From contig OZ035962.1 of assembly GCA_964034945.1 (NCBI GenBank), positions 98,538,784 through 98,602,783 of the forward strand: DNA of 64,000 nt, given 5' to 3'. Below, in pieces: positions 1 through 64,000 of the stretch. Source of the DNA: Chrysopilus asiliformis. Its lineage: Eukaryota > Arthropoda > Insecta > Diptera > Rhagionidae. The notes beneath the pieces are model-generated. The model did no database searches, was not told the origin of the DNA, and saw nothing but the letters and a program-made list of their open reading frames with translations. Numbering within the stretch: position 1 is the first letter of the stretch; each line of letters begins with the position of its first letter. A program made the translations under genes and the position numbers.

Positions 1-752
1 ACATTTTAATAATTTCTAGGATTTTTGTTTTGTTACTTCTGTTACGCCTTAGCATCACCCTGGCTATATTTAAATATGATTTATTTAATATTTCTAGTGG
101 CGGAGAATTTTTATAACAACTTGTTTTAACTATCGGGCTATTGTTTTTGGTGTATTTTTCGATGACTATAATTCTTTTATAAATGCGTTATCGTGCCATT
201 TAATTGATTTAGTCAATAGAATTTTATTAAAATTTTGCAACAAATGTGCGATTGAGTAAAATCGCAATAATACTTTTCCTTTTAGTATAAAGTACGTTCT
301 GTAGTTACATCTTCCCTGGTTCAGTTTTCCAATAGCGTATTTATAAAATGCCTATTAAATTAATGTGTTGGTCCAAAATTTCTTCCAACATAGATTTAAA
401 AACGTTACAAAAATCCATGCCTTTGTAGTAAGTTGTGAAAAAATACCCGATCAAGAAATTTTTATTTTAAAGAATTAAACTAAGCTACCTCCTAGATCAA
501 TCCACCATTCATAAATTAAAAACAAAAACATAATAATAATACAAAATAACTTTTATTTACTTTGGTTCCTCCATTGTGAACTGACAGACGAAATGACATT
601 GAGCGACGCCTCGAACTGTGTCGCTGAACGAAAAGACGCGTCGCTAGAATGCTACGACGCGTCGCCATACACGATTGCTTTTCATAATGAAAGACGCAAT
701 TTCGTGTCTGCGTCGCGTTACACGATTAATGCCCTGAGTTCATGAAATCTTG

Positions 753-816
753 GGCAAGAGACGAAGTGGGAATGATGATACATTGGCAAGAGACGAAGTG
801 GGAATGATGATACAAT
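753..816. repeat. Two-copy 32-bp tandem duplication
   Basis: The 32-bp unit beginning GGCAAGAGACGAAGTGGG occurs twice head to tail, at 753 and 785, identical until the last few bases. It lies in non-coding DNA and has no recognised function. Confidence 0.85.
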
Positions 817-1412
817 TACAAGAAATGTCGAGGCGGTGGTGTCCCTAAAGAGTTAAATTTATATGAAAACTCGCTAACTGGGCTCCTCAGCGACACCAGC
901 GTCGTGCCTTTATTGTCTTTTTTGCTTGTATGGGAATCTAACCTCATTACCCATGAATCAAATTGTATTTGATTCATGCTCATTACCTATCGTTTTATGC
1001 AGTGAGTTCGTGACCACAGTGAAATTGTATACGACAACTCTCAACGGAATTGAGCTAAAGACTAGAAACAAACGTGTTTTTCGAAAAAATTAAACAGATA
1101 ATATTAAATGAGCAAAGCCATCCCATACAAATAATCAGTTTTTTTAAATAAACGGTTCGTTATATAGAAAAATGTGTGAAACAAAATTGGTTTTAGAATT
1201 CAATGTGATTTCACTTGCAAAAATTTAAAAAAAAACGCTTAGATTGCATGCATAGAATTAGAATTGCCATTAAAGTTTGCTCCGAAGTTCTCATGTAAAG
1301 CATTTGGCGATTGCTTCCTGGAAATTGTGCTTTATTATGTCAAAATTAATTGAATAAAATGAGATTTTAAAACTAAATCAGCTATCCTTTATTTTATTGA
1401 TTGTCCACATTG

Positions 1413-1500
1413 TCTACGCGTAGAGAATAGACTATTGTCTACAGTAATAGTCTACGCGTAGACAATGGTGTAGTCTACATCACGTAGACTACGCGGCACA
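1413..1500. repeat. Cluster of self-complementary GTCTACGCGTAGA motifs
   Basis: The palindromic motif TCTACGCGTAGA occurs twice, followed by a related GTAGACTACGC end, so the block can fold on itself. It may be a palindromic transposon remnant. No coding sequence is seen. Confidence 0.5.
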
Positions 1501-2430
1501 ACACTGGTTGCATCGAAGGCGACCGAAACAATAATGACAATGGGCCTTTCCACACGTGTATTCTTGCATCTGCGGATCGGGTTCTGATTGGTCAGTGACT
1601 AGTGGAGGGGGTTCTGCAAGTGATGAACGTTTGGGCGAAGTTCAAGAGTGACCAAAAGTTCTGCATGCACTAACACAAGTAAACAGCAATAAAAATTTTC
1701 CATGGGTGAAATTATGATTTCTCACACTACGATGCTTCTCTACTCACGTTGAAACCACAATGCCAATATTCGCACTCACACATAAAACTGACACAACAGC
1801 GTGTGGACTCGAACTGGTTGTCGTGATGTGTTGTCGTTACAACTGTGTGTGGAAATGCCCAATGGAACACATTCAGTGTGGCAATTTTCTCATTACAATT
1901 ATGAGCAATTTTCTGATTGCAATTATTTTTTCTACAATTATTACAAATTTTTTAAAAACCGGTTTTTTTTCGCATTTAAAATACGGACTCATTATTTTCA
2001 AAATAAAATTACTGTTGGAAAAATTGAAAACCGCTGTAATCAAAAATTGCACGGAATAAGTTACGCTTGACAAGCAATTTTGTTGTGAATGGGCTAGTCA
2101 AACGGCTCGTTTTAGCATAATCTAAGTGACTTTTTTTTTTTGAAATTCCTCGTTTGTCGTCCGCGCGCCTTAGTCCAGATTTTCTGCAAAAATAATGCAG
2201 TTTTCCTTCAAAATAGTATAATTAACTCGACACGACTAAAATGTTCGCCGCGCCTTTTGCAAAAACAACCGCAAAATGCGAATTTTAAATTCAAAGTGAT
2301 AATGCCGAGTGGGTTCTTGCGCTTGTGCAAGTTTTTTGACAACTTCAGTAGAAGAAAAGTGCAAAAATCTTTTGTTACAGTTTTGCTCCCATTCTCCTTG
2401 TTTCCCACAAATTCAATTTTTAGGAATTAA

Positions 2431-5400
2431 ATGGCTTTCCACCGTCGTTGCGGCAAGCGGATCACCCTAACAAACAACAACAGAACAGCAAACAGGAACA
2501 TCAGCGATTTCAATCATGGTTTGGTATTGAGTGCGGAGCCCTTAATCGATGAAGTGCTGTTTGAAGTTCGCATGGACGAAAAGGTAACCGCATCTTTGTT
2601 GTCTAGCGGGATAATCCCCAACTCAAATCTTTGATAATCTCAGAATCAGTCATGGAGCGGAAGCATTGAAATAGGAGTGACAATCGAGAATCCAGAAACG
2701 GTGGAGTTGCCCTCATGCGCCACAAAAATGAGACACGGCGGGACTTGGGTAATGTCTGGGATTAGTGTGCTGAAGGATGGCATGAGTTTGATCGAATTCT
2801 ACGGTACTGACCTAGACAAATTGGACGAAGGCGATCGTGTAGGCGTATTGAGAACTTCGAAGGGTGAATTAGTCTTCTATATAAACGGCGAATCACAGGG
2901 CGTAGCTGCTGTTAACATCCCTAAGCCAGTGTACGCCGTCGTGAATTTATACGGTCGCTGTGTTCAGGTGTCCATCTGTCCTTCAGATACCTTAGTAACA
3001 CTCAATTGCGCTATGCTGAATTTCGCAGAATTAATGGCAATTATTTTTTGTTTAGGAATATTCCTCGGAAACAACGCTAATCACACAAAATATCGACATT
3101 CCCATGTCTGTTGATGTGTCGGTGGTGACCTCAGCAAATCAGGCGTCCCAAAGTTCCAGCCAAATCGGTGAATATATCGACATGAACGACAGACTTAGAT
3201 TCCATACTCGATGCGGATCCTTGGTAAAACTCTCTACCAATTGTCGGACAGCAGAGCGACGAAGACCACTGGACGAATTCAACAATGGGGTCGTGATGAC
3301 GCATCGTCAGCTTCGAGACAACGAACTGTTCGAGATTCGCATTGATAAACTGGTGGACAAGTGGTCCGGCTCAATTGAAGTCGGTGTCACCACCCACAAT
3401 CCTTCTGCTTTGCACTTTCCGGCGACCATGACGAATATGCGCAGTGGGACAATAATGATGTCCGGCTGTGGTATCTTGACAAATGGGAAAGGCACCCGCC
3501 GCCAGTACGGAGAGTTCAATTTGGACGAGTTGAGGGAGGGCGATCGAGTGGGAATGATGAGAAAGTCTAACGGAAACCTCCACTACTACATTAACGGGCA
3601 GGATCAGGGCGTTGCAGCGACTAGGGTGGCACAGACGCTATGGGGCGTAATTGATCTCTACGGAATGACAATCAAGGTGACCATCGTCGACAGAGATGAG
3701 CGCGAACAGCAGAATTTAGTTACTAGACGCAACAATATGATGTCCATGCAAACCACAACCACTATCACCCACGACATTCCCGTTCTGAGTCCTGACATTG
3801 ATTGTGTTCAGAATAACGATCGATTGACCTTTCATCCGATTTGCGGATCACATGCGTCGGTTACGCACAGTGGGCGGACTGCTCTGAGGCCAAAGTAAGG
3901 GAGATTCAAATGAAATAAGCTTTCCAATTTGACGTTTTTCCTGTGTTTTCGTTTTAGCGCCTCTGATGATTTCAACAACGGAGTGGTTTTGACAAGACGT
4001 CCCTTGCGTCCAAATGAATTGTTCCAAGTCCGTCTGGAGCGTGTCGTGACCAAGTGGGCTGGTTCTATTGAAATGGGCGTTACGACGCACAGCGCACAAG
4101 AGTTGGACTTTCCATTTACAATGACGAATGTTCGGTACGTTAAAGTCTATTAACCCTTTCCCTTGCTTCGTTTTAATTGTGCGACTTTTCCAGATCCGGT
4201 ACTTGGATGATGACAGGCAACGGAGTAATGCACAACGGGATGACTGTAATTGAGCAGTATGGACAGAATTTAGACCGTTTACAGGTGGGCGATCGTGTAG
4301 GAGTTGTACGGAAGGACGATGGAACACTGCATTTCTGGGTCAATGGAGTTGACCAAGGGCCAGCGGCGACGAATGTCCCCGAACGCGTCTTCGGCGTAAT
4401 TGATTTATACGGACAGGCGGCCCAAGCTAGCATCGTTGACACTTCGGAATGTGGAAGTCCTGACACTGGAAACTCAACCATTTCGAATACGACGCTTTAC
4501 AGTGAGCCACCACTTCGTTTCCATTCCGTCCACGGGAAGAACGCTCGAATCTCGAATGGCGGACTAACTGCCAGTCGACCAAAAGCCCGAGCCGAATTCA
4601 ACGATGCGATTGTATTCAGCAACAGGCCACTGCGTCAGCGGGAACTCTTCGAAGTAGTGCTTGAGACCATGGTTGGCCACTGGAGTGGAAATATTGAGAT
4701 CGGCGTGACTGGCGTTCGACCCGATGATATTCAGATTACTGCGAACGCCACAGATTTGGAGTACGAGACGATTATAATGTGTGGTTCGGTGGTCTTCCAC
4801 AATCGTAAAACAATTCGCAATTACATGCCATTCGATTTGGACACTTTGACGGCTGGTACCAGGGTCGGCGTTATGCGAAATGGGGATGCAATTCATTTTT
4901 ATGTTGATGGAATTGACCAGGGCTCGGCTTGCGAATGTCGAATGCAAAATGTCTACGCCGTGATTGATCTTTACGGGCAGTGCGCCCAGGTCAGTATTAC
5001 ACTATCACAGCCGGATTTGAGGGCGCCATACGCAACCAGCGAGAATTCACAAAGTTTCCAGGCCACTTCAGTTATTCAGCCGGCACTGGAAACCAAACAT
5101 CGATGGACGTGCATTTCAGGCAATGTTTCGCTTTCACAAAACTGGACATTTGCTTCGAGATGTACAGGAGCGTCCGCTGCTTTGTCACGTTGTCTCGTCT
5201 TCTCCGAGCATCCTTTGGCCGTTGGATCGCCATTTGAAATTAAAATCACTGCCTACAACCCACTGTTTGCGGGTAATTTTTATAGATTTTCACATTGAAT
5301 TCAAATATTGATTTTTTTTTGGTATCTTCGTTGTTAGGCTGCTTAAATATCGGCTTAACAGATTTGAATCTCTCCGATGAACACGTACGAAAGAACATTC

Positions 5401-8400
5401 CTGTTAGTATTAAGCGGATCCCAGCGAATGTTTGGTACATTTCCGGTAATGAAGTTCGGCACAATTCGTCCCTCATTCAAAGATCGATGGCCTCAATTGA
5501 GTGGCTAAGAGTTGGCGATAGAATTGCCCTCGAATTAACACAGGCACGGACTCTTCGAATTCTACTAAACTCTGAGGATATGAACATCAATTTCCAAAAT
5601 GTTTCAAATGTAAGTAGAAACCCTTTCTGTAAGTCGAAATGTTTCTAAAACAGCTGCATTTCAGCTCATGTAGAAACTACTTATCAATACATCTGAGTAC
5701 CTCTAGGTAACAAAAAATCTACTTAGACGTTCTCGGAAGTGATAATAAGTAGTTTGCACATCAGTTTGGATTGCCGCTAAAGACCAAACCTTGTGAAAAA
5801 TCCCCTTTTTTGATCATAAAATGCATAGACAAATTTGAAACATCTATAATTCCCTCTTTCACGTTTTTAGGATGTTTACGTAGTTGCTGAACTGCAAGGC
5901 TCGACAATGGCAGTTCAAGTGATTTCATCCCAAGGTCCTACTTCGCCGCTCCGTCCATGTAGTCTTCGGCTACAGGATTCACTGGAGTTCGGTGTTGATC
6001 CACTCAACAAACAGGACTCGATGCTGGAATCCATTGACTCCGAATCACTCACATTTGAATTCTCTGATTTTCATGGGAAGAATATTAAATTGCTGGACGA
6101 CAGACGTAGCGCCATGCGAGTTCAATCGTACAATCACGCTATGGTTTACATAACAAAGCCGCTGTGCAAGGGCCATAGTGTCAGTGTAAGTAACTCTTGA
6201 GAAAAATTTGTGAAGATGGCTTTTTTTTCGTTGATTTATTGAGGTGCTTATAAAGAGGGGTGAAAGGCATTCTGATAGCGAGTTTTTTTTTGGTCAGTCT
6301 ATCAATCGCAGACCGATAACTTCTGGACGGTTAGCTGAAGTTAGTAAAAATTGGATGTAGATTTCAAGAACGTAAATAATTTTACTCATTTGTGGAGTAA
6401 ACTTTGCAAGAACGAAAACTACAAAAGAGCCAGTGAAGAATTTTGACAATAGTGGGCAAATTTAAATGAAATGTTGAAGGAATAATTTTGTGTTATTCGA
6501 AGGCCGAGAAATAAAATAAGAACGCAAGCTAAGATTTAAAAAATCAAGAGAAAAATTCTGGCGGCAAACCAAACATATTTTTTTGTTTCCCCAAGAATAA
6601 AAGACTAATAAAACACTAAAATAAAGCTCCGTAGATGTAAAACAAGCATTAAACCTGTGCCAAAGTACAGTGAAACCTCGGTTCGTGAACTTAACCCGGT
6701 CCCGAAGATCGTTCATACATCAAAGCGTTGACGAACCCAGTTTCCACTTTACTAGCAATAAAAGTTTTCCCTTCATACAAAATAGGGTGGCTGGAAGCGA
6801 TTTCATTTGAGGGCTATCCGGTGGTCATGAATTATGAACACCCCTTGCCCGTTTGAAAAAGATTAGTGTTCTGTGAAAGAAACCCCAGTACCGTCGCCGT
6901 TGATCATCACCATTTCCCCCAGCATTTATATTAGGATGCAGGTTTTGCACACATATTCATCCTTTTTGCCTTTCATTGACTAAATTTTGTTTATCCTATC
7001 TCCCCTGCCACTAAAAGTTACAATCATTATTAACTTTTCAGATAAAAATTGATCAAATAAACAGCAAATGGAAAGGAACGATGGGTGTTGGTGCTATCGG
7101 AATGTGTCCACAAGTCAACAATTTCCAATTTCCTTCGTCAATTATGCTATGTAAGCGTCCTTGTTGGGTTACCACACACGATTACATCAATATTAATGGA
7201 AGTAAGATATCATCAAAGTATGCCGAGGCCTTAGAGCAAATTCAACCAGGAACAGTGATTACTATGTCGTTATCTCATGCAGGAACATTATGTAAAATAT
7301 TTTTAATTATTTTATTTTACAAAATTAATCAATTTCTACATGATAATTCACCAGCATTAATAGTGGGTCAATCGAATTTAGAAGAGTTTGCAGCTGGCTT
7401 ACCAAACCATGTATTCCCAGTATTCGATTTGTATGGTAAATGTGAAAAAATCTCAATTATCAATGGTGAACTACGAAATGGTACGCCAATTATTGAGGAG
7501 GTCTCCTTCAATAACGATCAACTCATGGAGGCTGAAGGAAATGTACCGCAATGCGAAAAGGCGGACCTGGAGGTTCATGAAAAAGAAACAGATCTGCCGA
7601 ATGGTGGTGGCCTCGCTGTTGCCTCGTCGTCCTCTGCAATGTAATGTTCTTTATTCATTCACTAATTGATTGAGTTTTTTTATTCAATTTTGCAATTTTA
7701 GGAATCGCTCTGTAATGGAAAGCATGTCCGAAAATCTTCTGATGAATATTTCCATTAAGAACAGATCAATGGAAGCCAAAAACGATGCAAATTCTTCCTC
7801 ATGGTGAGTTGAGTTGAAAATTTCTAGTGCCCGCTTAGTTGTACGCCAAATTTGTTCCGAAAAAATGTATTGCTACTAAGTGAGGGACAAAAAGTCTCGG
7901 AAATATTTTTTGTAAATGTTAATTTTCGTTCCAGTTGTCTTAGAGAATCACTTCAACTTCAGCACACAACCAATCTAAATATTCAACGTAGCCAAAGCAC
8001 ACAGAGATTTAACAATTACGCATCATCCTCATCAGCTAACAACGACACAAATAAAGAGCAAGTGGATTTACCATGCGAGGACATCGTATCTTCGACGGCC
8101 CCACCAATAACGTCGAATGGAAATGTCAGCAGTGCTAGTAGCGCGCCAATTGGTGGGCCTTCAACGGCATCTTGCGACAACAACAACAGGGAGAATTTCA
8201 TAGAATATTCACCGGAATATAACGATGACAACCACACCATGTTAGACACCTCCAATGACCAGTCAAACCAACAGATTCTCGATTCAAATCAGATCAGTGA
8301 AAATGTCGATTCCTCAATTGAGGACGTGACACGACAGTTTTCCGAAGCACAAATTGACACACAAATGATGTTGAGCTGTGCGATTGATTATTCAGCGATA

Positions 8401-9081
8401 GCGAATGCGGAAAAGCGGGATTGTGACTTCTCGAAATTGGTGTGCGGCTTCAAAAGAACCCTTGTCCTGCCCGAGATATTCTTCTGCAATGACCCACCTC
8501 TCTGCTTCTGCTCCGGTTGCCATGCAACGCCTGGTGGTCCGCTCAATGGTTGGGTTCGATTTCTTCTTAATCAACAGGCGATTAACTGCCGCAGCGGTAG
8601 TAGTAGTAGTACTAGTAAACACGATTCAGAATCATCTGATTGGATAACAGCCTATTATGTGACTCGCGTTGATAAAATCAGATCCATTCTAGATCATGGC
8701 CAACCGCTTCCAATTGAAGCTGCCCGCGAAGCATGTTCGGGAACTAGTCAAAAGGATGAGCCGGGAATGCATTTAGTTCTGAATTACACACTAACTGGCT
8801 TACCCAAAATGCAAAACTGCTTCGCCCATCGGTATATCTCCGGTCAAGTTGGTTACACGATCGAAACAGCATTCGAGGTGCACGTCCGGCGGCAGGCTGT
8901 GTCAATGCAGGTGAGCGAAGAGCCTGATCGGGACATCGATGAGGATCAACAGGGTGCGGCTGCATTGCCAAAGAAAAGGCTCGTGTGGACGACAAAAGAG
9001 GCTGGAGCTTGTATACTGAAAGCATTGCTACTTAAATTGGATCCGGTGGAGGGAATCTCCGATGATCAAATTAATCCATAA
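2431..9081 (+). CDS. Neurl4: Neuralized-like protein 4 (six NHR domains), 11 exons
   Basis: The inferred coding exons are 2431-2583, 2644-2994, 3056-3894, 3958-4134, 4194-5272, 5338-5609, 5871-6185, 7042-7291, 7355-7640, 7702-7803 and 7935-9081. They join in phase to 1,656 codons plus a stop; human NEURL4 is of similar size. The start ATG follows an in-frame TAA. Six NHR repeats are visible, starting near residues 1, 190, 425, 610, 800 and 1015. They share the pattern FH..G....L...RTA....FN.GVV, WSGSIE.GVT, GDRVG and DLYG. Repeats 5 and 6 are degenerate. The C-terminal part has a Ser/Asn-rich linker, then a conserved domain with the cysteine cluster [10 protein letters not shown] near residue 1457. 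NEURL4 proteins act with the HERC2 ubiquitin ligase and at centrioles; the Drosophila orthologue is bluestreak. Function here is inferred from the family. Confidence 0.93.
6186..7041 (+). other. 856-bp intron of the NEURL4-like gene
   Basis: This is the longest intron of the gene. It is AT-rich and carries a sequence starting ACAGTGAAACCTCGGTTCG near 6667, which resembles the end of a pogo/Tigger-type DNA transposon. No coding sequence is seen in it. Confidence 0.5.
7292..7354 (+). other. 63-bp in-frame intron inside NHR domain 6
   Basis: The interval begins GTAAAATA and ends TTCACCAG. It is 63 bp long and has no stop, so the frame stays open if it is retained. Splicing gives AGTLSLIVGQS, which fits the NHR consensus for a strand leading to the DLYG motif. 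Retention inserts 21 mostly hydrophobic residues encoded by very AT-rich DNA. Splicing is therefore preferred; retention as an isoform cannot be excluded. Confidence 0.7.
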
Positions 9082-9502
9082 ATTATTAAGTGAAAGTCTT
9101 TCTTTTGTATAACTTATTTATGTAATTATGAAAAAAAAAATTGAAAGGATTTTTTTTTTGTGTGTAGTCAAAATATAGTCAAATATCTGAAACTGAAGTT
9201 TGCATTTTGATTATTGATTTTAATGAAACCTAATAATTTATTCACAAATTCCGTTAGTACGTAGATTTTGTATAAGAAAGTCATGGGCTGTATACCTCAG
9301 AAGTTTATTAAAAAAAAGTTGGGATTACCGAGAAATCACACCACAATTGAACCAATTTTTGTAGTTAAAAACTTTATTGAATTTTGCAAAACTGATCAAC
9401 CCTGCACCGGCTGGCCATTTGAGTTTTGCTGAACATGCAATATATATTGCTATTGTTGCCGATCGAAGCGAAATTTCATAGTTTTACAAAAGCTGAGAGA
9501 CA

Positions 9503-12500
9503 ATGAAGTTCGAAATCTTGAGCATTTATTTATTTATTTCCCTGGTTAAGTTATCTTTTTGCTGGGATTTATCGTTTTTGGGAATATCCAGCACATATGA
9601 ATTGCTCCACGTTTCATTATATTACACGAAGGCGTTTATTTGCATAAAAAATTTAAACAACACACGGTAAGATAAAAAGAATAAATGCATCAGACATTTT
9701 CATCAAGTAGAAAAAAAACGTATTTTATGTATCGAGACTTTTCGTTTAAAATAATTTTTTAAAAAAAATAGGCAACAAAAGTTCTAGTTTAGAAATTAAA
9801 AGTTCGGGTTTAAAAGTTTTTAACTCTAGTTTTAAAAAACTTCCTTGATAAAAAAAAATGGGTGAAAAAATCCGAGATGAAAAAGAAAATCTGGCCAATG
9901 AAACGTATTTATGTTACCGTTTAAGAAAAGCTGCAATTGCCAGGGGGCAAGCTTCAAATAAATATGTGGTGGAACAGACAGAATTTTGATAGACATTTTT
10001 GCATGAGGAAGGCGGAAAAAGTAGCTCTGATTGCATTTTGATGTATGGAATAGTTATGCGAAATCATATTCAACAGTTTTTGCCTTTATAAATTTTTCGA
10101 TAAGACAGTTTTTTTAGAAAATTGCAAAACCCTATTTAATTTGTATGTGGGAAAAGGAAGAAAGGAAAGGTTCGATTTTGTCCTATTAAACTTTGCTATA
10201 GTGAGAAATGCATTTGTACAAAATTTCAAATCTCTATCTCAATTCGTTCGAGTTATTGTGTTAAATGGGCAGATAGAGATACGGACATGTGAAAATCAAA
10301 ATCTTTTATCATCCTAAATTCCTTTTTTTTTTTTGTTGGACGACTATTTCCATGCGTTTCAAATGGTATATACTAAATCTGATATTTCTTACGAAAAAAC
10401 TACAGAGAATAATTTCAAACAATTTGCGGAAATATATAGCTTCACTTTTTAATAAAAATACCTCGAGAAAGAATAAAGATAGTAATAACGAAATTGTGGG
10501 AATTTTTTTATTTAATCTATAACTAGAATTACCAAAAAATCGTAAGTTTCCGAAAGTAGTGGAACGACGGTACTAAACTTCATATAAAACATAACAAAAG
10601 CTATAATTGCCAATCTGGCAATTATTGAAAACCTGTATGGTGATATTCGTATCAAAATTCGAACAGTTGTACCAAAATTCCACTTTGAAGTCAAACTTTC
10701 CAAAAAGATTTTTTTAAAATTTATTCCAATCGGATTTTGATGTATGGGAGTTTTATGTAGAATATTCACCGGAATATAACGATGACAACCACACCATGTT
10801 AGACACCTCCAATGACCAGTCAAACCAACAGATTCTCGATCTCATATCCTAAATAACTTTTGTTCTTGGACTTTTTTGATAAGATGCACAGTTTTTGAGA
10901 TATTCGCAAAAATCGTTTTCGTTCGTATGGGGGGTGCCCCCCCCCCCCCCTAATGGTCCATTTTTGCCCATTAACGAACTTAGCCTCGCATTTTACGAAA
11001 AACGGATCTGCGCTATTTCAAGTCTCTAGCTCAATCCGTGCGCCCGCAATCCGCGCCACAGACAGACGGACGGACAGACAGACAGACAGACAGACGGACG
11101 GACATGGAAAATTCAATTTTTTTATCATTCTAAACACACTGGTGTAATTCATTTTTGTGTGTGATGACGGGATCTTGGCGTTACAAACGGTAAAGCAAAG
11201 TTAATATACCCTTTGGTTTCACCATACGGGTATAAAAATGAGTCGGTGTCTGTCTGTTCCTCTTTCACGCAAAAACGGCTGAACCGATTGACTTGAAATT
11301 TGGCATGAGTGTCTGTGGTAGTTCTGGTTCCAACAAAGTCATACGGAAAAGTAGCGCGAGGGCTGGGGGAGTAAGGGGAGGGGGTAAAGTGATCTCGAAA
11401 CTTAGCTCTTCCTCTATGTTACCCTTTCGCGGGGAAACTACCGAGCCGATTGGCCTGAAGTTTAGCTCCAACATAGACCATAAAAAAAATAAAAAATAAA
11501 AATTTGAAAAAACTTAACCCGGCAACGACGGGTATGCAAGCTAGTATTTTATAAATAGAGTACTTTCTATACTATATCCATCGTACTGCAAATAAGAAAG
11601 AAAAAAATTGGAATATCTTAAAAAATGTCTTGTTTAGAACATGCTTCGATATTTACATGTTTTTGTTTTTTTTTAACTATCCCATCAGTGTAATTGAAAC
11701 CACTTGGCCAGAAGACTTACTTCCCAGCCCACCGAAATACTTTCCCAGTCTTCAGCAATTTTCCCAAAACTATTCGAATGAAACGAATTGCAGTAAAATT
11801 TTAAGAGCGGTTTCAACTGATATCGATAGGAAGTGGCAATTGTGGATACTGGATGCCGGAAATAAATTTTGTCCATCAAAAGTCATCGTGTACAGTTTGC
11901 ATAGGGGAAATAAGGAGGTAAATTGCCGAATCACCCTTAAATTTTAATTGTATAAATAATAAATTCAAAATTAAATAAATTCCAGATTTTTACTTCAGAT
12001 TTGGGTGGAATAAAAAGTGGAAATGTGAAAGACATCAAATTAAATCCATCAAATAAAAACAATATAGCTTTTGTAACACTAAACGATGGCAACAATTTAC
12101 TAGTTTTTAATTCTAGTAATATGGAATGGCGTGAAATTCAAGTTTTAACTGGAGACTATTTCAACAAGAAGAAATTGCATGTGAACGATGTAGCTTTTGA
12201 TAAGACCAACAAAGTATTATTTATGACCGACGAAGAGGGTAATTTCGCTGTCGCAGAATTTGGAGATTTTAATTATGAAACGAGTAACGTTTATGCAAAA
12301 TCCTTGGGCAGACTTCTCGATAGACCGAAAAATTTAATAGTCGATCCTAACGGGTTTTTGTATTGCATTTTGCCGCGATATGGAGCCGTTATTCGTTGGA
12401 ATCCGGAGAATCTTTTAACGGCCGAAGGTTACGATATCCTCGCCCTCCGATCAAAATCAATTCAGCAAATTATTTTCGGTATCAGTGGATCCATATGGAT

Positions 12501-12600
12501 AGTTCATGAAAAATCGCAAGAGTCAACCGATCATTGCGCCAGGATTTTGCTTAATTATTCTAGAAAAACCGAAATTGATGAATTTGACATTTATATTTAA
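9503..12600 (+). CDS. Secreted yellow/major royal jelly family protein, 3 exons
   Basis: The inferred exons are 9503-9666, 11689-11917 and 11986-12600 (335 aa). All three join in phase. Residues 1-20 (MKFEILSIYLFISLVKLSFC) form a signal peptide. The text then follows the yellow/MRJP order: KAFICIKNL (compare the family's AFLALPR), TWPEDLLPSPP, a Cys with CSKILRAVSTDID, the hallmark LWILDAGNKFCPSKV, a TSDLGG strand, VNDVAFDKTNKVLFMTDEEG, RPKNLIVDPNGFLYC, AVIRWNPEN and SIWIVHEKS. The length is short for the family, which is usually above 400 aa, and the sequence is divergent, so the orthology to a particular yellow gene is not assigned. Family members are secreted beta-propellers; some act in pigmentation. 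The polyadenylation signal AATAAA lies just after the stop at about 12672. Confidence 0.78.
10560..11234 (-). mobile_element. DINE/Helentron-like non-autonomous repeat, copy 1
   Basis: Read on the minus strand, it begins with ATACCCGTATGGTGAAACC and AAGGGTATATTAAC, then a CGTCCGTC/CTGT microsatellite, a CGCGGATTGCGGGCGCA block, a long C run (G on the minus strand), and ends near an ATTGCCAGATTGGCAATTATAG hairpin. Two other copies lie at 52028-52615 and 61733-62300. The order (ATACCC..GGGTATA start, then a GTCY microsatellite) resembles DINE-1/Helentron-associated elements of flies; that link is inference. This copy is interrupted by a fragment of NEURL4 exon DNA (see 10758-10840). Confidence 0.75.
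10758..10840 (+). repeat. Exact 83-bp copy of a NEURL4 exon segment inside a transposon
   Basis: By eye, bases 10758-10840 are identical to 8201-8283 in the last exon of the NEURL4-like gene, in the same orientation. The uninterrupted copies of the host repeat at 52028-52615 and 61733-62300 show the empty site. The insertion adds about 79 bp. TAGAAT is shared at the left junction and two extra bases lie at the right junction. Confidence 0.95.
11228..11544 (+). mobile_element. Helitron-like non-autonomous element, copy A
   Basis: It starts near ATAAAAATGAGTCGGTGTCTG, contains TTTCACGCAAAAACGGCTGA and GGGGAAACTACCGAGCCG, and ends with the hairpin ACCCGGCAACGACGGGT, seven bases, then CTAG. A 3' hairpin followed by a CTRR end is the Helitron signature. 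Copies in the same window are at 53379-53698 (minus) and 55089-55428 (plus), with partial copies at 55985-56415. Confidence 0.75.
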
Positions 12601-13044
12601 GTCGAATGATGCGTAATTAAAACACTTTACTGTAATTTTGAAAGATTTAAAAAACAATCCTTGTAATTTTGAATAAATGCTTCAACGAAAAAAAATTCTG
12701 TCTCGTATAAAAACTTTGTTAGCAGGAAAATTGTGAGGAAAATTAAATGAAAAAAATAATTTCAATGAGATATATTAGTAAAACTTCAATATTTAATTTA
12801 CTTATTAAATTTAGTACAGTTCGCAATTCATTTATGGGCGAAAGCGTTTAACACTTTTATAAATTTTTTCAAATGGCACCCAAAGTTTCATTTAAAATGC
12901 CGATTGCTTGGTTTTTTTTTCTCAAGTGCCAGTTAAGATTTCCTTAAAATATAAAATTATTATAAAGTTAACAATCAAACGATTAAATGTTTGTTCTTCT
13001 TCAAATTGTTTTTGTTTCGTTCAGGATTTCGATTTAGAATCAAA

Positions 13045-16000
13045 TCAACCGCTGATTGTCTGTTTATTTAAGTAATTCATAAGAGCCTGCAAACGCTTTT
13101 TGATATTCTTTTGATCGTCCAAAGTACAGCCGAGTAATGCACATTCGAATTTCTTGTCTACAGTTGGTTCCATTGTACTAGTTGAGGTACTTGCGGCTCC
13201 ATAATTTGGATCTGAGCCGCTGCAGGCATTCAAGAATGTTTGGCAGCGATGGCGAGATGGAACTGGATCGTTGTTTATTATCAGGGAATCAATAAGAATA
13301 TTCACTTGATGTAGTGAATCTTCCTGCGCCTGATCGCGTACTGTGCGCACATTTAATTCAACCGTTGAAAGTCTACAGTTCACACGGTGAATATAGCAAT
13401 TTATCTCCTCCTTTTCATCTAAAAGAAAATATAAAAATTAATTCATTTTTATAGAAATTAATCAATAATTTGCTTACATTCGTTCATTCCATTAATCAAA
13501 TCATTGTTTTTAATTAAATCTATGGACATCAACAGGAAATCACGTTTTTCTTGTAGTCCTAAGGCCTCTTTTCTCAATTTCTCAACTCTCGTGTCCAATT
13601 GATCCAATACCGTCACGAATCTAAAACAAAAATTAACTCCAATATGAAAAAAAGTCGCCAGATAGATCTAAATAATAATAAAATTCCCTAATGAAAAGAT
13701 TTTTTCTTTTTTATAGAAATGTTTTTAGAAAGCCTTTAAAAAAAATGTGAAAAGCCATGTTTAAAATTTTTTAGTTAAAAAAGCGTGTTAATAAGGGGAC
13801 CAGATTTTGATTCACGGTACCAAAAAGAAGAGCACTTTGTTAATATTAAGAAATTAAGAAATATTTGAAGCAGGGGTTATGCAGGAATTTCTTCAACCAA
13901 AATACTACTGCGAAAACCCACAAATATCAAAAAATGTAAAGATTATTCGATTCCAGTTAATTACGACCATATACAGCTAGCTCCACATTTTTTTAATTGC
14001 CCTACATTTAAACATTTTGGCGACATTGAAACTACGAACATAAAAAGTTTTAGGAGTTGCGGTTTTTGATTTCAAATAAAACTATTTGAAGACTCAAATA
14101 AAACTTGCCCAGCCAAATGCTAGATAAATGCTATTCCTTCAATTTGCTATTCCCCCAGTTGGGCTGAGAATTCCCTCAATTTTTATTTAGTTTTTTTAAT
14201 TCCCCTGCAGTCAAGCATTGAATGTGACAATTAAGTTTTAAATATTTATAAAGTTCGAATCGAGTGGAAAGGTGAATATGAGTTTCCTCCCCACTATTTA
14301 AAGTTTCGGAAAAAATATTATATATCAAGAAAAAAAATGTAGGAAATTCTTTAAATTTGAATTCTTTTTCAAAAGCGCAGGGGTCGAGAAAATTTTAAAA
14401 AGCTGTATTTTTTCAAAACAAAAATTGTATGGAAGATACTCGTTATAGTTTACGTAGCTTTTAAAAAAAATTGGATTGAAATCTACGGTTTTTTAAAACT
14501 CATTCATAAAAACAGACAGACAAATGCACGGACAGACAGATGCATGGACATCTCGCCATTTTTCCTAAAACATTCTGTTAAACGCTGAGATCGAACAATC
14601 TATCAAACCAGTTGTGGAAGTTTCCTACTTTCCCAGGTTCGACTTACCCAGGTTCCACTGTATTCGAATATTTAATAAGGCGATTGTACCAAAAGGCCAG
14701 TAATTTCTCACGGCGAACAATCAAATAATTTGAAATTAACTCATTTGAAACAAAGGAAGGGAAAATTTATTTAAGAGTCAGTCAAGTTTTGTTCCCAAAG
14801 CCTAACGCATACCACTACTAGCTAAGGAAGACGTCATGTCTGGTCACCTTATCTTGAAAAACTAGAAAAATGCGTAACAAAAACTCTTTACTTGCGTAGA
14901 AGTTTTTAATATCAAAGAAATTACCTCTCATTTAAATTGAATGGCCTGAAAAAAAAAAGAAAAAATCTATCATATTAAATGTGCAACGAAAGTTATGATA
15001 TGTGTAGAGTGAAAAAGTGACGTGTTTATTTAGCTTAGACAAATCCTTCGGTTATTATAAGAATTTCACGAAAGCCACATTTTAAATTCGCCCCAGTGAA
15101 TTGCTTTAGCGAAATTGCGGTCAGTTACAATACTTTTTGTGGCAGCACAAATTTTTTCCGCACTAAAAAGATATTTGACTGAAGTTAAATGTTTGCGTTT
15201 TAATTCGAATCCAAGATATTTTATGGAAATTAATTCGATACAACTACCGTTGCTTCAGTCTAGTGGTTCCATTAAACGCAGGCGCGCACTACAATGGTAT
15301 GTAGAATGGTCTCAAAGTGAAACAAATTAAAACCAGTACGGCAGCACGGATCAAAATTGACTTAAGTGCTTTGTAACTCAAAATATAGCTCAACATTAAA
15401 AAACGCCTTTTGATGCGATTCACTTTAAAACCATTCTAGCTACTTACCATCGCAGTGCGCACCTATACTAAAAGCCATTTACACTAGACTTTTTATTCGT
15501 TCATCGTTGAGATGATTCGGTCAAATGTGGTGGGACTTTAATCGCTAGGTTTGCGCACTCCCTTATATTTCCACACAATTTGATCAAATCAGCTAAGCTA
15601 TCGCCCAAATGTCTGTATTGTGATGCCTTTTCACAGTCCTTTAACTGTACCTGGGAAAAGATTATTATTCCTAGATAAATTGTTTATTGTCACTGCCCAA
15701 GACGCAGTTTACTTTCAAAAAAGCAAAAAAAAAAACAATTTTTTCAAAGAGAGTTAACAAAAATAAAGCTGTTTTCAATGTTCACAGATTTCCTCTTTGA
15801 TACTTGACCGATATTCTTCCCAACAGGTCGATTGCATTCGTTTTGCGATTTACATGAACATTTACAAATCTCGAGTGGTCTTTGTGACACTTTCTTTGCA
15901 CTCCAGACGACCATAAATGTGCAAATGCAGGGAGATTTGGAAAACTTTCCGTCGTCTTTTGATACCCTTGAGAGTGATAAGCATTTTTTACTGCTACCAG

Positions 16001-16719
16001 AATATCATTAAGCCTGCAGAATGTACCGTTGATTTTATCTGCGGTTTGAAACCCTCAACTTTAGGATTTGGCTAAGCCAAGTGGTAAACTAAAATAAACA
16101 AGTGCGGTAAAATTATAGATAAAATCTGGGAAGCAATTGAATAAAAAGAATTTAGATTTGTGACCTTTCGATGGCATTCTTGTCGTCGATTTGGGCCTGA
16201 GAGTCGTCTATTTTGGGCAACTGCCAGCTGCAAGGCGAGGATGACGAGTCCATTTGAATGTTGTCGAAGGATAGAGATGTATCAGAGGGTGCAGAAGCTG
16301 CTAAATTCTCGAAATTTATGCTTGACAATTGAAATTCCGGAGCATCAACTTCCATGTCATTATCTCCGACAAATTCCTTGTCTTCCTCGTCGTCCCTCCG
16401 CAAATTCGAAGCAGCAGCAGATGCTAGTGCTCGATCTTCAAGATCCAGTTTTTTGCACTACGAAAAACTTTCGGACTTCTCGCGATAGGGCTTCTTTGTT
16501 TTTGATGGATGGAATGTTCAAGTCAAGAATACGCAGATGAATAGATCCTGAATTGGGGTTATTTTTCGTATCTAATATCGAAACAGTTCTAGCAAATCTG
16601 GAAAAAAGAAATACAAAAACCACATTTATTTACCTATCTAGTTGCAGTTGATTTTCTGTCTTTTCTTCAAGAGTTTGTTCGAGTTTTGGCTTTTTTCTTC
16701 CGAAAAAGCTCCCAAACAT
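13045..16719 (-). CDS. BAG2: BAG family co-chaperone, BAG2-like
   Basis: The core exons are 13478-13620 and 13045-13418 (minus). They encode VLDQLDTRVEKLRKEA, a coiled-coil segment, then KKFECALLGCTLDDQKNIKKRL. Both match the N-terminal coiled coil and C-terminal BAG domain of BAG2. BAG2 binds Hsc70/Hsp70 as a nucleotide-exchange factor and inhibits the CHIP ubiquitin ligase. The first exon is taken as 16634-16719, MFGSFFGRKKPK to QLD, ending in phase 2, which is exactly the phase the 13620 exon needs. Joined, these three give 200 aa, against about 211 for human BAG2. A further exon at 16165-16597 could be spliced between them, but it is one base out of frame (see separate entry). The assignment of the first exon is less sure than the core. 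Confidence 0.85.
13621..16164. other. Large BAG2 intron
   Basis: About 2.5 kb of AT-rich sequence lies between the BAG core exons and the upstream exons. It contains a short CAGACAGACA/GGACAGACAG microsatellite near 14513-14550. A GGTTCCACTGTA motif at 14651 is the reverse complement of a CAGTGGAACCT transposon end. I see no other gene; the open frame near 15115-15330 lacks a normal start and splice support. Confidence 0.5.
16165..16597 (-). pseudogene. BAG2 cassette exon carrying a one-base frame shift
   Basis: Minus-strand acceptor TTTTTTCCAG precedes 16597 and donor AG|GTCACA follows 16165; both are in phase 2, matching the flanking BAG2 exons. The exon is 433 nt, one more than a multiple of three. 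Its first part reads FARTVSILD...VVQKTGS then TGA. From that point the +1 frame reads EDRALASAAASNLRRDDEED and stays open, acidic and protein-like, to the donor. Possibilities are a sequence or assembly error, an inactivated or poison exon, or +1 ribosomal frameshifting at TCT-TGA. The sequence alone cannot decide. The pseudogene type is a placeholder for a broken exon. Confidence 0.55.
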
Positions 16720-19640
16720 ATTTCTACAAAGGTGGCTTGAAAATAGTGTGTGAAAAACGTCTTTTCCGTTGTCTAAATTCGCCACCAAAGGACTAAAGAC
16801 AAACAAAGCGCAAATAAATCGAGAAATTACCTGAAATTGTGCGAGAAAATTCTACCTTAACCTGTCTTCTCCCACACCAACACACTAAAAATTTGCTTTC
16901 AAATTAGAAAATGTGCGCAACTGGGTTTGATATGAACCGAAATTCAGTGCAGTTTTTCTAACCCGTTGCGCATTTTTCAATAAATTACGGTTTGAGAAAA
17001 TAGGCTTTTTGCAAGCGACAAAAGGTACTTGCAATATTGATAAAAACCGAACAAATCCCTTTAACTAACGAGCCTGTAATCTAGGGAATAGAGATCCTAA
17101 AATCTGAAAAAACGCCAAATGTTAAAAATAAACGAAAATTGACTAGAAAATTATACATATTACTCCCTTTCTAATAAAACTCATTAGAAGAGTTCAGTTC
17201 TTATAGAAAGATTATGCTTTTCGTGTTTTTATAAAAAGAAATTCTCATAATATTCTATGAACCTTAAGAGAGTCAAATTCATAGTTGGCAAGAAAGTTTT
17301 AAATTAACCAAATATATGTAGGAAAAAATTATGAAAAAGAACATATTCATTTTTCTTCTATTTCAGACATTTGTTAGTGATATTTTAAGTTTTCTTACTA
17401 TTCAATTCATCCCAAGACATACATTAACGATCAAATTTAATTTGTAATCTTAATAATTGTGTTGAGCATAAATATATTTTGATTTAGACCGACTATAATT
17501 CCATGTGTGTTTATGACAATCATTTGATTCATTGTGATGCCCCTTTAATGTTTTCTCGGATTTATTTAAATATTTCTGGTCCAAATTTAACAAGTTTAAA
17601 AGTCTGATAGTGGAAAATAATTTAATTTACAATTAACAGTTATTTTTGTCCCTTCTCTATCTGTTTCGTGATCAATGTATTTCTAATGGACTATTTGGGC
17701 ATTATTATGGGGGTTTGTCCAAATGGTCATTTAATGAAAGGGGCATCAAATGACATTTCCTTAAGTATTTAATCGTCTCGAAGAAAATAGTTGAAGCTCA
17801 GTTCGGGAATTTTTTCTTCAATTTTTGTGTTTGCACACATTTTTTCTATATTTACCTTTTCGGGCAAGAGGAAAACTTGATTTCATCAATAATTTAGTTC
17901 TTATATTTAGAGTATGTCGACCGTTATTTTATAATTCTTTTTGGTTGGTTTTTAATAGAAGGACCGAAGAGCTTAAAAACCAACCAAAAATAATTTAGTT
18001 CTTATATTCGTTTTTTTTAACATTTCTTATACAAAATCTTTGAAATTTCATCATTTGTGTTTGTTTAGAGAAAACATCTGTAAACTCATATGAAATGTTA
18101 AACTCGTTTTGTAAAGAGTGACATAAGAACTTTATAATATTTCAAGCTGGAAAACTTTTGTTGTTTAATCATGCAGTTATAGTTTGTTAGGTAAATTGCT
18201 ATGAAGAGAACCGTGACTGGTTCGAAACGCGGTAGCTAAGACTTTGTCTTCACGGATTTTCAATAACGCTAATATTTTTAGGAGTTTAGTTGGAACTAGT
18301 AAAGGACAGGTCCGAAAGGAGACTTTAAAACTCAATGGCTTTTTATTCTAAATTCAAAATAATAGAGATGTTCTATACTCTTTGTTCCATTTTTTCCAAC
18401 TCTAGTCGAACAGGCGATATAGAAAAATCGAACGGGCTAATAAGAATTTTTTTTATCGCCGAAATAGCGTAACATCGACTACCTGACTCACTCGTTTTAA
18501 GATGGCGTCGTTTTGTGAATAAATTTGTTAGACTCGTCAGTTTACAAACAGAATATTGCACTCAGAAGTACATTTTTCTGACAGAACTATTAAAAAACTC
18601 ATTGACTATATTATAAAGAACACAAAGAGTGCAAAAATTGTGCAATGTGATGTGAATAACTGTGCGAAAAAGTGAAATATTTCTCCATGTTCTGAAGCCA
18701 ACAACAAAAACAAAAAACAATTTTCATCAAAAACTGCATGAAAAAGCGGTTAAAGTACACATCTTTCATTAGATAGGTAATCCAAATAATTCAATAATCC
18801 ATTTTAGCTATTTAATTTCCATTTTTTTGATAATCATGCTTTGAATTCCGATAAATCTTCAAGGCGTTCATTGTGCCATCAAAATGACAGCGGAAAAAAA
18901 TCAACGCCAGCCATTATAAACTTTGCATAACTTGGGAAATTTTGCATTTTTCACGTTTCCAGGCGTAGTTTTAAATCTAAAATTCGGGTTTTCTCAGTTT
19001 TTAATTACGTTATCGTTTTTTTTCAATGAATTTGATGTAATTTCGTTTGATTTTCCATCATGCAATGAATTTAATTCGCCTTATGCGAAAATTAATACAG
19101 AGGAATTATAATTAGCTAGCAGCCCGCCCGCAGATAATCAATTTCCTCTATCAGTAACTAAAGTAGTACAGGGAAATCGTTTCTGTTGTTTTTGAAGAGC
19201 ATTGGTTAGAACTTTTATCTGATTAAAAATATGTCTGCCTGGTTTGCAAAACAAAAAAAAAAGAATGAGATTTTTCTTTAACATTAAAACTGTTAAACCG
19301 TCATAGCTGGTTATAGCGACATTGAAGGTCGCTATAGCCAGTAGAAAAGGTCCTAATGGGTACAAAGAACAGATCTAGTGTTAAGAATTTGGATTTCTTA
19401 AAAATTATTGGTAACAAAAATTGATGTTTAATGTTGGTTGCAGATAATTTACCGTCACTTTGTTCCGCATGTATGTAACCAACTCTCCAATGTCGAATCA
19501 TCTGGTTTGGAGGAGACTACTTGACTCAGCCGACTTGAGTGAGAGATGACTGTCTGATTCAAAGATCAATTCCACAAATTGAAATTTCTTATTGTATTTT
19601 TTAGACATTAACAACAATATTCTTGGACTCAAACGAAAGC
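16720..19640. other. Intergenic region between BAG2 and the PRR12/QSER1-like gene
   Basis: The region is AT-rich with many short open frames of no protein-like character. It should hold the divergent promoters of the two flanking genes. A pyrimidine tract ending TTTTTTAG just before 19605 suggests that the first coding exon of the + strand gene is preceded by a 5' UTR exon. Confidence 0.45.
17888..18008. repeat. Hairpin insertion flanked by 20-bp direct repeats
   Basis: The sequence AATAATTTAGTTCTTATATT occurs at 17888-17907 and 17989-18008. The 81 bp between them contain inverted arms of about 18 bp (TTTTTGGTTGGTTTTTAA and its complement). It looks like a small insertion with a long target duplication, or a local rearrangement. 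Confidence 0.7.
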
Positions 19641-22600
19641 ATGGACCCAGTTGGTCCATGGCCGTACAACTACAATAGACTTGCCGTAGCAACTGGAGCT
19701 ACCCCGTCTTCTGTGTGTCCCCCAATCGGTGATTTTCACCATCAACATTTAAGTCAAGCAGTATCTGAAGTATCGTCGGGTGGATCGTCACTTTTATTAC
19801 AAGCAGCAGCGCATTCAGCTCAGACAACATCAGCATTTAATCCATCGGGATTTTTATCAAGCTCAGTCGGAGCCTACGATCCCGTATTCGCGCCATTATT
19901 CTCACATAATCAACCAAAGCCGGCCCATTTTAATTCGGCCGCCGCCCTCGCTAATCCCAGACAGTCACAGTTACAGAGTTTGGCTCAGTTACAAAGTTTG
20001 TCAGCAGCCGCCTCGATTAAGTTAGAACGGGAAGCGTATAACCTTCCACCATCACAGAATCTTTCGTCGAGTCCGTTCTACGAACAGTCGATATCGGAGC
20101 CAGCACAATCTCCGTCATCGTCTACGGCGTCCACATTAAATTGGCAACAAGCCGGAAATTCAATAAATTCCGGTTCTCAGCAGATTCCAAGCCCATTTGG
20201 TATTTTGCCGCACGAAAGTTTAGTAGCGTCAAGTCCAAATTCAAGTAGCCAACAGGGCGAACAATCGGTAAAGTACGAAAACTTTCAGAATTCTCACTAC
20301 GCCGCACATTCGCCAAACGTTAATCACATAGCAAATTTAAAAAACAATTCGATTGGGGCTCGATCCTCATCACCACAAGTTTCACTTTCTTCCAAATTGG
20401 TTCAGCAACATGTTGTGCAACCAGCTGGAACAGTAATCGCTTCAAGTGCAGCAACAGTTGGTGTGAACTCAACAAATCAATTCTATCGTAGTCCATTGAC
20501 AGCGTCTGTCACATCGGCGTTTAATAATATCGCGGCATCGCAAGGAGGTTAGCATCATGTTTCACAATTCTCTTTGTTTTCTTCAAGATTAATTTAATAA
20601 CTAAACATTTCAGTTATAGCATCACGGCATTCGCCAAACGGCAACACACAACCGTCATCAATTGACTGCAGCGGCAACAAGGACTATCGCGACTACAATA
20701 ATTCAACGAAAAACGCAACAAAGAGTAGTATGTACAATAATTTATTTCGAACTAATGCTGAAATATTGAATCGACAAGGTTCTTCCAATACTTCGAGTGC
20801 ATCGCCATTAAGCCTAGTTAGTAACAGCAGCAGTAATTTTAGCATTCCGTCGCCAGTATCGACAGCATTCGCATCGAAGACCAACAATCAAGCACTCCAT
20901 CTCGTACAGCCCAAGACCGAACCGAAGTCCTATCAAGATTTAGTTTTGAATCAGAGCCAGGAGCGCACAAAAATGGCCGAAATGCATCAAACTGACTCAT
21001 CCCAGGAGGCACCAATCAGTTACTACACAATAATTGACGGCCGGCTAGCATACACAACAGCTGGCAATGCTAATATAATAATCAGTGATAATACAAAATG
21101 TCGTGCGGTACCAAATCCGCAACATTTGCCAGCAGCACGGCATTTCCTTCTTGCGAACAGTACAGGCGAGCTTTTGTCCGATATAGCGCGATCGAAGATG
21201 AACGCCGAGAATCAATATCTGGCATCGGCAGTACATGCGGGTGATGTTGGCCCCAGTACTGCTGCAATAATAGTACCACGACGGCAAACCCCACCCCAGT
21301 CGGTCTCTTCGTCGTCAACATCGTCACAGGTACCGAGTCCTGCCTATCCCGTCTACAATAGTCCGATGAATTCAGTTGAATCTCCCCAGCACGGTGGAAA
21401 TGCGGCCGGCAGTAGCCATGCAGCGGACAGTTCTGGTAATGTTGTGATTTACAAGAATCAGCAATCGTCAAACACCCAGTCACCGCACGATGCCGCCGCA
21501 GCGGCTATCCGGAATGCTAATAATGTTGTCTATTCATCTGTGATAACACGCGCTTTAGTCAATGAGCAAAACAAACTATACAATCCACAACAGTGTTGGG
21601 GTGACAATAGCGACAAAGCGAAGAAATATTACACATTCAATACTGGCAGCCATAATGAGATCGTCGTTCCGGAGATTCAATTGAAACAAGCATACTATGA
21701 GCCTGGCAGTCATAATCCACAACTCGGTGCCTTACAAGATTTAACCAAGAACGAATCACAGCAACAGCAGCACCAGCAACAACAACAGCAGCAGCAGCAA
21801 GTCGCTGAAAATATTTTGGTAATCATAATTTCTAAACTTTTACATTTTGATGCGAAGTACGTAGTATAATTTAAACCATGAAAAATTTCGATCTTGCCTA
21901 AAAAAATCTTTGACGAACACTCCCGAGTCGATTGGAATGATACTACAATAATGTCTTTCTGTCTGTCAGTCTGTGTACAAGATTTTCTAAAAACTACTGG
22001 AGCTAGAGTGAAGAAATTTTACAGGGATGTTTGGGTTTATAATAGGAAAGTCCTGGAAATTCATCAGCCGGAAGTAAACGAAATTAAAAATTGCATTTTC
22101 GTTTTTTTGCGATTTGCTTGGAATATAATAAAATTACCTACACTTCTGTCTGTTACTAGAGCTCCGTATCTTAAACCGTTTTGGTGAAATACCGTTGTTT
22201 CAACAAAAAAAATAGTTTTTGCGATTATCTCGAAAACTAATGGTTTTTCGATAGTTACATGAATTAAATCAAATATAATAAGATTTCTGCAAATTGTTTC
22301 GAAACTAACGGTTTTTTGAAACATTAGATAAAGAATGAATTAATTCTCTAAATCTTTGCCGTTTACTGCAAATCGACAACTTTTACCGTAATCAAGATAT
22401 TTCAAATTTTGTACAAAAAAATTAATGTTTTTATGTAAACTCATTCATTATTCATCAGTAAATTGGGAAGCGACATAGAATTAGTATAAGAAAGTCATGT
22501 TCTGTTCACATCAGATTTTTTTTTATAAATAGAAATATTGCTGCAATAATAGTATTATTTTTTTTATCACAGCAATCCCAACAGCAGGCGGTTCAAGCAC

Positions 22601-25600
22601 CACCGCCCAGCGTACCGACTCCCCCTGCCAAGGCACCCAGACGAAGAAAGAACCCAAACACGTCCAAGACAAGAGAACAAATTCTTAGCGAAAATGAGTT
22701 CCTCGTGAATCGCCAGCCACCGCCAGCCCACTCGCTGAAGCCAGTTGTGCACACTCCCGAGAATGTTACAAATTTCCAACAGCAGCAGCAACACGCTCTA
22801 CATCTCCTGCACCAGCAACAACAGCATCAGCAACAGCAGCAACAGCAACAACAGCAGCAACAGCAGACCCAGCAGCAGGGGAACGGTCCCACCTACCTGG
22901 ATCTGGAGAAATGGAATCTACCGCCGGGTACCACGAAAATTCTTCCATCGGGAGTCGCGGTGACCGCACCCCCAGTGCTGCCCAATCAAATGGTAGGAAA
23001 TCCATTCGTCAATCAGCAGGCCCCACCACCAATGATGATGGCGCCCCCAGCACATCCCCACCACCATCCACATGGTCCGCCATTGTCCTACTTTCCACCG
23101 TTTCATCTGCCATCTGGTCCGCCCGCCCATCCAGCCACATCCACCGTGCCAACGCCGCAAATCGGTACGGTTGAAATGCAGTCGAATGCCAATCAACTCG
23201 GAGGATCTCACGGCAATCACTTCAATTCAGGCTTGAATAGCATTGAGAAGACGCACAGCAATCAGGCGAACAATTTCCAAGCGAACGAAACCGCCCAGGA
23301 AGAGGATGAGTCATCGACGAAGGTTGTTGTGCCGAATATCGAGGAAGAACTCGGCTTCCTGTCCGAGAGCACTCCACCATCGAAAGCCAAATCGGCAACT
23401 GCTGCATCATCGACTGTTCCAACAACTCCAAAGAGTGGAATTTCCATAGAATCCAACAAAGTGCTGATTCCACCGAAGAAACCACCAGTCGCATCCTCGA
23501 CCACAGGCGTTGGCTTTATGGCGAGCTATTTGAAATTTTTGCAGGGCGAGAGGGACAGTTCACCGCCGCCAATGAATCGGGGCGCCAAACGAACAAATTG
23601 GTCCGTGACCAAGTCTGTTGCTCAACCGGTAAAGACGGTCGCATCCACATCGGAGACAGGTTCAGTTGATGGTAAAGTTGATAACAAGGACAATGCCAAC
23701 GGAGATAGTTTGAATGCAGCGTCAAGTGGAGGACAATTGCAATCCGAAGTCAAGCCGGACAATATTCTGCAAACCCCCAAGCCACGCAAGCGAAAACCAA
23801 CCAATCCAGGAGCTCGTGGTCGGGGAAAGAAGTCTGAATCTGACTCGCCATTGAATACATCGCTAGAGAGTGGAGATATGCCCATGCAACAATCTAGTCT
23901 CCCGAAAAAGGCCCGCCCACAGATGGCAATGCAGATGCAATCGATGCAGAATCAGATGCAGCAAAGCACCTCACGTGATCCGAATTTGGGACAACAGGCA
24001 GCGGCAACGGCAAATCCTGATGTGGCAACATTTCAACAGCAATTGATTCAACAACATCAGCAGTTACAGCAGCAGCAGCAGCAGCAACAACAACAGCATC
24101 AGCAACAGCAGCCACAGCAACAGATGCCAACATATCATTATCAAAATGCTCAAGAAGGTGCGTTTAATTACTTTGATTTTCAAATGCGAAGGCCGCGTTG
24201 GTGAGACTGTGATTCCAGTGTGTCTTTTTTCGAATGTCTTGTAAATATCCTTACTTCTCTCCGTTAGATAAAAAAAAAAACAAAACACAAAAAATAGCTA
24301 ACATTACATAAAAATACTTTAATTGCTTAAGAAAGTCTTTTTTAGCATGTAGGGAAATATTACTTTGTTATATAGTAGAAGGAAAAGAAGAAAATTTAAA
24401 AAGAGAAGAGAAAATCAACTCTATTAGTTTGTAAAATTAGGTGTTTTAAAGATATTTTTAAACAAAAGCCAATATGAATAATTACTGTGGGCCACATATG
24501 TTTGATAAATTCATATTGAAATTGATAAAAACTACTTTACATTTTCATGCGTGTAGCATTCAAGTGTATGCAAATGATGTTATTTAACCGCGACTCATGA
24601 CTTTTTCCAAAAAAAAAATCAAAAAAAAACAATAATTGTGCAGTTCTGGGTAAAATTGTGTGGAGATTTTTATCTGTAAAGAAACCATTTTTTTTTTGCA
24701 AGTTACAAAAATCGAAAATTATCCAGAATTGAAGATATGGAATTTTTCTTACAGATTTAGTTATAATTGAGGAAATTGTTTAGTTAATAGTGACAGAGAT
24801 TATTATGCCCAAGGTTTAGTGCCATTATTTTTAACGAAAAGAAATCATGTTATCATTCAAACCAAGACACTTAAATGACATTTTAGCGATAGTGATTAAA
24901 GGAACTAAGAAAAATTTTCCTAACAAAAGGAAGAAAGAAAAAAAACAATGTAAGTTGATATTGCGTTAACAATAAAAGGCCAGGGTGCTACTGGGACGTT
25001 AAAATACTTTAAAAAAAAAATAACAGTAAAAAATAAAACTTTAATTAAATGCAATTAGTTTAAATAGATTTTCAATACAGATGATTTATTATTCTCATTA
25101 TTTTCATGTTGTTCTAAACAATCATAAGAAAATATCAATTGTTAAAAAAAAAAGTTACGGAAAAAAAATTCACAATAACAAAAAAAAACTTCATATTTTC
25201 GTCTAGTAGGTAATGTAAGTAAGTTATTTTAGATTTTATTTGAACATGGATAACTTTAAAATTTTCGTGTCTCATTTGCATATAACAAACACAGAGAAGA
25301 GAATATATAAGGCAAAAAAGTGTACAATTGTAAATAAGTTTCAAAAGTCGTTCTTTAAACGTAATCGTATGACTAAAAATGAAAAAAATAGCTAAAAAAA
25401 AATAATTAAAAAGAAAAAAAAACTACAATAGAAATAACGTAAAGATTTGTAATCAATTTCAAATAAATGGAGAAATAATTAAAAGCTAGTAACGTTTTTT
25501 ATATGTAAAGTCAGATTGTAAGTTTTTTTTTAAAAAAATTGTTTCCAGTTTTTAAAGCATTTTATTAGAGGACGTCCTTAAACCTAATCAATCATCTTAT

Positions 25601-28600
25601 CAGTGTCTTTATAATTTTGTAAAAAAAAAATCTATAGAAATGAGAGTAATTACATTATAAATAAATCAGCTGAAAATATTATTAAACTAAATTTAAAGAA
25701 AATATAATAAAAAAAAATAATGAAAACTTGTGTTTTAAAGTAACAAACTTTGATCCTGGTAGCAAACTGACCTTATTTTGTTAATTCAATCTTTCTTGTT
25801 AGTTGACCGATATTAGGATTGTTTTAGGGTGGAAGAGGGATAGCTTAGGGTTACTATTTTTTGTAAACGCGATTTTTAATTATTGTAAATCGGGTTGACC
25901 ACAAATTTTCGATATTTCGAAGTTTCGAAATATTTTTTTAATTGTTAGAAATTGTCTCTGTTGTCATAATAGCATAGTTGCGTAGACGGTGGCAAGTTGT
26001 CGACGATTTTTCAATATTGTTAAATGTGATTTATATATTTCAAGGCCCAGTGTTTGTCAAAAAACATAACTTGTACAAGTTTAGTTTTTTTCTTTACTGT
26101 ACTGTCATTGACATAGACAGTACTGTCACAGCCACAATACTGTCATTGACAGTATCCTAATATGTATTTTTTAAATCACACGGAAATCACTTTGGTAAAA
26201 TGTGACGAGTGTTAGCAGATTTAGCCGCCTTTTATTGGTCAGTTTCATCTTAACTTACTCAAACTATGCCTTTTTCCCGTAATGAGGTTAGGAAATACTC
26301 GACGCTTTCAACTTCTCTTCTATGTTCCACCACGAATACACATACCCAGATAACCAGTGCCCATAGTAGCATTTGAACCCATTTTTAACACGTAGCCGAC
26401 AGTTGTAGCTGACAAAACGCTTTTGTTTTAGAGAGCTTAAAAGCTTTCATTGCATCGACGAAGAATAAAATGCCGAAACGAACCGACTACGATCGTTTGC
26501 TAGATATCCTCTTCCCTTTGTGCCTTTCGGCGATCAAATAGAATGTTGGATTAACTTGTTTGTTTTTCTATTTCGCCTTTACCTGCATTGCATGCGACTT
26601 CAATTTAGAGTGGCAATAAAAGCTTTCAAGCTCTGCCATGAGCCAACAAAAGCGTTTTGTCAGCTACGACTGTCGGCTACGAGTTAAAAATGGGTTCAGA
26701 TGCTACTATGGGCACTGGTTGTCTGGGTATGTTTATTTGTGGTTCCACTTTAAAATTCATTTAATCCAATGGCTCTCAATCTTTTTTCTCAAATGACTTT
26801 TGAAATCCTGGGACTTGCGACACGACAAATTTCACGCAAACCAACTTGACAAATTTTTCTCATGGTATTTATTAATATTTGGACAATAATACTAGAAATA
26901 CAATCATTTAATGAAGAAAATCGGAATAAAAGTGAGTTTATGCTAGTTGCGGCAATCATTTCTAGTGACAAATCTATCAGAATCGTGGTGATAAATTCAA
27001 ATGAATTCGTTAATCGAACCTTCAAAAAAAAACTTCGATAGTGCTAAAAGGTATTAAAATTGAAGCTACTTTGCAGGCCCGGTTTTATCCTCACTTTGCA
27101 GGAGTCTGAATTAGTCTAGGCTTATACTACAATGGTAAGCATGTAAAATGGAGTTAATGTAGTAATTGAAATTTTTGAAACACTTTTTGAGTCTTTTCGA
27201 CCTAATACTTAAGTCTACTTTGATGCTTGCTGCTATACTGATTTTTACACGTAATTCAAAAACTCGAATTGTCACTTTAGCACCATTCCACACGCGTTGA
27301 AGGACTTTCTTCACAAAACTAAGAAATACAGTTTGTGTTTAATCATTTCTGTTTCATCGTTTCTACTCGACCAATTACCATAAGACTATTAGAATTTCTC
27401 CGAGAAATTCTTCCGATCCAAGAAATTTCAATAGAGTTCAAACTAAGAAATCAAAAGTCTGAAACCAAAAGTACTTTCCTTTTACAACTTTGAGGACTGT
27501 GATATAACGGTACATTTATTTGAAGGGTAAATTTATTTGAGTTTTTCATCTGGGGCATATTTTTGGTAATACTTCTGTTTATGGTGCGTTTGCTTAAAGA
27601 ATTTTGCTATCTTTCTTTTCCAGTCACCTCCACAAAGAATTTAGCTATGATCAACTGTAATGGTCTAACAAAATCTTACGCTTTGCAGGGTTTTCTTTAG
27701 TTCAAATATGATTTTCTACACATCAGATTAACTATTTTGCAAATAAAATTCATGATTCATGAATAATAAATTTGATGTGTAAAAGGTTGTATTCAATGCT
27801 GCTTTTTAGTAATATCAATAATCTGTTGCGCATTTCTCTTATTAATCGGAGACTTTTTCATTTCTTATTAAAAATCGATTCATTTAAATATCTCTTCCAC
27901 ATAATATTCCAACCCGCCTGAAACGTTTGGGTAATTACAGTCGCAGTTAATGAAGAAAATTACCAGCTACTGGACCGCAAAAAAACCGTTTTTTTATAAG
28001 CCCTTCACTGATTGACAATTCATCGTATTCCACTTTGTATTTTACTGGCAAAACGTTACATTTTAATCATTTTCCCTTTGGAACTTGATTAAAAAATCAA
28101 ATACGAAACAGAACAACCAAACTAATATGTTTTTTGTCAAGTGCGATTTTTCTTTTAAAAATATCTGATGCAGCGAAAGGTTCAGGATTCAATTTCCTTT
28201 GTTGAAAGTTCCATTTTTTTCCAAAATAAAATATTCACGAACGGATCTTATTATAGATGATCCGTTAACTTTACCACCACGTCGTCAAACATCACTGCGA
28301 AAGGCTAAAACTCGTGGCATCGAGGATATTATTCTGAAACGGGCAGCTCTTGAAAATGATGAACCAGAAGAACCAGCCGAATTCGCTGATTCCGACACTG
28401 ATCCTGTTTGGACACCACAAGACAATGTGAGCATATATTTGTTTAAAAAAAGTGATTTTTTTTTTGTAATTGACCAACCATTCCGATTCAGAGCGATGAT
28501 GACGATGTTGTAATGGAGAAGCGAAGGATGAGGAAAAAAGCCAATTCACGTTTTAAAAAAACTAGTTGCAATATTCTTACAGGTATAAATTTTGATTTAC

Positions 28601-31149
28601 ATCATTACCGGGTTGAATTATTTCTCATACAGCAGCATTAAATTTTTGTATTAAGCAATTTAAATATTTTTGTGATCGTTTTTATTAAAATGTTTTTTTT
28701 CATTTTTCCATTCTGTACTAAACCAATTTAACTTGGTCTCATTTTGTAAATAACCGACCCTACACATACACACAACTGGATCTCATATTTGGGTAATTAA
28801 ATGTTTTCATTAACTTTGCATGCAATTTAGTGTGATTTTTGTAATGATATTCAGTGTATTTTGTTATATTTCGCAAATATTGTAAATGAGGTTTTTTTTA
28901 AAACAGCTGCTGTTCAAGGAGCAGGGATCGATGATGATACTGACGAAGATTTTGGAAATTTTCCATCTGGACAAAGGCAACCAAATGCTAAACAGACCCA
29001 AAATAGAATTAGTCAGGACCCGACCGAAGAGTCGGACACACTGCAATCGCAAAATGCAAATCATTCATCCTTATCAGATAATTTTAAGGTAAACTTTTTA
29101 TTTATTCGTTTGAAATTTTGAGTTTTTGAATAAGTTTTGACAATGAGACTGTTAAAAAAAATATTTCAGGTCACTTTATACCGTACAAATTGGACCGATC
29201 GGTCTAAAATTTGTTTCAAATGTTGGTTTGTGGTTTTATCAATAAAAATAAAATCAAAACAAAATTCTAATCCGTAGGTTTGCCGGAAAAGCTGTAAATT
29301 AATTTTCCATTTTTTTTTCTAAACTTACATTTTCAAAAAATTGCATCTTGCGAACAGCTTGTCCAAAAAACATGATCTTTATGTTAAAATGCACTCAAAG
29401 TTTCTAAGGCACAGAAAAATTCCAAGAAAACCATTTTTCTACTCACCAAATTGATTGAATTTTCTTAGCTGTCAAATTCAATTACCTGCTGTAACTCAGC
29501 TGAAAACACAAAAGTTGATTTCGAAATTATAAACCGAAAACTTAGGCGCCCCTCGATTTACACGATTTTGTTGGGTGGGCTATCGTATATCGAGACGTTG
29601 TATTTTTATGTCATTTTTTGTGTATGTTATATTGTGGAACTAATTAGAAATTTAGAATAAATTTAAAGTCTCACAATTAACATTTTTTTGGAAGAAATTA
29701 AGCGTCGTATATCAATATTCTGGTTATTGTCATCATATATCAAATAATTGAGCGTCGTATGTCGAAATGTCTTATATATAGAGTCGTTTTAAATCAAAGC
29801 ACGTCTATTGTTGCTCACTAGATATGAATTTCTCGACGTGTTCTTTTGTTTTATGGTAATCGGTGCCTGAATGGTTGCTATATTTCATGGACAGTCTTAA
29901 AAGAATTTATTATTTAAAAACTGATTTATTTCTTTTTGCCATTTCAATTTCTTTTCAGACTGGAGACTTTGTGGTTCTTCGTTCAAATCTTGTAAATGAT
30001 TGGCCCCCAATATGGCAAGTGGATAGTAAAACTGTTCTTCAAAAGTTCGAGCCATTCTGCCAGACTGGAAAAATGTTCTACAAAAATACATCTGTGGTAA
30101 GAACGTTTAATATTAATTTGATATTCTAACAAAATAAAAATGTTTACGAAAAATTCCAGTATTCTACCTGGAATAATGACACAAAGCGGTTGCATGTGAA
30201 GGCGCCAGTACGAATCCGTGTTCAAAATTCTACGGAGACAGTTGTTGAATTTATGCGATCTGAATTATTTGCGGACGATACGGAACAATATATTGAAAAA
30301 TTAATGCAAGAATATTTAGGTTATAAGGAAAGCTTTGAAGTCTACATTCAAACGTTGATATCACAGTCTCTCGATTCGAATTTCTTCCCGGAAATAATGC
30401 GAGAGCAAGGTAAATTAGGAAACAGTTACCGTTAAATTGAATTTGGTAAAAAATTCGATCAATTTTTTTTAGATGACTACTTCATACCGAATGTGAAGAC
30501 AATCGATGGTATAATTGAGAACTGTAAACGAAAACTATTAGCTATAACGCCATGGTCAAGGAATATTATCCTATCATTAGAAACATTTCCTAGCTATAAT
30601 GGAATAACAGAGTTGGGACAGAATAACATGAATCAATTGAGTTGTGCTGGATGCCATCAGCCTGGTATCTCCATAAGATTTATGCTGTATGGTCAACCAT
30701 ATAACACAAGTACAATGGAGGCAATGCAGCCTGATCCAAGATTCGCATACGAAAAAGTACAATCGACTGCAATTAAATGTTTCCCTAATTCATATTTTGA
30801 ATCTTTCTATTTTATTTTTTCAGGATATACACCTATGTCGTATTTGTGCAGCTAGAGCTGAGATTTTCCACAAAATTGCTAACGAAAAATATAATTTATT
30901 TGTGGAGTGTTCGAAACGCGTTTCAGAACGCCACTCTCAGGATCCTTCGAAAGGGTCCACTGGAATTCTAAATGATTTATTAGCTGATTGCAACTGGATT
31001 GATCAGGTTCGTAATACAAAACATTATTAATTTTCCCTCCATATCAATATCGTTAAAAATTGTTTTAGCTTTTCCGAAATGTTCGGAATTCTTGGGCTGA
31101 AGTGGACAGCTTAGAAAGACAAACACGTCATCATCAAGGAACTCAATAA
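19641..31149 (+). CDS. PRR12/QSER1-like nuclear protein with DUF4211-like C-terminus, 11 exons
   Basis: The inferred exons are 19641-20547, 20614-21818, 22573-24157, 28257-28426, 28492-28582, 28907-29088, 29959-30096, 30160-30409, 30473-30756, 30824-31006 and 31069-31149. They join in phase to 1,691 aa. The N-terminal two thirds is Ser/Gln/Pro-rich with several polyQ tracts and a His/Pro run. The motif GFMASYLKFLQGE near residue 1017 matches the GFMASFLDFLKSG element of vertebrate PRR12/QSER1. A basic stretch PKPRKRKP follows. From about residue 1381, TGDFVVLRSNL...PPIWQVDSKTVLQKFEP and IPNVKTIDGIIENCKRKLL correspond to the DUF4211 C-terminus of that family. CAGC near 1567 and CRIC at 1608-1611 form a likely zinc site. 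QSER1 is a chromatin factor that works with TET1; a chromatin role here is inference. Confidence 0.85.
20548..20613 (+). other. Short intron 1 of the PRR12/QSER1-like gene
   Basis: A 66-bp intron, GTTAGC to TTTCAG, joins in phase 1 to give SQGVIASRHSPNG. It fixes the reading frame between the first two coding exons, which otherwise look like unrelated open frames. Confidence 0.8.
21819..22572 (+). mobile_element. Degenerate repeat in intron 2 of the PRR12/QSER1-like gene
   Basis: The stretch at about 21890-22500 contains TGTCTTTCTGTCTGTCAGTCTGTG, CAACCGTT-like and GTATAAGAAAGTCAT segments. The same order of pieces recurs at about 31910-32460, and the GTATAAGAAAGTCAT end also occurs near 9270. 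This marks an old dispersed repeat family of unknown class. Confidence 0.55.
24158..28256 (+). other. 4.1-kb intron of the PRR12/QSER1-like gene, or alternative 3' end
   Basis: The donor is AAG|GTGCGT, and splicing to 28257 keeps phase 1. If the donor is not used, the frame runs 15 more codons to a TGA at 24202-24204. The 1.5 kb that follows is AT-rich with many AATAAA signals, like a long 3' UTR. A short isoform lacking the DUF4211 part is therefore possible. One inverted-repeat element (26338-26733) lies inside; no separate gene is seen. Confidence 0.6.
26338..26733. mobile_element. Inverted-repeat MITE-like element, about 395 bp
   Basis: The left end reads ACATACCCAGATAACCAGTG and the right end is its approximate reverse complement. 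The terminal inverted repeats extend about 90 bp and include AACCCATTTTTAAC, GTAGCCGACAG and GACAAAACGCTTTTGTT. The interior does not code for a transposase. This is a non-autonomous DNA transposon inserted in an intron. Confidence 0.85.
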
Positions 31150-31371
31150 AAAAAACTTTGAATAAATGAAGGGAATTAGTTTTTACAATTTGTTTATATT
31201 TCTTTTTAGGTTTACTTAAAAGCTTGTTAATAATCTGTGAAAATGTTTTCTAAATTAAAAAGCATTTCGATCATATTATGGAGACAAGTGGTTTTATTTC
31301 TGTGTATTTTTTTTTGCAAAAATTGAAGCACGTCTAGAAAATTGGTGCACGACTGCATTTTGTAAAAAGTT

Positions 31372-31805
31372 TTAGCAAAAGGATAAGGTGTGACCTTATT
31401 GGTCAGGCTGGCAGTGGAAGCTCACTCCGGGGCGCGGTCCCATTACTGCTTACCGCGTGGACTCTTGGCTGCTGGTTTTCACCCCTGGCCCGGTTCATCC
31501 ATCCTTAGCCAACCTGAACGCCTTGGACTCCTCCATGGCGCCCATATTGACGGCAAGCTTAATGCGGACGCCCCGTCAACATGACCTTGCCCACAGCACA
31601 GGACCCCCGACCTCAAGTCAGTCCTACACCCGACCTCCGAGTAGCCGGATTACAGAAGATGCCAACCTTCCAGTCGAAACTACATGCCACAGTTCTCAAA
31701 CGGTTTGTGAAGTTGACCCGATTTCGACACATACCTACTTGAGAAATGCTTCAAAATGCCTCTTCTAATCTTCGTTTCGATGTTGAACTTTTTGCGGTTT
31801 GCGAT
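31372..31805 (-). repeat. Left arm of the SRP RNA inverted duplication
   Basis: This 434-bp arm pairs with 34163-34596 in inverted orientation without any gap. Every paired position sums to 65968. I saw a single base difference, in the upstream region. The arm contains the whole SRP RNA gene plus about 130 bp of upstream flank. Confidence 0.95.
31378..31675 (-). ncRNA. 7SL RNA: Signal recognition particle RNA (7SL), copy 1
   Basis: On the minus strand the transcript starts GACTGGAAGGTTGGC and reads TCTGTAATCCGGCTACTCGG, the conserved 5' Alu domain of 7SL RNA. Helix 6 follows (GGCGTCCGCATTAAG, CAATATGGGCGCC), then helix 8 with GGCTAAGGATGG, GAACCGGGCCAGG, a GGT-GAAA-ACC tetraloop hairpin and AGCAG, the SRP54 binding region. 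It is about 298 nt and ends in a TTTT run, the RNA polymerase III terminator. SRP RNA is the scaffold of the ribosome-bound particle that targets secreted proteins to the ER. The copy is intact. Confidence 0.95.
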
Positions 31806-34162
31806 TTATGATAAATACTGAAAAACGCAGTAGAATTCTTAGTACTTTTTATTTTCTAATACAAAGTATAAAAAAGTGTGGTATTCATAAAAAATGTTTT
31901 TCTTAATTTTGTCTAAAAAATATTTCCCGAACACTTGAGTTTATTGAAGCATTTATTATAAAAATGTCTTTCTGGCTGTTAGTCTGTCAGACTATGTGCA
32001 AAAGTTCTCAAAAACTAATATAGCTACTTTACAGCCGTGTGTGGTCCTGGAATGGGACGAACTTTTGGTGGAAATCCGTTAGCCTGAAGTAACAAAAAAT
32101 CCAAAGCGGCTTTTTAAAAATCGTTTTCAAGAGTTTTATGTATGACGAAAGTTGCAGACAGCAAAATCTCCTACACTTTTGTCTTTTCCTAGAAAAAATT
32201 TAAAAAATTGATTTTTTCGAATTGTTTGAAACCTAACGGTTTTTTGGAAAAACAGTGAAAGGAAGAATGAAAGCTATTAAAATTCTCTACATTTTTGTCC
32301 CTGAGCGTAAATTGAGATTTTTTTACCGCTATCGAGATATTTCAGATTTTGTAAAATAAAAGTTCATATTTTTATATAAATTAATCTTTTATTCGTCGGA
32401 TTATATTGTAAATTAAGCACAAATATAGATTTTGTATAACAAAGTCACATAAGATATTTTTATCGTCTATTTATAGACATCAAACCACACAATTTCGAAA
32501 TGTGTAAGTCCTGCGAAAAAGGACTCAAATGTTGTCTACATATAACTTTCTCTGGCTTCCTTGGGAATCCACTTAAATAACGCTTAATTTTGCCATTTAA
32601 TTTTCGGTATCAGTTACAATTAAATCAAAATACATCAAAATAGTTTGGTTTGCAAAACAATTTAAAATTTATAAAATATTGATTTTAAAATAAAATGCAA
32701 GAAAAAAAGAAAAGCCAAAGATTCTATATGGTATGATTCTGAATTTTTAAATAAAGTCAATTGAATAAAAAAATTCCAAATTATTTCTTTCTAAAAGCTC
32801 GCCTGACTTAGTTTTGATGTGCCAAATACTTATGTGAAATTGCATTATTAACGAATTTGTCTTTAAAACTTTCTCGATACGATGTTCTGTTCTTTATAAG
32901 GTTCAGAGATATTAAGTTAGACTATACTTATCCCAAGCAACCAGATAAGGCATAATGCCTTAGATTAGGGCGTGGTGTCTTAAAATTGGTCGTTTTTTAA
33001 GACACCACGCCCTAATCTAAGGCATTATGCCTTATCTGGTTGCTTGGGATAGTTCGATGAACTGTTATTTAAAATTCCTGTTTAATGAACGATTCAGTTC
33101 GATAAAAGTTACAGAACACATTAAAACCTCGATACCACACATTTTGTTTAACGTCGCACTTGGAAGTGTCACTCTCCGATTTTAAAATCTGTAGAACTGT
33201 GATATTTGTAGCAATTGTGAAAAATATTCGACACGTATTTTTTTATTTGGCAGTAATTCGGTTTCAAGGGTTTCCTTAGGAAAAAGCGTTTTTTTGGTAA
33301 TTAGTCGAAAATTAACGATCCGATTTAGATTAAACAAATGTATAATAAATGAATGAAACATTAAAGAATGTATTCTATGTTATTTATAACTGAAACCATA
33401 ACTATATTTCCTTCGTATACCCCTCGATTCCATATATCTCTTTAGTTTGATATTGGTATATGCTATCGAAGTTCCGATGTAGTTTCAAACACCGAAAACC
33501 GACCATAATTTCTAAACAATATATTTTTCGCCTCGAACTAAAAACGGTTACCGAACATTTACTGATAATACAAATTATTTTTCTAATTGTCGAAAAATTG
33601 CATTCATTATTTTAAGGCAAATTAAAATTCAAAAAATCCAGTGAAAACAATGTAAAGAATCTAGTGAAAACAATCCATGTCATCGTTAATTAAAGGAAAA
33701 AGCGTATCTCTGTTTACCTTCTTATATTCTTTCAAAGTCCAGATAAGTAAGCGATTCGACCACGCATTTTTTTCTTCTTGAAACAAATATGGTACCTAAT
33801 GAACAATGCTTTTTTCTACAGAAAAGTGTATCTCTTTTTTATCTCTAAAAGATTTTGCTACAATATAAAAGCAGCATTGTAGCAGATAAATTAATAAATA
33901 TTTTTATATTTGCTGAACTGTTTCATCAATGGGGTTTATAATTGCAATTTTATCATAAAAGCTATTTTAATACTTCACATTTTATCTTAACTAAAATGGA
34001 AATAAGAAATCTATATCTGATTTAAAATATTCGCGCCAAACTGCACTTGTGAGGTTTACAGCTGCCAGTTGTATGGTTTAAAAATTGTATTAAAAATAGC
34101 CCGACGAATGAAACACGGATAAAACAATTAACTTTTATACTCGCTATGAATGGTTTTTTACC
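31806..34162. other. Spacer between the two SRP RNA genes
   Basis: The spacer is 2.36 kb of AT-rich DNA. It holds a degenerate repeat at about 31910-32460 and a perfect hairpin element at 32929-33051. I see no coding sequence. It must contain whatever separates the two divergent pol III units. Confidence 0.6.
32929..33051. mobile_element. Near-perfect palindromic MITE flanked by TA
   Basis: Two 56-base arms starting TATCCCAAGCAACCAG are exact reverse complements around an 11-base loop. TA at both ends fits the target duplication of Tc1/mariner-type elements. It has no coding capacity. A long-hairpin RNA could form if it is transcribed. Confidence 0.85.
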
Positions 34163-34220
34163 ATCGCAAACCGCAAAAAGTTCAACATCGAAACGAAGAT
34201 TAGAAGAGGCATTTTGAAGA

Positions 34221-34240
34221 ATTTCTCAAGTAGGTATGTG
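34221..34240 (+). promoter_or_regulatory. PSEA-like element upstream of SRP RNA copy 2
   Basis: ATTTCTCAAGTAGGTATG lies about 55-70 bp before the RNA start. It resembles the insect proximal sequence element that drives small nuclear RNA and 7SL genes. The mirror-image copy upstream of copy 1 differs at one adjacent base. Function is inferred from position and similarity. Confidence 0.45.
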
Positions 34241-34292
34241 TCGAAATCGGGTCAACTTCACAAACCGTTTGAGAACTGTGGCATGTAGTTTC

Positions 34293-34590
34293 GACTGGAA
34301 GGTTGGCATCTTCTGTAATCCGGCTACTCGGAGGTCGGGTGTAGGACTGACTTGAGGTCGGGGGTCCTGTGCTGTGGGCAAGGTCATGTTGACGGGGCGT
34401 CCGCATTAAGCTTGCCGTCAATATGGGCGCCATGGAGGAGTCCAAGGCGTTCAGGTTGGCTAAGGATGGATGAACCGGGCCAGGGGTGAAAACCAGCAGC
34501 CAAGAGTCCACGCGGTAAGCAGTAATGGGACCGCGCCCCGGAGTGAGCTTCCACTGCCAGCCTGACCAATAAGGTCACACCTTATCCTTT
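34293..34590 (+). ncRNA. 7SL RNA: Signal recognition particle RNA (7SL), copy 2
   Basis: The RNA sequence appears identical to copy 1, beginning GACTGGAAGG and ending before a TTTT terminator at 34588-34591. All Alu-domain and S-domain landmarks listed for copy 1 are present. The two genes diverge, transcribing away from the 2.6-kb region between their starts. Both look functional. Confidence 0.95.
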
Positions 34591-34596
34591 TGCTAA

Positions 34597-36381
34597 CTTT
34601 TTAAAAGAATTTATGAACTTTATAAATTTATTGCTAATTTTTATAAAATTTAAAAAACTACATAACTTATTATTATAATAGTCTTGATCGATAGATGTAT
34701 CTCCATAACACTTTCGAGTGTGTATCCCGTCCAAGAGAACCAATTTTAATGCGGTTTTCGAATGACCTTAATAATAAAGGACATGTTCTAGGCTATAAGT
34801 CAACTCAATTTTCCCCCTTCTTCTTACCCCTTTGCAATTTTTCTTCTTAATCATTAGAGCAATTTTGACGCGGTTTGCGACATTGTGTAAATTATCCCCA
34901 AGGAAAGTTTTCGCCCACTAAAATCCACCTCCTTCTTCTGTAAGCCCTTGCCCTGGTCACTTATGAATCGTTGAGCGATTTTATTGGAGTTTTCGCCATT
35001 AAATTATACTATATTTACAGCCCGCCCTATGGAGGGTAACAGCAATCGTGGTAGGAATTCCATAAGATCACAGCCGATTATAGGCAATTCTAACCAAGAT
35101 CGCGATTACGCGTCGTAGGATGGACTTCTATTCTAGTCACTAATAGGCACATGATTGCACCTTGTTCAATTTGCACTAGTCTAGATAAATATATAGTACT
35201 CCCCGGGTAATTGCACAACCTATCTAAACAGGAGAATGTTGCAATAAACTGGGAATTGCAAAAATTTGAGGTCCATTATTATATTTGCAGATAAATCGGA
35301 AATAATTTTACGGTTTTACCAAGTCGTGCCATAAATTCTATACTCCAAACACAAGTGTTTTCTAATAGATAAAATATGTCAATTTCCCTGAATTTACCAC
35401 TTCTTAAGATTGCCTTTCAGGAAGTTCCGACTTCAATCCGTTCGACTACCGTTGGTAGAGAATTTTGGAAAAAGCCTGAACCATATCGAAACCGATCCCA
35501 TGAACGTTTTATCAAGATTAATAAACTCTTAAAATAATTCCTACTTTGTAAGATTTTTAATCCAAACAAAATATAATTAATTCGTTTGGAGGGTATTTAA
35601 AGCCATTCTGTTATCAAAAATTACAGTATTAAGCATTTTTAGGGAACAATTAAAACAAGCAAGTGATTTTTTGTTTAAGTTATTTTATTTTAGCATTTTT
35701 CTTTCAATTACAGAAAGCGTAAAAGTACCTGCAGTTTCACCATCTTCTCAATACGGCGACAACTGTAAAAAAGAAAATTTAAAGATTTGATTTTAAACTC
35801 GATTTTTCATAAGAGTGCATAAATAAACTAGAATTTAAAGGTAGTACATACTTATCTTTTGGTCCAAACTTCCAAGGAATTTTTGGCCTTCGCCGTGGGC
35901 CTAAGCAACCATTTTGTAATTCACTTGATTACCAAAGATCCATGTCTGAAAATTAAAATATTCATTAGATCAAATTTGCAAATACGCGAAAGCTGGAATT
36001 TTCCAAAAACAATTATTCAGATGGTAGTGCATGGTAGAATTAGATTAATCATTTTTCTCATAAAACATGTTCTCATCATTTAAGAAATCTTAGAAAAATA
36101 TTTAAAATTTTATTACCTGGAACAAAAGCCTAAAGAAGCCTCATAAAAGTTCATTTCTCCATATTTCTCATTTTCTTCTTCGTCTGCAAATAAAAGATAA
36201 AGAAGTTATTAAAAAATTCGATTAAAATATGTGCGATATTTTTCCGGATTTTCGTTCAGCTGGTAGTGCATGTAAGTCTAATCAATATCTTTCATTTTTT
36301 TTCTATTAATTATCATCATTTTGTATAAATTTTAAAGCAAAATAACTATTACTAAATAAAACCAATCTCTTCTGAACTTAC
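34597..36381. other. Intergenic region with weak exon-like pieces on the minus strand
   Basis: Most of this stretch is AT-rich without a recognisable gene. Two minus-strand pieces have good splice-like borders. One is 36117-36183, readable as EEENEKYGEMNFYEASLGFCS, and the other is about 35836-35945, which contains PRRRPKIPWKFGPKDK. They do not join in one frame with each other or with the ATG exon at 36382-36453, so no gene model is claimed. Confidence 0.35.
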
Positions 36382-36453
36382 CTTGACGCCTTCATTTCGT
36401 AAATGAAATGCAATCCACGTGTTTCGTTCTGACTTCAAAAGTGAAGACGCCAT
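36382..36453 (-). CDS. Possible first exon of an unidentified minus-strand gene
   Basis: ATG at 36453 opens MASSLLKSERNTWIAFHLRNEG... (24 codons), followed by a strong donor AAG|GTAAGT. It lies about 90 bp from, and divergent to, the plus-strand open frame at 36542. I could not find a downstream exon that continues the frame, and I do not recognise the protein. It may be a degraded gene. Confidence 0.35.
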
Positions 36454-36541
36454 TTTTAAATCGAATTATTGAAAAAAAGTTCTTGTTTCTAGTGCAAAGA
36501 AGTGATTTTTCCATCTACGACGGGTGTTTCACACTGCGAAA

Positions 36542-36775
36542 ATGTATGCGAGCGTCAATGGCAGAGTTCTTTTATTTTATAAATCGAGTGAACACGGCGC
36601 AATAGATTTGGACGGCGTTCTGCAAGCGTGCAGTCGACTGCAAACGACAATCTCAATGTTAATAAATAACTTTTTTTTAAAACTAAATAAAGATATTGTA
36701 TATGAAAATAAAATCCAAATTTTCCAGTCTTTCAATGTTAATAATACCATTGAGCATCTATTTGAGATTACCTGA
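36542..36775 (+). CDS. Small open frame of unknown function, copy 1 of 3
   Basis: The frame reads MYASVNGRVLLFYKSSEHG and continues DLDGVLQACSRLQTTI before turning AT-rich. The first 40 residues look protein-like. After codon 62 it crosses the border of the cytochrome b561 duplication at 36727, so the C-terminus here is probably chimeric. The same sequence occurs in direct orientation at 40384-40567 and inverted at about 40113-40284. It may be a gene fragment or part of a transposon; I do not recognise it. Confidence 0.35.
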   Translation: MYASVNGRVLLFYKSSEHGAIDLDGVLQACSRLQTTISMLINNFFLKLNKDIVYENKIQIFQSFNVNNTIEHLFEIT

Positions 36776-38603
36776 AAACGGTAGTATCGAATGTTAAAAG
36801 TATTATTATTATTAAATTAAATATTGGAAAGTAATATTAATTAAATGGATGAATACATTTGGCGGAGTCTTCTGTACAATTCCGTTATTGGCCTGATGAA
36901 CACATAAACCCAAATTATGACTATTGCGCCTACCGCAAAGTATCGTTCCAACTCTGTTTTGTCTCCGTGATGCCACCAATGCCCTGTACAAACTACCAAG
37001 AGGATCGTAGCCGCAGATAGAATCATACTGATTAGGCCAGCTAGGGAATGTATAATCTTGGCGCAGACCGGACGAATGCATTTCCGCAGCGGGAAGCTAT
37101 ATTTGGCAAAGATGCCACCACAAGCGGTCAACACAATGCAGATGAAGGTCGCTAGTCCCACTTTTCCGTGGTTCGTATTGAAATTGATTTTGTTATTCCT
37201 GTATTTGACCACTTCGATTGCCAAGAACGCCAGCGACACACAAATCAAACTTCCGACTTGGAGCACCCAGTGAATTGTGACCTTTTTTTTGTACGAGCTC
37301 ACAGACCGGCTTATGAGCGAGTACTCAGCATAAACTAGAATTGCCTCTGACATGAGAAAAATAATCTACGAAGAAAGGGTTATTGACTGTTCTTTGATGA
37401 TGTGGATTGAATTCTTACCCCAATGGCCATTAAAGTCGGATGCCAGGCAAAAAGAGTTACTCCTTCGTCGTCGAAGGTCCAATAGATAAACATCACTGTC
37501 AAAAAAACGCAAAGAAGCTCGACTAGAACCACAAATCCCAGCGTATACCATGATTCCGACTTCTTCGGTCTGCGCATCGTGTCAACTGTTTCTCCATCGA
37601 ACGTTTCCAGCCTAATCTCGGCTTCGTGTTCTTCCAAATTGCTTTTAGTAGTCATCTTTATGAAAATTGAAAATCGACTGACTTAGGGGCGTCAGTTGAA
37701 TTGATCAAGACACTCTACGATTCGTGAAAATAAACTCTGATAATTATTTAAAATCCCCGTGGCCAAGTGTATTATTTTAGTTTTCTTACTTTTTGATAAA
37801 GAAAAAAACATAATATTTGAATTCCAGTCATAGCAAAAACCAAACAAAACGTATATCGCTTGCCGCAAAGCCGACCAAATGCGGATCGAATTGTTGCTTT
37901 GATTGAAAAATGCGATTATTCCCACTATCTTTTCTCTTCTAACCGCAATCCGCTTCCACATTTCGATAAACATTTGGCCATAGTAATTTTCCAATTTTGC
38001 TGTTGGCTTCTAAACGACAAAAAAGTCGTTACTGGTTTTGTATTTTGTTTATTCAAACATAAGATCGGTAAATTACTTTGTTTAGCAAAATCAAGCACGA
38101 AAAAAAAACAAAATTTAACATAATTTTCTCTTATTTGCAGATGTAGCAAATTGATTTTTGGAATTGTATAGAAAAATGAAACACATGAACCTTATTTTCT
38201 GCTCAATCAATTAAAAAGTGCCATTCTATTTAAATTATAGTAAAATGAACATTAAAATTAATTAAAATTATAGCCATAGGAAAGGCGGTATAGGGATTTA
38301 GTATTATGTTTTGCACACAACTTCGCGATCATTTTGCGCTCTAATACCTACGCAATTACCTGAGAATATGAGGTAAAATAAGTCGAAAAAGTAGTTTCTT
38401 ACTTTCCAAGTAGTACACAGGCTATTGAAATAATGTCGGAAATATATAATTTCTCATACAAGTTCTACCTTTGTACTGAGTAAATTAATTAGTTGGTTTA
38501 ATTTAAAAAAAAACTAGTAAAGACAGAGTGTAAAAATATTATTTTACACTATTTACTACACACATCAAAATCTTGTAGGAATACTTGTCACCCCTTGCGA
38601 TGT
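36727..38603 (-). repeat. Left arm of the cytochrome b561 inverted duplication
   Basis: This 1,877-bp arm pairs with 41529-43405 in inverted orientation. All paired coordinates sum to 80132, so there are no indels. One mismatch was noticed, near the inner end. It includes the whole gene and about 950 bp upstream. Confidence 0.95.
36841..37655 (-). CDS. Cytochrome b561 domain protein, copy 1 (CYB561D-like)
   Basis: The inferred exons are 37419-37655 and 36841-37365 (minus), joined in phase to 253 aa. Several membrane segments are visible (GFVVLVELLCVFLTVMFIYW, LICVSLAFLAIEVV, FICIVLTACGGIF, SMILSAATILLVVC and VGAIVIIWVYVFI). Histidines at residues 72 (AWHP), 111 (TIHW), 145 (NTNHGKVG) and 185 (KIIHSLAG) match the four haem-ligating positions of the cytochrome b561 core. 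Family members carry electrons across membranes, often from ascorbate to ferric iron or monodehydroascorbate. The predicted protein is identical to that of copy 2. Confidence 0.88.
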
Positions 38604-38606
38604 CCT

Positions 38607-39988
38607 CATTTTTCTGCCGTGTGCACACGGTTCGCTTTATCTGGATTCATAAACGGGTTTCATCAACAAAACTAAACGACAGGTTTCAACGACCAGACTC
38701 AAAAACCGGTTTGCTCTTTTTGGTTTCCCTCCCCACGGCGTCCCTCACCCTCACGACTGACGTGCCGCCTCAAAGTGAGGCCTAATGTAAACACACCCAA
38801 ATAGCATTTTAGGCAGCAAATATGATGTTTATCCCCATAGTTCGTCACCATGCAGATCACGGCGATAAGCAATTTATGTAGAAAACACGTCCTTAGTCGT
38901 GCGTATGAGACGCGCAACGACACACATAGTGGGGAACACTTTTCTGCGGTTTGCTACGTCGCAAATATAACGACAGGGACGTAATTAGTAGCCTCATGCG
39001 CGAGCGTCATCTGACGTGCATATCACACAATTACACAAATCATCGAGCGGGTTTTCTTTCTCCCTCGAATTCTTACTTAGCTTGGGTGAGTCAACAGAGA
39101 TGAACAATAAAAACGTAAACAGAAACGAACAAGAAAAATCTAATGGCGATAAATTAATGGAAACTTTTTGTGGAGTATTATTTTATAATGGACTTTTCTT
39201 CCGATTGCATGTCGTGATTTTAATTGCCATTAAAATTTTTCGGCAATATTGGATCTGAAATTTAAACAAATTTTAATGGGCCATCAAATTATTTAGTTTT
39301 TAATGAAAAATTTCTTTAATTTTATTTTACCGGTCAAATTTATTTTTTCTTTTGCAATAAAATTTTGATGCCAATAAAATTGCGCTGTTTCAAAAATGTC
39401 TGCTATCCACTTTTTATGCAATATCCTTCAGTCATTCGCCTGAAATAAGAAATTTAATTCTCGAAACGTAATCGTTTTCATCAAACGTCAATGGGAAATA
39501 TGGCGGCTGAAGGCATCAATTTTTTTTGGTGTTTCTTAGACGGGGAGCTTTAATGAAACTTTAGTGGTAGCAGTTTCGTCACTTTTTCCATCACACGCTT
39601 CTTCAAAATTAAACTGACGTTCAGGCTCCACAGCCAATCACTATTTCGGCCCGAAAACCATCAAATGCTGCTCTATCGCCGCAGGATTTTCATGAAGCGA
39701 ATGTTGCCCCAAAGATCGTGCTCGTCACTTCTTTCGCTTCTTTTACGCGGATGTGAATTATAGGTGTAAATTTTTAATCCCGATTGTGTAAATTTCTACT
39801 CTTTCAAGTCGCAAAGAACAAATCTCATGTTCCCGTACTTTTCGATGCTGTTTGGGCAGTCCTTAAAATTATCGGTCGCAAACCGGTTTTTGAGTCTGGT
39901 CGTTGAAACCTGTCGTTTAGTTTTGTTGATGAAACCCGTTTATGAATCCAGATAAAGCGAACCGTGTGCACACGGCAGAAAAATGAGG
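38607..39988. repeat. Inverted repeat pair (38607-38713 and 39880-39988)
   Basis: Both arms carry TCTGCCGTGTGCACACGG, CATAAACGGGTTTCATC and ACTCAAAAACCGGTTT in opposite orientation. A further shared piece, GACGTGCCGCCTCAAA, appears near 38759 and 39992 in the same orientation. They look like fragments of one DNA transposon family. Confidence 0.75.
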
Positions 39989-40026
39989 AAAGACGTGCCG
40001 CCTCAAAATGAGTCCTAATGTAAAAA

Positions 40027-40638
40027 CAGTCCATGATTATCAAAACAACATAAAATAAAAAAATATGACTAGAAAAAACATTTTTAACTGAAAACAAAGT
40101 GAAAATTTGGATTTTATTTTCATATACAATATCTTTATTTAGGTTTAAAAAAATGTATTTATTAACATTTGGATTGTCGTTTGCAGTCAACTGCAGGCTT
40201 GCAGAACGCCGTCCAAATCTATTGCGCCGTGTTCACTCGATTTATAAAATAAAAGAACTCTGCCATTGACGCTCGCATACATTTTCGCAGTGTGAAACAC
40301 CCGTCGTAGATGAAAAAAAGTTCTTGTTTCTAGTGCAAAGAAGTGATTTTTCCATCTACGACGGGTGTTTCACACTGCGAAAATGTATGCGAGCGTCAAT
40401 GGCAGAGTTCTTTTATTTTATAAATCGAGTGAACACGGCGCAATAGATTTGGACGGCGTTCTGCAAGCGTGCAGTCGACTGCAAACGACAATCTCAATGT
40501 TAATAAATAACTTTTTTTTAAAACTAAATAAAGATATTGTATATGAAAATAAAATCCAAATTTTCACTTTGTTTTCAATTAAAAATAAATATACCAGTCA
40601 TATTTTTTTTTATTTTATGTTGTTTTAATAATCACGGA
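40027..40638. repeat. Large palindrome containing two opposed copies of the MYASVNG open frame
   Basis: The arms 40027-40312 and 40351-40638 are inverted copies with a few percent divergence, around a loop of about 38 bases. Each holds the sequence that encodes MYASVNGRVLLFYKSS. The right copy keeps the frame open; the left copy has several substitutions. The right arm is nearly identical to 36472-36723. Confidence 0.85.
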
Positions 40639-40949
40639 TAACATGTAAGAACTAAAATCGTCTTATGAATTGTAACGTTTTTTAATTCAATTAACTATAG
40701 TATTTTTTATACTTTATATGAAAATCATAAAGTTAGATTCAATATTAGATTTATTAATATGTATATCGTTGCTAACGCATCGAACCAATCGTCTGACACA
40801 AAAATGAACTACAACAGGATGTTTGGGATGACAAAAGACTTTGATTTCTAAATGTCCGTCGGTATATGCTTCTGTCTGTCTATCCGTAAACACAACTTCC
40901 AAAAGGATTGAAATTTTCTGCAATTGCGTTTCTTTTGTAAATAGTAAGG

Positions 40950-41208
40950 CTAAAGCTCGATCCAGACTACACGATGTACGGGGTACGAGATACGAGGTTT
41001 TTGGTTTCCTCGTACATGGAACTGCATCCACACTGCACAGGGTTTTGCTCATTCGTGTACGCGGTTACCACGTACGAGGATAATCAAACAGCTTCTGATT
41101 TTACTCACTATGTGAAACCATGTGCAAATTTCCCATCCAAACACTCGATGTTCGGGGTACGTGCCAACCTCGTACCCCGTACATCGTGTAGTCTGGATCG
41201 AGCTTTAG
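40950..41208. mobile_element. MITE with 38-bp terminal inverted repeats
   Basis: The left end CTAAAGCTCGATCCAGACTA is mirrored exactly by the right end at 41171-41208. The interior of about 180 bp is non-coding, with further internal repeats of GGGGTACG and CGTAC. No clear target-site duplication was seen. Confidence 0.88.
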
Positions 41209-41528
41209 TTCTTGAACCGGAACCATTCCTTCCACTATGCTATACAAACGAAATAGAGTGGTCATCAACACTTAATAAACTGTGCTACTGAGTAGGACAG
41301 TATATTAACTCCAATTGGAATAGTCTATTAGACCAGTTAGAACAGTTTTTTCACCAGATTAGAAAACTAGTTTTTATCAAAAAAAAAAATACTTTCGATA
41401 AAATCTTAATAATGGAATGTCGATCATGTTGAAAAAATTGTGAATCATACCTCAATTTTGTTTATTAGTTTCGGCTTTCAACGAAGCTTTCGTAAACATA
41501 AATATTCAATTACGAATTTTGCTAATTT

Positions 41529-43405
41529 ACATCGCAAGGGGTGAGAAGTATTCCTACAAGATTTTGATGTGTGTAGTAAATAGTGTAAAATAATATTTTT
41601 ACACTCTGTCTTTACTAGTTTTTTTTTAAATTAAACCAACTAATTAATTTACTCAGTACAAAGGTAGAACTTGTATGAGAAATTATATATTTCCGACATT
41701 ATTTCAATAGCCTGTGTACTACTTGGAAAGTAAGAAACTACTTTTTCGACTTATTTTACCTCATATTCTCAGGTAATTGCGTAGGTATTAGAGCGCAAAA
41801 TGATCGCGAAGTTGTGTGCAAAACATAATACTAAATCCCTATACCGCCTTTCCTATGGCTATAATTTTAATTAATTTTAATGTTCATTTTACTATAATTT
41901 AAATAGAATGGCACTTTTTAATTGATTGAGCAGAAAATAAGGTTCATGTGTTTCATTTTTCTATACAATTCCAAAAATCAATTTGCTACATCTGCAAATA
42001 AGAGAAAATTATGTTAAATTTTGTTTTTTTTTCGTGCTTGATTTTGCTAAACAAAGTAATTTACCGATCTTATGTTTGAATAAACAAAATACAAAACCAG
42101 TAACGACTTTTTTGTCGTTTAGAAGCCAACAGCAAAATTGGAAAATTACTATGGCCAAATGTTTATCGAAATGTGGAAGCGGATTGCGGTTAGAAGAGAA
42201 AAGATAGTGGGAATAATCGCATTTTTCAATCAAAGCAACAATTCGATCCGCATTTGGTCGGCTTTGCGGCAAGCGATATACGTTTTGTTTGGTTTTTGCT
42301 ATGACTGGAATTCAAATATTATGTTTTTTTCTTTATCAAAAAGTAAGAAAACTAAAATAATACACTTGGCCACGGGGATTTTAAATAATTATCAGAGTTT
42401 ATTTTCACGAATCGTAGAGTGTCTTGATCAATTCAACTGACGCCCCTAAGTCAGTCGATTTTCAATTTTCATAAAGATGACTACTAAAAGCAATTTGGAA
42501 GAACACGAAGCCGAGATTAGGCTGGAAACGTTCGATGGAGAAACAGTTGACACGATGCGCAGACCGAAGAAGTCGGAATCATGGTATACGCTGGGATTTG
42601 TGGTTCTAGTCGAGCTTCTTTGCGTTTTTTTGACAGTGATGTTTATCTATTGGACCTTCGACGACGAAGGAGTAACTCTTTTTGCCTGGCATCCGACTTT
42701 AATGGCCATTGGGGTAAGAATTCAATCCACATCATCAAAGAACAGTCAATAACCCTTTCTTCGTAGATTATTTTTCTCATGTCAGAGGCAATTCTAGTTT
42801 ATGCTGAGTACTCGCTCATAAGCCGGTCTGTGAGCTCGTACAAAAAAAAGGTCACAATTCACTGGGTGCTCCAAGTCGGAAGTTTGATTTGTGTGTCGCT
42901 GGCGTTCTTGGCAATCGAAGTGGTCAAATACAGGAATAACAAAATCAATTTCAATACGAACCACGGAAAAGTGGGACTAGCGACCTTCATCTGCATTGTG
43001 TTGACCGCTTGTGGTGGCATCTTTGCCAAATATAGCTTCCCGCTGCGGAAATGCATTCGTCCGGTCTGCGCCAAGATTATACATTCCCTAGCTGGCCTAA
43101 TCAGTATGATTCTATCTGCGGCTACGATCCTCTTGGTAGTTTGTACAGGGCATTGGTGGCATCACGGAGACAAAACAGAGTTGGAACGATACTTTGCGGT
43201 AGGCGCAATAGTCATAATTTGGGTTTATGTGTTCATCAGGCCAATAACGGAATTGTACAGAAGACTCCGCCAAATGTATTCATCCATTTAATTAATATTA
43301 CTTTCCAATATTTAATTTAATAATAATAATACTTTTAACATTCGATACTACCGTTTTCAGGTAATCTCAAATAGATGCTCAATGGTATTATTAACATTGA
43401 AAGAC
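41529..43405 (+). repeat. Right arm of the cytochrome b561 inverted duplication
   Basis: This is the partner of 36727-38603. The match ends at ACATCGCAAGG on the inner side and at GAAAGAC on the outer side. A 100-codon open frame at 42138-42440, also present in the left arm, is not clearly protein-like and is treated as 5' flank. Confidence 0.95.
42477..43291 (+). CDS. Cytochrome b561 domain protein, copy 2 (CYB561D-like)
   Basis: The inferred exons are 42477-42713 and 42767-43291, separated by a 53-bp intron (GTAAGA to CGTAG). The 253-aa product is identical to that of copy 1, including the four haem histidines. Both genes have intact frames, splice sites and equal upstream flanks, so both may be expressed. 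They transcribe away from each other. Confidence 0.88.
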
Positions 43406-44813
43406 CGAATTTAAATACAAAACTATGTGATAATTTTTGGAATTTTTCATTATTATAAGAAGAATACTTACAAAATTTACTTGTTTTTTCATAAAAAAAA
43501 TCAATATTTAAGATACCAAACCATCCTTCGTTTGTAACAAATTTTTAAAGTATGTAATGTTCTTTTGATATAAAAACTTTTTTGAATACAATTGTGTACA
43601 AATCGGTAGTTTTGTTAGTTTTTAACTTTTTGAATTAAATTTATTTAAAAGATCTTTTATATGTTCTTTTTATTGACTGTTGTATTTAAAAAAAATGGTT
43701 CACGCAGAAAAGGGTAATAATAAGGAAACGAGTACGATTGAAAAACGGATTGGAAATCTTAGCAAACGGATTGGAAATCTTAGTGATTTCAACAATTCTG
43801 GCACTATTAGTAGCAATAAATCAAATTTTTAAAGTTTTTCGTGCTCGTTTTTCAAATTGGTGGCCATTTTTACACGTCCCATTGTCCACTCTTGAGATTA
43901 TAGACTCTCCTATTTCGGCCAAGCGTTTTTCCTAGCTATTGCATTCATTCTGTCCACTAATTTTTAGCCCTGGAAATATGCTCAGCTCTGGGACGGTTTT
44001 TAATGGAAACTCTCAAACAAAAACAGGAATTAGTACGCAATTAGAACGTTTCTAATTAACATGCAGTCAGTAAAATATTTGTTTTTGTTGAAGATTTATT
44101 GAAACTAGCTAACAAGTATATGGTGATACGTTATCATTTTTAATGTAAAAAAATAGCATAAAAAATCAACCTTTGCGCTAAAATCCATCATTTGACATCA
44201 ATTAATTTTGACAAATAATTTTGATCGTCTAAATGGGACCTTAGATTAGAACAGTCGCTGTTAACATTTTTTCAAATTAACTAAAACTACCCCATTCCAA
44301 ATTTCTTTAACTCTCTCCGTGGCAAAAATAATTGATCAAGAGCTAAAATGTCGAATATATTCGACAAAAACACGGAGAGGGTTAATACACTAGTTATGAG
44401 TTTTTACTTATATTTAACGATTACAGTGGTTTTAGTAATTATTTGTGGTAGTTAATGAAATTTTCAAAGTTGGTAGTTAAATCTATGCAAATTATTTGGC
44501 AGTTAAATCCATACAACTTCCTACTTTTTTACGATAATTGCGCTTATTTTTTTAAATAGCGATATACTCCAGCGAAAAGAAAAAAAGATTGTACGGCAAG
44601 CATACAGGTACTTTAACGGGGTATTTATTAAGGGTAATCTGATATTCGAAAAACCTCCACTAAACTACCTGACTCACCCAAAGCTGAGAAATTGTCAATA
44701 AGAAGAAGAAGTGTTTTAGAAGTGGCTGCTGCGTCGAGTTTTCTCAGTTTATTTTCGTTAATCCAGTGGGAATCGGTTACGAAGAGTATTCTTATGACAA
44801 GGAAACAATCGAA
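43406..44813. other. Intergenic region and 5' flank of MED1
   Basis: AT-rich DNA without a supportable gene. A 21-bp unit, ACGGATTGGAAATCTTAGC with flanking A, is duplicated at 43743-43784. The last 200 bp should hold the MED1 promoter and 5' UTR. Confidence 0.45.
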
Positions 44814-47800
44814 ATGAGTTCGCTGAGTGGCAAACAGAGCGGTGAGTACGGATCTGTCCGTTCCGTGGACGGCCAATCACCTGTTCCACTTTTTGTAGAA
44901 ATGGGGCCCTTGGCCGCAGCCGACAAGAATAAGCAATGGCAACGAGAATTGTTGATGGAGCGCCTCCGCTCGCACTCCTCGCAGCACAAGACTTTCCCGG
45001 AGCTGTCGAAGGCGATGCGAATGTCGATGTTAGAGAAACGCTACGCCCTAGACTCGGTGGAGAAGTCGAATTTGCAGAAATGTTTGGATAGCATGCAGCA
45101 TTGTATTAAGGTGACGACTCGCCAGGGCCTAATCGAGCGGCTGGAGAGTCTGTCGCGGCAATTGGGGCTCAAGTTTATGGAGGACACTTCGGGGCTGTTC
45201 ATCTCCTCGGACATGTTCTACTTGGAAATCATATTGGATCCGAATGGTACCGTTAGCGACGTCAAAGTGCACCACGAATGCAAGGTAAGTCCTAGATTAT
45301 CGCTGGTAAGATGTTTGTTCTGAAATTCGGGCTATGTTTTTGCAGATCGAGCAACAGTCGTGCAGTGAGCTCGTCACTTGCTTGTTAAAGGGCGACTTCA
45401 CTGATTTCACGAATCAGTTGGAGGGCCTATCGTCAATATACCAGCTGAATGCCGAGCCGAAAATCAAAAGCAAGGCGTTCGTTGCTCTGCAAGCAATGGA
45501 AACGGATTTATATAACTTATTCTCGGTTCAGGACTTTCATAAAGATGCTCAGGTCGTGCTTCTCGAATCGATCGTTGGAATCGTTCAGAAACGTCGTGGT
45601 GGCCACCCAATGAAATTAACATATTTCGTGCCACCTTATGAACTTTTAGACCTGGAAACGAAATCCTTGTTATCGCTTTCAGTTGATCTGATCGCAGCGA
45701 AAAACATCGGAATGAGTGTCACTGTAAATTTAGAGGCGTCTTCGGCTAATAAACTGCAAATTCTACCTACGGTTTCATTTAAGAAAGATACTCAGGGAGT
45801 TAGTATTCCGGTCTATTCACAAATGTCGCCAGCTAATTCAACAATGCTACCTGCGACTTTCGTCCTTCGTCTTAACAAACCCTTGCCATTGTGCCAGAAC
45901 CTGAGGGCGCAGATTATACAGACGACTGAATTGAATTTTGGCGATAATAAGCCACTTGGTTCAGTCATGGACTTGATTGTGCAGAATGCATCCAATGGAC
46001 AATTACAGACCGCATCGAAGGGGCTTTTTGTCACTCTACCAGATCAAATGCATTGCTATTTTCTAACCGAAAATCGGCAAATGGAGGTACATCTACAATA
46101 AACGATATTTGTTCGAGTTTGAGGATCACTTTTTGTTTTTTTTTTCAGGCAACTCTCGTGACTAGCGTACCGTTTACAGAGCCCGGGCATGTGCCCCAAA
46201 TTATCAGTTTACTCCGACAACAGGCAATTTTCTACACGCTTTTGGCTAGTTGTATTCGAACTCAAAACAAAATTACTGGTAAGATTAAAGTTGCAGAATC
46301 GAATTATATAAATGTGATTAACATTATTATGTTTTCAGATTTGGATGGAATTTCCATGTTGGAAGTAAACGCATCATCAATTCATCAGGTGTCTGTAGCG
46401 CTGGAACATCCCTTCGAAGAGTCCATGGCAACAGTCGAGTTCGATTTGAGTGATCCGATCAATGTAACTTGCAGGATATACTCATTAACGAATAATTACG
46501 ATGCAATAGCTATAAAATTATCAAAAATTGTACAAAAATCGATGTCGATTCCGATCACCATTCGATCACTTTTGAAATTTTGGGAACAGGAGCAAATGAA
46601 GGGTTTCCATCGAAGTCTAGAGAACGGAAATTTTAATTTGCCCCTGGGACCAACCGATCCAGGAGGTCGGGGCCATGAATTTCGGGATCTCAAAGAGAAA
46701 AACGAAAGAAATTCAAATGGTGGATTCCCATCGAATGGGAGACAGTTTTTTCATCCATCCGGTGTTATGATGAGCAGCAATGAAACATTTAACGAAAGCA
46801 ATGTGAATATGTTCGAAGCGCCAGCCGATGGCAATATAATAATGTCACAGTTTGCTGTTAAAACTGCCAACGATGCCAATCTCAATGATGTAACAATGGC
46901 GAATACCAAAGAAATTTCCCCAGTTGTTGGGGAGGATTTTTATAAGAGCCCAAAGAGTAAAGTAGATCTAATTAATAGTCAGACTGTTACCGATAATAGT
47001 GACTCCAACTCTTTGGGTAAATCGACAAAAACCTCGGATCAAGGAGTCGCTACAACATCAACAACAGCTGTACCAACAGAATTTCAATTGCAACAGGAAA
47101 AACCTACAAGTTTTCCAATCAAGGAGATGGAAGGGACAGTTGCGAAAACGGAAACAAAAGATGAGAGTAATTTAGGAGCAGCAGAAAAGCATTCAATTAT
47201 TGAAAGTACTGCATCGAAACCGCGATCTACGGAAGCTCCAGTGCGATCGTCAGTTAGTATTACACCAGTTACTGCTGCCGGCATTGAATTTAATACGGTT
47301 TTATCTAATATGGGCTTAGAACGACGTCCTGGCATTGAAATAATTCCAATTTCTGCCTCTGCAACGCCCAGCTTGCCAACTTCCATCACAATCACACCGA
47401 TAAATTCTAGCAAAGTTGAGAAGAAGTCAAGTTCGAGTAAGAAATCCGAAGATCGTTCGAAGAGCGATCGAAAACGCAAAAGAAAACGCGAAGAATCCGC
47501 AATGGGGCCACCAGAAAAAGTCATCGGTAAGTCAGATGCACTCAATCGTCCAGTAAGTGTTAGTATTAAATCGGCTGATGGGGCTCCAGTGTCTCCATCA
47601 GGGATTTTGCGAAAATTTTCATCTTCACCTATTCCGAGACCTCCATCGGCATCCACAGCAACATCTTCGTCATCTGCTGGCAGCAGTGCGAGTGCCAGCG
47701 GCAGTGGAAAGCCAAGTCCCAAGCATTCACCCGTACAAAATAGCCCGAAACATATCCCCAGTGGAATTCACAGTCCTAAAGGATCTCCGTATGGCACAGC

Positions 47801-49949
47801 TTCGCCCAAGCATTCGTCGTCGGGAAGTTCGGGTAAACCCAGCATGTCTGCGTTGAAGTCAGCCGCCAACTCGCCAAATTCCAAAAGTGATAAAACGATA
47901 AGCAAGTCTACGTCTTCTTCGTCTACTTCTACATCCTCAGGCAAGGAACGCGGCGACAAAGACAAGGAGAAGGATCGGAGCAATCGAACAATGTCGGGGG
48001 GTGCAAGTCCTAAACTGAAAACGTCCACAATTAAACTGAAACAAATCGATTTGAGTGCAGTATTTTTACCCGCCAACGAGCAAATATTCGAGGAGAACAG
48101 CGTGCAATTAGCTACCAGCGGAGGGCAGCCACTGGACGCATTAGCTGCGAAGTCTTTGGCTTCCGGTGGACTTCCTGGATCGCAGAATAAAGTTCGAAAG
48201 GGTTCTCTAAGTGCCGTCATCGATAAATTGAAATCAGCACAGACACCCAACGACGATATTGTAGGCGGTAGCCAAATGCCTTCCCAACAACAGAAAGCCG
48301 AATCAGATGACAGTCAATCCAGCGGTAAGGAGAAGTCACCGTCTAGCAGTGCGGGCAACAAATGTTTAGTAGGTGCGAGTACTTCATCTGGTATTGCAGC
48401 CACACCAACCAACACTCAAAACTCAGAATATATGGTTAAGCCAAGCTTAGATGGTATGAAAATAACAATAAACAAGACACGTACAAAAGACGTTTCATCA
48501 TCCAACAATAAGACACATTTATCTTCATCATCAGCTTCAACCACAACATCGAACGTTCCATCAACCCAGTCATCGCTATCATCTACATCGTCCTCATTGT
48601 CATCAAATACATCCGCAAACATTTTTTCAAAACTAACATCGAGTGGAAGTAGCTCGCCGAAGCGAACTACGGGCCTGAAGCCGGGCGTAAATAGTGGGCC
48701 GGCTTCGAAGAAAGCACAACTAGCACAAAGCACGTCGAAGAGTTCAAATACAGCCGCTGCACAATCGAGTCTCGGCAAAGGTACCTTTCAAAAGTCCAAT
48801 TCGTCGGGTAATTTACCCTCGTCCAAGAGTTCTGTTTCGTCACTCAGTAAATCATTCAATTCGAACTCAATGAATTCGTCGGATTTCTTCAAAAAGGACA
48901 AATCAGGCAAATCGAAGAGCACAATCGGTGATAAGCCATTGAATCCACGCACAGATCCAACAGACGTGATGAAATTGCTTCGGTTCGCGTCGTCCTCGAA
49001 TTCGATGGACGGTTTTATGAAATCCCTTAATACGAAATTTCAAATACCGAAACTATCAGCTCGCAATACCGCCGAAGGTGGTGATTCTAAAAAGGATCCC
49101 AATCGAACGGCAGCAGGTGGCGGCAGCACTTCAGCTCCCACTACTCCAGTGTTGGCTTTAACGCCCTCTCCGCCTGCTGCCATCAGCAATAATAGCTGCG
49201 GCAGCAATAGCAGTTCAAGCAATGACGCAACCACTAAAGCATTCAATGACATCATGACATCCAAGTATCCTTTTTCCATTGGGAAACTGCCCATGGAATC
49301 GCTGCAAAATAGCCTCTCCATGACAAACAATTCGTTTTCGAAATTTTCGAATTTCTATCAATCGAACGCGTCAAAATATCCCACCGATGCGACGTCGTCA
49401 TTCCCCAAAGATATCCCATTGCTGTCGAAGTCGCCGAGCACAGAAACGCTTATGAGTTCGGCGGCGACTGCCCAAAGAGATTTCCCCGTTAAGCATTTGT
49501 CATCTTCGACCCCATCGACACCTTTACACATGACACACTCACCGTTTACTTCACCGGTTGGCTCTCTAATAATGAACAACAGCACTTCGCCGGTATATCG
49601 TCCATCCCCTTCAGCGTCGCCGAATGTCCAAAACGATGAAATGACGATGCGACCACCATCCGCGCCATGTGCTGTTGATATGACCAAAACAACCGAATTG
49701 GATCTCAGTTTGAGGCACGACAGTAAGAACCCCCTCAATTGTACACCGTCAACGTTAAGGAAGCCGGCCGCATCCGTTCTTCCACCACCGAAAATGTCCT
49801 TCCCTGCTTCACCATCCGTTTCTGTTCATATTGTCAAGTCGCCGGTTCCATCGCCCTTGATGGTGATACCATCGCCGCATTCGAATTCGCCGTGTATCAC
49901 AGACGACGAACTTATGGATGAGGCTCTGGTCGGGATTAGTGGGAAATGA
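44814..49949 (+). CDS. MED1: Mediator complex subunit 1 (MED1/TRAP220), 4 exons
   Basis: The inferred exons are 44814-45284, 45346-46086, 46149-46278 and 46339-49949 (1,650 aa). The first ATG in frame gives [14 protein letters not shown]. The N-terminal 560 residues are the Med1 domain, for example [64 protein letters not shown] and [17 protein letters not shown]. The remaining 1,100 residues are Ser/Thr/Pro-rich and disordered. They carry a basic nuclear-localisation stretch, [12 protein letters not shown], several SPKHSP-type repeats, and an acidic end [17 protein letters not shown]1 is the nuclear-receptor and activator contact subunit of the Mediator complex and acts with RNA polymerase II. 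Vertebrate-type LXXLL receptor boxes were not seen. Confidence 0.93.
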
Positions 49950-52027
49950 CGTCAAGCCTTGGTTGGCTACTAGTTGCTGCTGCTATCAGTTTTAATATTG
50001 AACATATTGTACTCTTAGTAAGTGAGAATAGCATTTACGTCACATATTTTTTTACGTTGAAATTTTTTTTTCGTTTTGGCAACCGCTTTTACTGGAAAAG
50101 CGAGAATTCTCTACGAATTTTATGCTGAGACACCCCTAGCTGACCAAGTTTTTATTTAATTTGTGGTGGTCAAATTTTGTACTTATTGAAAAATCAAAGT
50201 CTTTTAAGGGAGTTTTCTTTTATTAAAAAAATGTCCTGGGCTGCGCATACTTTACGCTAATCGTTGCCGTTTCGAACCTCCTTCCATCTTGCCACGTTTT
50301 TTTTCGAATTTTGTATGGGTTTCAATGCCACCGTCACGCTACCACAGTACCCCCGCCCCTCTCCCCAGTAATGTGTGACGTATTTTATTTCTTTCAACAA
50401 ACACTAAAAATTTGACCTCAGCAGTAATCATTTAAAAAGTTTAACCATTCAAATATTTATATGAATATTTAACAATAGTTTTGACGAGGCAGATACTCTG
50501 GACATCGGATAAATGCCTTGAAAATCTTACGTGTGTGTTTGTCGTGTAAGTTTTGCATGCGCGAATAACATTTAGTGGCGTCTCATTTGAATAAAAATAA
50601 GGGTACGGGATTAATTTTTCAATAAATTATTAAACGAATTAATTTTTATTGTTTATAATTTATCGTAGGTGTATTTCTATTAAGAAATCTCCGGAAAGTT
50701 AAAAAAATGAATATGAATTCAAACTCTAAAATCACTTACAAATATATTAAATTAGTAAAGGCATTTTAGCTAATAACACGCAAGTTATTTATATTATTTT
50801 ACAATAAAAGCTAGCTTGGCCATATTTTAAGGTAAAAAAATTTCACAAATATATTTGTTAAAAAATCGAGATTAAAGCATTTTCATGCATTGAAACCACA
50901 TTAAAAATCATTTCGTATCGCACATCATATTCAAAAAAAAAAAATTTTTTAAAGCCAAATCCATGTAAAATTATGTTATTGCCAAATCACAAGCAATTTC
51001 ATTTATGCTAAAAAATATTTAAATTTATATTTGAACAAAATAAAACAATGAATTTTTATTTATTAATTTGTTATTAAATTGAGAAACATAAATTTTATTT
51101 AGGAAATTTTAAGCAAGCATCGATGATTGGATTATTTGCATGATGACTTTTCAACAATGAAAAATAAGCATTTTTTCATCTCTTTTGTTATTTTAAAGAA
51201 AGTTATATAAAAAGAATTTTGAGTATAGAATCTTAAGTTTTTTTTATTAGGAGTATTTTATTTTATTTTATAACGGAGCGAGTTGATGATACGAATATTA
51301 ACAAAATGTATAAATGTATGGAATTAAATTGAAATAAAAAAAAAATAAGGAGATTATAATAGCGATAGAATCGTAGATAGACATCCATCAATGAAGAAGT
51401 TGTTGAAATGACAAAATTTGAATGTTAAATGTTTGCAATATTATTCATCTGAGTGCATTAATGACATCATATTTGAAAAATTCTTGTATTACAAAAGATA
51501 TAATAATTTTATTGTTAAGTACAAAGTTGAAATGATTGTTGGGAGAAATTGAAATGAGCGAGCAAAAAGAAGAAAAAAAAACGAGTGTTACAAACTTTAA
51601 AGAAAAAAAATGAGCGCTTTGTTTCTATTATGTATGTGAATTATTGTAGCAAAATGAATTCGATAGAAATCGAAATTAGTTTTGATGATAACGCTTGAAT
51701 TGAGTCTAAAATGTATTTAAAACTATGTTTGTACATTAATATTGGTTGATGGTATGATTATAAGTTAATTAGGTAGTTTTAAAAACAAATATATAAAAAA
51801 TATACATAAAATATTACTATAATATAATGAATTGAGGTTAAGAAAATAAAATTTAACTCAGAAAATGCTTTTCTTTTTAATTAGTTAACATAAACTGGAA
51901 ACTACGAAAGGTTCTTTTCCATTGCCAATGATTTCTGGATAATTTGCTGATTCCGATTCTGGAAATGGTTTGGCCAGGTTGTCTCCAGTTTTTGAGATAA
52001 TCAAGATCAATTTTTATACGTTTCTTA
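49950..52027. other. MED1 3' UTR and AT-rich intergenic DNA
   Basis: Very AT-rich sequence follows the stop, with many AATAAA signals between 50770 and 51860. No other gene is seen. Confidence 0.5.
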
Positions 52028-52615
52028 TACCCGTATGGTGAAACCAAAGGGTATATTAACTTTGCCTTACCGTTTGTAACGCCAAGATCCCGTCATCACA
52101 CACAGAAATGAATTACACCAGTGTGTTTAGAATGATAAAAATAATTAATTTTTCCATGTCCGTCCGTCCGTCCGTCTGTCTGTCCGTCTGTCTGTCGGTC
52201 TGTCTGTCGGTCTGTCTGTCCGTCTGTCTGTCTGTTCGTCTGTGGCGCGGATTGCGGGCGCACAGATTGAACTAGAGACTAGAAATTTTGCACAGTTCCG
52301 TATGCGAGGCCAAGTTCGTTAATGGGCAAAAATGGACCATTAGGGGGGGTACCCCCCATACGAACGAAAACGGTTTTTGTGAATATCTCGAAAACGGTGC
52401 ATCTTATCAAAAAAGTCCAATAACAAAAGTTATTTAGGATATGATTCTACATAAAACTCCCATACATCAAAATCCGATTGGAAAAAATTTTAAAAAATCT
52501 TATTGGAAAGTTTGACTTCAAAGTGGACTTTTGATACAACTGTTCGCTGTTCACTTAAATCACCATACGGGTTTTCAATAATTGCCAGATTGGCAATTAT
52601 AGCTTTTGTTATGTT
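52028..52615 (+). mobile_element. DINE/Helentron-like repeat, copy 2
   Basis: It begins TATACCCGTATGGTGAAACC, then AAGGGTATATTAAC, a CCGTCTGT microsatellite (52160-52240), GCGCGGATTGCGGGCGCA and AGGGGGGGTACCCCCC. It ends in the ATTGCCAGATTGGCAATTAT hairpin. It has no open frame. At its 52440 region it preserves the uninterrupted target that in copy 1 received the NEURL4 fragment. Confidence 0.78.
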
Positions 52616-52730
52616 TTTGGTCCAGAAAAAATTTTGTACTGCGGAGCGGAGCATTTTTTTTAGCAGTGATGAAAGTCAATTCAAATTTATCGTTTCTTTT
52701 TATTGTGAGTAAAAAGAAAGTACAAAACAA

Positions 52731-53251
52731 TCACCCGTATTGTAAATGTCGTGTCGTTTTCGACAAGAATCGTTTCACGTGTTGTTGTTTGTGTTTTTCT
52801 ACCAACAACAACACGTAAAACGACTCATTTCGAAAACGACACGACAATCGTAATGCTACATTTACACGAATGACAAATTTGTCATTTTTTTCTTGTCATT
52901 ATGTTAATTCCCGTGTAAATGGCATAATTTTTGTAATTTTTTCTGTCAGAAAATGTCAATCTCTCATAAAAGAATGAACTTGTCCATTCTTTTATGCCAG
53001 ATTGTCATTCGTACAAACGCAATATTAGTTATGACAAAAGTTGAATACTAAAGTTGTCATAACTAATATTGCGTTTGCACGAATGACAATCTGGCATAAA
53101 AGAATGGACAAGTTCATTCTTTTATGAGAGATTGACATTTTCTGACAGAAAAAATTACAAAAATTATGCCATTTACACGGGAGTTAACATAATGATAAGA
53201 AAAAAATGACAAATTTGTCATTCGTGTAAATGTAGCATAATACGGGTGAAT
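52731..53251. mobile_element. Long palindromic element with nested hairpins
   Basis: Outer ends read CACCCGTATT and AATACGGGTG. A first hairpin at 52745-52848 pairs TGTCGTGTCGTTTTCG with its complement. A second, much longer one at 52853-53238 has near-perfect arms of about 180 bp that start ATGCTACATTTACACGAATG, centred near 53045. The pieces TGACAAATTTGTCA are palindromic themselves. The element is non-coding. Confidence 0.85.
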
Positions 53252-53378
53252 GTTGCCGTTCTATATGACGAATAACTCGGTATAATGTCGATATTTCTTA
53301 TACAAAAACATTCGAAAACTCGAGAACTAATTGAATTAGAAAGGTGAAATCTTGCATAGTACAGGCTTTTAAAAAAAA

Positions 53379-53698
53379 CTAGCTTGCATACCCGTCGTTG
53401 TCGAGTTAAGTTTTTTCAAATTTTTATTTTTTTTGTTTGATGGTCTATGTTGGAGCTAAACTTCAGGCCAATCTACTCGGTAGTTTCCCGGCGAAAGGGT
53501 AACATAGAGGAAGAGCTAAGTTTCGAAATCCCTTTACCCCTCCCCTTACTCCCCCACCCTTCGCGCCTCTTTTCCGTATGCCTATGTTGGAACCAGAACT
53601 ACCACAGACCTTCATGCCAAATTTCAAGTCAATCGGTTCAGCCGGTTTTGCGTGAAAGAGGAACAGACAGACAGACAGACACCAACTCATTTTTATAT
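53379..53698 (-). mobile_element. Helitron-like non-autonomous element, copy B
   Basis: On the minus strand it starts near ATAAAAATGAGTTGGTGTCTG and ends in a hairpin close to CGACGGGTATGCAAG followed by CTAG. The hairpin stem has two substitutions compared with copies A and C, so this copy is older or inactive. Confidence 0.72.
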
Positions 53699-54396
53699 CT
53701 GTTTTTTAACCAAAATTATAAATGTTTCAAAAAATTATAAATGTTAAAATACAATTTCCTACGCAATTTTGCATCTATAATTCTTCTGAATATTTTCACT
53801 CCTTCTATAAAATGACACCCATAATCAGCGCTTCACAGTAAAAGTGTGAAAAAGGGTGTAAAAACTCTTTGAAGTTTTCGATCAAGTCCCGGGACACCTT
53901 CGTCAAAGTCGATTTTTATTGACCTTCATCAGAAAATCTATCAAAGTACAATAATTGCAAAATAATTTTTACTAAAAAATTTCATTGGTTTTCTCCTATA
54001 ACTACTTATTGATTTTATTGGAAAAAAAACCCCGGTAACTTTTCGTTACAGAGAATGGATATAGTTTACATTTTAATCTCCATGACTTGACACTGATGAA
54101 AATTCCAGATGATTTTCATCTTTTGTTTTGTGGTCAAATATAGAAGCAATTCAAGACACTGAGCAATTCAATCTGATGACATTGCACGTTTTCCACTAGA
54201 TTGTACTATTTTAACTAAATATGAAAAAAAAAAAAAACAATTTGAAACAGGATTGTGGTTTTTAATTACACAAACATTTTTGTATCTATTTAAACATTTT
54301 TTAAAAACTATTTTCTGTAAGGTACAATTAACACTTAATTGAAATTCTTATCACAAATTAATTAACTACAAGTATTTTGCGTTTTAAATTATTTTT

Positions 54397-54558
54397 TTAA
54401 ATTAGTCGAAAAATATTTGGTCCTCCGGGATTTTTGATATTTGGTCGTTGGAACTGTTGGCCAAATGAGAGATTCGGCACGATTGGATCTGCTGCTGTTA
54501 TACTACAAAATACGACAACGATAGCGAAAAATAATACGAAAACTATTGACTTATTCAT
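54397..54558 (-). CDS. Small secreted peptide of 53 residues
   Basis: ATG at 54558 opens MNKSIVFVLFFAIVVVF, a signal peptide that should be cleaved after CSITAA. The mature part is about 30 residues, DPIVPNLSFGQQF then QRPNIKNPGGPNIF, rich in Pro and Asn and mildly basic, with no cysteine. A TATA box (TATAAAAAGC) lies at 54647-54656, about 90 bp upstream. Size, signal peptide and composition resemble insect immune-induced or neuropeptide-like peptides, but I do not recognise the family. It was too short for standard ORF calling and lies within transposon-rich DNA. Confidence 0.65.
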   Translation of the reverse strand: MNKSIVFVLFFAIVVVFCSITAADPIVPNLSFGQQFQRPNIKNPGGPNIFRLI

Positions 54559-55088
54559 TTTTGAGATCTTAAATAAAAGTATTTGGTAATTTAGATGTGA
54601 TCGTTAATGACCCTTTTACGATAATGATAGAATTTGAAATCGGAGAGCTTTTTATAAGAGTCAATTCGTTTTCCATAAAAGACTCATCTCAGAACTTTTG
54701 TGTTTGTGCAAATGACGGTTATTATTGTTAAAATAGAACAACGTGTTTAATATTTAAAGTAAATATTTGTTTTCGCAATTTTGACAAATTTAAAATAAAT
54801 ATTTTCCTAAGTGTGAGCACAATTTGCTTTTGTTTTGCGTAATCAGTCCCATTCAAGTGTTATCAAAAAGTAGATAAAACTAGTATTTTTTTACGTACCG
54901 TCGCTCGGGTGCTTCATTTGCGTACAGTTTTTTGGAATAATAATCGAAGATATATGATTATAATACGTCTTTCAAAATAAAATTTGAGGTATTATTAAAA
55001 TTTATTAGAAAAAGTCTGAAAAAAAGTTGGCTCCAACTTCAACTTCAACATTAAAGCTACTATGAACTAAAATCATACTAATCATACT

Positions 55089-55428
55089 AATATATAAAAA
55101 TGAGTTGGTGTCTGTCTGTCTGTCTGTCTGTATGTCTGTTCCTCTTTCACGCAAAAACGGCCGAACCGATTGACTTTAAATTTGGCATGAGTCTCTGTGG
55201 TAGTTCTGGTTCCAACATAGGCATACGGAAAAGTAGCGCGAGGGGTGGGGGGAGTAATGGGAGGGGGTAAAGTGATATCGAAACTTAGCTCTTCCTCTAT
55301 GTTACCCTTTCGCGGGGAAACTACCGAGCCGATTGGCCTGCAGTTTAGCTTCAACATAGACCATCAAAAAGAAAAAAAAGAAAAATTTGAAAAAAACTTA
55401 ACCCGGCAACGACGGGTATGCAAGCTAG
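55089..55428 (+). mobile_element. Helitron-like non-autonomous element, copy C
   Basis: It starts near AATATATAAAAATGAGTTGG, has a CTGT microsatellite, the CACGCAAAAACGGCCGAACC block and GGGGAAACTACCGAGCC, and ends ACCCGGCAACGACGGGT, ATGCAAG, CTAG. It is very similar to copy A. Confidence 0.78.
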
Positions 55429-55984
55429 TAAAGTATATATCTGTGGTGATATCCAATAACCGCTTAAGTTGCCCTAGCACCCGCAGGAATAGTACCCGCA
55501 AATAGGCCTTATGGAGATAAATCCTGGCACAGCATTGTTTTTTTAAATATGAAAAAAACGTGTTTTTTCCTAATTATATCATTTTTTTAACCCCTGTCGT
55601 TCTCAACATCTAGCTAATCACTTTAAAACAAATTTACAATAAAGTTAAAGAATTCTTCGTTTCGTGGAATTTGATACTATTATTCTATTTTGATTGAAAA
55701 GGGCAAAGCTGCTTAAACAACAAGTATAAATTTGTACTATAAGCCGCTTTAATATTTTTATGGAAATAGGAATACGAATTCCTACGCTTTTATATTAAAT
55801 TTGTGTAATATATAGGGACTTAATATATAACAAGTATGTAAATACGAATGTGCGTATTGTGAGTTTTATCCATGAATAAAAATGTTTCTGGACAACAATT
55901 CGGATGATTTTTCTCTTTAAAAATTGAATATGACCAAATCTGGTTCTTTCCGTAAAATTGGGTGTCGGAAGTGAATATTATAAA

Positions 55985-56415
55985 TATCTTATCCCAGATT
56001 TTATTGAACCAGGACCTTTCGGGCTACTTTTTAATGGGTGTATGTTGGGGCTGGACCCCCGACGAACATCTATGCCAAATTTCAGGCCAATCGGTTCAGT
56101 AGTTTCCCTGCGAAAGAGTAACATAGCGCAAAAACTAAGTTTTGAAATCATTTGACCCCCTCCCCTTACTCCCCCCACCTTTCGGGCTACTTTTTAATGG
56201 GTCTATGTTTGGGCTGGATCCCCAACGAACATCTATGCCAAATTTCAGGCCAATCGGTTTAGTAGTTTCCCCGCGAAAGAGTAACATAGCGCAAAAACTA
56301 AGTTTTGAAATCATTTTACCCCCTCCCCTTACTCCCCCCACCCTTCGCGCTACTTTTCCGTGTGCCTATGTTGGAACCAGAACTACCACAGACCCTCATG
56401 CCAAATTTCAAGTCA
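55985..56415 (-). mobile_element. Tandem partial copies of the Helitron-like family
   Basis: Two head-to-tail segments share TATGCCAAATTTCAGGCCAATCGG and GAAAGAGTAACATAGCGC, about 180 bp apart. A third partial unit ends near 56415. No hairpin or CTAG end is present, so these are internal fragments. A related fragment is at about 61565-61670. Confidence 0.65.
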
Positions 56416-56499
56416 ACAATCTTATTAAAGAAACATAAGAAAAATTCAATTGCCATTATCAATTACTTTTTATGAAGGCACAGAAAGATTTTATGAAAA

Positions 56500-58435
56500 A
56501 AAAATCTATTTGTGTGGGAGAAGGATGAAAGAGTGGTTAGATTGAATTTTGATGTATGGGAACGGTTATGTAAAATCATATTTTAAATAAATTTTGTCTC
56601 CATAAATTCTTCGATACTATGCGCCGTGGATGAGAGGAATTGGGTCAAAATTAGATTGCAAGACGAAGGCAAGCTAAATAAAATCTTATAAAAAGTATTC
56701 AATTTGGTTGGGGCAGGAGAAAAGGAGTGGTCCAATTGTATTTTAATGTATAGATAAGTTAAGTAAAATTATATTCTCAACACATTTTACCTTTATAAAT
56801 TTTTCAATACGACTCACCGTTTTCGAGAAAATGGTAAAAAACTGGTGGAAGGGGGTTGCCCGTTCAAGAACTTAACCTTAATTTACGAGAAACGCGTCTG
56901 TAAAAAATTTCAAGTCTCTGGCTCAATTCTTTCGAAAGGTGTGGTGTTCACGGCCAGACGGATATGGAGAAATCAAAATCTTTTGTCATACCAAACACCC
57001 TGGTGTAGTTCAATTTTGTGTCCAAAGATTGGTTCGAAAAGTTACAAATGGTATACTAAATCTAATATACATGGTTATATCATATACAATAGAGTATAAA
57101 ATGGTCTCGTTTTAAAGCAAAAGGTGTGCCATTTTTCTCTGGAAACCCCTTTTTTTTATATTAAAACAGAAATGTTCAATGGCCATGTAGTTGTCGTTAG
57201 GCTTGGTTGACAGATGTTGAAATACAATTCTATTGTGGGCAACTGCAGAAAAAAGTTTTAGCTTTGTGGACATCAAAATTATGTGCAGGAAACATGAATG
57301 ATGCTTTCAATTTCACGTTAGAAAGTTGATGAGGATCATGAAATGGAGAAACGGTAGAGTTTTAAAATTCTATCACGTACGTATTTATTTAAAACGACTC
57401 TCATGGAAATCCGGTTATCTTGTCTGATGAACTACTCACAAGTATTACGAATATTTGCTCGTCCTTGTTTGAAAGCTTTAAGCGGTGCATTTTATGGTCA
57501 AGTATTATTAAAACTATTCAGTAGATTGCACACAAGGATATCATTAAACAGAAGCATAAAAGGCAAAATATTAATTTTTTTTATTAATAATGGGTTTCTA
57601 ATGCTTGTAAGCCATTTAAAATCATCAGGAAATGGAAATCTTTACAGTTGAATATGATTAGAAAACACAAGTGACATATTGGCACAAAATTCAAGATCTT
57701 GTGCAGCACTATATTAAGTTTATTACAAAAGAGTCCTTGAATTTTATTGCATATTTATTAAATGATTTTTTATAGTTCTTTGTATAATATTTGAAAAGGC
57801 ATCATTTTTCGAATGCGAGAATATATTTTCCACGTAAGAGATTACCAAAAGAGACACAGAAAAAAAAAATATTGAACACATAATTTTTTTTGTGGGTACT
57901 TAAAACACCTTTTGTAAGCCTACACATTGACGTCACAGTTCACACAGCTGTGATAATGAAATTATTTTTCATGTTGAATTTACCTTTCCTAATTCTTTAC
58001 GCAATTTGATTGAAAGTTTAAAAGTTGATAAAAATTGGTGTAAATGCTTTATTAATCATAGGAAAAATTTGAAAAAAAATTCACCAAATTACAGATAAAG
58101 ACACCAGTTCATTGGAAATTAAAACATTAAGGAAAAAACATATGTAAAACTACAATTGCCAGGGACCAATTGTCTAATACTCTATTTGAGGGCTGGAGGG
58201 AAAAATTGTCAAGAACTTAGCCTTGCTATTTAGAGAAAAACAATTGTACACAATTTCAAGTCTCTAGCTCAATTTCTTCGATAGTTATGGTGTTCACAGA
58301 CGGATAGACAGACGGATATTCGGAAATGAAAATCTCAAATCATACCAAAACACCCTGATGTCATTAATTTTTGTACACGGAGGTTTGGTTCGAGGCGCTA
58401 CAAACGGTATACTAAATCTAATATATTTCTATATG
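56500..58435. mobile_element. Degenerate relatives of the DINE-like repeat
   Basis: Segments at about 56880-57080 and 58140-58430 share TTTCAAGTCTCT.GCTCAAT, a short GACGGATA microsatellite, CATACCAAA.CACCCTG and GGTATACTAAATCTAATATA. They match the same landmarks at 10200-10400. The surrounding 57100-58140 holds no gene I can support. Confidence 0.55.
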
Positions 58436-60125
58436 ATTTTCATATAAAACTTGTATGGCATTGAATTGAAATATAATCATTCAATCTCAAATTATGATAA
58501 CTAAATTTCAACATTTTCTTAGACGATGAAGGATTTCGGTTTATTTCGAAGGAAACTAGCAATTTAATAAGTTCTCAACTTTCTAGTTGTTAATTATATC
58601 ATCGAAATATTATAATTAATGAGAAAAGGGACCATTATATATGACGAAAATCGATAAATGGACTCAAAATATGAGTAGGTTATCTATTATTAAAATGTTT
58701 TACACTTAATTTTATGCGTCATATTAGTTATGTAAAATTTACTTATTTAATTGATACACTTAACGCTTAATGGCTAGATAAGATTATAACATGTGTTTTT
58801 CAATCAACACCATCTTCCATTTAGTTATGGACAGCAGGATAGCTTGCTGATAATATCTTATCTTATTTTCTTAATGCCACTTAGCATATAATAACCGTGC
58901 TGTGATAATAGTGAATATGGAGCAACTAATTTCTATCTATCCAATGGAAAGTACCCAAAAAATATCTCGTTTTTGATTGGATTGCACTTTTACATATATT
59001 TGTGTTTATTTTGGGTGTTCGACAACAGTATTTTTCCAGAAGAAAAAATAATTCTAGATCTTATTTATGAAAGTTTTCTGAAATTTTCAAAATTGATTTT
59101 AAATTATTCTTTCTTGTATCCCAATTTTTTTTTAGTAATTTAGACCATGCCTTAATAAACTTTTGTCATATCCATGTGGTTTTTCAGATTTTTACTTTCC
59201 TCTGCTATAGAGGGAAAGTATTATATCCATGACGGAAACCAACTCGAGAACGGAGACGGATAGAAACTTTCTGATTAGTACGAAATCCGTTTCAAGCTAA
59301 ATTATGAGGATGTCGTACATCTGTCAGTCTGTCGGTCTGTCTGTCTGCCGGTCTGTCCGCTTTACATATCTTAAATAAATCGAGAACACGTTGAGAGAGC
59401 GATTTGAAAACTTTTGGAAAAGTTAGCTATTCTAAAGCCCCCCACACATTTTTTTTTTGAAAATTTCTCAATATTTTTGCGCTTTTGGGATAAAAAGAAT
59501 ATAACAAAATTTAAAGATATAAAATTGTCTATTTTTTTTACTTTAACGGTTTGTACGTATCTCTAACGGTTCTCAAGGTATTAAGTTTTTTGAAAATTTC
59601 ATATAAAAAAAATAAAATTTCCTGCATTTTATCCTTTAACGGTTTTTACTTATCTTTAACAATTCTCGAGATATTTGAAAAAAAAACTGTTTTTCACATA
59701 TTTTTTTCCGAAACTAAATATTACAAAGGCAAGTGTTGTGTCGATCACAACTATTTTTTTTAATATCTTCCGAGTATATACAAAAAAATGTTCTGAAAAT
59801 GCAAAAACATGAGACTTTTTTTTCAGTATGATGATAAATTTGATCAAAAAATACTTTTTGTGAATGTCAAAATGTGCTCTCCATTGATTTCCACAGGTTC
59901 AAAGCGATTTCGAAAAAGGCCTATAGATTGCAAAAAAAATTTATTGAATATTTTTTTGCATTGATTTCACGCTCTGGTAAAATATTATCACTTATTTTCA
60001 ACAAAATAAACAATAATCCGATTTAAATTTTTGATTATATTACCGGTAGTAAATTCTACATGCTTTTCCAGTGGTGGCTTTTATAAATTCGGATCTTAAA
60101 TTTACTTGTGCATTATTTTAGAATC
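58436..60125. other. AT-rich intergenic DNA with an old repeat
   Basis: The stretch 59195-59400 starts CTCTGCTATAGAGGGAAAGT and has a GTCTGTCGGTCTGTCTGTC microsatellite, like other repeats in the window. Nothing coding is seen. Confidence 0.5.
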
Positions 60126-60126
60126 A

Positions 60127-60629
60127 TTATTTGCCATGTCCAAGGGCAACACGGACGTTTCCTGGTATACTCCTTTTTTTGCCATGTCCAAGGGCAACAC
60201 GGACGTTTCCTGGTACACTCCGTTTTTTGCCATGTCCAAGAGCAACACGGACGTTTCCTGGTATACTCCTTTTTTTGCCATGTCCAAGGGCAACACGGAC
60301 GTTTCCTGGTATACTCCTTTTTTTGCCATGTCCAAGGGCAACTCGGACGTTTCCTGGTACACTCCTTTTTTTGCCATGCCCAAGGGCAACACGGACGTTT
60401 CCTGGTATACTCCTTTTTTTGCCATGTCCAAGGGCAACACGGACGTTTCCTGGTACACTCCGTTTTTTGCCATGCCGCAGGAGACTTTCTGGCTCAGGTG
60501 CAGCTTCGATGATTGCAATAATTGCAATCAGAACAATAAAAAAGATGATTTTGAAATCTACAAAAACATGAATTAAACTCTTTAGCAAAGTTTAAAATTT
60601 GTTATTAAAAATTGTCTTCACTCACCCAT
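60127..60629 (-). CDS. Secreted precursor with seven tandem amidated-peptide units
   Basis: The inferred exons are 60626-60629 (ATGG, then donor GTGAGT) and 60127-60557, separated by a 68-bp intron ending TTTTTGTAG. They join in phase to 144 aa. The protein starts MDFKIIFFIVLIAIIAII, a signal peptide ending near EAA, then a short PEPESLLRHG spacer. Seven units of KKRS(V/I)PGNVRVALGHG follow, with V/I in the order V, I, V, I, I, V, I. The last unit ends GK and stop. Cleavage at KKR and amidation at the Gly would release S(V/I)PGNVRVALGH-amide, seven copies per precursor. This architecture is typical of neuropeptide or other secreted-peptide precursors. A TATA box (TATAAAAGGC) at 60673-60682 supports the start. 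The peptide family is not one I recognise. Confidence 0.85.
60133..60468 (-). repeat. Seven 48-bp tandem repeats inside the peptide precursor
   Basis: Units begin at 60133, 60181, 60229, 60277, 60325, 60373 and 60421. They differ at only five sites. In the minus-strand peptide frame four are synonymous (AGG/CGG, GCC/GCT, CGT/CGA, GGA/GGG) and one is I/V (ATA/GTA). Because the 48-bp unit has no stop in most frames, several long plus-strand frames also appear open; these are by-products. Confidence 0.95.
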
Positions 60630-60672
60630 ATTCAATTTTAATATGCTATATGAAATATTCGAACGAGAGGAA

Positions 60673-60682
60673 GCCTTTTATA
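60673..60682 (-). promoter_or_regulatory. TATA box of the tandem peptide gene
   Basis: TATAAAAGGC on the minus strand lies 44-53 bp before the proposed ATG. This leaves a 5' leader of roughly 20 bases if initiation is at the usual distance. Confidence 0.6.
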
Positions 60683-60689
60683 CAAAATT

Positions 60690-61732
60690 TCAAAAGCCTG
60701 TGGATGGAACTAATATTTAGTCAAGTGCACTGTATTTTTCCTTAATATTTTTTTTTTGGTTTTAATTATTTACCGTAGCAAAGATATAATGAGAAATTTG
60801 CTTTCATTTAGAAGAATCATTATTTATTCATTTGTTAAATATACAAGAATAACAGGCTGAGCAACAAAATTTAAACGATATTTAAAAAAAGCAGCTAAAC
60901 AACAGAAGCTAGCAATATAAACAGGGGTTTTTTGAAAATTTTGCAAAAAATATATATTTTGCCAAGTTTTAATTTAATTTTCACCGTAACCTCTTTAATG
61001 TTAAAGCACTTATTCCAACGATTCTACAGCTTCTAGCCCCCTTTCTGGAACTGACTTGACCCTCCGCCACTCAAATTGTGGGCCGATATGAAAGGACAAA
61101 AAAAGTTTGTTTGTACCCCTCTCCTATTTTTACCCGATTTTTTTATGTAGATTCATAAGTTTTCATTATTAGAAAAAGGTTTGACAAAATAAAATCAGGC
61201 GAATACGGTAGATGTAAGGCCTCATTTAGGCCAACGATTTTTGTGTGAATTTCTTCACGAATTTTATTCAAAAGTTGTCAAAATTTGAATTTATTCGGCA
61301 GTTTTGTATGGGAAAATTCGAGTTCGGACGACTTTCAGGAAAATTTTTTTAGATTTACTGTTTAGGAAGCGTCAGTCAAGTTATATTTATTCTAAACTAG
61401 AATTTGGACCCGGCTTCGCCCGGCTAAAAGCGTGAACAGAAAAATAAACTTAGGAAAACTAAATTCAGTTGGTTAAAAATTAGGTAGCCTGCATGTTGTT
61501 CGTTAGTTTTTTCTCTTCGGAAAATGATTAACAAACTAACAAAAAATTCCAGCACTTGCATTCGGTATTACTTTACCCTTACTCCCCCACCTCTTGGGCT
61601 ACTTTTTAATGGGTCTATGTTGGGGCTGGACCCCCGACGAATATCTATGCCAAATTTCAGGCCGATCGGTTTTTTTTAAGACCAAATAGCTCTCAAAAAT
61701 TGCCAGGAAATGATTTTAGTGTTAGCTGCGTT
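60690..61732. other. Intergenic DNA with transposon ends
   Basis: A hairpin ACCCGGCTTCGCCCGGCT next to CTAG at 61397-61400 looks like the 3' end (minus strand) of a second Helitron-like family. At 61565-61670 there is an internal fragment of the copy A/B/C family. No gene is seen. Confidence 0.5.
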
Positions 61733-62300
61733 TTTATACCCGTATGGTGTAACCAAAGGGTATATTAACTTTACCTTACCGTTTGTAACGCCAAGATCCC
61801 GTCATCACACATAAAAATGAATTACACCAGTGTGTTTAGAATGATAAAAAAAGTTGAATTTTGCATGTCCGTCCGTCCGTCTGTCTGTCTGTCCGTCCGT
61901 CTGTCTGTCCGTATGTCTGTCTGTGGCGCGGATTGCGGGCGCACGGATTGGGCTAGAGACTTGAAATTTTGCGCAGATCCGTTTTTCGTAAAATGCGAGG
62001 CTAAATTCGTTAATGGGCAAAAATGGACCATTAGGGGGGGGGGGGGGGGGGGTAACCCACATACGAACGAAATCGTGTGAATATCTCAAAAACGGTGCAT
62101 CTTATCAAAAAAGTGCAAGAACAAAAGTTATTTAGGACATGATTCTACATAAAACTCCCATACATTAAAATCCGATTGGAATCAATTTAAAAAAATCTTA
62201 TTCCAAGTGAAATTTTGGTACAGCTGTTCGAATTTTGATACGAATATCACCATACGGGTCTCCAATGATTGCCAGATTGGCAATTATAGCTTTTGTTATG
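61733..62300 (+). mobile_element. DINE/Helentron-like repeat, copy 3
   Basis: It begins TATACCCGTATGGTGTAACC, then AAGGGTATATTAAC, a CCGTCTGTCTGT microsatellite, GCGCGGATTGCGGGCGCA and a run of about 18 G at 62033-62052. It ends in GATTGCCAGATTGGCAATTA. The landmarks are in the same order as copies 1 and 2. Copy 2 and this copy differ in the length of the G run. Confidence 0.78.
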
Positions 62301-63406
62301 TTCACACAGTAAAAATAGTTGAGCATAATTTGCCAATAGAAAAGTTAATTCCTAATTGACTTTTATAGATATCCTATTTGACTTTTATAGATTAGAACTC
62401 ATCTCCCTCGTCCATATCTTTTGTGGTCAAGACAGTGACAGAGATCTTTGGCGTGAAGATCCAGCCTTTATATTCTCGGGATCGAAACTTGATGTTTCTT
62501 AACCGAAATTTTTCCAGTTCCTCTTTATTTCAATTAAAATTCAATAGTGAACATGAGACACATCTGGCACTACAGAAATAGTTTTGATAAGAACAAAAAT
62601 ATTCCAATATGACCTACATATAGCCCTGGAATTATTTAAAAATAAAATATTAGAATTTAAAAAAAAATTCTTTATTCTGCGAACAACAAAACCAACAAAA
62701 TTTACCAACTAAATATGTTTCCTGTCGATTACAATCCGCTAAGATTCAAAGAAAACATGAACCTTTCAGATCGACCGTTAATAAAAAGGTCGTCCCTTTA
62801 GCTCCGGCTCAATCTATAAAAAAGTTTTTTATGAACAGCTCTTTATAGTATTTCTAATTCATAAGTTTCAATATTCGGAAGGAATTTATTTTTTTAAAAA
62901 AAAGAGAATTTTTTCAGCAATAAAAAAAGAAAATGTTCGCAGTCGAAATTTAAGAATCTTAGCATTTGCAATTTTGATTTCTAAATTCCGTAAAGTGTAA
63001 ACTAGCCTTAAGGCATTAAAGAATATTCAAATAGTATCATATAACTTTTTAAAAGTTTAAAATTAAAATTTCAACAAACAACGATGAGTCATTAAGACAA
63101 ATAATTTAAAATTTTTGCGTTTTGAAAGTGTACGCATATGCGATACAAGCTAGTAACAGTATTCGAAATATTTTTTTTTACTTACTAATGTCGTATTTTA
63201 GGTAAAATATTGGTATATTTTTCAGCTAAATAAACATTTTATGTACAAACGACCTTCAATTTTTCGATATAAACACTTGTAAATTATACGAACAGTGCAG
63301 AAGGTCAACTGATATTCAAAGAATATGGCTTCGGGTAAATAAATTTAATTTTCCAATCGAAAAATACACAAAATTATTTAAAATTCTATTTCAAGGTATC
63401 CATTTT
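62301..63406. other. AT-rich intergenic DNA
   Basis: I see no gene or clear repeat in this stretch. Confidence 0.4.
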
Positions 63407-63547
63407 ATGGCACAAATTGCATTTATATTACTGTTGGCTGTCTTTCTTTTTGCTGTTTGTGTAGATTCTAGTCCTGCAAAAAATACTAATACTATGTCAA
63501 ACTCAACTGGTGGAATACTTCACGATTTGCGACTCAAGTTTTGGTAA
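63407..63547 (+). CDS. Small secreted peptide of 46 residues
   Basis: ATG at 63407 opens MAQIAFILLLAVFLFAVCV, a clear signal peptide, followed by DSSPAKNTNTMSNSTGG and ILHDLRLKFW, then a stop. The TTTTG|GTAATT at the end could also be a splice donor. The best downstream acceptor, TTTTTAG before 63600, would replace the last residue with CGLFFCI. I do not recognise the peptide. It is the third short secreted product in the last 10 kb. Confidence 0.5.
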   Translation: MAQIAFILLLAVFLFAVCVDSSPAKNTNTMSNSTGGILHDLRLKFW

Positions 63548-64000
63548 TTAAAATTTATTTTCAATCCAAAAAGCATTTAATATTTTTTTCCGTTTTTAGT
63601 GGTTTATTTTTCTGCATTTGACAAAGTTTGCTTACCACAACCCCGAGATGTGTTTCTATTAAAAAGCTTAAATACAATAGATAAGCATATCAATATCAAG
63701 TAAAATAATAATTCTTCTAAAGTTATGGTTTTTACTGAATTTCCTAATCATTGCTAAAAATTTGATAAAATTGTTGAACAAAAAAGAAAAAAAAATGTGT
63801 TTGTGTATATTTTGGCCTTTTAAAAGTTCAGTGGTGTATTGTCGCCTCCATAGAACTTTTAAATGGAATACTCTATGGTCAACAGTGGATACTGATTATA
63901 ATGAATTTTTAGAATACAAAACATAAATTATGCCCTTTAATTAATAACAAGCTTAAAGACAAAAATATAGTAAAATGTTAAAAAACTTATCAAACCATTT
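63548..64000. other. AT-rich end of the window
   Basis: Nothing beyond the possible alternative last exon of the preceding small gene can be supported here. Confidence 0.4.

Follow-up and report, generated by a model that had tools for sequence, protein, structure and literature searches.

A single-locus gene of the fly Chrysopilus asiliformis that may encode a precursor of seven near-identical amidated peptides

In a 64,000-nucleotide stretch of the Chrysopilus asiliformis genome (hereafter the window), two coding exons on the minus strand, at 60629-60127, encode a precursor of 144 residues that runs from MDFKIIFFIVLIAIIAIIEA through APEPESLLRHGKKR into seven copies of S(V/I)PGNVRVALGHG. Our preferred reading, to which we assign a probability of about 0.48, is that this is a fly gene present at a single locus, that it specifies a secreted peptide in multiple copies, and that the peptide acts as a regulator of the neuro-, entero- or gland-endocrine kind. 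The predicted gene model, the seven conserved units, and the glycine and basic residues behind each of them can be taken directly from the DNA (Table 1). A two-exon minus-strand gene had been proposed for this locus, and both its coordinates and its splice proved right. The layout of a multicopy amidated precursor was likewise borne out, with a leader, seven near-identical amidation-competent units and dibasic sites.

Table 1. Coordinates of the features of the peptide gene (window positions) and of the cecropin cluster in the same genome
Feature	Position	Strand	Basis or remark
Coding exon 1, ATGG (ATG and one further base)	60626..60629	-	sequence
Intron, 68 nt, donor GTGAGT, acceptor TTTTTGTAG	60558..60625	-	sequence
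Coding exon 2, including stop TAA (60129-60127)	60127..60557	-	sequence
Remainder of predicted signal peptide, (MD)FKIIFFIVLIAIIAIIEA	60502..60557	-	hydropathy, -3/-1 rule
Spacer, APEPESLLRH-G-KKR	60460..60501	-	sequence
Seven 48-bp units, RS(V/I)PGNVRVALGHGKK	60127..60462	-	sequence
TATA box, TATAAAAG	60675..60682	-	53 nt upstream of ATG
AATAAA, candidate polyadenylation signal, ~180 nt beyond stop	59940..59945	-	sequence
Cecropin cluster, five family matches	G000:C2:17400210-17419190		

The start codon does lie in a coding exon of only four bases (ATGG/GTGAGT), as had been claimed. Its ATG encodes the sole methionine of the frame, and without this exon there is no ATG. The length of the intron is not odd for this genome, because the introns modelled in three of four cecropin genes measure 62, 94 or 99 nt under a procedure that admitted GTRAG donors only, introns of 50-120 nt and a C-terminal Gly. 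After MDFK, the hydrophobic leader reaches a hydropathy of 3.68 across 12 residues, and hydropathy together with the cleavage rule identifies it as a predicted signal peptide, with cleavage predicted between IEA and APEP by the -3/-1 rule rather than by a dedicated predictor. The spacer that follows contains two Xaa-Pro dipeptides (AP-EP) and itself ends in an amidation-competent site (RH-G-KKR). Upstream of the gene, the TATA box of the original prediction is present 53 nt from the ATG, and an initiator-like TTTCATA, judged by eye and matching TCAKTY inexactly, lies about 30 nt downstream of the box. The box is nevertheless weak when taken alone, because the window contains 10 copies of TATAAAAG against 6.4 expected.

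Tandem Repeats Finder (TRF) counts 7.2 copies of a 48-bp repeat in the array. Each repeat consists of the 13 residues SxPGNVRVALGHG plus KKR, and the earlier description of seven 16-residue units separated by KKR is therefore correct in the number of units but not in their structure, since the 16 residues include the KKR and the last unit ends with GK-stop. Units 1-6 (six of the seven) end with GKKR. A glycine precedes the cleavage site in all seven, as had been stated, so that every one of these related units carries Gly with one or more basic residues behind it, and an additional HG-KKR site lies upstream of the units, behind APEPESLLRH. From the first unit to the last, the V/I position reads V, I, V, I, I, V, I. 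At the DNA level, the units are 93-100% identical (mean 95.8% over 45 nt), and besides the stop there are five variable sites, four of them synonymous and one giving the V/I exchange. This synonymous share of 4/5 compares with an expected 0.25 (binomial P 0.016). The other five frames, each with six variable sites, show 1, 0, 2, 3 and 0 synonymous changes, and the codon argument alone is modest because antisense frame 1 also has synonymous changes at three of six sites. We considered antisense coding of the array and rejected it: the plus-strand frames are open, but no signal-like start was seen in them and more of the differences change amino acids.

The gene occupies a single locus in the 429-Mb assembly (42 contigs), and this argues against a transposon. 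A transposon carrying many copies of the 48-bp unit across the genome had been named as one finding that would overturn the proposal; an 18-base unit core, allowing up to 2 mismatches, instead gave seven matches in the genome, all within the array, and the same pattern reversed gave three chance matches as a control. We therefore reject a transposon or dispersed repeat. A search with the leader alone returned the peptide gene as its sole match. No paralogue was found by tblastn with the precursor, which gave 26 matches; loci were read for 20 of these, with both strands scanned, and the six weaker matches, which had no locus, were left out of the reading. Of the 20 loci, the peptide gene alone has a frame in which a hydrophobic start occurs together with G[KR][KR]. 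The remaining loci are a 48-bp minisatellite (L017, G000:C2:34340189-34340593) and other tandem arrays. L017 comprises seven identical units and one diverged unit, and its translation is the next-best match to the precursor (E 1.9e-5), a likeness to the unit that is probably due to chance and that makes L017 a convenient control.

The window also encodes proteins with a Neuralized domain, cytochrome b561 and Mediator 1, as recognized by Pfam in the 10 frames scanned. No immune or neuropeptide neighbor gene was recognized by Pfam on these 10 frames or in the frame lists of the window (at least 110 aa) and of locus L013, and none was recognized when the window and loci L013-L015 were scanned for leader-plus-dibasic frames. 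Rfam gave no match over 58000-64000. Several other features of the window were observed. Two arms of 1877 nt (36727-38603 and 41529-43405) are 100% complementary, lie 2.9 kb apart and each contain the same cytochrome b561 frame, and a second perfect complementary pair of 434 nt is present at 31372-31805 and 34163-34596; these perfect inverted pairs reflect either an inverted duplication of very recent date, a gene conversion event or an artefact of assembly. Two copies of a dispersed repeat whose core is a TGTC/TGTCCGTC microsatellite flank the peptide gene (52022-52615 and 61731-62302, pieces 85-96% alike), and these TGTC-rich repeats do not overlap it. About 2.8 kb from the peptide gene, on the opposite strand, a 46-residue frame with a leader-like start, MAQIAFILLLAVFLFAVCVDSSPAKNTNTMSNSTGGILHDLRLKFW, occupies 63407-63547 (+); it has no Pfam match and is possibly another small secreted peptide.

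An array of this kind could in principle be a 48-bp minisatellite that encodes nothing and has open frames by accident. All six reading frames are indeed open over the array, and tandem arrays with open frames are abundant in the genome, L017 being a second example with a 48-bp unit. In simulations with 10,000 random 48-mers per composition, the share of arrays with at least one open frame was 94% for window composition and 99.5% for unit composition, and an open frame is therefore no evidence for a gene. The amidation site by itself is weak evidence as well, because G[KR][KR] lies in an open frame in 2.7% (window composition) to 7.8% (unit composition) of random arrays. Among 40,000 positions drawn at random in the window, 0.27% had an open hydrophobic leader in frame no more than 35 codons upstream at a mean hydropathy of 3.0, and 0.065% had one at 3.6. 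When the 205 nt upstream were shuffled 20,000 times under a first-order Markov model, a spliced start, defined by a GTRAGT donor, a YAG acceptor with pyrimidine tract, an intron of 50-110 nt and an in-frame ATG, arose in a fraction of 0.0003. Note that these criteria were chosen post hoc, with the gene already known, and that the chance rates serve as guides. A chance coincidence of amidation sites, leader, spliced start and silent unit differences is unlikely. These four features coincide in the peptide gene, whereas in L017 each unit is interrupted by a stop in the matching frame, and no frame there joins a hydrophobic start to G[KR][KR]. We therefore regard a non-coding minisatellite as very improbable.

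Prohormones are generally processed by a convertase that cuts at a basic site, followed by carboxypeptidase trimming and amidation at Gly. By this route, the preproprotein would enter the secretory pathway and a PC2-type convertase, which in Drosophila is amontillado, would cut after KKR, whereupon a carboxypeptidase would trim the basic residues and PHM/PAL would amidate the exposed Gly; for the last copy (GK-stop), trimming and amidation would suffice. Each precursor would yield three copies of SVPGNVRVALGH-amide and four of SIPGNVRVALGH-amide, 12 residues each, with calculated [M+H]+ values of 1204.691 and 1218.707 and [M+2H]2+ values of 602.849 and 609.857, respectively, and the spacer may also release APEPESLLRH-amide, with a calculated mass value of 1147.622. 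The amidated peptides would act on a receptor, and the copy number would raise the dose ("more of the same"). Furin usually requires Arg at P4. Six of the unit sites read HGKKR, and because P4 is Gly and not Arg, these GKKR sites appear to be of the convertase/amidation type rather than the furin type. The allatostatin-A precursor encoded in this genome, an assignment that rests on sequence reading with a Pfam match below cut-off (E 1.77), carries the sites YAFGL-GRR, LPVYNFGL-GKR and RPYSFGL-GKR. Because the Gly-plus-dibasic sites of the peptide gene match those of the allatostatin-A precursor and are unlike the furin sites of fly repeat defence genes, we favor the regulated secretory route.

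Precursors of the allatostatin-A and FMRFamide type likewise combine a signal peptide, tandem paracopies, and Gly plus a dibasic site after each copy (PMC2575521, in the part available). The three allatostatin-A copies read in the same fly differ from one another, whereas the units of the peptide gene are nearly identical. To our knowledge, no motif of allatostatin-A or of any other neuropeptide family occurs in the mature peptide. Conservation across orders is the rule among insect neuropeptides, and the absence of any relative therefore counts against a regulatory role, although the collections searched could not have revealed one. The cecropin and allatostatin-A genes of this genome appear to resemble their counterparts in brachyceran flies, which agrees with a fly as the host.

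A strong rival to the regulatory reading is that the gene encodes a host-defence peptide in several copies, or else an immune regulator induced by infection, in the fat body or epithelia, with repeats that boost output after infection, as has been suggested for apidaecin, ant hymenoptaecin, Baramicin and the drosocin of subgenus Drosophila. We consider this possible, though less likely than the regulatory reading. The APEP behind the leader is of the XP-dipeptide type reported, in the accessible text of PMC12882233, for cecropin, diptericin, drosocin, hymenoptaecin, venom peptides and Mibin, and it counts against the regulatory reading because defence and venom precursors carry such dipeptides. 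A short gene with a single intron and near-identical repeats would also suit a defence peptide. Tandem drosocin of the subgenus Drosophila and Baramicin A likewise supply several related short secreted peptides per precursor, but in the available portions of the sources their cleavage sites are furin-like, RVVR in the drosocin repeats (PMC5078906) and RXRR in Baramicin (PMC8423362). The peptide gene lacks the furin P4 Arg, the RXXR sites, and the drosocin ERPPY/PRPT and IM10-like VXRPXRTV motifs given there, and unlike these genes it has a Gly amidation site behind each unit. Amidation signals do occur in defence peptides too, since two cecropin frames of the same fly have Gly before the stop. 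With one Arg and no Lys, the mature peptide is not strongly cationic, and the Baramicin IM10-like peptides are likewise not overtly cationic in the part of PMC8423362 available. Repeated mature peptides with basic cleavage sites are also found in apidaecin and ant hymenoptaecin, for both of which dose amplification by repeats has been proposed (PMC3415428, in its accessible part; for apidaecin, in part as cited there). Ant hymenoptaecin has an EAEP spacer and RR/KR for each unit, whereas the XP dipeptides of the peptide gene occur once, before unit 1, and its 12-residue unit bears no likeness to the 97-residue hymenoptaecin. Ibin and Mibin are likewise short secreted fly peptides, with one or more XP dipeptides after the signal peptide in 102 of 144 Mibins, but the Mibin RPXTLPPN/QRPXXPN/DF and Ibin KNHEEWXG motifs given in the available text (PMC12882233) are absent from the peptide gene, which has seven units. 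Drosophila Edin is described as a secreted protein of 115 aa in the portion of PMC2453329 available. The cecropins of the same genome share with the peptide gene a short leader, a C-terminal Gly and, in the modelled genes, a single short intron; they encode one peptide per gene, and the four leaders read end with GQSEA or GQGEA, without APEP.

The upstream region and the neighborhood also bear on control by infection. The tighter kB element GGGGATTTTT is present at -181 to -198 from the ATG in three of the four cecropin genes examined (of five family matches) and is absent within 2 kb upstream of the peptide gene, which lowers the likelihood of immune control. The argument is weak, however, because one of the four cecropin genes also lacks GGGGATTTTT and because GGGGTTTTTT, on the opposite strand at -295 of the peptide gene, fits a loose kB pattern that occurs 0.19 times per kb locally. 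A GATA site (WGATAR) is absent from the 1 kb upstream, where 2.4 are expected, and present in all four cecropin genes. No immune gene was recognized beside the peptide gene in the frames and loci named above. The peptide might instead be a product of a male accessory, salivary or similar gland, amidated by the same route and acting on mate, food or substrate. Near-identical units suggest recent amplification or homogenization, as would fit fast-evolving gland peptides, and the sequence shows nothing incompatible with such a source; we found no positive evidence for it and judge it unlikely.

Insect neuropeptide families are marked by C-terminal motifs such as FGLamide, RFamide, PRXamide and WX6Wamide, none of which is present at the mature end, VALGH-amide. 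Pfam gave no family above cut-off for the precursor, the best being Nsp2_AV at 19.6 versus 20.8 bits over residues 21-54, with no stretch passing alone. The protein collection yielded no relative among 7,994 candidates scored, a result that is uninformative because a control query with the cytochrome b561 exon was also without a relative (49 candidates). No relative was detected in viral contigs, where 53 stretches fitted a pattern and none was confirmed, and the best match among solved structures, ribosomal protein uS5 (E 0.22), is not meaningful. Pieces of the unit matched no related peptide in open-licence papers. In that literature, the string RVALGH occurs in a single paper, on Pieris growth rate, as far as its text is available, and a wasp-venom peptide that ends with LGH-NH2 is unrelated to the unit in the accessible part of PMC8708821. 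This kind of gene is known, and the peptide family appears to be new within what could be searched.

We tentatively propose that S(V/I)PGNVRVALGH-amide may be a fly-lineage-specific signaling peptide, kin to no known neuropeptide or immune family and recently amplified to seven near-identical copies. If expressed, the gene would be one that single-exon finders start wrongly, its ATG being in a 4-base exon, and exact peptide masses would be available to look for. It would also provide a case of near-identical units with few differences, almost all of them silent.
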